Positions 1-44,880 of a stretch of 44,880 bases of DNA are shown here, piece by piece. The position numbers and the translations under genes are program-made. Location of the stretch: positions 1 through 44,880 of the forward strand of contig CANCPA010000011.1 in assembly GCA_947379895.1 (NCBI GenBank), written 5' to 3'. The notes beneath the pieces were generated by a model. That model was not told the DNA's origin and did not search any database. It worked only from the letters and a program-made list of their open reading frames with translations. Position 1 is the first letter of the stretch. The number at the start of each line of letters is the position of its first letter. The DNA is from Chitinophagaceae bacterium. Lineage in GTDB: Bacteria; Bacteroidota; Bacteroidia; Chitinophagales; Chitinophagaceae.

Positions 1-893
1 ATATTGAAGATTGGTTTACGCCACGATTCATCCATTTCTGAGGCAGAAAACAGTTTCATCCCTTTTGGGTTTATTAAATAGGGCGTCCATTGCTTTTTAA
101 AAGATTGCTCACCAGTTAAATGATGTCCTCTGTTATATGCACCACCTTTGATGCCAAAACCAATTTTTGGGTCTATTTGCGTCATCACCCAATTATTGGC
201 CTCGGGTTGCTTGATAGGATCTACATTATTAAACGTTAATACAATCTTGCGATCCTTTACATCATTAAAATATTTTTTAAATTGAGCAAATGATTCTAAA
301 CGAAAAGCCTCCCAAGGTTCCTTTGGTATAATATACTTTTCATTTATTGGGTCGCCTTTATAGGTGTCTTCATCTCCTGTAGAACCTGTTTTTACTTGTA
401 CAAATGCGATGCAATCAAATTTATTTTGAGGCTGATTTCTCAAAAAAAGCGAGAATTGTTTAATCATTTCAAAATAATATTTTTTATAATTCTCGTTTAA
501 GTAATAAGGATTTGAATTTGCGTACTTATCATTTTTGGGTTTGTTACTTTTTACAATCACCAATGGAACACCATTTTCATACAGCCATAATGGAGCATCC
601 CCACCAACATTGATACTCATTTTTACAATTTTATGGTACTTAGCTGCCTTATTCAAAGTCTCTTGAAAAACTGAAAAGTCAAATGATTCGGGCCCTTTTG
701 CTTGCACATCAGCCCACCTTGCGGAAACTTCAATCCCTAACATAAAATCTGCTTTAGGATCAGAATAATCATCAATGCCTCCTCCTCGATCCCACACTCC
801 ATAACTTGTAACAGGAAGGGATTGTGCAGTTGATTTAATACTACTAAATAGCACTAGTGAAATCAGTATAAAATATTTAATTCCTATTCTCAT
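1..893 (-). CDS. TIM-barrel glycosidase-like protein, C-terminally truncated by window edge
   Basis: The start (ATG at 891-893) and about 297 residues are visible; the 3' part lies outside the window. A signal peptide (MRIGIKYFILISLVLFSS, cleaved near STAQ) is followed by a region clearly paralogous to the 768-residue product at 2532-4838: both have LPxTSYGxWDRGG, a W/FDFS segment, GGDAPLW or GPDAPLW, FVQVKTGxTGDE, GFGIKGGAxNRGHHLTGEQ and FSASEMD. The pattern (a Trp and FDFS near the start, a GDE after a beta strand, a conserved SEMD later) resembles retaining clan GH-A (beta/alpha)8 glycosidases, with the GDE and SEMD glutamates as candidate acid/base and nucleophile; this is inference. I do not recognise the GH family. 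It lies 45 bp downstream of the esterase gene on the same strand, so it is probably the last visible gene of the minus-strand operon. A T9SS tail is likely, by analogy with its paralogue, but cannot be seen. Confidence 0.75.
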   Translation of the reverse strand, partial: MRIGIKYFILISLVLFSSIKSTAQSLPVTSYGVWDRGGGIDDYSDPKADFMLGIEVSARWADVQAKGPESFDFSVFQETLNKAAKYHKIVKMSINVGGDAPLWLYENGVPLVIVKSNKPKNDKYANSNPYYLNENYKKYYFEMIKQFSLFLRNQPQNKFDCIAFVQVKTGSTGDEDTYKGDPINEKYIIPKEPWEAFRLESFAQFKKYFNDVKDRKIVLTFNNVDPIKQPEANNWVMTQIDPKIGFGIKGGAYNRGHHLTGEQSFKKQWTPYLINPKGMKLFSASEMDESWRKPIFN

Positions 894-938
894 AATTGTT
901 TATTTAAGGTTTAACTAAAACAATAAAACATTTATTGC

Positions 939-2354
939 TTATATCTTACTAAACTTTTGTATTCTAATTTGATGGTCTTTGCTATACGATTTTAAGAAAT
1001 AGACACCCTTTGAAAGGGACTCTACATTAAGAATCTGTTTAGAACCCAAAAACGTTTTTACAATTTGTCCCGAGGCATTTAAAATCTCAATTTTTTCAAT
1101 TGAGCTACCTGATTCTATTAAGATTTGGTTATTGACAGGATTAGGAGACATCCTGATCTCAAACTTTTCAAAATCTACTGAAACAACACTTGAGTAGGTG
1201 TATTTACCATCTTTGTCAATCGCTTTAATTCGATAATAATTGATACCTACAACAGGTTGTTCATCGCAAATAGAATATAAATTTGATGTAGAAGAGATGT
1301 TTTGTCCATTTGCACTTGCTATCTTTTCAAAATCTATTCCATTGCAACTCCGTTCTATTTCAAAATGGTCACAATTAGTTTCAGACTCCGTACCCCAATC
1401 TACTTTGATACCATTTTGTACACGATAGGCTTTCAAGGTTTCACTAAACTTTACCGAAAGGGGACTTGCTTTAATTTTTGAAAATAGCCAATCTAGTGTA
1501 TAAGGTTCTGAATCAGAATAAGTACCTGCATATTCTGTTTTGTAATCATATATAGTTGTTGTTGTAATACCTGTAAGGGTATCTGTATCTGTTTTGGTTA
1601 GTTTTCCAGAAACCCCATAAGAGTCAACCATGAAATCTTCTGTACTATGCCCTCGCTTAATGAAGGTTGTGAATTTCATTTTTGCATTTTTCAGTTTCAT
1701 ATAATTAAACAACTCCACATCACTAGTATAAGGAATAACGTTGTCTTTATCTCCGTGCATTGTCCATAAATCAAAATCCACCAATTTATCCCTATTGTTG
1801 ACTGAAATTTTGTTGCCTTCTGCTGAAGCTACTATGGCTGCTGCGAAATAATTAGGGTCGTAACTAATAAAATTATTAGCACCAAAACCTCCTGCCGATT
1901 GTCCCATTACATATATCTTGTTCATATCAACATTAAGCAGGGTTGCAATAATTTGTTTTGCCCCTTCAAAATGTTTTTTATTCCACATATCACTTTTGTC
2001 GGCCTGTAATGCAATAATATAGGTCGGATGAATTAATCGAATTGAATCACCTGCAAATTGACCATTGATTGCACGAAGGCTATTGATGTTGTAATCTTTA
2101 ATTCCAGGCGTACTAAATCCTGATGCACCATGCAAAGTAATCACTACAGGATATTTTTTGGTAGAATCGAAATTAATGGGTCGCAATAACCTATAAGCCA
2201 AAGCTTGATTGGTGCCGCCATAAACAAAATTATAAGTGTAAGGCTCATACTTATCTACCACCCATTGTGGTTGATTCCATTGGGCAAAAATTTGTATTGA
2301 AAAGATGGTCATTAATAGTAATAGCCCAATTGTACTAGTCTTTCTTCTTATCAT
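939..2354 (-). CDS. Secreted alpha/beta-hydrolase (carbohydrate esterase-like) with T9SS sorting tail
   Basis: 471 residues. A signal peptide (about 1-24, ending IQIFAQ) precedes an alpha/beta-hydrolase domain of the PHB-depolymerase / CE1-like type. The visible triad candidates are Ser153 in GQSAGG, Asp204 in HGDKDNVIP and His236 in GHST; the oxyanion region is LHGASGF near 75. From about residue 300 comes a fibronectin-like segment and then a type A T9SS sorting domain (MSPNPVNNQ, GxIVKTF, LSKGVYFLK, terminal IQKFSKI), so the enzyme is probably exported and anchored or released at the surface. Within a sulfated-glycan locus it may remove acyl groups such as acetate; the substrate is not shown by the sequence. 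The last ~170 residues are very close to those of the neighbouring glycosidase (2532-4838), which points to recent copying of the secretion module. Confidence 0.85.
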   Translation of the reverse strand: MIRRKTSTIGLLLLMTIFSIQIFAQWNQPQWVVDKYEPYTYNFVYGGTNQALAYRLLRPINFDSTKKYPVVITLHGASGFSTPGIKDYNINSLRAINGQFAGDSIRLIHPTYIIALQADKSDMWNKKHFEGAKQIIATLLNVDMNKIYVMGQSAGGFGANNFISYDPNYFAAAIVASAEGNKISVNNRDKLVDFDLWTMHGDKDNVIPYTSDVELFNYMKLKNAKMKFTTFIKRGHSTEDFMVDSYGVSGKLTKTDTDTLTGITTTTIYDYKTEYAGTYSDSEPYTLDWLFSKIKASPLSVKFSETLKAYRVQNGIKVDWGTESETNCDHFEIERSCNGIDFEKIASANGQNISSTSNLYSICDEQPVVGINYYRIKAIDKDGKYTYSSVVSVDFEKFEIRMSPNPVNNQILIESGSSIEKIEILNASGQIVKTFLGSKQILNVESLSKGVYFLKSYSKDHQIRIQKFSKI

Positions 2355-2531
2355 TTTACCTAAGTTTAATATCTATGTAATCTTAAAAAATGTAAAACAC
2401 CTCTTCTTTATTCAGTCTAACTGTAATTTTATAACCATAAGTCATTTAAAAACTTTTAATTCTTTAGGGTAAATTATAAAATTTAAAGAATAAAAAGTTA
2501 CCCTTTTACAGAGGATTATTTATTACAGCTA

Positions 2532-4838
2532 TTATATTTTACTAAACTTTTGTATTTTAAATTGATTGTCTTTGCTATACGTTTTTAAGAAAAAGACACC
2601 CTTTGAGAGTGACTGAACATCAAGTGTAAGTTTTGTACCCAAAAATGTCTTCACAATTTGTCCTGCTGCATTTAAAATCTCTATTTTTTCAATCAGTTTA
2701 CTTGACTCAATGCGAATTTGGTTACTAACAGGATTGGGCGACATCTTAAATTCAAACTTGTCATAATCTGCTGATACAACTCTTGAATAAGTGTATTTAC
2801 CATCCTTATCTATTTCTTTTATGCGATAATAATTAGTGCCTAAAATTGGTTGAGCATCATAAATAGAATATGAATGGGAGGTTGAAGAGAGACCTTGTCC
2901 CTTAACGGTTGCTATAATTTCAAAATCTATTGCATTGTTGCTGCGTTCTATTTCAAAATGGTCACAATTGATTTCAGATGCCGTAGCCCAATCTACATTG
3001 ATACCATTATTAAATTGATAGGCTTTTAATTGTTCAGAAAACTTCACATCAAGGGGAATACTTTTCCTTGAAATTGTTACTTCTATACCATTAAAAATAT
3101 CATTAATAGTATCCGTGTTTGCCAAAGTAAAATCCGAACCCAATAATCCACTACCGTTTGCTATTGCATCTGTAATACTAAAAGTTACAGTTTTCCATGT
3201 ATTATCACCTACTCCTGTTACTTGAACGGCATCTTTAATGCCTGATGAAGACTTATACCTAAAAGACCATTTTGAACCTGCCTTCTTATCTAACCAAATA
3301 ATCTTGAATCCTAAAGTATCAGGTATGCAATTGGTAAAGACTGCTGAATCAAATTTAAAATACATCGTATTTTTACCAGTAGCATTTTCAAAAGAACGGG
3401 CAAATCGGTCATATTTTGAAGATAAGCTATCTAATTTCCCACGTACCCTAAATAATCCAATTGAAGTGGAATCAGGATTGATTTGTGTAAAAAAGCGTTC
3501 AATATTCCCCTCCGCAATATCCCAACCTGCGTCATTAAACCCTATTTGATTTGCTCTTTGATAAACCTGCCCTTGAATAACAGATGAAGTATCATCCATT
3601 TGCGCCCCCCTATTCTTATACTTTGGGTTATTACATATAGCTAGATAACGTGCTACTGTTGTCATATTACCTTTGCCATATACATTGTTGGAAAACTTTT
3701 TAGTATCAGCTGAATTTAATCCTTCGTGAAAAACACAAAAAGCTGTAGTTGCCGTAGCGGGATATACTTGTTGTGCATACCGAGTAAACATTCTAAATGT
3801 TTCCCTAGGGCTAGTAATAGTCGTTACATAAGTCATTGCATCTGCACTCAAATTATAGGTAGATAACCCTACATTTATGCCTGCAAGTGCCGCCCAATAA
3901 AAACCAAGGTCAGGATTAATAGCAAAGTATCCATTCTTCCAAGTTTGATCCATTTCAGAAGCTGAGAATAACTTTAAACCTTTAGGATTAACCAAATATT
4001 TGTAAAGAGATTCTTTGTAGCCTTGCTCACCAGTTAAATGATGCCCCCTATTGAATGCACCCCCTTTAATCCCGAAACCAATGGTAGAATCTATATTGGT
4101 AGTCGCCCAGTTCCAAGCATATACTTCATTAGGGTCTGATGGATCAATGTCATTAAAAGTTAATACTATTGGATTATTAGGTACATCATTAAAATATTCT
4201 TTGTATTTCTGAAAAACCTTCAAACGGAACGCATACCAATCCTTATCTGGTATTTGATATTTCACAGAATCAACTTTACCCTTATAAGGAATTTCGTCTC
4301 CAGTACAGCCAGTTTTAACTTGAACAAACGCAATTAATTTGAATTTTCTTTGAGGTTGATTTCTTAGAAAATTGGAAAATTGTTTTAAAAATAGCCATAA
4401 ATAATCTTGATAGGTTTGGCTTAAATATTCTGGATAAAAAGGCCAGCCTGTTTTATCATTCCCTCCATTTGTAGTTACTTTTTGAACTTGTGGATACGGA
4501 TTATTAGTAGTGTCCTTATCGTTATCATACATCCAAAGTGGTGCATCAGGACCTACATCAACACTAAACCGAATTAATTTATTATTAGTATATGCTTTAT
4601 CCAATTCTGTCTGAAAAGATGAAAAATCAAATGTTCCTTTAACTAGTTCAATATTTTCCCATTTTTCCGAAGCCTCGATACCCATAACAAAATCAACATT
4701 TGGATCCTTAAAATTTTTAATTTTTCCACCTCTATCCCATGCACCATAACTAGTAATTGGGAGAGATTGTGCAGTAGATTGTATGTTACCTAAGAGTACT
4801 CCAAAAATCAAGAGGGTACATGCGAATACTTTTTTCAT
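2532..4838 (-). CDS. Secreted TIM-barrel glycosidase-like protein with T9SS tail, family not recognised
   Basis: 768 residues with a signal peptide (1-24, ending STAQ). The catalytic region (about 25-590) shows features of clan GH-A barrels: W60-ENIE followed by FDFSSFQ at 70-76, GPDAPLW at 96-102, FVQVKTGCTGDE ending at E182 (candidate acid/base), GFGIKGGAFNRGHHLTGEQ near 254-272 and FSASEMD with E295 (candidate nucleophile). Residues ~460-590 may form a beta-sandwich module. The end is a fibronectin-like segment and a type A T9SS sorting domain (KMSPNPVSNQ, SKGVFFLK, terminal IQKFSKI). It lies 180 bp downstream of susD and is followed by the esterase, so it is probably the main surface-acting backbone enzyme of this arm. 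A beta-galactosidase or endo-galactanase role fits the galactose genes at the other end of the locus, but that is inference. I cannot place it in a numbered GH family. Confidence 0.8.
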   Translation of the reverse strand: MKKVFACTLLIFGVLLGNIQSTAQSLPITSYGAWDRGGKIKNFKDPNVDFVMGIEASEKWENIELVKGTFDFSSFQTELDKAYTNNKLIRFSVDVGPDAPLWMYDNDKDTTNNPYPQVQKVTTNGGNDKTGWPFYPEYLSQTYQDYLWLFLKQFSNFLRNQPQRKFKLIAFVQVKTGCTGDEIPYKGKVDSVKYQIPDKDWYAFRLKVFQKYKEYFNDVPNNPIVLTFNDIDPSDPNEVYAWNWATTNIDSTIGFGIKGGAFNRGHHLTGEQGYKESLYKYLVNPKGLKLFSASEMDQTWKNGYFAINPDLGFYWAALAGINVGLSTYNLSADAMTYVTTITSPRETFRMFTRYAQQVYPATATTAFCVFHEGLNSADTKKFSNNVYGKGNMTTVARYLAICNNPKYKNRGAQMDDTSSVIQGQVYQRANQIGFNDAGWDIAEGNIERFFTQINPDSTSIGLFRVRGKLDSLSSKYDRFARSFENATGKNTMYFKFDSAVFTNCIPDTLGFKIIWLDKKAGSKWSFRYKSSSGIKDAVQVTGVGDNTWKTVTFSITDAIANGSGLLGSDFTLANTDTINDIFNGIEVTISRKSIPLDVKFSEQLKAYQFNNGINVDWATASEINCDHFEIERSNNAIDFEIIATVKGQGLSSTSHSYSIYDAQPILGTNYYRIKEIDKDGKYTYSRVVSADYDKFEFKMSPNPVSNQIRIESSKLIEKIEILNAAGQIVKTFLGTKLTLDVQSLSKGVFFLKTYSKDNQFKIQKFSKI

Positions 4839-5018
4839 TTTACATTTTTTAGAGTTGTTATACTTTTTGTCAGCTTAATTTGCTTTTTATTTTAAAGTGA
4901 TTTTTTAAGAATAATTCAGGGAAAGAATCCTATATGATCAATGGGAACTATCATTCAAACTATTTAAATTCAATAAATGCATGTTTTAAAAGCAAATTTC
5001 CATTTTAAATCAACTTGA

Positions 5019-6587
5019 TTACCAGCCGGGATTCTGTGGTTGCATTCCAGCATTCATCGTTAAGTCATTATCGGGAATAGGGAAATATTTGTATTTATTA
5101 TCTATCAAATCTAAACGATATTTCTGCCTGATATTTAATCGTTGATAGTCAAACCATAACTGCATTTCAAAACAAAGTTCCCGACGCCTTTCTGCAATAA
5201 TAAGATCCATAAGGTTTCCAGTAGGTATAGTTCTACCTAAACCTGCCCTTTCTCTTACATCAGCTACTCTTTCACTTGCATTAGTTAAATCGCCTAAAGC
5301 ATAAAGTGTTTCAGCATACATCAATAAAACATCGGAATATCTCAAAACGGGTATGTTATCTCCAAAACGAACCTTATCTGCCGAACTCGTATGATATACA
5401 TAAGTGGTAGGTTGCATAGGTATATTATTGGCTGAAATTTGATAATCGCTCCAATACTTCTTAAATGTTAGAAATTTTATACCAGTAGGATAAGTTATTG
5501 TTGCATTAGTTTTATTGATGTATTGAAGAAAAAAAGTAGCCGACTTACGTGTGTCTGCATCCGAAAACTCACCCAAAAATGCGGGTAAAGAACGTACTGC
5601 ACCAATTTCGGTAGATAAGATCCCCGTTCCTTTTAGACCAGTAAGAGCAGCAAGACCATTGCCCAATTTAATATCAGAAGCTTCTATATACTGAATAGAA
5701 AAGATGTCTTCTTTACCATTCTCGCTTTCTGCTTTAAAAACATCAAAATAATTGGTTGTTAATCCATAGCCTTGAGAACCACTATACACAGAATCACATA
5801 AATCTCTTGCTTTAGTGTACATTTCTGTTTTATCAAAAGTATTCTCATACAAATTTGCATTTGATGCAATTGAAGAGGCAATGGTCAAATATACTTTTGC
5901 TAATAATGCCTGTGCTGCTCCCTTTGTTGCTCTGCCAGGTTGATACCCTTGATAATCTGTTAATGGATTCCCGCTCGTAGCACTGCCATAAGTAGCATAT
6001 ACATTCCAAGTTGGTAAATCTGTCGAAGCAACTTTCAAATCTTCAATTATTTGATTATATACCACATTTTCGTGAACCTTTTTGGGATAGGCATCCGATA
6101 GCGATTCAACCCCATAATTTAATGGAACCTGTCCCCACATACGAACTAAATTGAAATAGCAGAGTGCTCGTGCAAATTTTGCTTCAGCCAATATCCTTTT
6201 AGCAGAATTTGGGTTTATATTTTCAACTTTCAATAACTTAATAAGCATACTCGCTCTATTTATACATACCCACATCCGTTTCCAAGCCTTTTCAATATCT
6301 GTTAAATCTTGCAGCCCATAATTCATGGTCATAAAGCCAGGAGTTGTATTTACAGTCCCTGTTGGAGCCTCTAGCATTTTAAACAAGGTGTAATCGTTGT
6401 TTGGATAATTAAAATATGTGTCCCTTAATCCAGCATAAACACCATTAAGAGCTGAAATTCCTTGCTGTTCATTTACATAAAAGTTAGTTGATTGAGCGGA
6501 ACTATATACTGTTTCTTCCAAATATTTTTTGCAAGAAGACAACGTGAAAAGAAGTATAATTACTGTGAAAATTTGTATTTTCTTCAT
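5019..6587 (-). CDS. SusD/RagB-family outer-membrane glycan-binding lipoprotein
   Basis: 522 residues. The N-terminus is a lipoprotein signal with the lipobox LSSC, Cys19 being the lipidated residue, followed by KKYLEE as is usual in SusD proteins. The body shows SusD features: an N-terminal helical region with LNGVYAGLRD, WKRMWVCINRASMLI, AKFARALCYFNLVRMWGQVP and PLTDY, and a C-terminal RagB-type region with PVLRYSDVLLMYAETL, VRERAGL and IIAERRRELCFEMQLWFDYQRL, ending YKYFPIPDNDLTMN-x-QNPGW. It sits 19 bp downstream of susC, the standard tandem arrangement, and would cap the SusC transporter on the cell surface and bind oligosaccharides. Ligand specificity is not readable from the sequence. 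The family assignment is secure. Confidence 0.97.
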   Translation of the reverse strand: MKKIQIFTVIILLFTLSSCKKYLEETVYSSAQSTNFYVNEQQGISALNGVYAGLRDTYFNYPNNDYTLFKMLEAPTGTVNTTPGFMTMNYGLQDLTDIEKAWKRMWVCINRASMLIKLLKVENINPNSAKRILAEAKFARALCYFNLVRMWGQVPLNYGVESLSDAYPKKVHENVVYNQIIEDLKVASTDLPTWNVYATYGSATSGNPLTDYQGYQPGRATKGAAQALLAKVYLTIASSIASNANLYENTFDKTEMYTKARDLCDSVYSGSQGYGLTTNYFDVFKAESENGKEDIFSIQYIEASDIKLGNGLAALTGLKGTGILSTEIGAVRSLPAFLGEFSDADTRKSATFFLQYINKTNATITYPTGIKFLTFKKYWSDYQISANNIPMQPTTYVYHTSSADKVRFGDNIPVLRYSDVLLMYAETLYALGDLTNASERVADVRERAGLGRTIPTGNLMDLIIAERRRELCFEMQLWFDYQRLNIRQKYRLDLIDNKYKYFPIPDNDLTMNAGMQPQNPGW

Positions 6588-6606
6588 ATTTATTTTTTTT
6601 AAAATT

Positions 6607-9600
6607 TTAGAAAGTTACGTTTATGCCAATTGTATAGATAATAGGTCTTGGATAGCCAAAATTATCGTACGCCAAGATACTAGAACTTTGATTTGTAGCC
6701 CAACCACCCGGTTCAGGTTGAACATTCTCAGGATCTGTACCCCTATATTTAGTCAATAAGAATGCATTTTGAACACTTCCAACTATGGATGCACTTCTTA
6801 CAAATGGTATTTTATTAGCTGGCAATTTATAGGATAAGGCAATGTTTTGAACCCTTACGAAACTACCATCTTCCACACTCGTAACATTTGCTGACATACC
6901 GTTAGCACTTATAGAACCTAATTTTGGAACAGTAGTATGAATATTGTTTGGTGTCCATCTATTTAACATTCTAGTGGAGACAGTTGTTGCTGAACCCCAC
7001 GGGTCATTAAATTTATTAGTGTTAAATAGATTGGTATTCATTAATAGGTCATTAGACGCATTATATACATCTTTACCATAAACAGAATTGATAAATATGT
7101 TCAAACTCCAATTCTTGTAGGTAGCATCAAACCCTAAGCCAAGTGTAAATTTAGGATGTGGGCTTCCTACAACTGTACGATCATAAATGTTGATGATTCC
7201 ATCACCATTTACATCCTTATACTTTATATCACCCGGTTTTGCAGTGGGCTGTATAAGCGTTGTATTACCACTTGTTGCGTTTTTAATAGCATAATTATTT
7301 ATTTCGTTTTGATCTGCAAAAATACCTAGCTGAGGAACTTCCCAAAACACTCCATAAGCTTTGCCTTCAGCTACATAACCGGTATATTTATTTGAATTTA
7401 TAAATTGACCGCCTCCTCCAAGCCATTTTGTTATTTCATTTTTATATTGAGAATAAACGATGTTTGACTTTAATTTGAAATCTTTAGTACTAATGATATC
7501 TCCATTCAATTTAAACTCAAAACCAGTATTAGTCATATCTCCACCATTTCTTGTCGATGAGGCGAACCCTGAAACGCCTGGCAATGGAAACCCTTTGACC
7601 AATAAGTCGGAAATTTTTCTGATATATACCTCCCCACTAAAGTTTACTTTATCCTTCCACAATGCAATGTCTGCCCCTAAGTTATAATCACTTGTAACTT
7701 CCCATTTGAGATTAGGATTGCTAAAGGTTTGGGGTGCTTCTGCAGCTACGCTCGTATTACCGTAGGCATAAGTTGGAGTTGATACTGCCAACCCAAGACT
7801 GTAAATAGATCCTTGTGCTTGATAAGGGAGAATATTTGAACTTCCAGATTGCCCACTACTCAGCCTCCATTTCCAACTTGAAATAACTTTACTATCAGCA
7901 AGAAAACTTTCTTTCGACATTTCCCAGGCTAGTGCAATTCCAGGAAAGAAAGCCCATCGGTTATTAGCCCCAAATTTCGAAGAGCCATCATATCTACTAG
8001 TGATGGTAACAAAATATTTATTATCATACTTATAATTAATTCTTCCAAGAAACCCAACTAATGATTCTTTACTTTTACTCGAACCATAACCCGTTGTAGA
8101 TGCTCCTGCACCCAAATTATAAGGCCCATAAATATCTGTATTAAATTGGGTAACATCACCTACACCGGAGCCATTCATTAATTTCTCAGATAACTCAAAG
8201 CCTCCTAAAAAGGTAATCGAATGTTTGCTTTTTGTTAAGGCATAAGTAAGTAAATAATTATTGGTATATTCTTCGATTTTATTAGTAATTATATTTGCTA
8301 GCCCACTTGTTAAACTCCCTTCTAAGGTAGTAGCTGGCAAATAAGATAGTCTTTCCCTGGAATTTGAATTGTATTTTAAGCTAGCTTTAAATTTAAGTTC
8401 TGAACTTATAGTGAAATTCAGAAACACATTAGTCAAAATGATGTTTCTTCTATCTATATCTGTAGAGTTCGCTAATCGTGCTAATGGATTTTCATACGCT
8501 TTTGGTTCTCCCAACATATTGCTCAAATTATAACTACCATCTTTGTTGTAAATGGGAGTCACGGGTGTAATACCATATATAGATTCTATAGCGGCCTGTC
8601 CATCTGCTAGATGATTATAAGTTTGTCTTGTGATATTTCCAGTATAGCCAAATTCAACATCTTTTGTGAGTTTTGAGGTATTACTTAAACTTAAATTCAA
8701 CCTATTGTAATCTTGATTACGAAATAATCCATTATCTTTTACATAGTTAATACCAAAACCCGTAGTGGATTCCCCTTTACCATAATTTATTTTCAAACTA
8801 TGATTTTGAAGTCTCCAAGGCTGTTCTGCTTCCTTAGCCATATTATATCCATCTCCCCATGTAGCAGAATCCTTTTGTAAAAAGCCAACAATTTCAGTAC
8901 TAGGTGAAATGATGTCTGGTCGATTGGATCTCATTTCATAAAAAAGTTTTGCATAATCTTTGGCGCCAACTAACCCAATATACCTTGCCGTACTTTTAAC
9001 AGTGAAAAAGCTAGAATAGGTGGTTGTTGTTTGTCCATTCTTAGGTTTATTGGTGGTAATTAGAACGACTCCATTTGCACCTCTCGAACCATAAATAGCT
9101 GTAGATGCAGCATCTTTTAAAATTTCTAAAGAACTAATATCAGCAGGGTTTAAAAAACTAATATCATCAGCATATATACCATCTATAACATATAATGGCT
9201 CTCCTGTTCCATTAATAGAACTAAGCCCCCTTATTTTTATGGAAGTAGCCCCACCCGGTTCATTACCTGTATTACGAACATAAACACCCGCCGCTTTTCC
9301 TACCAATCCAGAAACAGCATTTGAGGTTAATTCTTTATTTAAATCGCTCCCTTTAATGCTTGATATACTACCTGTAACATCTGAACGACGCACAGTTTCA
9401 TATCCAATGACTATAACTTCGTCTAAACCTGCTATGATTGGTTTTAATACCACATCAACAGAAAGCCTATTATTTATTTCAATCGTTTGTTTATCCATTC
9501 CAATATAGGAAATCTTCAATTTATCTGTAGGCAATGCCTCAATTGAAAATTCTCCTTTTTCATTTGTTCTTGTCAATGCAGTTCTTCCAACAACTAAAAC

Positions 9601-9732
9601 GGTAGCACCTGCTAACCCCACCTTTTTTTCATCGGTAATCACTCCCTTTATGATTGACTTTTGTGCAAAAACACCATGGCTTAGTGATAGTAGTGTCAAA
9701 ATGCATAATCCTAATTTTACAATCGCTCTCAT
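6607..9732 (-). CDS. SusC-family TonB-dependent outer-membrane oligosaccharide transporter
   Basis: 1041 residues. A signal peptide (1-23, ending GVFAQ) is followed by a carboxypeptidase-D-regulatory-like domain (about 26-98), a TonB-box-like strand (EVIVIGYETV, 105-114), and a plug domain with the SusC signature IRGLSSINGTG-EPLYVIDGIY around 167-190 and EILKDAASTAIYGSRGANGVVLITT. The rest is a long beta-barrel ending in a C-terminal aromatic strand (YTIGINVTF), the usual outer-membrane insertion signal. It would import oligosaccharides released at the surface, powered by TonB-ExbBD. It forms a pair with the SusD gene 19 bp downstream. A 210-bp gap separates it from the upstream sulfatase and holds a REP-like hairpin, so susC may have its own promoter or differ in expression from the upstream genes. 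Confidence 0.97.
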   Translation of the reverse strand: MRAIVKLGLCILTLLSLSHGVFAQKSIIKGVITDEKKVGLAGATVLVVGRTALTRTNEKGEFSIEALPTDKLKISYIGMDKQTIEINNRLSVDVVLKPIIAGLDEVIVIGYETVRRSDVTGSISSIKGSDLNKELTSNAVSGLVGKAAGVYVRNTGNEPGGATSIKIRGLSSINGTGEPLYVIDGIYADDISFLNPADISSLEILKDAASTAIYGSRGANGVVLITTNKPKNGQTTTTYSSFFTVKSTARYIGLVGAKDYAKLFYEMRSNRPDIISPSTEIVGFLQKDSATWGDGYNMAKEAEQPWRLQNHSLKINYGKGESTTGFGINYVKDNGLFRNQDYNRLNLSLSNTSKLTKDVEFGYTGNITRQTYNHLADGQAAIESIYGITPVTPIYNKDGSYNLSNMLGEPKAYENPLARLANSTDIDRRNIILTNVFLNFTISSELKFKASLKYNSNSRERLSYLPATTLEGSLTSGLANIITNKIEEYTNNYLLTYALTKSKHSITFLGGFELSEKLMNGSGVGDVTQFNTDIYGPYNLGAGASTTGYGSSKSKESLVGFLGRINYKYDNKYFVTITSRYDGSSKFGANNRWAFFPGIALAWEMSKESFLADSKVISSWKWRLSSGQSGSSNILPYQAQGSIYSLGLAVSTPTYAYGNTSVAAEAPQTFSNPNLKWEVTSDYNLGADIALWKDKVNFSGEVYIRKISDLLVKGFPLPGVSGFASSTRNGGDMTNTGFEFKLNGDIISTKDFKLKSNIVYSQYKNEITKWLGGGGQFINSNKYTGYVAEGKAYGVFWEVPQLGIFADQNEINNYAIKNATSGNTTLIQPTAKPGDIKYKDVNGDGIINIYDRTVVGSPHPKFTLGLGFDATYKNWSLNIFINSVYGKDVYNASNDLLMNTNLFNTNKFNDPWGSATTVSTRMLNRWTPNNIHTTVPKLGSISANGMSANVTSVEDGSFVRVQNIALSYKLPANKIPFVRSASIVGSVQNAFLLTKYRGTDPENVQPEPGGWATNQSSSILAYDNFGYPRPIIYTIGINVTF

Positions 9733-9855
9733 GTTCTGTATTTAATTATTGTTTGAGTTGTTTAATTTTTTTTCTTCCTTCTTTTATGAGTTATCGTTTA
9801 AATCAATTCCATTTTTTAAATTCCATTAATCCTACAAGGTTTTATAAACGTTTTT

Positions 9856-9909
9856 GTTAGAATAGTCAAATTACTAACCCTATAAGGACTTCAAGCCCCT
9901 TATAGGGTT
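9856..9909. repeat. REP-like palindrome, copy 1 of a 54-bp dispersed repeat
   Basis: The core at 9876-9909 is an inverted repeat with perfect 12-bp arms (AACCCTATAAGG at 9876-9887, CCTTATAGGGTT at 9898-9909) around a 10-nt loop. The preceding 20 bp also match a second copy at 19817-19870, in the same orientation. It lies between the stop of the sulfatase (9943) and the start of susC (9732). Read on the minus strand it is not followed by a U-run, so it is better seen as a dispersed palindromic repeat than as a classical terminator, although it could stabilise or attenuate the transcript. Confidence 0.85.
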
Positions 9910-9942
9910 GGATTTATTTAAATGATTCTCTTTTGTAAGTCG

Positions 9943-11403
9943 CTATTTCATTTCATAATCAAACCTAAATCTATCATTTTCTTTATGAGCCTCCTGCATG
10001 ATTTTTGCAATATTGGCTACAATATCCGGATGACTATTCGCAATATTTTTCTCTTCTTTAGAATCCGTACTTAAATCGTATAATTCAATTGGAGCATTGT
10101 TATTATCTGAAACATTTACTCTGATACCTTTCCAATTACCAATTCTCACTGCCTGACTTCCACCCCTTTCATGAAATTCCCAATACAAATAATCATGCAC
10201 CTTCTGATTTTTCCCCAATAGAGTAGGTAAAAAAGAGATGCCATCACTCTCTTTCGGTGTTTTTGCATTTGCAACTGCAGCTAGTGTTGGCATTACATCC
10301 CAAAAGGCCGACACATTCTCTGTTTTAGTACCCGATTTTACTTTTGCAGGCCACTTTACAATCATAGGTTCTCGTATTCCCCCCTCATAAACGTCTCTTT
10401 TAATCCCTCTTAAATTGCCATTACTATTAAAAAAACTAGGGTCGCCACCGCCTTCACTATGAGGCCCATTATCGCTCGAAAACATAATAATCGTATTGTT
10501 TTCAATTCCAAGTTCTTTCAACTTTGCCATTACTTCTCCCACATATTTATCTAATCTTATGACCATCGACGCAAACGTAGCATGTGGATTTTTTTGAGTA
10601 GTGTAATCTTTTATGACTAAGTTTTCGCCATAATCAAATCCTTCACCCCTCTTTTTTCCTGCAAAAGGTTTTTCTGTACCAAACTTTGCTACTTGTTGTT
10701 TGAAAGTATCATCATCAGGAACAATTAATTCAGCGTGCGGCAATGTAGTAGGGTAATACATAAAGAAGGGCTTATCCTTATTTTCTGTCAGAAAGTTCAA
10801 TGCCTTTTCTTGAATCACATCCGCTGAATAGGTCACGGTATGTTTCCAATCGTTACCCGTAAGCATTACCTTCTGATTGTTATGCCATAAATGATCTGGA
10901 TAATATCTGTGAGCAACCGTTTGACAATTGTATCCATAAAACTCATCAAAACCTTGATTGTTAGGGTCGCCTTCTGAACCAATATATCCTAGTCCCCATT
11001 TGCCAAAAGCCCCTGTTTTATAACCTGCACTTTTCATCACTTCGGCAAGAGTAATCGTATTTCCAGACATAGGAACTTGACCTTCATCCATTCCCTTTTC
11101 TATTCCATTTCCCCTAATAGACGTGTGTCCTGTATGTTGCCCACTCATCAATGAAGATCGAGAAGGTGCACAAACAGGTGCGCCAGCATAATGCTGCATA
11201 AACTGCATCCCTTGACTTGCTAACTTATCCAAATTGGGTGTACTTATTTTTTGTTGTCCATAACAAGATAAATCACCATAACCTAAATCATCGGCAAGTA
11301 TGTAGATGATATTTGGTTTTTGCTGCGCATAAATACAATTGTTAAAGCCAGCTAATAAAAAGGCAGATAACACTAATGAGTAAATTTTCATTCCTAAATT
11401 CAT
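9943..11403 (-). CDS. S1-family sulfatase, formylglycine-dependent
   Basis: 486 residues with a signal peptide ending CIYAQ. The N-terminal metal-site motif is ILADDLGYGD (36-44). The activation motif is C78-APSR, with Cys78 the formylglycine precursor, followed by SSLMSGQHTGHT. Further sulfatase landmarks are GAFGKWGLGY and FSSDNGPHSEGG (second metal site), with a C-terminal ELYDLSTDSKEEKNIA. It would hydrolyse sulfate esters on the glycan in the periplasm. It shares the unusual stretch GAFGKWGLGY-x-GSEG-x-PN-x-QGFD-x-FYGYNCQ with the 475-residue sulfatase at 39423-40850 in the other arm, so the two are paralogues. The start is 8 bp beyond the stop of the upstream six-hairpin gene, so they are probably co-transcribed. 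An alternative start at Met5 (11391) would give a more typical signal peptide. The maturase that makes formylglycine is not in this window. Confidence 0.93.
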   Translation of the reverse strand: MNLGMKIYSLVLSAFLLAGFNNCIYAQQKPNIIYILADDLGYGDLSCYGQQKISTPNLDKLASQGMQFMQHYAGAPVCAPSRSSLMSGQHTGHTSIRGNGIEKGMDEGQVPMSGNTITLAEVMKSAGYKTGAFGKWGLGYIGSEGDPNNQGFDEFYGYNCQTVAHRYYPDHLWHNNQKVMLTGNDWKHTVTYSADVIQEKALNFLTENKDKPFFMYYPTTLPHAELIVPDDDTFKQQVAKFGTEKPFAGKKRGEGFDYGENLVIKDYTTQKNPHATFASMVIRLDKYVGEVMAKLKELGIENNTIIMFSSDNGPHSEGGGDPSFFNSNGNLRGIKRDVYEGGIREPMIVKWPAKVKSGTKTENVSAFWDVMPTLAAVANAKTPKESDGISFLPTLLGKNQKVHDYLYWEFHERGGSQAVRIGNWKGIRVNVSDNNNAPIELYDLSTDSKEEKNIANSHPDIVANIAKIMQEAHKENDRFRFDYEMK

Positions 11404-11411
11404 TTAAAGGA

Positions 11412-12803
11412 TTACTTATTTTTTGAAATTAAATTGGCACGTAAGCAAACATTCATAAAAGCTGCCGAAGTCCATAATTGTTGTCCTGAACCAGAAATTA
11501 GTCCTCCAGGAAGTTCTACTTTTTCATGAAATGAACCAAAACCACCCCATTCTGATTCACGCTTGGTGGATAATTTTGTTCCCATACAACGAGCAAGGAG
11601 TGCAGCATTATAACCTGTATAATCTTTACCATCTGCTAATTCTTTAGCTTGAAGAAAATAGGTGTCACAAAATGGCCAAGATGCATTATTGTGGTCACCT
11701 TTATTAGATTCTAAAAACGGATGAATCAAGGGCGTTCCCTTATCAGTAGTAGGGTAATCGTCAATCGCTTTTTTAGCCTCTTTTCCCTTAACAATACCGA
11801 ATAATACGGCAAAGGCAGTTCCAAGATTATGCTGATTTTGCATGACTACTCCATTTCTATCTTTATAATAAGTAAATGTGCCGTTTGGCAAGATTAGTTC
11901 CTTTCTTATCGCTGTTTTAAGTGCTTCCGCCCTCTTTAGCCATTCATTAGATTCTTCTGATAATTTACATTTTTTAGCAGCATTTGCAAGTGATAACATG
12001 GCTTTATAGTAGATGCAATTGGTGGATGTAGCCTTTAGTAAAACACAATCTGATATAGTCATTCCTTTAGGATATGCACTTGATGTTAAATCTTGAAAAG
12101 CAGGCTGTGCCCTATATAAGCCATCCGTTTTGTCAAACCATGGTTCATAGTTTGATTTGAAATTCTCTTTACCATTTGTATAAAACCATTGCCAATCGGC
12201 CATTTCAGGATGGGAGGCGAATAAATTATCAACAGCCCAAATCCATACAACATCATCAGTTCGGCGAGTAATACTGTTGGTTTTAAATTGTGCCATTACT
12301 TCTTTTTCGTCCTCTGTAATTACTTCCCACGGGGCATCAATTTCTTTTATCTTATGTTTACTAGAGACTTTATATCCTTGTTTCGCAATGACTTCTCTTG
12401 TAACTTTTAATGATTGTAACATCTCTTTTGGGTACAAATAATTGAGACCTAATATACCTGCTAGTGAAATATCTCTAGTATAAACCTTATCTGTATATCT
12501 GCGACCCGCTGCAAAATAGGTTCCATAATCGTTAGTTACTAAGTTTTGTTCCACATCATTGAGTGCAATCTTCCACATTTTTTTAATGATTGGCGAGGCA
12601 TTGTCTTTCAACAAAGTACTGCATTTAGGATTTACAGTAGGCAAGTTTGAAACTGTAAATGCACCTAATGCATCTGTTAGAGTAGTGTCTGTAAGAACTA
12701 AAGGCCCACCTGCATAGGTTAATTTAACTTGACCTTGAGCTACAGAAGTAATTTCAAATAAGCAAAAACTTATTATAAAAAGGGATAATCTAGAAAATAG
12801 CAT
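11412..12803 (-). CDS. Putative six-hairpin (alpha/alpha)6 glycosidase-like secreted protein
   Basis: About 463 residues from the ATG at 12801-12803; an in-frame GTG at 12810-12812 could add three residues, but the ATG directly precedes a normal signal peptide (FIISFCLFEITSVAQG). The protein is helix-rich, with the features RRYTDKVYTRDISLAG, ITRRTDDVVWIWAVDNLF, GLYRAQPAFQDL, ATSTNCIYYKAMLSLANAA, ASWPFCDTYFLQAKEL and SGQQLWTSAAFMNVCLR. The RDIS and RRTDDVVW segments, with a Trp-rich (alpha/alpha) repeat, resemble GH63/GH37/GH15-type toroids. I cannot name the family, and an acid/base pair among the Asp and Glu residues is not established. As the first gene of the minus arm, in front of a sulfatase and susC, it probably acts in the periplasm on imported oligosaccharides. 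Confidence 0.75.
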   Translation of the reverse strand: MLFSRLSLFIISFCLFEITSVAQGQVKLTYAGGPLVLTDTTLTDALGAFTVSNLPTVNPKCSTLLKDNASPIIKKMWKIALNDVEQNLVTNDYGTYFAAGRRYTDKVYTRDISLAGILGLNYLYPKEMLQSLKVTREVIAKQGYKVSSKHKIKEIDAPWEVITEDEKEVMAQFKTNSITRRTDDVVWIWAVDNLFASHPEMADWQWFYTNGKENFKSNYEPWFDKTDGLYRAQPAFQDLTSSAYPKGMTISDCVLLKATSTNCIYYKAMLSLANAAKKCKLSEESNEWLKRAEALKTAIRKELILPNGTFTYYKDRNGVVMQNQHNLGTAFAVLFGIVKGKEAKKAIDDYPTTDKGTPLIHPFLESNKGDHNNASWPFCDTYFLQAKELADGKDYTGYNAALLARCMGTKLSTKRESEWGGFGSFHEKVELPGGLISGSGQQLWTSAAFMNVCLRANLISKNK

Positions 12804-12821
12804 AAGCAACACATTTATTTG

Positions 12822-12843
12822 TGCAAAAGTCCTTATATAAGGA
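12822..12843 (-). promoter_or_regulatory. Possible promoter and palindromic operator of the minus-strand arm
   Basis: On the minus strand a GACTTTTG box (12824-12831) is one base from the Bacteroidota -7 consensus TAnnTTTG and lies about 20 bp before the ATG at 12803. Overlapping its upstream side is a perfect 14-bp palindrome TCCTTATATAAGGA (12830-12843), which could be an operator. No convincing -33 TTG was found at the usual spacing, so this is tentative. Confidence 0.3.
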
Positions 12844-13144
12844 ACACAGAACTACTTCAATATGTCTCATAGAAAGGTGAATTTGTTTCAATCGTACTAA
12901 AAAGCATTATTTTACCTAAATTCAACATATTGAACCCTTAAAAAAGTAGCTGTTTTCTACACTAATGTTAATACAATGTAGTTATGTGAAGGATACTGAA
13001 CGAAAATAAAAGAGTCATTAGTATTTCTCAAGTTTTTTGAGATGACTTTGTAAACATTTCGAATATTGGTGGGCAGCTTGAGTCGGTAATTAGAAGTTCT
13101 CAAGCTTTTTGCCCTTCGATAAACTCAGGATGACAACTTTTAGA

Positions 13145-13277
13145 ACCCACCCCTAACCCCTCCCAATAGGAGAAAGCGAAGAGCTTAGCGAAATTTCAAT
13201 TATTCATGTGTCAGATTCGCTGTATTCTACGCTCCTTTCTTCGAGTTCCCCTCTTGGGAGGGGGTTAGGGGGTGGGT
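13145..13277. repeat. Long GC-rich inverted repeat, REP-like
   Basis: The left arm (13145-13174, beginning ACCCACCCCTAACCCCTCCC) and the right arm (13246-13277, ending GGGTTAGGGGGTGGGT) are near-perfect inverted copies apart from two single-C length differences and a few changes at the inner end. They are separated by about 70 bp. The composition contrasts sharply with the AT-rich surroundings. From memory, this C-rich sequence type is common between genes in Bacteroidota. Confidence 0.8.
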
Positions 13278-13530
13278 ATTTAATTATACAAATATGTGCT
13301 TATTAATCATCTCTTTTAAACAATAAAAATGATGTCATTAGCAGCCTGTCGAAGCTGGAACTAGCTTAAATATTCTCTATTGTTCTTGAAATAATTATAA
13401 ATATGTCATTAGCAGCCTGATGAACAAGGAGATGCGTGTATAAGATGCTTGCACTTTGACTTGTTCTGTGTGACAGTCTTGCTGATTTTCGTAGCCAATG
13501 CCGATGTGTGTCATATTGCGTTTATCGAGT

Positions 13531-13563
13531 AGATTTGTCAACTTTTTGAAAGTTGACAAATCT
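13531..13563. repeat. Perfect hairpin, 15-bp stem
   Basis: Arms AGATTTGTCAACTTT (13531-13545) and AAAGTTGACAAATCT (13549-13563) pair perfectly around a 3-nt loop TTG. A related hairpin with one mismatch lies at 19458-19488. It is not followed by a T-run, so it reads as a REP-like element rather than a terminator. Confidence 0.8.
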
Positions 13564-13627
13564 TGCAGTTCAAGTCATTTTATTTTTAGACTTTACCTCG
13601 ACATCACTTATCACTCTTTCTCTATTC

Positions 13628-13840
13628 TCATAATAACTGCAATGTAAAAGTCAAGCCAGTAATCAAGGCTAAATGCACGAAATGATACAGTATGTAAAAC
13701 GGCAATAAGGCAGGATTATGTAGGGAGAGCATTCGTAGGTTTCTATCATGAAAATTACTCATTAAAATAGCATTCTTTACTTTGTCACCTGTTTCAATAT
13801 CAAATTGATCGTCTGTAAACTTCCAAGGTTTAATGTCCAT
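13628..13840 (-). CDS. Small hypothetical protein, possible membrane segment
   Basis: 70 residues, unrecognised. The N-terminal half is polar and acidic (MDIKPWKFTDDQFDIETGD) and the C-terminal ~30 residues are hydrophobic (LLPFYILYHFVHLALITGL), suggesting one membrane segment. The start is preceded by an A-rich stretch with AAGGTA. It is isolated inside a repeat-rich intergenic region and its upstream side is a minisatellite, so it may be a remnant or a chance ORF. The amino-acid composition is plausible for a real short protein, but nothing else supports expression. Confidence 0.3.
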   Translation of the reverse strand: MDIKPWKFTDDQFDIETGDKVKNAILMSNFHDRNLRMLSLHNPALLPFYILYHFVHLALITGLTFTLQLL

Positions 13841-13885
13841 TACCTTTTTTTTAATTTAAACAATAAATAATTTAACCTAAAAAAC

Positions 13886-14134
13886 GTGTTTGCTCCAACT
13901 ACGGTACCGACATTGCAGCGAATCTTCGTGTTTGCTCCAACTACGGTACCGACATTGCAGCAAATCTTCGTGTTTGCTCCAACTACGGTACCGACATTAC
14001 AGCGAATCTTCGTGTTTGCCCAAACTACGGTACCGACATTGCAGCGAATCTTTGTGTTTGCTCCAACTACGGTACCGACATTGCAGCAAATCTTTGTGTT
14101 TGCTGTAATGCCGTTGCCGACATTGTAGCAAATC
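13886..14134. repeat. 42-bp tandem repeat (minisatellite), about six units
   Basis: Units begin with GTGTTTGC at 13886, 13928, 13970, 14012, 14054 and 14096. Each carries ACGGTACCGACATT (one unit ends ATTAC instead of ATTGC), and the last unit is divergent. Units are directly adjacent without spacers, so this is not a CRISPR array. Because 42 is a multiple of three, several reading frames stay open on both strands, producing spurious repetitive ORFs. Confidence 0.95.
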
Positions 14135-14290
14135 ATTTTATCAGGTGATTCTCTCATTTGGGTGTACTAGCAAAACTATTTTTTCTTTGCAAAAGCAAAC
14201 CAACAATATGGCTAAATAGCTAAGATGCCTAATAAACGTATAAAACTGTTGAAATAAAGTTTGATGTCTCTAAAAAACGAGACCTGATTA

Positions 14291-14334
14291 TGTGTTAGGT
14301 AGAGACAAGGCATGCCTTGTCTCTACCTAACACA
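14291..14334. repeat. 44-bp perfect palindrome
   Basis: Every base from 14291 to 14334 pairs with its mirror around the centre at 14312/14313 (core AGACAAGGCATGCCTTGTCT), with no loop. A shorter, imperfect relative (28 bp, one mismatched pair) lies at 19651-19678. It could form a cruciform or a very stable RNA hairpin. Confidence 0.95.
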
Positions 14335-14845
14335 ACAAACGGATTCTTTAATTTTAACGTAAAAATCCCTAAAATCTTAATGCACATCATTCCCATTTAA
14401 CTCTTCTTTCTTGCATGAAGGAAATTCGAAATATCGCAAACACTCATTCGATATTAGGGTAATGAATAGAGGCAATTTATTTAGTGTGAAAGTGTGAAAA
14501 TGAATAAACAATCTATGAAATACCAAAAATTGCTTAATAGAATATGCAAATATTTAGTATGTAATTCTTTTTGAAATCATGATAGGATAGCAGTCTTTAC
14601 CCATTTTTTTTACCCTTTTATCTAATATATATTAAAATAGTAGTAATAAGTCATTAATTTCGTGATTAATTGGTTTAATTATTTGTAGCTATCCGTTTTT
14701 ATATACATTCGATTGCTTACTTAGATTATTTTTAGAAGTTGTTTGTGTTAAATGGGTTGAATTAATTACTGTCAATTTTAAATGACATAAGTTTTTTAAA
14801 ACAACCAACTCAAAGGATTTCTTGCTGTTGTGTTCAAAATTATTG

Positions 14846-14861
14846 TTAGTTTTAAAACTAA
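14846..14861. promoter_or_regulatory. 16-bp palindrome at the regulator promoter
   Basis: TTAGTTTTAAAACTAA is a perfect palindrome ending 16 bp before the ATG at 14878. It contains TAGTTTTA, one base from the TAnnTTTG -7 box. It could be the promoter, an operator, or both; there is no direct evidence of either. Confidence 0.3.
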
Positions 14862-14877
14862 AGTTTAATAGAATTAA

Positions 14878-17800
14878 ATGTCTCGAATGCGCTTTATATT
14901 GTTCCTTTTTCTGACTTTGCTTAGTCTATTTTCTGTTGGTCAATCTACTATTAATTTTAAAAAAATTAATAACAAACAAGGCTTATCACAAAATGGTGTA
15001 TTGGCAATTTTTCAAGATAAAGATGGCTATATGTGGTTTGGTACACATTATGGTTTGAATAGGTATGACGGCTTTACCTTTAAAAATTATTACAGAGGTG
15101 ACTCTTACAATGATCTTTGCGGAAACACGATTCAGGCTATTTTACAAGATGCAGCAGGCAATATATGGATTTCCACTCTTGAAGGGATTGCTGTTTTTAA
15201 TCCTGTAACAGAAACATTTTACAATCTCAGTAAATACAGCTTGAAGGAAGGTATTTTTTCAAATACCATTCTTTCTATGAAACTAATTGATGGGAAAATT
15301 TTAATAAGTAGTTATGACGGGTTATGGGAAATTAATCCGGGCTCTAGCCTTTTTTCAGCTGAAATTGCAAAAAGGATTTGTAGTGAAATAGATAATTGCA
15401 AAATAAAATTGCCCGCCAAACTACAAAATATAAAAATTTATACAAAAGATGGTAATAATAATTACTTATTGATAGCAAATAAGCATATTATCATTTCAAA
15501 AATTGTAGATAAGAAATTATCTGTTATAAATGAATTACTTATTGAAAGCAAACCTGAAATAGAAATAATCGTCCTATTTAGAGATAGCTTTTCTAATTTA
15601 TGGGCAGGTACAGACAATAATGGTCTATTTCAAATTAAAGAAAATAAAGGTGTTTATTCATCCCTAAAAGTGTATCCTCAGAACACAACGGCTGCTTTTT
15701 CTAGAATAACAGATATTATTCAAGATAATAAAAAAGATTTGTGGGTAACCACTCGAAGAAATGGCGTTTTTAAAATTCCTATGGAAAGTTTGAAAAGCAA
15801 TAAAATATCGCCAATTACAATAAGTGAATCTGAACTTCCGAGCAATAAATTAAAAAGTATCTATCAATCACGTGATAATACGATATGGTTAGGGTCATTT
15901 GGAAATGGCATTTTTTTTAAAAACAATTCAGGAATTAAGTTCAAGAATTACCAATTGTCAGACGAACTGACTACCTCATCTCCTATTTCAAGTAACAACT
16001 ATATCCGTTCTATCATCAAAGATTCCTATAATAGATTATGGTTAGGGACACTTTTTGGGGGCTTATATATATATGATAAAGAAACACAAAAAAACATAAA
16101 ACTGCTATTGAATAACCTCTCCATATTTGCTTTATCAGAAATTGATAAAACACATATTTGGGCAGGTACTTCTGATGGATTGTATTTGATTACTTATGAT
16201 AATTCAAATTTAAAAGCAGAAAAGCAACTGTTAGGAAATGAAATACAAGGAACTGTTTTTTCGATTTCTAGTAAATCAAATAAATACTGGATTGGCAGTA
16301 GCAAAAACCTTTTTAGTTTTACGCTGACAGACAATTTTAAACTTTCTGAGGTAAAATCTTACAATAATAATCTTTTATTAGATTATAAATCGCAAAACAC
16401 AATTCGCTGTATCAAATATGATAACAAACTAAATTGTATTTGGATTGGTTTTGAAAATAGTGGACTGTTTAAAGCTGAATTAGATAATAAAGACAATATC
16501 TCTACTTTCGTTTCTATTAATCAACTGTACAAAGTCCAACCATTCAGTAAATATATTGCAGACATATATATTGATAGCGCTCATAATTATTGGCTAGGTT
16601 CTAGAAATGGTCTTGTTTATTTTCAAACAAATGCAATTGGAAAGATTTTGGACGTTAAGGTATTTTCAACCAAAGATGGTTTACCAAGTAATATGCTACA
16701 ATCTATACAAAGTGACAAAGCAGGTCATCTGTGGCTCGGAACAAATAGGGGATTGGTTAAATTTAATAAACTGACGCATGAAATATTAAATTATGATATT
16801 AATGATGGGATTCAAGACTACGAATTTTCAGAACATACATCTTATGTAGATGAAAAGTCAGTCATGTATTTTGGGGGGATAAATGGGGTATCCGAATTTT
16901 CACCTAAAAATATGAGTCAAGATAATTTTATTGAACCTGTATGCATTCAAGATATTTTCATTAATGGCAGTAACGAAAACAATCGAAGAGCGTTAAATTC
17001 GGATAACAAACTAATATTATCAAATTCTGAAAATAATCTGAAATTTAATTTTATAGGGTTTAATTATGTAAATCCTATGAAATGCAAATACGCCTATATG
17101 TTGGATGGCTATGACAAAGATTGGGTATATACGGCATCCGATACTCGTATGGCGGAATATGTAAATCTGCCTTCAGGAAAGTATATTTTTAAAATAAAAG
17201 CGTCAAACGAGGATGGTGTTTGGAATACAAATTATACAACTATACCCTTAGAAATACATCCATCTTTTTGGGGGTCATTGCCCGCATTCTTACTTTATAT
17301 CATACTCCTTTCGGGTTTGATTTATCTGGTGGCATCAGTTACCAAAAAGCGGGTTCAAAATAAAAATAAGGAATTATTAGAAAAGAAATACCATGAAAAA
17401 ATTGAAAAAATTAATGAGTCTAAACTTCAATTTTTTATTAATATTTCGCATGAAATCAGAACACCACTCACACTCATCGTGTGTTCTGTTGAAAGGTTAA
17501 TGGTCAATCTTAAACTAAATAAAGAACAAGAGAAGGAGGCCATAAACATTGAAAAAAATGTAAACCAAATGTTAGGGCTTACGAATGAATTATTAGAAAT
17601 ACAAAAAATTGAAATTGGTAATTATCGAATTAATGTAAGTAAAAATAATATAATTGGTTTCCTTCGAAACAAAGTAAACGCCTTTGAATCTTTGGCAATG
17701 AAACAAAATATTCAATTGAACTTTAATAGTTTTCAACCAGAATTTTCTTTTTGGTTTGATATTTATGCACTTGAAAAGGTGTTCAATAATTTGATTTCTA

Positions 17801-19005
17801 ACGCGATAAAATATACACATAAGGGTGGCAAAGTTGAAATTTTAATTAGTCCCAATAAAAGCAATGAGTTTCTTGAAATAAGTGTAATAGACAACGGAAT
17901 GGGAATTAAAAAAGAAAATATAGCGAAGATATTCGATCGGTATTATCATATTGACAGCAATAAAGAGGCTTATGAAGAGGGATTCGGCATTGGTTTGTCC
18001 CTTGCTAAAAGCCTGATAGAATTGCATAAAGGACTTATTTCTGTGACTAGTAATCTTGGAATAGGGTCTAATTTCACGATTAGTTTGCCTATGAAGGAAG
18101 ATATTTACTCAAACGATGAAAAAGCTGGAAATGTCATTTGGAAATCTGATTTTACAACCCTTTTAAATAGTTATGATACACAAAAAAGTACAACAGAAAG
18201 AATTGAATTAATCAATCAACATATAGAAGACTTAGACCTATCAAAATCCACCATTCTATACGTAGATGACAATATTGAGTTATTAGAAAACATAAGCAAT
18301 TACTTATCAGATTCCTATAATGTAATGGTAGCACTAAATGGAAAAGTTGGATTAGAAATGGCTAATAATTATCAGCCCGATGTAATCATTAGTGATATTG
18401 TGATGCCTGAATTGGATGGAATTGAAATGTGTCATACGCTTAAAAATGACATCAATACATCGCACATACCCATCATTTTATTAACTGCAAAAGGTGATTC
18501 TGATAGTCATCTAACAGGAATAGAATCGGGTGCAGACCACTTTATTCCTAAACCGTTTAATACAAAATTGCTAAGGCTAACTATTAAAAATTTATTAGAC
18601 TCAAGAGAAAAATTAAGACAACTTTTTGTCAATAATCAATTCCCAAGTCCAAAAGATATTACTACTAATAGTAAGGATGCAGAGTTTTTGCAAAGACTCA
18701 TTCAATATGTTGAAGACCATATTGGCGAATCTGAATTAAATATAAATTACTTGGCTGAAACTTTAGCGATGAGTCGTTCAACCTTTTTCCGAAAAATAAA
18801 AGCTATTACAGGTACTACTGGAAAGGAATTTGTTGATTCGATAAGACTTAAAAAAGCAGCACAATTGCTCTTACATTCGGGGATGAACATTTCAGAGGTA
18901 GCCTATACAATTGGTCACTCAAATCCACAATATTTCTCAAAATGGTTTAAAGCATATTATAAAGTTTCTCCTTCAGAATATATTTTGCAGCATAAAAATA
19001 ATTAA
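14878..19005 (+). CDS. Hybrid two-component system regulator (propeller-Y_Y_Y-HisKA-HATPase-REC-AraC)
   Basis: 1375 residues. Signal peptide 1-21 (LSLFSVGQ), then two seven-bladed two-component-regulator propellers (about 25-690; blades such as GYMWFGTHYGLNRYDG, NIWISTLEGI and HLWLGTNRGLVKF), a Y_Y_Y domain (about 700-795, ending near IPLEIHPSFW), a transmembrane helix (802-821), HisKA with phospho-acceptor His858 in SHEIRTPL, HATPase_c with N-box NLISNAIKYT (near 970), G1 DNGMG (near 1004) and G2 GFGIGLSLAK (near 1035), a receiver domain with phospho-acceptor Asp1173 in IISDIVMPELDG, and a C-terminal AraC HTH (about 1285-1371, MSRSTFFRKIK and GHSNPQYFSKWFKAYYKVSP). All key residues are present. 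Such proteins sense oligosaccharides in the periplasm and activate the cognate PUL. It is divergent from the minus arm and upstream of the plus arm, so it is the obvious regulator of both. Confidence 0.97.
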   Translation: MSRMRFILFLFLTLLSLFSVGQSTINFKKINNKQGLSQNGVLAIFQDKDGYMWFGTHYGLNRYDGFTFKNYYRGDSYNDLCGNTIQAILQDAAGNIWISTLEGIAVFNPVTETFYNLSKYSLKEGIFSNTILSMKLIDGKILISSYDGLWEINPGSSLFSAEIAKRICSEIDNCKIKLPAKLQNIKIYTKDGNNNYLLIANKHIIISKIVDKKLSVINELLIESKPEIEIIVLFRDSFSNLWAGTDNNGLFQIKENKGVYSSLKVYPQNTTAAFSRITDIIQDNKKDLWVTTRRNGVFKIPMESLKSNKISPITISESELPSNKLKSIYQSRDNTIWLGSFGNGIFFKNNSGIKFKNYQLSDELTTSSPISSNNYIRSIIKDSYNRLWLGTLFGGLYIYDKETQKNIKLLLNNLSIFALSEIDKTHIWAGTSDGLYLITYDNSNLKAEKQLLGNEIQGTVFSISSKSNKYWIGSSKNLFSFTLTDNFKLSEVKSYNNNLLLDYKSQNTIRCIKYDNKLNCIWIGFENSGLFKAELDNKDNISTFVSINQLYKVQPFSKYIADIYIDSAHNYWLGSRNGLVYFQTNAIGKILDVKVFSTKDGLPSNMLQSIQSDKAGHLWLGTNRGLVKFNKLTHEILNYDINDGIQDYEFSEHTSYVDEKSVMYFGGINGVSEFSPKNMSQDNFIEPVCIQDIFINGSNENNRRALNSDNKLILSNSENNLKFNFIGFNYVNPMKCKYAYMLDGYDKDWVYTASDTRMAEYVNLPSGKYIFKIKASNEDGVWNTNYTTIPLEIHPSFWGSLPAFLLYIILLSGLIYLVASVTKKRVQNKNKELLEKKYHEKIEKINESKLQFFINISHEIRTPLTLIVCSVERLMVNLKLNKEQEKEAINIEKNVNQMLGLTNELLEIQKIEIGNYRINVSKNNIIGFLRNKVNAFESLAMKQNIQLNFNSFQPEFSFWFDIYALEKVFNNLISNAIKYTHKGGKVEILISPNKSNEFLEISVIDNGMGIKKENIAKIFDRYYHIDSNKEAYEEGFGIGLSLAKSLIELHKGLISVTSNLGIGSNFTISLPMKEDIYSNDEKAGNVIWKSDFTTLLNSYDTQKSTTERIELINQHIEDLDLSKSTILYVDDNIELLENISNYLSDSYNVMVALNGKVGLEMANNYQPDVIISDIVMPELDGIEMCHTLKNDINTSHIPIILLTAKGDSDSHLTGIESGADHFIPKPFNTKLLRLTIKNLLDSREKLRQLFVNNQFPSPKDITTNSKDAEFLQRLIQYVEDHIGESELNINYLAETLAMSRSTFFRKIKAITGTTGKEFVDSIRLKKAAQLLLHSGMNISEVAYTIGHSNPQYFSKWFKAYYKVSPSEYILQHKNN

Positions 19006-19346
19006 TCAGTTGTTACAGATAAGAAGGTTTTACCACTAGGAACAAAAAATATTTTACAAAGAACCACAAGGATTTATTGATTATAATCATTTAGATTATC
19101 TATTTTAAAAGAATACTTTGTGTCCCTTTTCTTTTTCATTGTTTCCCTTGTGATACAACCTACTGAGGAGTAACATTATTTTGATAACATGCATACAAAA
19201 GCCTAATACTTTGAGATTTGTGTTTCCCTATTAATAAGTGTAAAACCACCTTTGAAGAGATTTCTCTTACATTGAAATGACGTGATTATAAGTGATTGAT
19301 TTTGAAAAATAAAAAATCAGGGGCTGTAAGTGTATTTCGTTACACT

Positions 19347-19442
19347 TTGCTGTCATACCGTAGGAATCTAACCGAAAATAAAAGACACTTACTATAAATA
19401 GGAATCCTTTTCCAATTGCAGATTCCTGCGGAATGACAACGA
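19347..19442. repeat. REP-like inverted repeat
   Basis: Left arm 19347-19369 (TGTCATACCGTAGGAATCT) and right arm 19420-19442 (AGATTCCTGCGGAATGACA) are inverted copies with a few mismatches, separated by 50 bp. A spurious antisense ORF (VVIPQESAIGKG) arises from it. Confidence 0.8.
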
Positions 19443-19457
19443 GACTTGGAACTTTTA

Positions 19458-19488
19458 GATTTAGCAACTTTCATAAAGTTGCCAAATC
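19458..19488. repeat. Hairpin related to 13531-13563
   Basis: Arms GATTTAGCAACTTT (19458-19471) and AAAGTTGCCAAATC (19475-19488) pair over 14 positions with one mismatch around the loop CAT. The layout matches the hairpin upstream of the regulator. Confidence 0.75.
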
Positions 19489-19650
19489 ATGACCGCCTCC
19501 CTCACATAATTCCCTTTTATCTCTTTCTTGACAGTTGGGTCATTAGAAATGACGGTTGCTCTTTTTTTGATTTATTGTATTAAATGACGGATTTGCATAA
19601 TTTGGTAACTTTTTTTCATCAAAATGAATGAATCAGTTTGTAGGTATTGG

Positions 19651-19678
19651 GTAGAGACAAGGCATGCCTTGTCTATAC
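19651..19678. repeat. Shorter relative of the 44-bp palindrome
   Basis: A 28-bp palindrome with one mismatched pair, sharing the core AGACAAGGCATGCCTTGTCT with 14291-14334. Confidence 0.85.
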
Positions 19679-19816
19679 TTAAACGACCCTAACCACTGTA
19701 AGCGTCATGTCATTGTAAAGGAAACTAACCGAATGCTTTATTGAACACTTTAAAAAAGTAAGCCTGTTAATTTTCGATTAGATTCCTCCATATTGATTAT
19801 AAAATAAAAGCATTTC

Positions 19817-19870
19817 GTTGGGATAGTGGAATTACCAACCCTATATGGGCTTCAAGCCCCTTATAGGGTT
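19817..19870. repeat. REP-like palindrome, copy 2 of the 54-bp dispersed repeat
   Basis: The core 19837-19870 has arms AACCCTATATGG and CCTTATAGGGTT with an additional inner stem GGGC/GCCC around TTCAA. The preceding 20 bp match copy 1 at 9856-9875 at most positions. Same orientation as copy 1. Confidence 0.85.
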
Positions 19871-20076
19871 CACATCATCTATTTTTTGTGATAGTGTAAC
19901 ATCAAAATTTGTCCAAATTATTGTTTATGACTTTCTGAACAATTCCCTACACAATTTATCAACTTTTTACTTATCCAAACTGTTCATCCATCAAAAAAAA
20001 GACTGTTTTATATAATTTGAAACAAAATGACACGGTATTGAACCAGTTTTAATCGGTCAATTCATAGTAGAGGATT

Positions 20077-20096
20077 TAGTTTTGCAACAATAACAA
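20077..20096 (+). promoter_or_regulatory. Possible promoter box and shared upstream motif
   Basis: TAGTTTTG (20077-20084) fits the TAnnTTTG -7 consensus and overlaps TGCAACAATAACAA (20083-20096). The latter differs by one base from a 14-mer found at 30063-30076 and 34038-34051, upstream of two other genes. It lies about 170 bp before the preferred start of the giant surface protein. Confidence 0.4.
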
Positions 20097-20263
20097 TGCA
20101 TACAAACAGAAACTTTTAAATTTTAGATTGCTTGAAATACTTGCTTATAATGAAAAAAACAAAAATGATTCCTACATCTAACTATTCAACCTTCCTTAAT
20201 CAGGAAGAAAAAACTATTTACACAAGCACACATCTTTCTAACGTTTACAATAATAAATCACAC

Positions 20264-23200
20264 ATGAAAAAGAACAACTACAATCAAGGCTGGTTTAAAC
20301 TACTCAGCTTCATTTTTCTTTGTGCCCTTGGCGTAGTAAGCGCATCGGCACAAAGTACAACAACTGGCGCAGCTAATACTGACTGGAATACAACAACTAC
20401 ATGGACTGGAAGTAGTCTGCCAGCAACTAATAACTCAGTAACAGTAAGTAAGGCTATTACTATCAATGCTGCTGTAGTAAATACTGGCTTTACAATTACG
20501 ATTGCTAGTGGTGGATCAATAACCATTGGTGCAGCAGGTTTCATAAATGCAGCATCTATAACGATTCAATCGGGTGGCTCACTTGTAATGACTGCCGCAG
20601 GTGTTATCAACCTAAGTGGTACCCTTACCACTAACAGTGGGGGTACTTATACTGCTGGAGCTGGTGCAGTAAACAGCTATGTGTACTTTGTAGATAATTT
20701 TACGAGAGCAACAACATCTGGAGGTTGCGGCAGTTGTAATATTGCTACTGTTACTGGAGGCGGAGTCCCTTCTGTTTCTTATACTGCTGCAACCACCGTC
20801 GCCACTGGTAATGGAAAAGGTATTTTTAATACGACTACTAATATACAATCAAGTGGTACTAACGGTACGAACTCTTATGCATCTGCTACATTTCCAACTG
20901 CTACTGTTTCGGCGCCATTTAAATTTACGCCAACTTTGTCTAGCAATACAGGATTAGTAACTTGGTATTGTTCGTTCACACCAAATGCCAGTGTAAGAGC
21001 TACAGTCCTGTCACAAGTTTTAGCTTCAAGTTCAACTTCAGCAAATAGCACTACTTTTATATCCACTAATAGTGGCACCAGCAATGTAGGCTATGTGGTA
21101 TCTGTGTTAACAGGTATTTCTGGTACAAAATATAGAGTTCAGTTGAGCTCTTATGCTGGCATTAGTGGGACTGCAACTGCAGGCGTATTAGCAACTTCAA
21201 CTTATGGGATAGATACTGTTGAAAATTTTACAGCAGGAGACCTTATAAATGTGAAAGTAACTTACAATCCATTTACTCAGAAATGGACACTTGGAGCAGT
21301 AAGTACGGGTGCATCTTTAGTTGACCCAACATTATCTACTTATTCCAGTAGAGCTAGTGTTTCTAATTCAGACTACACAGGGGTCGCCATGAATACCTTT
21401 GGGTTTCATGCATCAACAGCAGCAGCTAATAATTATTTTTTCGACAATTACTATTTAATGACCACGCCAATAGTAAATGTAACAAGGTCTAATACTTTAA
21501 CAGCACCAATCACCCCTTTAACTGCCATGACAGGGTTTACCTATGTACAAAGTACAAGTGGTCCATCTGCAACTGATTCCTTTTATGTAAACTCTGGTGC
21601 CATCGCGAATCCTATAACAGTAACAGTATCTAACAACACCAATTGGGAAATTTCTAAAGATAGTACAAATGCGACATGGGGTAGCACACTTACCTTTACG
21701 CCTGCTAGCAATGTGATTAGCAGTAGCATTACGGGTAAAAACAAGGTATATGTCCGTTTAAAGAGTGGGCTTTCTGCTGCTAATTTCACGAGTGATAATA
21801 TAACCATTTCTTCTACTGGAATTTCCACCCAAACGGTTTCGTTAAGTGGTTCTGTTACTAATATTACTACTCCTACAGCCTTAACAGTGGCAAACAATAC
21901 AAACAACAGACAATACCTCACTTGGGGTAGTGTAAGTAGCAACATATTAGTTTTTGCAAGTACTTCAAATGTAGCTTATATCCCTAGTGGTGACGCAGCA
22001 ACTGTATATACAGGTGCAAATGCTGCATTGGGAAGTGCATCTACTTTTACTTCTGGCGCAAACACCTACTATTTAGTTGCTGCTGGCACAGGTAGTAATG
22101 TAGAAGTTACAGGGCTTACTAATGGTACCACCTATTACTATCAAGTGTTTAGCTATAGTGGTAGTACTTACTCTTCTGCTACAGCAGGTACCATTGCGAA
22201 TGCAACTACAGCTTATCAAACTGTTACTGGGTTTACAGCATCTAATGCTTCATTACAGAGTGTATTGGCTTGGACTAATCCTGCTATCGCTTCTTCTCCA
22301 CTAACCCAATCCAACTATTGGGATGAAGTAATGGTAATTGCCTCTACAGGTTCTTTTACTGCACCAAGTGGTGATGGTAGTAGTTATACTGCAAATGCAG
22401 CTTTTGGAACGTCAGGAACATCTGACGGTAATGGTGGATTTGTAGTGTATAAGGGTACTGGTTCAGGGGTGACAGTTACAGGGCTAACCAACTTTACTAA
22501 CTATAACTACTCTGTTTATACACGCAAGGGTAGTGTTTGGACTGGAGTAACAAGTTTAACTAAAATGGCATTACCTGTAAGCTCCTTAACTACTGGTGAT
22601 TTTGTAAGTACCGCTACGGGTTCTTACAGTACAAGCAGTACTTGGAGTGTGTGGAATGGTAGCACCTTAGTTGCATCTCCTTGCACAATATCTATAACCT
22701 CCTATACTACGCCAGGTTCAGCAAACAATGTATGGATTGCTGGTGGATATACGGTAACCAATTCGCTCAGTACAAACACTAATGCTCCTCAAGCACCATC
22801 AGTATTTGTTGCTACTAACTCTACCTCCAATGCAAATTGTAATAATTTGTATGTGGTAAATGGTTCGTTGGTAGGTACAAACGGTAATGCTGCTCAAACT
22901 ACGCCAACTGTTATAGCAGCTACAGGACCTGTGAATGGCATATTTGTATCTGGAACTGACATACAAGTTGGCACGAACGGAACGATTGGAAATTCAAATC
23001 TTTCACCCACATCCAATGGTATATCCTTTTATATCATGAATAGTGGAACTACCAAAATTGATAACTATGCATCTCAAACAGGCGGTGCTTTTGATGCGGG
23101 AAGAATAATCATTTTCCAAAATGCATCAGGAACGCCTACCTTACAAATTTCACGCAGTATCAACTTACACTATAATGGTGGTGCTCATGGAGGCAGTTAT

Positions 23201-26200
23201 GCTTTGGCACTGCAAAATTCGTACAATTCAGGAACCTCTACCACTTATACTTGGACGCCAAATGCAACTATTACCATTGACAACGGAGCAACGGTAACTA
23301 TGGATAAGTCTTGTTATTTGGGTAATTATATATCAAATACTAGCGTTTATCCTGTAAACTTTACCTTGAATGTCAATGGTACATTAACATTTACTGAAGG
23401 AAGTGGATCTTCAACTCCTTCTGCGGGATCTAATAATGGGTTTCTAACTATGGGTTCTACCATTGCAAATACGGGAAGTGCAGGCACGGGTTGTTATTTA
23501 AACATCGGGAGCACGGGTATTATTACTGTTCCAGAATTTTATCCTAATGGCAGCAATGGCGTTTCTTCATCAGTAATTTCCACTAGCTATGGTAGAAATA
23601 CGGGTATTAATATTGCAAGTGGTGGTCAATTGAACATTAGTACTGTGGCAGATTTTAGTGTAGCGGGTGGTCAAACTTTTACTGGTACAGGTTCAATCAA
23701 TTTCAGTGGTACAGGAACTAATCCATCTCCTACTGTTTATTTGGGTAGCCCTGCGGGTTTAAATGCCATTATGGCATCTGGTAGCAAAACATTTAATGGT
23801 GCTGCTACTATCTACTCCTTCAAAGCTCCTAGTGCTTGGGTTAATGCTACAGCTTATTTAATTGGTCAACAAGTAACAAGTAATGGAAATATCTATACCA
23901 TTACAACTGCGGGTACTTCAGGTGCAACGGCACCTTCTGGCACAGGAACATTTACAGACAATTCAGTTGTCTATACTTGTTTTGGTAGTGCAGCACAAAT
24001 TACAGGTTCTTCATTACCTGCAACAATAAAGGGTTTAATACTGTCTAACACTGCTGGTATCACTTTATCAGGCGCAACAACAGTTACTGATACATTAAGG
24101 CAGACGAGTACGGTTTTAACTGCTGCTTCATCTGCGGCAGTACTCACCATCAATAGTCGGGTGACTCCTTTACCAACCTTTAGTTCAACTAACTATATTG
24201 CTGGGCCACTTACCTTATATTCTGCAGCAAATACTTCTGCCCAAACCATAAATTTCCCAGTGGGCATGAATAGCGAATACCTGCCGTTATCCTTAACCTT
24301 AACTCAAGGAGTTGGTACTGCCACTGCTTACACCGTAGTACCTACAGTAGGAACGGCAACACATGGTTATGTTGGTTCAGGCAATGTACAAGGCGTATCT
24401 TCATCAAGATATTATACCATATCTGCAGCAGACAATACATTTACAAATGGGGCAATCAGCATGAGTTACTCTGCAAATGATGATGACAATACAATTTCAT
24501 TAGCAGATGCAACCAACATCAGGATTGCTCAATATACATCTGGTTCAAATTGGACAAATTTGGGTGGTACAGGTTCTGCAAACATAACAGGTACTATTAC
24601 TTCGGGTACCACATTTACTTCACTTGGTCAATTTGCCATAGGTAACCAAACGGTAAGTCAAGCTGCTCCTACATTTGGCACAGCTTCAGGTGCTACAGTT
24701 AGTGCCAGTTATACTGTACCTTATACCTTAAGTAGTTACGATGCTACATGGCAAACAGTATTATTGAGTAGTGGTTCTATTACTTATGGCGGTACTGTTT
24801 TGACAAAAAATACCGATTATACTGTTTCGGGATCTGGCATTACCTTTATTCCAAATAGTGGTTCTAATGCTGCCGTTTTAAGAACATCAGGAACCATTAC
24901 TATTTTAGTTGCAGCACCAGGCTATACGACTAGAACTATTACACAAGCAGTTAGTCCAGGTACAGCAACCAAATTGGCTATTACAACACAACCTGCACCT
25001 TCTGCTACTTTAGATGGGGTGGTGCTTACTACTTCGCCGGTAATTGTAGTACAAGATACTTATGGTAATACAGTAACAACAAGCACTGCTACTATTACTG
25101 CGACTGTAGGTTCAAGTTCAAGCCCTTACTTTTCATTGGGTGGTGTTACAGCGCTTAGTGCAACTAGTGGTGTGGCTACATTTACTGGCATAACAACGAT
25201 TAACCGTAGTGCTACTAGCGTTACAGGATTTATCACCTTCACTTCAGCAGGATTAACGAGTGCTACCTCTGTTACTGCATCTGGCGCGGGAGCACCAGCA
25301 ATGACCATTCAACAACCAACTACCTATTATTGGGTAGGTACACCGGGTGGCGTTCAAAATGTAACAGGTTGGGGTAATAGTGCAAATGCATTCTGGAATA
25401 CTGCTTTAAATGGTTCGGGCACAACCCCTACGGGTATTAACTCAACAGACATATATATAGTTGATGGAACGAATGTGGGCGGAACTTCTCCCTCTACTGT
25501 AGATGTTACTTTAACTTATACTGGTAACTTCTCTATAGGGCAATTACGCATTATCAATAATGCACATGTTACCCTAAAAGCAACAACCGGTGCTACCTCC
25601 ACAATTACTATTTCGGGTGCTAATGGCGGAAGTTCAGGAGATTTGTATGTAGCTGGTGGAACAAGTAGTTTAACGGCTCATAATAATTCTAATACTGTTA
25701 CGGCTTTGCAATCGGGTACAACCTTTGTTTTGGCAAGTGGTGGTACATTCACTATTCCGCTAGGATCATTAACATTTGCAACAGGTTCAACTGCCACAAT
25801 CGGCGGCACAGTTAATGTTGCATCAACCGGTAATGGAGGTGTTTCTTTTGCTACAGGTGCATCAGCCACCATCACTGGAACAGTTGTATTAGGAAATAGC
25901 ACAACATCTGGAACCCTAATTGGCGTAGATGCGGGTAGTATCATTTTCAATAGTGGTGCTACTTGTACCGTAAATAGTAGTAATGTAAATCCTTTTGGCA
26001 CAGCATCTTCTACTCCTATAGCAGGTATTGGTTCGGTTGTATTTGCCAATGGTAGTACGATGAATTATACTAAGGGAACTGATATTTTTGCAGGTACTCG
26101 AAAAGTTGTATCATTTGGTAATACAAGTAACTTTATAGATAACAATACAAGTGCAAATAGTTTACTAATAGATGGCAATACTTTTGGTAATCTTACCTTG

Positions 26201-29059
26201 AACCAATCAGTAAGCCCCACAACACCGGGTGCAAATGGCTTTACTTGTAATAACTTAACTGTGAATGTGGGTACATTTATTTTAGCACAAACAGGCACAG
26301 TGACTATTAATGGTAATGTTACCATTGCAACGGGTGCCACCTTAAATGCTAGCCCTGCATCAGCAGTCGTAATAAACTTAAATGGAACATCTGCACAAAC
26401 TGTTACAAACAGTGGCACGCTTACTTTAAGTGCAAATACAACTTTGAGGGCTAATAATGCTGCTGGTGTTAATTTAGGTTCTAGTTTAACAACACTTGGT
26501 ACTTTAAGTTTAGTTTCTGGGAACTTTAGTGTAGGTTCTAATACCTTAACTTTTGCCAATTATTCAAATACAGGCGGGGTATTAGTAGCCACTTCTGGAT
26601 CCTCACTTTCCAATACTGGTTCAAGTGCAATTACTTTACCTTCAGGTATTAGTGCTTTAACAAATCTGTCAAATGCAACAGGTACAATGACTATTGGTAA
26701 TGGAACAGTTGTCTTATCTGGCAATTTAGTAAATGGTACTGGTTCGATATTAGGATCTGTTTCAGTAACAGGTAATTTAACAAATAGCGGTTCAATATCA
26801 GGAACCGTAACAGTAACAGGCAACCTAACAAATAATAGTGGTGGAACAATGCCAGGTATTATTACAGTAGGAGGTAACTTTGTAAATCAAGGAACAATTG
26901 CTGGCACAGTTACACTGAATGGTTCTAGTGTTACTGCTCAATCTATGACTGGCACGGGTAATATCAACAATTTAACACTAAATAATTCCATAAGTGGGGC
27001 TACGATAGCTAGTGGTACACAATCACTCTCTGGTATATTGACCGTAACAAACGGTGCTTTGAATACAGGAACTAAGGGGATAATCTTAAAATCAACCTCG
27101 ATAGCAAACTCTGCCGTTGTTGCACCTGTAACCGGTTCTATTATTGGTACAGTTCAAGTAGAAAGATTTATACCTAAAGGCTACCGTGCTTATCGTGATA
27201 TGGCACCACAGGTTTATAGTACAGGAAGTATCTTTTCTAACTGGCAAGAGGCAGGTAGTGTAACAGCCACTACAGGTATTTTTATCACAGGAACAACATC
27301 TAAAGATTTAACAGGGGCACAATATGCTGATTATTCTGCAGTTACTGCTGCAACTGCAAATCCAGCACCTGATGCTACAACAGGTCTTGATTGGAGTTTA
27401 AATGGGAATCCTTCTGCTTATCTTTTTAGCAATACTACTGGTACATGGAATGCAGGAATAACAAATACTAAATCAACAACTTTGGATCCTTTCCAAGGTG
27501 TAAGGGTACTAGTTAGAGGCGCAAGAGATTTTAATTTATACAAAACGCCAATTATACTTGGAGTCTCTTCAAATAGTTTGCAGATGTATAATTTAACGAC
27601 TCTTCGTGCTACGGGATCATTGATTACAGGAGATGTGACTATTAATACAACAAATGCATCAGGTAATTCAAATGGTTCTGTAAGGACTTCCACACTTGGA
27701 AAGTTAAATGGCACGACAGATACAAGCTTTAGTTTAATTGCTAATCCGTATGTTGCTCCAGTTAATTGGGCTACTGTTTATGGAAACTCAACGGGTTTAA
27801 ATGCTAGTTATTGGTATCTCGATCCAACAACAACATCTACAGGTAGTTACTTGGCATATAATGCTTTAAGTGGAGCTTCTTCGGTTGATATTTATAAGTC
27901 AGGCGGATCTTCAATTCCTTATACTAAATATGCCTCTTCTGGATTTATCCAAGCAGGGCAAGCCGTTTTCGTTCAGAATCATTCAAGTTTGTTACCAACA
28001 CTTAAATTCACTGAAGATGCAAAATCAATATTTTCAGGATCTAAAGTAGGGGTATTTGGAAATACGACTTCATTGAGCAAAATATATGTCAACTTGTTGA
28101 AAAGTAATGCTGGCATATACACAAGTGTTGATGGTGCAGCTGCAGCTTTTAGTCCAAACTTCACAAATACTTATGGTATGCAAGATGCTAAGAAATTGAG
28201 TGCTATTAACGACAACTTATCGATCAATGATAAAGGCAGGAATTTGAGTATTGATGGACGTTTGCCTGCAAAATCAGGCGATGTATTACCCATTAACTTA
28301 AGTGCTTTGAGTGGTACTGATTATAGATTAGTTATAGATGCGACTATTTATGCCGTAAATGGTGTTATGCCATATTTGGTGGATGATTTGAATAAAACAG
28401 AAAAAGCAATAATTGGAATTGACTCTGTCACTTTTGCAGCAGACTCAAAAATTGCAGCTACTTATCAAAACAGGTTTAGTATAGTTTTTAAACCATCCAC
28501 ATTATCAGTAAATACAATTGTTGTTAGTGCAACTGCAAATGGAATTATAGCAACCATAAATTGGAATACAGTAGGAGAGAAGGGGGTATCAAAGTTTGAG
28601 CTTGAGAAATCTACAGATGGTTCAATCTTCACTAAAATAGGAGAGGAGTCTGCCAAAAATACTGTATCCGCTACTTATGTTACTACTGACAATTCAGCAA
28701 CAGCCGCAACCAATTACTATCGCGTCAAGGCAGTAAGCACTGACGGAAACATTTCATATAGCAATATCGCTAAGGTTGCATGTAACAAACAGCTTACTAC
28801 TTTTAAAATATTCCCCAACCCACTAACGGGTAAGACATTGAATGTTCAATTAGGCAATTTAGTAGCAGGTAAGTATATGGTAATTATTATCAATTCATTG
28901 GGACAAAAGGTAGCTGAAAGTACCCTTGTTCATGCAGGAGGAAATGCAACACAAGTGCTAAATATTAAGAAAGCAATTGCAACAGGTGTTTACAATATTG
29001 TATTCAAAGAAGTTAACAGCAAGCAACTAGTGTTTCAATCAACATTATCAGTTCAATAG
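20264..29059 (+). CDS. Giant adhesin-like repetitive surface protein with T9SS sorting domain
   Basis: About 2931 residues from the preferred ATG at 20264, which begins MKKNNYNQGW and a clear signal peptide (FIFLCALGVVSASAQ). The frame is open from an ATG at 20132, but the 44 extra residues are polar and would bury the signal. The body is Ser/Thr/Gly/Asn-rich beta-solenoid-like sequence with many short repeats (TVTGNLTN, GTLTTNSGG, NGTTYYYQVFSYSG). It is broken by fibronectin-like domains (residues about 570-780 of the longer frame), a WVGTPGG module near 1730, a VERFIPKGYRAYRDMAPQ region near 2345, and a terminal fibronectin-like domain near 2790. The end is a type A T9SS sorting domain (FKIFPNPLTG, LGQKVAES, ATGVYNIVF). 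No catalytic motif is seen. Likely roles are adhesion or biofilm matrix. It has no clear link to the glycan enzymes except position. Confidence 0.85.
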   Translation: MKKNNYNQGWFKLLSFIFLCALGVVSASAQSTTTGAANTDWNTTTTWTGSSLPATNNSVTVSKAITINAAVVNTGFTITIASGGSITIGAAGFINAASITIQSGGSLVMTAAGVINLSGTLTTNSGGTYTAGAGAVNSYVYFVDNFTRATTSGGCGSCNIATVTGGGVPSVSYTAATTVATGNGKGIFNTTTNIQSSGTNGTNSYASATFPTATVSAPFKFTPTLSSNTGLVTWYCSFTPNASVRATVLSQVLASSSTSANSTTFISTNSGTSNVGYVVSVLTGISGTKYRVQLSSYAGISGTATAGVLATSTYGIDTVENFTAGDLINVKVTYNPFTQKWTLGAVSTGASLVDPTLSTYSSRASVSNSDYTGVAMNTFGFHASTAAANNYFFDNYYLMTTPIVNVTRSNTLTAPITPLTAMTGFTYVQSTSGPSATDSFYVNSGAIANPITVTVSNNTNWEISKDSTNATWGSTLTFTPASNVISSSITGKNKVYVRLKSGLSAANFTSDNITISSTGISTQTVSLSGSVTNITTPTALTVANNTNNRQYLTWGSVSSNILVFASTSNVAYIPSGDAATVYTGANAALGSASTFTSGANTYYLVAAGTGSNVEVTGLTNGTTYYYQVFSYSGSTYSSATAGTIANATTAYQTVTGFTASNASLQSVLAWTNPAIASSPLTQSNYWDEVMVIASTGSFTAPSGDGSSYTANAAFGTSGTSDGNGGFVVYKGTGSGVTVTGLTNFTNYNYSVYTRKGSVWTGVTSLTKMALPVSSLTTGDFVSTATGSYSTSSTWSVWNGSTLVASPCTISITSYTTPGSANNVWIAGGYTVTNSLSTNTNAPQAPSVFVATNSTSNANCNNLYVVNGSLVGTNGNAAQTTPTVIAATGPVNGIFVSGTDIQVGTNGTIGNSNLSPTSNGISFYIMNSGTTKIDNYASQTGGAFDAGRIIIFQNASGTPTLQISRSINLHYNGGAHGGSYALALQNSYNSGTSTTYTWTPNATITIDNGATVTMDKSCYLGNYISNTSVYPVNFTLNVNGTLTFTEGSGSSTPSAGSNNGFLTMGSTIANTGSAGTGCYLNIGSTGIITVPEFYPNGSNGVSSSVISTSYGRNTGINIASGGQLNISTVADFSVAGGQTFTGTGSINFSGTGTNPSPTVYLGSPAGLNAIMASGSKTFNGAATIYSFKAPSAWVNATAYLIGQQVTSNGNIYTITTAGTSGATAPSGTGTFTDNSVVYTCFGSAAQITGSSLPATIKGLILSNTAGITLSGATTVTDTLRQTSTVLTAASSAAVLTINSRVTPLPTFSSTNYIAGPLTLYSAANTSAQTINFPVGMNSEYLPLSLTLTQGVGTATAYTVVPTVGTATHGYVGSGNVQGVSSSRYYTISAADNTFTNGAISMSYSANDDDNTISLADATNIRIAQYTSGSNWTNLGGTGSANITGTITSGTTFTSLGQFAIGNQTVSQAAPTFGTASGATVSASYTVPYTLSSYDATWQTVLLSSGSITYGGTVLTKNTDYTVSGSGITFIPNSGSNAAVLRTSGTITILVAAPGYTTRTITQAVSPGTATKLAITTQPAPSATLDGVVLTTSPVIVVQDTYGNTVTTSTATITATVGSSSSPYFSLGGVTALSATSGVATFTGITTINRSATSVTGFITFTSAGLTSATSVTASGAGAPAMTIQQPTTYYWVGTPGGVQNVTGWGNSANAFWNTALNGSGTTPTGINSTDIYIVDGTNVGGTSPSTVDVTLTYTGNFSIGQLRIINNAHVTLKATTGATSTITISGANGGSSGDLYVAGGTSSLTAHNNSNTVTALQSGTTFVLASGGTFTIPLGSLTFATGSTATIGGTVNVASTGNGGVSFATGASATITGTVVLGNSTTSGTLIGVDAGSIIFNSGATCTVNSSNVNPFGTASSTPIAGIGSVVFANGSTMNYTKGTDIFAGTRKVVSFGNTSNFIDNNTSANSLLIDGNTFGNLTLNQSVSPTTPGANGFTCNNLTVNVGTFILAQTGTVTINGNVTIATGATLNASPASAVVINLNGTSAQTVTNSGTLTLSANTTLRANNAAGVNLGSSLTTLGTLSLVSGNFSVGSNTLTFANYSNTGGVLVATSGSSLSNTGSSAITLPSGISALTNLSNATGTMTIGNGTVVLSGNLVNGTGSILGSVSVTGNLTNSGSISGTVTVTGNLTNNSGGTMPGIITVGGNFVNQGTIAGTVTLNGSSVTAQSMTGTGNINNLTLNNSISGATIASGTQSLSGILTVTNGALNTGTKGIILKSTSIANSAVVAPVTGSIIGTVQVERFIPKGYRAYRDMAPQVYSTGSIFSNWQEAGSVTATTGIFITGTTSKDLTGAQYADYSAVTAATANPAPDATTGLDWSLNGNPSAYLFSNTTGTWNAGITNTKSTTLDPFQGVRVLVRGARDFNLYKTPIILGVSSNSLQMYNLTTLRATGSLITGDVTINTTNASGNSNGSVRTSTLGKLNGTTDTSFSLIANPYVAPVNWATVYGNSTGLNASYWYLDPTTTSTGSYLAYNALSGASSVDIYKSGGSSIPYTKYASSGFIQAGQAVFVQNHSSLLPTLKFTEDAKSIFSGSKVGVFGNTTSLSKIYVNLLKSNAGIYTSVDGAAAAFSPNFTNTYGMQDAKKLSAINDNLSINDKGRNLSIDGRLPAKSGDVLPINLSALSGTDYRLVIDATIYAVNGVMPYLVDDLNKTEKAIIGIDSVTFAADSKIAATYQNRFSIVFKPSTLSVNTIVVSATANGIIATINWNTVGEKGVSKFELEKSTDGSIFTKIGEESAKNTVSATYVTTDNSATAATNYYRVKAVSTDGNISYSNIAKVACNKQLTTFKIFPNPLTGKTLNVQLGNLVAGKYMVIIINSLGQKVAESTLVHAGGNATQVLNIKKAIATGVYNIVFKEVNSKQLVFQSTLSVQ

Positions 29060-29139
29060 ATAAATAGTGATTAAAGGATAATTAAAATTGCAAACAATAT
29101 AATTGTTCTTTAAAAATCAAAGAGAGAGAGAGGCCAAAT

Positions 29140-29183
29140 AGGATGCTGCCCGTGTTTGAAAAGTGTTTAACGGGTGGCGTCCT
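29140..29183 (+). terminator. Strong hairpin between adhesin and small PID-CTERM gene
   Basis: Arms AGGATGCTGCCCGT (29140-29153) and ACGGGTGGCGTCCT (29170-29183) form a continuous 14-bp RNA stem using three G-U pairs, with a 16-nt loop; flanking CCAA and TTGG can extend it past a small bulge. It is followed by TTTTAAGTTTT. It could be a terminator or attenuator between the two genes, or an RNA-stability element. Confidence 0.5.
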
Positions 29184-29218
29184 TGGTTTTAAGTTTTAAA
29201 AAATATTCACAATTATAA

Positions 29219-29485
29219 ATGAATACAATGAAAGCATTATTAAATAAGATTCGGTTTTATGTCGTTTTGATAATTGTTGGATGCTGTTTAAATACAGCTG
29301 TTAAGGGGCAAACACCTGCTGATGATCCAGGAATTGGTGGTCCAGGGTTAGGCGATTCTCCTGCAGGAGACGGGGCTCCAATTGTACCAATTGATGGTGG
29401 CATGAGTTTAATTTTTGTTGTTACAGGTATAACTTTTGCAGCATTTAAGATAAAAAATAGAAATGATTCATTTGTAATGAATTAA
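29219..29485 (+). CDS. Small secreted PID-CTERM-type protein
   Basis: 88 residues: signal peptide (about 1-31, ending AVKGQ), a Pro/Gly/Asp-rich linker (DDPGIGGPGLGDSPAGDG), the motif PIDGG at 57-61, a hydrophobic segment (62-76) and a basic tail (KIKNRN). This tripartite end matches what I know as the PID-CTERM sorting signal of Bacteroidota, which is thought to be handled by an exosortase-type enzyme; no exosortase is in this window. It follows the giant adhesin by 160 bp on the same strand, separated by a strong hairpin. Met4 (29228) is an alternative start. The function is unknown; a cell-envelope or matrix role is inferred from the sorting signal and neighbours. Confidence 0.7.
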   Translation: MNTMKALLNKIRFYVVLIIVGCCLNTAVKGQTPADDPGIGGPGLGDSPAGDGAPIVPIDGGMSLIFVVTGITFAAFKIKNRNDSFVMN

Positions 29486-30040
29486 GAACACAACATTTTA
29501 TTTTGACAAATTCACTTTGATTATTTTTTGGCAAAAGTTCATTGTTTAGTAAAAAAAGTAATTCATGCCAAATCACACCTCTGATTATTGTTGTTAAAGT
29601 TGGTAAAAGTAAAAGAAATACAATCCCATTTTATCAGGAATTACATAACTTGGAACAGAATGTTGTGTTATACTTAATATTTAAATTCCCAATCTATTTT
29701 GGACAATTTGAAACAATCACCTGTACTAATGAACCTTAAATTGTTTGCAATGATTCAAATTAATTTGTATTAAAACTGGTTAATTTGAGTTAAAGTATAT
29801 TAAACTTCATTAATGTGGTTTGATATAAATTAATTGGGATAAAATCATTGATTAATTATCAATTCATAGACTCAATCGTTTACTGCATTTAAGACAAAGC
29901 AGGCGATAACTTAGGCAATAACTAAGTATTTTTCTTTTCAATTTTGTGTTTACAAAGAATTGCAATTTAAACCCTGACTTTTCAATCATTTCCTCCATAT
30001 ATCTTGCGGATAAGTAGTTACCAACTTAATTTATTTTCAA
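29486..30040. other. AT-rich intergenic region, nothing recognisable
   Basis: The stretch is dominated by A and T, with repeated TTAAT/ATTAAT words around 29750-29850. A TTG-started frame at 29542-29739 has no coding character. I see no RNA gene or terminator. Confidence 0.6.
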
Positions 30041-30131
30041 ATGAAACAAATGTGTACATAATTGCGACAATAACAATTGGTATATCCAACTCATACAAAA
30101 TACTTTTGCTGTAATGAATAAGATTGCAATG
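30041..30131 (+). promoter_or_regulatory. Promoter/leader module, copy A
   Basis: A 90-bp segment that aligns almost without gaps to 34016-34105. It contains the 14-mer TGCGACAATAACAA (30063-30076), a -33-like TTGG (30077-30080), a 20-bp spacer, and TACTTTTG (30101-30108), a perfect match to the TAnnTTTG -7 box. It ends in ATTGCAATG. Here the terminal ATG (30129) opens only a 13-codon frame, and the large T9SS gene starts 129 bp later at 30258. Confidence 0.65.
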
Positions 30132-30257
30132 AAAAAAAATAGCTCACACACCGACTTGCTTGAGATATAAAATAAATTTTGCAGGGTTTGCTGTTTGTTA
30201 ATTACCACTTAAAATCTTTTTACATTAATAATTTTTAGTTTAACCTCATCGAAAGTT

Positions 30258-32966
30258 ATGAAAAAGAGTTTTACCCATTGGCTAAATAGCCACAAGTTAA
30301 AAAACCTGTCAATGAAGACAGTAGTGTCGGCAGGATTGTTTATGATGGTTAGTATGGCTGCAAACAGTCAGACAAATTATTACATCAGATTGGATTCTGT
30401 AAATAAGAGTGCAAAAGCTGTAAAACTTAAGCCATCAATTCCAAGTTCTTGGACTGATAATCCTATAGGCATTAAAGGCAATTCCCCCGCTAATTTTACT
30501 ACAGCTAATCAAATTTTTAATATCCAAACAAATGGATATGTCAATGCACTTAATTGGAAAGTTTCTGGTGCAGGTTCTAAGATTGTGGTAGGTACTAAAG
30601 ATTCTATCATAACTAAGTTTACCACCTCTAGTCCGTTGAATGCAACTGTTGATGTATATGCAGGTTCTAGTTTGACTTTAACCTGTGATAATACGGATAC
30701 CCTAACATTTGGAAATCTAGGTGTCAATAGCACAATAATTTATTCAGGCAGTTCAAATGTTTGTCAAAAAGTGATTCCATTTAATTATGTGAATCTCTCC
30801 CTATCTCCTAGTGCAACCTCACTTCCCTTAGACTTACCAACGTCTCCAATTAGTATTTCTGGAGTATATACAACGAATAGTAAATTTGCTAGTATTTATG
30901 GCAAGACCATTATTTTTAATGGTTTAGGAGGTCAAGCGATCCCAGCAGGTAACTATTACAACCTAACAATTTCTGGTAATAAATTAGTACCCGATACATT
31001 GAAGGGGGTTGTGAATGTGGCAGCAGTTTTTTCAGATATTTCAACAGGTGCTCAAACACTTTCCCATACAGTTTCACCTACAGGAGTTGTTACTGCAGCA
31101 ACCTTATCATTTAATGGATTCTTACCTCAAACTGTTTCAGGAAGAGAATTTTACAACTTGAGTTTCACAAATGGACAAGCCTTCACTGTGGCTAGTTTTA
31201 GTAATGCAAACAAAACAATTACACTTTTTCAAAAAGCCCCTGAATTAGCCATTGGTCACAAAATCTCTGGTAATCCCGAAGCGAATGGTACAACTTTAGT
31301 TTTAGACACTTCAACTGTTATCACCAATATTACCAATGATACGATTCTAACGCTTAGTAATGCACCAACAATCAGAGGATTTATAAATCATGCAGGTCAT
31401 GCTACCGGAGTAAAGCCTGATACCATTTATATCACCGCTTATAATTTGGCTGATTCTTCAATTAAATTGGCATCTGTACCCACTACTTTATTAGTTGGTG
31501 ATACTTTAAACAGTCAAATTGTTGCCAATAAAACACTTGCAATTGGAATTTCAGGAAATTCCGTTACACTGTCTGCCTTAAAGTCGATAAATAATACCTA
31601 CAATTCAGGTTCTATTACAATTGGTAGTGCAGACAGGAAACCTTCTGATAAGACAATGATTGGAAATTTTAGTATTCTTAACTCTTTTTCAGCTAGTGCA
31701 ACAGGGTTAGGTACGGCGGTTTTAGGGAAAGTTAATACTACTGGGGTTCCTACATTTAGTTATATCGGCAAAAAACAGAGAGTTGCGGGCATTATTTACA
31801 ATAATTTGGTGATTAATCAGGATAGTGCAACAGCTGCAGGTCTTTCAGGACCTGCTTTGGTTTTAGGTACATTTACTTTGGCTAGTGGTAAATTAAATAC
31901 GACAATTGGTAATATTCTAACACTTGATGTGAATGCAACTTTCCCTCCTGTTTCAAATGACACTTTTTTTGTGAGTGGACCATTAGCAAAGAAATTTAAT
32001 TCTACGGCTCCATTTACTTATCAGATTGGACAAGTAGATAAAGCAGGAATTAGTTATCCTAGAACAGCAGTAATAACCCCTGCAACTGCCGATACGAAAA
32101 CTTATATCGTATCTTATGTTCGTAATAAAGTGATAGACTCTTTAATTTCGCCACAATTAAATGCTATCGCAGATACATTTTCCTATTACAATGTAATGGT
32201 ATCAAATTACTCAGCGGGGTCAGATACATCTGCTAAAATTTCCTTTCAGTTCAACCCTACTTATGCAATCGATTCCAATTTAGTATTAGCTCATGCTATC
32301 AACGGTCAGTTTGTAGCTGAATCTCCTGCATTTTTAAATTCTACAGGAACAAAAACAATCTTAACTACTAATGGCTACGATAATATATTCGGTCATTTTA
32401 CACTTGCTACAGCAAGTGCTACTTATCTTCCAGTTAAATTTGGTAGTATAACGGCTGATGCAGTTGGAAATGTTATAAAGGTTAGCTGGCAAAGTCTTTC
32501 TGAAGTAAATGTAAGTAGCTATATCGTTGAAAGTTCTGTTGATGGTGTTGAATTTACTGCTAAAGGAATCGTTATCGCTAAAGGTGCCTCAACCTATTCT
32601 TTTAATGATAATGCACCTAATACCGGTATTAGTTACTACAGGATAAAAGAAGTGGATAAAAATGGTATTGCTAGTTACAGTAGTGTGATTTCTGTAAAAG
32701 AAAGCACAATTACAACTTCATTGTCTGTATTTCCTAACCCATTAGTAAATAGGAAATTAAATTTCGTATTAAACAACCATGCTGCTAATTACAACTTAAA
32801 AGTTACCAATATTCTTGGTCAATCAGTCTTAGCTAAAACAATTTCTCACTTAGGTGGTTCCGCATCTTATAATGTGACTTTACCAAAGGAAATTAAAGCA
32901 GGAACTTACTTTGTTAAGTTTAGCAGTAGTAATTATTCTACTACAAGAACAATTATTGTAGAATAA
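30258..32966 (+). CDS. Large surface protein with fibronectin-like and T9SS sorting domains
   Basis: 902 residues. The signal peptide is long (cleavage about 38, SMAANSQ); a start at Met19 (30312) would give a more ordinary one. The main body is Ser/Thr/Asn-rich beta sequence without catalytic motifs, with recurrent patterns like GNYYNLTISGN and GREFYNLSFTNGQ that suggest degenerate beta repeats. Near 745-815 there is a fibronectin-like domain (VSSYIVESSVDGVEFTAKG, ISYYRIKEVDKNG), followed by a type A T9SS sorting domain (LSVFPNPLVNRKLNF, ILGQSVLAK, AGTYFVKF). The architecture parallels the giant adhesin, and both are probably exposed structural or binding proteins. A strong terminator follows directly. 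The promoter module upstream is shared with the alpha-galactosidase gene, which hints at co-regulation with the PUL. Confidence 0.85.
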   Translation: MKKSFTHWLNSHKLKNLSMKTVVSAGLFMMVSMAANSQTNYYIRLDSVNKSAKAVKLKPSIPSSWTDNPIGIKGNSPANFTTANQIFNIQTNGYVNALNWKVSGAGSKIVVGTKDSIITKFTTSSPLNATVDVYAGSSLTLTCDNTDTLTFGNLGVNSTIIYSGSSNVCQKVIPFNYVNLSLSPSATSLPLDLPTSPISISGVYTTNSKFASIYGKTIIFNGLGGQAIPAGNYYNLTISGNKLVPDTLKGVVNVAAVFSDISTGAQTLSHTVSPTGVVTAATLSFNGFLPQTVSGREFYNLSFTNGQAFTVASFSNANKTITLFQKAPELAIGHKISGNPEANGTTLVLDTSTVITNITNDTILTLSNAPTIRGFINHAGHATGVKPDTIYITAYNLADSSIKLASVPTTLLVGDTLNSQIVANKTLAIGISGNSVTLSALKSINNTYNSGSITIGSADRKPSDKTMIGNFSILNSFSASATGLGTAVLGKVNTTGVPTFSYIGKKQRVAGIIYNNLVINQDSATAAGLSGPALVLGTFTLASGKLNTTIGNILTLDVNATFPPVSNDTFFVSGPLAKKFNSTAPFTYQIGQVDKAGISYPRTAVITPATADTKTYIVSYVRNKVIDSLISPQLNAIADTFSYYNVMVSNYSAGSDTSAKISFQFNPTYAIDSNLVLAHAINGQFVAESPAFLNSTGTKTILTTNGYDNIFGHFTLATASATYLPVKFGSITADAVGNVIKVSWQSLSEVNVSSYIVESSVDGVEFTAKGIVIAKGASTYSFNDNAPNTGISYYRIKEVDKNGIASYSSVISVKESTITTSLSVFPNPLVNRKLNFVLNNHAANYNLKVTNILGQSVLAKTISHLGGSASYNVTLPKEIKAGTYFVKFSSSNYSTTRTIIVE

Positions 32967-32991
32967 AATCGCTTATTAAATAATTAATCTC

Positions 32992-33027
32992 AACAGCCTC
33001 CGCAAAAACGGAGGCTGTTTTATTTTT
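32992..33027 (+). terminator. Intrinsic terminator after the 902-residue surface protein
   Basis: A perfect 11-bp stem (AACAGCCTCCG at 32992-33002, CGGAGGCTGTT at 33009-33019) with loop CAAAAA is followed by TTATTTTT. It lies 26 bp after the stop codon. Confidence 0.93.
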
Positions 33028-33197
33028 AAGCAAAAATTATATTATGAAAGTTTATGTTACTACTCAGGTATTTTACCACAAGGGTAATAAGATTTTGAAC
33101 AAAGCAACACAATGAACAGTACACATTTTAGGTACTTACCTGCCAATTATTTAAAAAGAAGTCCTTGTTTTCCTTGTTTTTTCTTCGTTGCCTTTGT
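33028..33197. other. Non-coding sequence preceding the group II intron
   Basis: No gene is seen. It is AT-rich with TTTTACCACAAGGG and CCTTGTTTTCCTTG patterns that loosely resemble 19020-19160. It forms the 5' flank (5' exon) of the intron. Confidence 0.5.
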
Positions 33198-33913
33198 GTG
33201 TGTCAAGAGTGATAAGAGCGAAAGCGATTATTACGCAATTGTATGAATGATGGAAGTAGGTCTTCCGTACACGCTTTACAGCAGGAGTGTACAAACCGCC
33301 TCAAGGTGCTTTATTCAAAAGGTAAGGTATTGAACGTTGGGGTTAAAAGGTGTCATAAAGGCATCAGGTGAGTGTAATGGAGTTGAATGAAAATGAACCA
33401 CTGATGACGTATCGAAACAACAAAGACGAAGACAAAACTGATGTTGGCAAGGGCTGTCAGGACAATTGTAACGGGTGGCTGTCTATTGGTTACAAGTCTT
33501 CCGGTATTCAGGTGGCAAGAACATTACACAGGCGTTTATATGAAACGTGAGAAACTTCGCTGACAATGTGCTATCGAGCAGCAACGAAAAGCGAGTTGTC
33601 GTTACCAAGGCTATTGGTTTAGCTGGGGTCATCATCGTTGCCGAACCATTCGAACAAAAGCGGATGAGGAAGTGTCAGAAAGTGGCGGACTGAATTGTAG
33701 TAGTGAAGAAGTTCTTGTAATGAGGATGGAGCGAAGGATTCAGCTCATTCGTTTGTACCAAGAAAGTCAACCTGAATTAATTCAGGGAGGAACGAGTTTG
33801 GCTCAATAATGCGTAAAATTCCTTTTATGCAGAATGAGAAGAGCCGTGTGAAGGGAGACTTTCAAGCACGGTTCTGTGGGAGGCTTGGGCTGAAATGCCC
33901 TTGCCTACTCGAC
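33198..33913 (+). ncRNA. ORF-less group II intron (ribozyme)
   Basis: The 5' end reads GTGTGTC (33198; a shift by 2 nt is possible in the GT run), fitting the GUGYG boundary. Domain I-like sequence includes GAACCACTGATGACGTATCG (33396-33415) and TTCCGGTATTCAGGTGGCA; a domain III-like GGATGGAGCGAAGG follows. Domain V (33841-33874) is exactly 34 nt: an 8-bp lower stem with the AGC triad, a 2-nt bulge, and a 6-bp upper stem capped by a GAGA tetraloop. Domain VI follows with GGGAGGC pairing to GCCU-A-CUC, leaving a bulged A at 33907, seven nucleotides from the 3' end GAC (33913). Domain IV is only about 100 nt and carries no reverse-transcriptase frame; a GGGAGGAACGAG there may be a relic of the lost ORF's ribosome site. 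ACAAAG (33420-33425) can pair with CTTTGT at the end of the 5' exon as a candidate EBS1-IBS1. Confidence 0.9.
33841..33913 (+). ncRNA. Group II intron domains V and VI
   Basis: Domain V occupies 33841-33874 and domain VI about 33876-33913. Both have the canonical pairings, the GNRA tetraloop and the bulged branch-point adenosine, so the catalytic core appears intact at sequence level. Confidence 0.9.
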
Positions 33914-34015
33914 GGTAAAAACACATGAGTAGTAACAAGTTTATTCAGAATTTTCTAAGGTAAAATGATATATTTCTATCAAATGAACTTGTTTTATAAC
34001 CTAATAAATTGCTGA

Positions 34016-34105
34016 ATGAAACAAATAGGCACATAAATGCGACAATAACAAACGGTCAACCAATAGCTTGTACTCTACTTTTGCTTAAAGAAATTAATTG
34101 CAATG
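34016..34105 (+). promoter_or_regulatory. Promoter/leader module, copy B (alpha-galactosidase operon)
   Basis: Aligned to 30041-30131. It holds TGCGACAATAACAA (34038-34051) and TACTTTTG (34076-34083), a perfect TAnnTTTG box, and ends in ATTGCAATG, where the ATG at 34103 is the start of the alpha-galactosidase frame. A transcription start near 34090 is inferred. Confidence 0.7.
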
Positions 34106-36256
34106 AAAAGATTGTGCATAATGAAAAGATTGGGGATATTCACTTTATTAATGGTTATTACAGCTAATTTAATTGCTAATAGCAGTCCTCAAATCATCTA
34201 TAAAGACAACGATGCATCTTACAGCATTCAGTGGAATAATCAGTTTGCTCAAATTAATAATATTTCGCCAGAAATTGAGATCAATGACAAGTGGGTATCT
34301 GTAAGTGAATTTAAAAGTATTAAATGGGTAAAGAAAGAGGGTACACGTTTGAGCGAACCAAACAATTATACAGGTAAAGTTGAGTATTTGTACCTTATTT
34401 GTGAAAACCATCCTTTGATTTCTAATTTTACCATCAAATTTGAATTGATGGATGGTCGGCCTTATTTGGTCATGAACTCTTCACTTACAGCCACTGAGAA
34501 ATTCAAATTAGGGGGAATTAGATTATTTAATTCTACAAAAGAAAATGTTGTTTTGCCCGGAAATAGTAAAGATTGGCTGCTATTTAATGAAAGTGCATCT
34601 GCGCCTCATACGGGTGCAATCATGTACCCCTATCAATTAAACACTAAGGTGGCAAAATCTGGCAGCTTTTCTAAAGCGCATACAGGTGTTTGGCTGAGTA
34701 TGTTGGTGAATAACAAGAAAAATTGTGCATTCTCTTTTGCAAGTATCTCAAGTGAATTATGGCCAAATAACTTTAAATGGGAATTGCCAGTAGAAAACGA
34801 TTTCAACAAATTAAAAATATCGGCACGCAGTGGAGCTATTTTTGAAAGAGAAAAGATATGGGTTACAGCAGGTAACACCATCACTACCGATGCCTTTTTG
34901 GTGGGTTATTGGGAAAATCAAAGACCTACAAAAATATTATTGGAAACAGGAAAAATCATGGGAGAGAATGTTCGCAAAGGGAAGCCGATGCATTGCCCTG
35001 AACCTGGTTGGAGTTCGTGGCATACCTACGGCAGGTACATAACAGAAAAAGAATTTCTTACATCTGCCGATTTTATCAATAAAAATTTAAAAGAATACGG
35101 TTGGAAACAGGTACAAATTGATGGGGGATGGTGGACAAATCCAGGGTTATACAAGGTAAACGATTCCCTGTTTCCTCATGGCATTCGTTATTTATCCAAT
35201 TATGTTACTGATTTAGGTCTTGATTTTGGACTTCATGTTAGCCCTTTTCGTACAAATCCTACAGACCCCATAACAGCACAACACCCTGACTGGATTTTGA
35301 AACCTGTTCTTTCTAAAAAGGCTGCAAAAGGTGATGACGAAATGGAAACAACCACGGGTACCGTTTATGTGGATGGAAGCCACCCCTCTGTTCCTGGATT
35401 TTCTGCTGCCCGTTATCAACAAATAGTAGAAGGGTATCGACCTTCGTTTATGAAATGGGATCATACTTATGGCGGCTTAGAAGAAGGTAAACGCTACGAT
35501 TCAACAATGACATTTATGCAAGCACATAACAAAACAATTCGGGCTATCCGTAGTGCCTTACCTGAAAATTTAATGGTTACTCGTAGTATGGGTTATGTGT
35601 TTGGTGCCTTAGAATGTTATGATGCCATGCGTATAGGAAATGACATTAATCATCCGGGTTATAAATCAGAATCAGAGCCATATACTAATATTACTTATGG
35701 CAAAACATTGGGTACCATCGAAGATGGTCAAGTAGAAAAAGGATTAATCAGATTTGCAAGAGCCGTATCGCAAAATTATTATATTCATAAAAATATTGCG
35801 ATATGTGACCCAGATGCTTTTTTTGTTTCTCCTCAATATACATTAGATGAAGCTAAATGCCACATGACATTAGAAGCTATTATGGGAGGCCTATTCTTTT
35901 TTGGGGATAAAGTGGAATCACTACCTGCCGAAAGGTTAGAACTATTGAAAAATAGAGATATTATAGCCGTAAATAAATTAGGGGTACATGCTATTCCACT
36001 TGATTTGTTTACAGGGGTTGATATTCCAACTATTTGGAAATTGGAAACTAAAGATCGTCTTATCATAACTATTTTTAATTGGCTTGATACGGACGTTACA
36101 AAAACATACAATCTTAAAACAGATTTTGAGTTAAACAATTCAAAATATAAGCTTACTGAAATATGGACTAAACAGAATTTCAGTATTGCATCGGATAAGT
36201 TAACGTTAATTCAACCGCATCATACTGTGAAGATTATTGAGTTTCAAAAGTTGTAA
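34103..36256 (+). CDS. Clan GH-D alpha-galactosidase-like glycoside hydrolase (GH36/GH27 type)
   Basis: 717 residues. Two in-frame ATGs six codons apart (34103 and 34121) both precede a signal peptide (MKRLGIFTLLMVITANLIANSS). An N-terminal beta-sandwich (about 25-290) is followed by a (beta/alpha)8 barrel: PGWSSWHTYGRYIT, WKQVQIDGGWW, FGLHVSPF, then FMKWDHTYGG with Asp453 as the predicted nucleophile, and RIGNDINHPG with Asp514 as the predicted acid/base. A C-terminal beta domain (NWLDTDVTKTYNL) ends the protein. These motifs match GH36/melibiase-type retaining enzymes that release alpha-linked galactose. It opens the plus arm, 69 bp before the first of four sulfatase genes, with mutarotase and galactokinase further down, consistent with a galactose-containing substrate. 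A related clan-D specificity (alpha-N-acetylgalactosaminidase, or a sulfated galactose) is not excluded. Confidence 0.9.
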   Translation: MKRLCIMKRLGIFTLLMVITANLIANSSPQIIYKDNDASYSIQWNNQFAQINNISPEIEINDKWVSVSEFKSIKWVKKEGTRLSEPNNYTGKVEYLYLICENHPLISNFTIKFELMDGRPYLVMNSSLTATEKFKLGGIRLFNSTKENVVLPGNSKDWLLFNESASAPHTGAIMYPYQLNTKVAKSGSFSKAHTGVWLSMLVNNKKNCAFSFASISSELWPNNFKWELPVENDFNKLKISARSGAIFEREKIWVTAGNTITTDAFLVGYWENQRPTKILLETGKIMGENVRKGKPMHCPEPGWSSWHTYGRYITEKEFLTSADFINKNLKEYGWKQVQIDGGWWTNPGLYKVNDSLFPHGIRYLSNYVTDLGLDFGLHVSPFRTNPTDPITAQHPDWILKPVLSKKAAKGDDEMETTTGTVYVDGSHPSVPGFSAARYQQIVEGYRPSFMKWDHTYGGLEEGKRYDSTMTFMQAHNKTIRAIRSALPENLMVTRSMGYVFGALECYDAMRIGNDINHPGYKSESEPYTNITYGKTLGTIEDGQVEKGLIRFARAVSQNYYIHKNIAICDPDAFFVSPQYTLDEAKCHMTLEAIMGGLFFFGDKVESLPAERLELLKNRDIIAVNKLGVHAIPLDLFTGVDIPTIWKLETKDRLIITIFNWLDTDVTKTYNLKTDFELNNSKYKLTEIWTKQNFSIASDKLTLIQPHHTVKIIEFQKL

Positions 36257-36325
36257 AATCTTCTACATACGTGTTTCAAGGTGCATTGATTTAATAGATG
36301 AAGTGAAATTAAAATAAAGAATGGA

Positions 36326-37789
36326 ATGAATTTTAATTGTAAAAAGGTAGGATTGTTGTCAATTTTTATAATAACTACTGTAACATCGTTTGCCAACAAC
36401 ATTACAAAAGACACTACAATCAATAAGCCTAACATTCTATTAATATTGTCGGATGACCATAGTTTTCCGCATGTGGGCTGTTATGGAGATACAAACATAT
36501 TAAAGTACAATATCACGCCGAATTTGGATGTATTTTCCAAACAAGGAATGCGATTCGAAAGGGCTTATACTACGGCACCTCAATGTGCACCTTCGAGAAT
36601 TTCCATCTTTACGGGTTGCAGTCCAGTGAGTATTGATGTTACTCGTTTTGCGGAGCCATCACGTAAAGAAGTTCCTTTTTTTACAGACATATTAAGAAAA
36701 TCAGGTTATTGGGTAGGTTTAGATGGTCGCAATCATCATTTAGATGGGGCCGACGATGATAAAAATCCAACTATAAATGAGGTCTTGGCAAAAGAGGGGA
36801 TGCGAAGTCTGAATACACGTTTCGATCATGTGGCAAAATTCAATACTAAAGGAACGCATTTAACCGAAGTGCCAGCAAGGATTAATTCAATCATAGATGA
36901 AGTGCCAAAGGGAAAACCATTCTTCCTTTACTTTGGATATAATCAACCACATCGAAAGTTTGGAGAAGATTATGAAGAAATAAACCCTAATGAATTGGTA
37001 TTGCCACCCGATTTTCCTGATTTACAAGAAGTCCGTAAGGATTATGCCCGTTACTTATCCGATGTTCGAGATATGGATAAAGGATTTGGATCAATAATGA
37101 AAGTTTTAGATGAGAGAGGATTATCGAAAAATACGATTGTTATCTTTATGGGTGATAATGGAGAGTCACTATTACGAGGGAAAGGAACGCTTTGTGGGCG
37201 TGGCACACATGTACCTTTAATAATCAGATACCTATCAGCACTAAAAGGAAATTTATCTACCAAAACTTTAGTAAGTGGTGAAGATCTTGCCCCAACAATA
37301 TTAGAATTGGTTGGATTGAGATTTGAAAAGGAAATTTCTGGTAAGAGTTTCTTAAGCACATTAAAAGGTGTTACAGAAACCAATAAGCGAGATTATGTTT
37401 TTGCTGAACGTGGATGGCATGCCGGTCCGCTTACAAGAACTGATGGTTTAGACCTTTCTAGATCTGTGACCTCCGATCATTTTAATTTTATTTATAATGC
37501 TTTACCTAAGCAAGAATTTGCACAAGTGGATATGGTAAAAACTGAAGCTTGGCAAGAAGTGGTTAAAGCACATACTGAAAATAGGTTGTCTGATATGATA
37601 CAAAAATTTTATTTCTACAAGCAGCGATCGGTTTTTGAATTATATGACCTAACGAATGATCCTTTTGAACTTAATAATTTGGCAGGGAAAAAAGAGTTCA
37701 AAGAAATTGAGAAAACACTTAGAGATGAATTAGAAAAGAAGATGATAATAGATCATGATTTTCTTCCCCTCCCCTCTCACATACTTTAA
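36326..37789 (+). CDS. S1-family sulfatase, sulfamidase-like branch
   Basis: 487 residues; signal peptide about 1-24 (IFIITTVTSFANN). Metal-site motif LSDDHSFPHVGCYGD (41-55), activation motif C87-APSR followed by ISIFTGCSP, later GDNGESLLRGKGTLCGRGTHVPLI and FELYDLTNDPFELNNLA. The DDHSFPHVGCYGD start and FFLYFGYNQPHRKF resemble the N-sulfoglucosamine sulfohydrolase-like group, members of which also act on O-sulfated sugars in PULs, so the name should not be read as a substrate. It is the second gene of the plus arm, 21 bp before the next sulfatase, so probably co-transcribed. Confidence 0.92.
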   Translation: MNFNCKKVGLLSIFIITTVTSFANNITKDTTINKPNILLILSDDHSFPHVGCYGDTNILKYNITPNLDVFSKQGMRFERAYTTAPQCAPSRISIFTGCSPVSIDVTRFAEPSRKEVPFFTDILRKSGYWVGLDGRNHHLDGADDDKNPTINEVLAKEGMRSLNTRFDHVAKFNTKGTHLTEVPARINSIIDEVPKGKPFFLYFGYNQPHRKFGEDYEEINPNELVLPPDFPDLQEVRKDYARYLSDVRDMDKGFGSIMKVLDERGLSKNTIVIFMGDNGESLLRGKGTLCGRGTHVPLIIRYLSALKGNLSTKTLVSGEDLAPTILELVGLRFEKEISGKSFLSTLKGVTETNKRDYVFAERGWHAGPLTRTDGLDLSRSVTSDHFNFIYNALPKQEFAQVDMVKTEAWQEVVKAHTENRLSDMIQKFYFYKQRSVFELYDLTNDPFELNNLAGKKEFKEIEKTLRDELEKKMIIDHDFLPLPSHIL

Positions 37790-37810
37790 TTCAATTTATA
37801 ATTTAATAAA

Positions 37811-39403
37811 ATGAAATTTAACTTCGTTTCAACATCAAAATGTATTTTAGTACTGATTGTTCTATTTATATCAGGAACAATAATCGCTCAAAATAAACGA
37901 CCCAATATATTGGTCATAATGGGTGACGATATTTCAAGGACAAGTATGGGTGCTTATGGAAATACCTATATTAAGACACCAAATTTTGATAGGATTGCAA
38001 AGGAAGGTGTTGTATTTACAAATGCCTTTGTTTGTAATCCAAAATGTTCGCCATCAAGGGCTTGTTTTCTGACAGGTCGCTACTCATGGCAACTTGAAGA
38101 GGCTGCCAATCATATACCTGTAATGCCCGAAAAATGGAAGTTTTATCCTGAATTGTTGGAGCAAACAGGCTATTCTATTGGGTTTACGGGTAAGGGATGG
38201 GGACCAGGTGTTTTCTATGGTCAACATAACCCGGCAGGTTGGGAGTATAATAATATTTCTTGTACGCCTCCGTATAAAGGAATAAGTAAACAAGATTATG
38301 CAGCAAACTTTGAAGACTATCTAAATAAAAGGGATACATCTAAGCCATTTTGTTTTTGGTTTGGAACACATGAGGCTCATCGTAGATATGAAAAGGATTC
38401 CTACAAAAAAGCCGGTAAAGATTTAAGCAAAATTGAAGTGCAGAAATGTTTCCCTGACAATGAATTGGTTAGGGGAGATTTGGCTGATTATAGTGTAGAA
38501 GTTGAATACCATGATATGATGATTGGGAAAGCCTTAGAGTCCTTGTCTAAAAGAGGTTTACTTGATAATACGATTATTATTTCTACTTCTGATCAGGGTA
38601 TGCCATTTCCTCATATTAAGGGGCAGATTTATGATGAAGATTTCCATGAGGCATTTGTAGTTAGATGGGGAGATAAAATAAAAGCAGGAAGAGTTGTAAC
38701 TGATTTCATCAATTTCCCAGACGTTGCTCCCACAATAATGGAAGCAGCAGGATTGAAACCACACGAGCAAATGACAGGAAAGAGCTTTCTAAATCTATTA
38801 TTGTCGAACAAGTCTGGCAGAATTGATAAAAGTCGTTCGTTTTCAATTGTAGGAAGAGAAAGACATGATATGGGAAGAATTGAAGGAGATCAAATTGCGG
38901 TTGGATATCCTGTAAGAGCTATCAGAACAGACAAGTTTCTATATTCCCATAATTATAAAACCAATAGATGGCCTGCTGGAGACCCTGAATATGGGTATAA
39001 CAATTGCGACGAATCCCCTACGAAAACGTATGTAACCAATTTGAAGGAAGGAGATAAAGATTACAAGTACTATTTACTTTCATTTGGCAAACGTCCTTCA
39101 GATGAACTTTTTGATATTGCAAATGACCCTGATTGTGTACATAATTTAGCTACTGACACAAAATATGCAAGCATTATTCAAACTCTGAAAAATCAAATGG
39201 ATCAAGTTCTTGTCATGCAAAAAGACCCAAGGGCATTAGGAAATGGGGATGTTTTTGATTATTATCCTGAAGCAAGAGAAGAGAAGCTAAAGAAAATGTA
39301 TAAAGAAAAATATTATAACATGTTTGATAAGTATTTAGAGAAATTTGGGAAACCAACAGTCCCAATGCCGAAAAACTGGGTAGATAAAGAAAATGAGAAT
39401 TAA
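37811..39403 (+). CDS. S1-family sulfatase, sulfamidase-like branch
   Basis: 530 residues; signal peptide 1-27 (IVLFISGTIIAQ). MGDDISRTSMGAYG carries the metal-binding Asp pair (39-40); the activation motif is C79-SPSR followed by ACFLTGRYSW, with GFTGKGWGPG and an STSDQGMPFPHIKGQIYDE second metal region (Asp-Gln in place of the common Asp-Asn). The C-terminal extension (to AREEKLKKMYKEKYYNMF) is charged and helical. It differs clearly from the neighbouring sulfatases, so it probably removes sulfate from a different position. It is 21 bp after the previous gene and 19 bp before the next. The sugar substrate is unknown. Confidence 0.92.
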   Translation: MKFNFVSTSKCILVLIVLFISGTIIAQNKRPNILVIMGDDISRTSMGAYGNTYIKTPNFDRIAKEGVVFTNAFVCNPKCSPSRACFLTGRYSWQLEEAANHIPVMPEKWKFYPELLEQTGYSIGFTGKGWGPGVFYGQHNPAGWEYNNISCTPPYKGISKQDYAANFEDYLNKRDTSKPFCFWFGTHEAHRRYEKDSYKKAGKDLSKIEVQKCFPDNELVRGDLADYSVEVEYHDMMIGKALESLSKRGLLDNTIIISTSDQGMPFPHIKGQIYDEDFHEAFVVRWGDKIKAGRVVTDFINFPDVAPTIMEAAGLKPHEQMTGKSFLNLLLSNKSGRIDKSRSFSIVGRERHDMGRIEGDQIAVGYPVRAIRTDKFLYSHNYKTNRWPAGDPEYGYNNCDESPTKTYVTNLKEGDKDYKYYLLSFGKRPSDELFDIANDPDCVHNLATDTKYASIIQTLKNQMDQVLVMQKDPRALGNGDVFDYYPEAREEKLKKMYKEKYYNMFDKYLEKFGKPTVPMPKNWVDKENEN

Positions 39404-39422
39404 AAATATAAATGGTTGAAAT

Positions 39423-40850
39423 ATGAAATTTAGGAGATTAGTACTTCCGTTCACGATGTTAGTATCTGTACTAACTGGAATAGGTGTAAATGGTCAAAAG
39501 ACATTAAATAAAAACAGTAAACCCAATATTATTTACATTTTGGCGGATGATATGGGGTATTTTGAGCTTGGTTGTTATGGAGGGAAGGTCATTGAAACCC
39601 CAAATATTGACAAACTAGCTAAAGGAGGTATGGTATTTTCCAATCATTACTGCGGTTCAAACATTTGTGCTCCTTCTAGATGTGCATTGATGACGGGTAA
39701 ACATACTGGACATACATGGATTAGAGACAATAAGGAATTACCAACAGAAGGAAATGAACCGTTGTTAGGTAGTGAAGTTACAGTTGCAGAGGTTTTAAAA
39801 AATGCTGGATACACAACAGGTGCTTTTGGCAAATGGGGATTGGGGTATCCTGGTTCTGAAGGGTCGCCAAACAAACAGGGGTTTGACCAATTTTATGGCT
39901 ATAATTGTCAACGCCATGCACATCACTATTTCACCAATTACTTGCGTCAAAATGATGATTCAGTGACATTATTTGGTAATCTCACAGCACCTTATAAAGA
40001 GTACAGTGCAGATGCTATTACTGCAAAAGCCTTAGAATTTATTGAACAAAATAAAAACAAACCCTTCTTCTTATATTTCGCATCAACTTTACCACACAAT
40101 CCCTACAATCAACCTGATGACAAAATATTGGACTATTATGTAAAGAAAACAGGAAAGCCTAAAGGAGATGCTACTTCTGAAGATTTTTCCATTCCTAAAT
40201 ATGCGTCAATGACTGCTCGACTAGACAAAGAGGTAGGAGAATTGATGGCTAAATTAAAAGAATTAAATCTTTTGGATAACACTTTAATCATTTTCACTAG
40301 TGACAATGGTACAGCACTTAGACCAAAAGAAGATGAATATATCAGAACAGGTGGTGATTTACATGGGCGTAAATCAGAAATGTATGAAGGAGGAATAAAA
40401 AGTCCGATGATTGCGTATTGGAAAGGTAAAATTGTTGCAGGCAGTCATTCAGACCTTATTTCAGCATCATGGGATTTTTTACCAACTGCTGCCGAGTTAG
40501 TAAAAGAAAAGGCTCCTGAAAATATCGACGGCATCTCCATGCTACCTACTTTATTGGGCAAAACTAATCTACAAAAGAAACATGAATATCTTTTTTGGGA
40601 GCGTAATCAAACTCAAGGCATAAGGAAAGGTGATATGAAGGGCATAATAACTTACGATAAAGTGACAAAGAATCCTTCTGTTGAGATTTACAATTTAGTG
40701 AAAGATTCTTTTGAGAAAAATGACTTGGCAGCTACAGAACCACAACTTAAAAGTGAATTTCTGGCAATAGCCAAATCAGCACATATTGAATCTGAACTAT
40801 TTCCATTAATAAAAAAGCAAAAGAAATCCAAACAAAAAATTGAAGAATGA
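39423..40850 (+). CDS. S1-family sulfatase, paralogue of the minus-arm enzyme
   Basis: 475 residues; signal peptide about 1-25 (SVLTGIGVNGQ). ILADDMGYFELGCYGG (39-54) gives the first metal residues; the activation motif is C82-APSR followed by CALMTGKHTGHT; FTSDNGTALRPKED gives the second metal site. It shares GAFGKWGLGY-x-GSEG-x-PN-x-QGFD-x-FYGYNCQ with the product of 9943-11403, so the two arms carry related sulfatases. The C-terminus is Lys-rich (LIKKQKKSKQKIEE). The stop codon overlaps the next start by 4 bp (ATGA), indicating translational coupling. Confidence 0.93.
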   Translation: MKFRRLVLPFTMLVSVLTGIGVNGQKTLNKNSKPNIIYILADDMGYFELGCYGGKVIETPNIDKLAKGGMVFSNHYCGSNICAPSRCALMTGKHTGHTWIRDNKELPTEGNEPLLGSEVTVAEVLKNAGYTTGAFGKWGLGYPGSEGSPNKQGFDQFYGYNCQRHAHHYFTNYLRQNDDSVTLFGNLTAPYKEYSADAITAKALEFIEQNKNKPFFLYFASTLPHNPYNQPDDKILDYYVKKTGKPKGDATSEDFSIPKYASMTARLDKEVGELMAKLKELNLLDNTLIIFTSDNGTALRPKEDEYIRTGGDLHGRKSEMYEGGIKSPMIAYWKGKIVAGSHSDLISASWDFLPTAAELVKEKAPENIDGISMLPTLLGKTNLQKKHEYLFWERNQTQGIRKGDMKGIITYDKVTKNPSVEIYNLVKDSFEKNDLAATEPQLKSEFLAIAKSAHIESELFPLIKKQKKSKQKIEE

Positions 40851-42388
40851 GAAAATTAAATGCTTTATTGATTGCAATTTTACTATTGACACATAGTTAT
40901 GCTAACTCAAATCAGCAACCTAAACCTAAGGTCAAGCCTAATATAGTAGTCATATACTTAGATGATTTAGGTTATGGTGATTTGAGTTGCTATGGTTCTA
41001 CGACCATTAAAACGCCAAATATTGATAGGTTAGCCAACATGGGGTTACGGTTTACGAATGGTTATGCTACTTCTGCAACCTGTACACCGAGTCGTTATGC
41101 CTTGTTGACAGGGGTTTATCCTTGGCGTAATAAAGATGCTAAAATATTGCCGGGTTCAGCACCTTTATTAATTGGAACAGAACAACAAACACTTCCTAAA
41201 ATGCTGAAACAATGCGGATATAATACCGCAGTAGTTGGTAAATGGCATCTTGGTTTAGGAACAGGAATTGTTGATTGGAATAAAAAAGTAACACCCGGGC
41301 CTAATGATGTAGGTTTTGATTATGCTTATGTATTGGCCGCAACACAAGATAGGGTGCCAACTGTATATATAAACAACGGTTTTGTAGATGGATTAAATAC
41401 TAATGACCCTATTGCAGTTAATTATGATAAAAATTTTGAGGGACAACCTACAGGAAAAGAGAATCCAGAACTCTTGAAAATGATGTGGCATCATGGGCAT
41501 AATGGTTCAATTGTAAATGGTATTCCTCGTATAGGCTTTGTAAAAGGAGGTGCTAGTGCCAATTGGAAAGACGAGGATATTGCTGACCATTTTTTAGAAA
41601 AGGCACAGACCTACATAAAGAATAACCACAACAAACCCTTTTTTCTCTATTATGCGATGAATCAACCTCACGTACCTCGTACTCCTAATCCACGTTTTAT
41701 TGGTAAATCGGGCATGGGCGTACGTGGTGATGCCATATTGGAGGCAGATTGGTGTGTAGGTGAGCTTATCAACACGCTCAAATCGGAAGGGCTTTTAGAC
41801 AATACATTGATTGTTTTTTCTAGTGATAATGGACCTGTGTTAAATGATGGATACTATGATGAGGCTGTTGAAAAATTAGGCAACCACAAACCCGGTGGAC
41901 CACTTCGTGGAGGCAAATACAGTTTGCTTGAAGCAGGAACTAGAGTGCCGTTTTTTACTTATTGGAAAGGGAAAATAAGACCCGCTGTATCTAATGCGTT
42001 GGTTTGTCAAATTGACTTGCTTGCATCAATTTCTAGCTTAGTAGGCAGTAAAATAACAGATACGGACAGTGAAAATTTATTAGACGTTCTGACAGGTAAG
42101 TCAAGTAATGGGCGTAAAAGCCTTGTTACAGAAGCGAATACTAAAACTGCCTTTAGGAAAGGTGATTGGTTAATGATACCCCCCTATCCGGGTGATGCAA
42201 TACTTGAAGAAGTAAATATTGAATTGGGTAATTCAAAAGAATATCAATTGTATAATTTAAAAAATGATATTGGACAAAAAGACAATTTAGCAAAATCACA
42301 ACCAAAACTTTTATCCGAAATGATTCAAAGTTTTGAATTGATTCGAGGTAAAGATTATAAAAATGTCGAAAAAATTGAATTGAAATAG
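40847..42388 (+). CDS. S1-family sulfatase, arylsulfatase A-like
   Basis: 513 residues; signal peptide about 1-19 (IAILLLTHSYAN). YLDDLGYGDLSCYG (37-50) binds metal; activation motif C79-TPSR followed by YALLTGVYPWR; VVGKWHLGLG and FSSDNGPVLNDGYYDE are the usual lysine/histidine and second metal regions. The TPSR and PWRNKDAKILPG features match the arylsulfatase A-like branch common in marine-polysaccharide PULs. The start overlaps the preceding sulfatase stop (ATGA at 40847-40850). It is the last of four consecutive sulfatases and is followed after 170 bp by the mutarotase. Confidence 0.93.
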   Translation: MRKLNALLIAILLLTHSYANSNQQPKPKVKPNIVVIYLDDLGYGDLSCYGSTTIKTPNIDRLANMGLRFTNGYATSATCTPSRYALLTGVYPWRNKDAKILPGSAPLLIGTEQQTLPKMLKQCGYNTAVVGKWHLGLGTGIVDWNKKVTPGPNDVGFDYAYVLAATQDRVPTVYINNGFVDGLNTNDPIAVNYDKNFEGQPTGKENPELLKMMWHHGHNGSIVNGIPRIGFVKGGASANWKDEDIADHFLEKAQTYIKNNHNKPFFLYYAMNQPHVPRTPNPRFIGKSGMGVRGDAILEADWCVGELINTLKSEGLLDNTLIVFSSDNGPVLNDGYYDEAVEKLGNHKPGGPLRGGKYSLLEAGTRVPFFTYWKGKIRPAVSNALVCQIDLLASISSLVGSKITDTDSENLLDVLTGKSSNGRKSLVTEANTKTAFRKGDWLMIPPYPGDAILEEVNIELGNSKEYQLYNLKNDIGQKDNLAKSQPKLLSEMIQSFELIRGKDYKNVEKIELK

Positions 42389-42558
42389 AGAGAGGGTATT
42401 ATAGTTAGGCATTCTAATAGAGAACAAAACAACGGTTTATCATTAGAGAATAGACAAGCTCCCTCACAATACAGCAACTATACTGTGATTGAGAGTGGCG
42501 AAGCCGTAAATAATATTTGATTTAACAATACAGATTGAGTATAAAGAAGATAGAGACA

Positions 42559-43728
42559 ATGGTAAAGATGAAACCTTTTAATGCTATGAGAGTATTATTT
42601 GTACTCTTTTTTATAACTTATGGTAGTTATAAGGTTTGTGGCCAAACCATTAAGAACGATAATGGCTTAAAATTAAAAGTTGAAGATTTTCAAAAAAGTA
42701 TCAATGGTAAAATGGTCGGTTTATACTTTTTAAAGAACCGAAGTATCAGCATGGCAATTACCAATTACGGGGGTAGGATTGTTAGTTTAACTGTACCTGA
42801 TAAGAATGGTAAAATGGCTGATGTAGTCATTGGATTTAAAAGTATAGATGACTATTTAAAGGCAACAGGCATCTATCATGGGGCAATTATAGGCAGGGTA
42901 GCAGGACGTATCAACAATGGAAAGATAGATGTAAATGGAACAAACTATACACTACAACAGAATGCAGGTAATCACCACTTACACGGAGGATTGAATGGTT
43001 TTCATAATCAGGTTTGGGAGGTGAAATCTTGTAATGATACTTCTTTGGTATTAACTTATATGTCAAAAGATGGAGAAATGGGGTATCCTGGAAACGTACA
43101 AACAGAAGTTACTTATACATTAAATCCCAAAAACGAATTGTCAATTGCTTATAAGGCTACTACTGACAAGAGTACACCTTTAAACTTAACTAATCACGCT
43201 TTCTTCAATTTAGGAGGTGAGGCGAGTGGTGCCATTTATACTCATTTATTGACTATCCATGCAGATTATATCTGTCCAATCAATGAGGATAAAATGGCAA
43301 TTGCTAAAAATTATAGAGTAAAAGGAACGCCATTTGATTTTACAAAAGAAAAAGCTATGGGTAAAGATTTAGTACTTCCCGATACTAACCAACAACTAAA
43401 GTTTGCAGGTGGATATGATCATCATTATGTTATTAATAAGAAAAAGAAGCATGAAATGTCTTTAGCTGCCACCGTAGTGGAACCAAATAGTGGTCGAAAA
43501 ATGGAGGTTTTTACGCTTGAACCGTGCATCCACTTTTTTAGTGCAAACTTTTTTAAAGGAGCAGATATAGGTAAAATGGGGAAACCAATCAATTACAGGG
43601 AATCATTTGCTTTAGAAACTCAACGTTATCCTTATACACCTGATAAAAATGTATTTCCCTCTATCATTCTTCATCCAACTGATAAATACGAAACAAAGAC
43701 AATTTACCGCTTTTCTGTTGTGGAGTAG
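42559..43728 (+). CDS. galM: Secreted galactose mutarotase (aldose 1-epimerase)
   Basis: About 389 residues from the ATG at 42559; the frame extends to a TTG at 42535, and an ATG at 42568 is an equally good start. A signal peptide (MRVLFVLFFITYGSYKVCGQ) suggests export to the periplasm. Family motifs: ITNYGGRIVSL, GAIIGRVAGRINNGK, NHHLHGGLNGFHNQVWEV, LTNHAFFNLGG with His213 as predicted general acid, GGYDHHYVIN, LEPCIHFFSANF and FALETQRYPYTPDK with Glu353 as predicted base. It interconverts alpha- and beta-galactose, preparing sugar released by the glycosidases for uptake and phosphorylation. Full family length. The gene precedes galactokinase by 332 bp. Confidence 0.93.
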   Translation: MVKMKPFNAMRVLFVLFFITYGSYKVCGQTIKNDNGLKLKVEDFQKSINGKMVGLYFLKNRSISMAITNYGGRIVSLTVPDKNGKMADVVIGFKSIDDYLKATGIYHGAIIGRVAGRINNGKIDVNGTNYTLQQNAGNHHLHGGLNGFHNQVWEVKSCNDTSLVLTYMSKDGEMGYPGNVQTEVTYTLNPKNELSIAYKATTDKSTPLNLTNHAFFNLGGEASGAIYTHLLTIHADYICPINEDKMAIAKNYRVKGTPFDFTKEKAMGKDLVLPDTNQQLKFAGGYDHHYVINKKKKHEMSLAATVVEPNSGRKMEVFTLEPCIHFFSANFFKGADIGKMGKPINYRESFALETQRYPYTPDKNVFPSIILHPTDKYETKTIYRFSVVE

Positions 43729-43771
43729 ATTATACTAAAGGATTGAAATAAGCTTTGATTAGTTGTGAATA

Positions 43772-43990
43772 GCATTACTTTGGTCATTAACAGAGAGGGT
43801 TAATTTTTAAATCAGGATACCTTGGGCATCAACAAAGAGAGTTGATATTTAAATCAGGGTACCTTGGGCATCAACATAGAGGGTTGATTTTTAAATCAGG
43901 ACACTTTGGGCATCAACAGAAGGGGGTAATTTTTAAAGCAGGGCATCCCGTTCATCGTGCAGGTCGTTTTTTAAACTTACTTTTTAATGC
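43772..43990. repeat. 42-bp tandem repeats with internal hairpins upstream of galK
   Basis: Five degenerate units with registers at 43782, 43824, 43866, 43908 and 43950, consensus GGGCATCAACA-AGAGGGTTGAT then TTTTAAATCAGG. Units 2 and 3 have the stem ATCAAC/GTTGAT; unit 1 has ATTAAC/GTTAAT, a compensated change; units 4 and 5 lose the pairing. This is the only notable content of the 332-bp gap between the mutarotase and galactokinase genes. Confidence 0.85.
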
Positions 43991-44060
43991 TAAAAAGCAA
44001 AAATGAATAAAATTTAGTCCGTAAAAACCCCAATAAAATAACTGTAAATATTTAACCCTT

Positions 44061-44880
44061 ATGGATATTAAAAAATTAAAAGAAAAGTTTGTTCAATTAT
44101 ATAGTCAAGAGCCTTTAATAATAAAATCACCGGGAAGGGTAAATATTATTGGAGAACATACTGATTACAACAATGGATTTGTATTACCCGGTGCTATTGA
44201 CAAAGCTGCATATTTGGCTATTTCATTGAGAGATGATGAAGAAATTCATTTAACTGCAATGGATTTGAATGAAAGTTTTCATGTTTCTATTAACGACTTA
44301 AAACCTGTTGGAGATATCAGTTGGCCAAATTTCATGTTGGGAGTTGCTGCTCAATTTGTTAGAAAAGGTATTGCTTTAAAAGGTTTTAACGCTGTATTAA
44401 TGAGTGATGTTCCTATTGGTGCAGGGCTATCCTCTTCGGCGGCTATTGAATGTGCAACTTGTTTTGGATTGAATGAATTGCTACATACAAATCTGGATAA
44501 GATGACGATGGTGCTTATGGCACAAAAAGCGGAACATGAATATGCAGGTGTACTGTGTGGTATTATGGATCAGTTTGCCTCGATGATGGGTAAAAAGAAT
44601 CATGTAATGAAATTGGATTGCATGACCATGAATTATGACTATATCCCATTTAATATCGATGGTTTCAAAATACTATTGTTGAATACAAACGTAAAACATT
44701 CGCTTGCCTCTTCCGAATACAATACAAGAAGAAAAGAATGTATGAAAGCGATGGGTTGGATAAAAGAATCTAATCCATCCGTAAAGTCTTTGCGTGATGC
44801 AACAGTTGATATGCTTAAAAAGGATGTATTCAGCAAAGATGCCTTGGTTTATCAGCGAGCTGAATTTGTTGTAGAAGAGA
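44061..44880 (+). CDS. galK: Galactokinase, truncated by window edge
   Basis: The first 273 residues are visible. The galactokinase signature SPGRVNIIGEHTDYNNG (23-39) and the GHMP ATP-binding motif PIGAGLSSSAAIE (about 114-126) are intact, and CGIMDQFASMMG is the third conserved region. No signal peptide, so cytoplasmic. It phosphorylates alpha-D-galactose to galactose-1-phosphate, the entry to the Leloir pathway. Position after mutarotase and sulfatases supports galactose as an end product of the locus. The 42-bp repeat array lies just upstream and may carry its promoter or a leader. Confidence 0.95.
   Translation, partial: MDIKKLKEKFVQLYSQEPLIIKSPGRVNIIGEHTDYNNGFVLPGAIDKAAYLAISLRDDEEIHLTAMDLNESFHVSINDLKPVGDISWPNFMLGVAAQFVRKGIALKGFNAVLMSDVPIGAGLSSSAAIECATCFGLNELLHTNLDKMTMVLMAQKAEHEYAGVLCGIMDQFASMMGKKNHVMKLDCMTMNYDYIPFNIDGFKILLLNTNVKHSLASSEYNTRRKECMKAMGWIKESNPSVKSLRDATVDMLKKDVFSKDALVYQRAEFVVEE

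Follow-up and report, generated by a model that had tools for sequence, protein, structure and literature searches.

A group II intron without a reverse transcriptase gene in a Chitinophagaceae genome: intact core, conserved domain IV and a probable helper intron

Introduction

Movement of group II introns is thought to need a reverse transcriptase (RT), and an intron carrying no RT gene raises the question of whether it is a relic or works with a protein made elsewhere. Such an intron, 716 nt long, lies within the DNA analysed here (the window: 44,880 nucleotides from a Chitinophagaceae bacterium, assembly GCA_947379895.1, contig CANCPA010000011.1; its genome is G000 below). A 2015 review describes bacterial group II introns without an open reading frame (ORF-less) as rare and as nearly always accompanied by related RT-bearing introns, and it states that introns lacking IEPs are no longer retromobile (PMC4424553).

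Results

Structure of the intron

The intron was matched by cmscan, over the full model length in each case, to RF01999, which covers part of domain I (D1; 92.5 bits, E 1.2e-17), and to RF00029, which covers D5-D6 (33839-33913; 64.6 bits, where 40 is the gathering score; E 1.4e-10). Read from the sequence, D5 has 34 nt with AAG facing one U; the bulged A of D6, seen in the sequence and in the cmscan alignment, lies 7 nt before the 3' end; and the intron begins with GUGUG and ends with AC. The group II features found were the D5 triad with a GNRA-type loop, a D6 bulged A 7-8 nt from the end, a folded D1-D3, and EBS1-IBS1 pairing at the insertion site. D4 measures about 95 nt. The intron contains no ORF above 60 aa, and comparison with five RT proteins and with the ORF region of a related RT-bearing intron (C23, below) gave no significant match to RT remnants (best E for the proteins 0.17, antisense); a decayed RT gene within D4 was considered and likewise gave no significant match. 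Group IIC introns are described with a CGC triad and an EBS1 pairing of 3-4 bp (PMC7923331); by those features the window intron, with its AGC triad and 6-bp EBS1, does not look like a group IIC intron, yet the best PDB match of the related C23 RT is the GsI-IIC RT.

Table 1. Features of the intron and its insertion site, in window coordinates.
Feature	Position	Strand	Basis
ORF-less group II intron, 716 nt	33198..33913	+	cmscan, genome search, empty sites
D1, part matched by RF01999	33252..33369	+	cmscan
D4 without ORF, conserved RNA fold	33744..33838	+	D4 alignment and model
D5 (AGC triad, GAGA loop)	33841..33874	+	sequence and cmscan
D6, bulged A at 33907	33875..33913	+	sequence and cmscan
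IBS1 CUUUGU, in 5' exon	33192..33197	+	EBS1-IBS1 test
EBS1 GCAAGG, pairs with IBS1 6/6 (two G-U)	33447..33452	+	EBS1-IBS1 test
Candidate EBS2 GACGAAG	33425..33431	+	possible partner CUUCGUU at 33183-33189, by eye; alternative CAAC/GUUG
Repeat, left part (5' exon side)	33056..33197	+	genome search, alignment; ends read from sequence
Repeat, right end (3' exon side)	33914..33936	+	alignment; ends read from sequence
Terminator-like hairpin after upstream gene	32992..33019	+	terminator/promoter scan

Intactness of the core was assessed by aligning D1-D3 of 17 introns, 5 of them ORF-less and 12 RT-bearing; the alignment gave a consensus of 119 pairs, 74 of them changed on both sides. The window intron keeps 116 of these pairs, compared with 112-119 in the RT-bearing rows; in the remaining ORF-less rows the numbers are 113, 116, 116 and 94, the last being G372b, in which 16 pairs are gapped. 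The EBS1 element was spotted by eye first and could be placed in 18 of the 21 introns having a known 5' exon, including two weak rows (G372c, truncated and non-pairing; G6C186, with its loop cut by a contig end). Across these 18 introns the own EBS1-IBS1 pairs summed to 171, compared with a mean of 87.3 and a maximum of 137 when partners were swapped (0 of 20000 permutations reached the own sum), and the related ORF-less introns of genomes G256 and G378 have perfect 6-bp pairs each. The covariance, the EBS1 pairing and the empty sites described below disfavour a relic or a chance similarity. The original prediction, made from the letters of the window, of an ORF-less intron of 716 nt with an apparently intact core, a canonical 34-nt D5, a D6 bulged branch-point A, a GUGYG 5' end and about 100 nt of D4 with no RT was borne out, and the covariance search that it proposed matched with both models. 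It had held that a D1 lacking EBS and alpha-alpha' elements would make splicing impossible; as regards EBS1, the element is present and pairs with the 5' exon.

Insertion site

A search of the genome with positions 33100-34000 returned 43 matches, of which one is the window, two belong to a single related intron, and 40 are places matching a palindromic dispersed repeat of about 165 bp that the intron interrupts (some of these places being pieces of one copy). Joining the intron flanks (...GCCTTTGT / GGTAAAA..., the slash marking the junction) restores an uninterrupted member of the repeat; when 16 of the 40 places were aligned with the joined flanks, 15 of the 16 continued over the junction, as judged by eye. 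The intron boundaries are exact by this comparison, and the empty sites give the same ends as originally predicted. That the target is a palindromic repeat had escaped the original prediction. The whole empty repeat has a predicted fold of -52.7 kcal/mol, its ends read GTTACTACTCAGG.../...TGAGTAGTAAC, and it is possibly a MITE. The same repeat is the target of both the window and the C23 introns and, by eye, of some introns (C46, C80) in genome G006.

No ORF of at least 120 aa contains the intron. It had been placed between a terminator and the promoter of an alpha-galactosidase gene; the terminator-like hairpin was found, and the promoter was not, a scan of 32900-34200 for sigma-70-like sites (the one type covered) giving four matches, all on the minus strand and about the number expected by chance, with none to serve the intron. 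A hairpin as the general target of these introns was considered and found to be weak (mean z -1.18 at 16 sites, -0.16 in 95 control windows, p 0.017), and upstream of the window insertion site itself an 80-nt test gave z -0.2, no hairpin beyond chance. Several insertion points fall within a predicted hairpin, on its 5' side (L071, about 483/2398; L055, about 2147/2865; L173; L172; L171; e.g., GGGGCTGGA / CATTAAAAATGTCCAGCCC), reminiscent of IIC and integron-associated introns.

A related RT-bearing intron in the same genome

The RT-bearing relative whose presence in the genome had been proposed as a check was found at G000:C23:4532-6457, 77% identical to the window intron over 540 nt and 96% over D5-D6, at a different point of the same repeat family. 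It and its relatives in the family share with the window intron the ribozyme type (RF01999 and RF00029) and the 5' and 3' ends, and differ in that the C23 intron carries a 1.2-kb RT gene in a D4 unlike that of the ORF-less introns. The RT, intact, was read over 412 residues (open frame 421), has a YADD motif and a GIIM domain, and matches the group II RT/maturase profile TIGR04416 at 396 bits; nothing else in the 5.3-Mb draft matches RVT_1. The nearest RT in a named record, from a Ferruginibacter MAG, is 71% identical, and the genus of the window genome is accordingly probably Ferruginibacter or a close neighbour. D5-D6 was matched four times in the genome, on contigs C23, C140 and C279 and in the window. 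L066 (G000:C279, 1-555) and L065 (G000:C140, 1-147) are D5-D6 matches of another intron type on contigs that begin inside the intron; on C279, 474 bases with a D3-like stretch precede D5, and this intron may be a second ORF-less lineage, since the only RVT_1 match of the genome is elsewhere.

Near-identical copies in another species

Relatives were sought in 99 genomes, own included, of which 17 had any match. In G006, another species of the same genus, a copy on contig C156 is identical to the window intron at 692 of 697 nt (>99%), the five differences falling, by our own domain assignment, in D2 and D4; a copy on C25 is >99% identical over 203 nt, and C8 holds a full-length ORF-less copy at 82%. 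Contigs C156 and C25 both begin inside the intron, without a 5' flank. The 3' flanks of the G006 copies differ from that of the window and among themselves; that on C25 opens with GGTATAAA, near to GGTAAAAA of the window, and then diverges. The miaB gene on C25 is only 76% identical to that of the window genome, which rules out mis-binned DNA of the window species as the source of C25 (the check covers C25; C156 could be a contaminant), and the gene region of the window, introns apart, is matched in G006 just by patches of 67-75%. Likeness between the introns thus greatly exceeds that between the genomes, a pattern consistent with recent movement or transfer. A protein search of G006 gave no RT of the C23 type; its RT-bearing intron types were seen as RT ends before D5, among them an end of 21 residues on C139, and in many of its contigs one end falls inside an intron. 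The window genome, a draft of 401 contigs in which repeats may be collapsed, yielded a single copy of the ORF-less type.

Relatives in other genera

Among 394 genomes of the family (own included), 46 had DNA matches with an E of 1e-10 or lower. The ORF-less type is present from 5' to 3' end in G256 (667 nt; D5-D6 67.9 bits) and in G378 (665 nt; D5 looks damaged and scores below the Rfam gathering score), and as 3' parts alone in G287 and G346; because of the damaged D5 and of these 3' parts, some copies are taken to be relics. Partial matches were found in 46 plasmid records, 0 of which covered 80% of the query. ORF-less introns with different D4s occur in G372 (G372b) and in G089, a genome of another family. 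The latter has two, L190 (contig C7, about 660 nt, start set by eye) and L194 (contig C4, reversed, 814 nt), as well as an RT-bearing intron on its contig C23. In G012, L109 (1232-1577) and L105 are very short introns that match RF02001, with D5 about 100 and 360 nt beyond and no match to an RT of the C23 type; five more D5-D6 matches there showed no D1 match.

A conserved domain IV

The RT-less D4 fold is common to introns of six genomes of the family in five genera (the window genome, G006, G378, G256, G287 and G346). In an alignment of the six made from sequence only, D4 forms 34 pairs with 91% of cells paired, and 14 pairs are changed on both sides; 0 of 500 shuffles reached this and slid versions were 34-44% paired. 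These controls are biased towards the structure, which had been obtained from those six sequences. The number of additional pair types was not unusual (79/500). A D4 model built from these sequences and run with stricter filters matched 6 of 394 family genomes, in five genera, which are the genomes used to build it, and in an order-wide draw of 396 genomes the window genome alone; no further genus was added by either search, and the five-genera count therefore rests on the DNA search. The matches run unbroken from D3 to D5, so that an RT gene would not fit in between. Over 54 sources the model scored 109-133 bits on eight D4s, 44 bits on a G256-type fragment truncated where its contig stops, and no more than 29 bits elsewhere, whether RT-bearing or not. 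As an independent finder of such introns the model was set aside, six of its eight full matches being its building sequences and the other two near-identical G006 copies.

Discordant histories of D1 and the 3' part

In the D1 tree the window and G006 C8 introns group with the RT-bearing C23, L071 and G319 (100/100), and those of G378 and G256 with the RT-bearing G271 (95/99). A single ORF-less clade was rejected (AU p 3.2e-5 for the whole ribozyme, 1e-13 for D1 alone), which makes an origin in one deletion followed by simple descent hard to maintain and prompted a mosaic reading. In a tree of D3 plus D5-D6 (137 columns; the long-branched G362 and L074 were left out of the segment trees) the five ORF-less introns come together (74/77; seen in 76% of 200 bootstrap trees), and imposing the five-member D1 group there costs 38.6 log-likelihood units; neither a window, C8 and C23 group (AU p 0.118) nor a group of the four introns that share D4, with G372b outside it (p 0.08), was rejected by this segment. 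Over D5-D6 the G256 intron differs from that of the window at 1 of 75 places and C23 at 3. Quartets setting the window and G256 introns against those of G319 and G271 gave counts of 3 to 52 in D1 and 15 to 0 in D3 plus D5-D6 (Fisher p 1e-12), and the same with L071 gave 5 to 50 and 15 to 0; four quartets with C23 gave 2-53, 1-52, 3-72 and 3-78 in D1 and 3-1, 3-2, 2-1 and 2-2 in the 3' part (p 0.001-0.016). D1 and D3-D6 thus look, with moderate support, to have different histories, making the introns mosaic. The simplest reading of the discordant trees is that an RT-less 3' part recombined with resident RT-bearing introns; gene conversion, or too little signal in the short 3' segment, is a possible explanation.

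Discussion

We consider it likely that the window intron is an intact, non-autonomous group II intron, spliced and mobilised in trans by the RT/maturase of a related intron. The core, the exon pairing and D4 are intact and constrained-looking, a related intact RT is encoded in the genome, and near-identical copies occur at other sites; for these reasons a protein from elsewhere, one of the two options that the original prediction had offered, is favoured. The intron is probably not a relic, because a 77% relative with an intact RT shares its genome. From the sequences we infer the following course: the intron RNA would fold into domains I-VI and recognise its exons by EBS1-IBS1 pairing; splicing and reverse splicing would be aided by the RT/maturase of a related intron in the same cell, the C23 intron being the candidate; and the intron would have arrived by retrohoming into the palindromic repeat between two genes. 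The D4 of C23 differs from that of the ORF-less introns, which makes recognition by the C23 RT uncertain.

It is unlikely, although it deserves weighing, that the window holds a recently retrohomed copy that is now dead and persists because, in an intergenic repeat, a failure to splice has no consequence. The location inside no long ORF, the lack of a sigma-70-like site on the intron strand, the single copy in the genome, and the damaged or truncated copies in G378, G287 and G346 would all agree with this; against it, no damage is visible in the window intron, whose D1-D3 pairs, D5-D6 and EBS1 pairing are preserved, and the five differences from the C156 copy fall in D2 and D4. Splicing without any maturase, as has been speculated for the Clostridium tetani intron C.te.I1 (PMC4424553), would suit a compact RNA with a complete core, but we regard it as very improbable here given the related intact RT in the same genome and the near-identical copies at other sites, which call for movement. 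Rather improbable too is that separate introns lost their RT genes independently, in which case there would be no common ORF-less lineage and the D4 likeness would be an old retained state: by D1 the ORF-less introns do form two groups, each beside RT-bearing introns, and those of G372b and G089 have other D4s, yet the sequence and fold of D4 and D3 are common to the introns of all six genomes, the D4 model gives no more than 29 bits at every other tested locus apart from the G256-type fragment, and no RT remnants were detected.

A tentative proposal is that the RT-less D3-D6 with its own D4 is a long-lived RNA parasite of RT-bearing introns which, on entering a new host, recombines with a resident intron and takes its D1. 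This is somewhat doubtful, since the support from the 3' part is moderate, the site counts against C23 itself are only 3 to 1, the D5 of G378 is damaged, and the 137-column segment, with G362 and L074 left out, rejects neither alternative grouping. If it were true, a captured D1 would give the parasite the target recognition of the resident intron and a fit to the resident maturase, and the parasite could survive longer than any single helper and move from one genus to another.

The nearest known system is that of Thermosynechococcus elongatus, in which ORF-less TeI3 introns are mobilised by the IEPs of related TeI4 introns, the trans action having been assayed (PMC2882425). As described there, the likeness extends to introns without RT beside related RT-bearing introns in one genome, and to families with different EBS elements and targets, many intergenic and some in an insertion element. 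In the TeI3 introns both ends of the ORF persist as remnants (PMC2882425), whereas none were detected in the window intron; the conserved, covarying D4 in five genera and the seemingly different histories of D1 and D3-D6 belong to the present introns. For ORF-less introns of Trichodesmium erythraeum and of Listeria phage LPJP1 an RT/maturase in trans has been proposed (PMC4649490, PMC12350094); these have other hosts, and those of Trichodesmium are described within protein-coding genes. We regard the present intron as of the known ORF-less, trans-mobilised kind; what is new is that no ORF remnants were detected, that D4 is conserved across genera and, probably, that the ancestry is mosaic. In the open-licence literature, group II introns with Chitinophagaceae returned only resistant sludge bacteria, and ORF-less introns with Bacteroidetes returned RT phylogenies.

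Reliance on a borrowed protein is often proposed as a stage in the origin of spliceosomal introns from group II introns. In a single family, five genera hold an ORF-less intron type with a constrained D4, of which two species that differ at a quarter of their miaB bases have near-identical copies; in these introns one can study, in a natural setting, how a non-coding retroelement survives with a borrowed protein.
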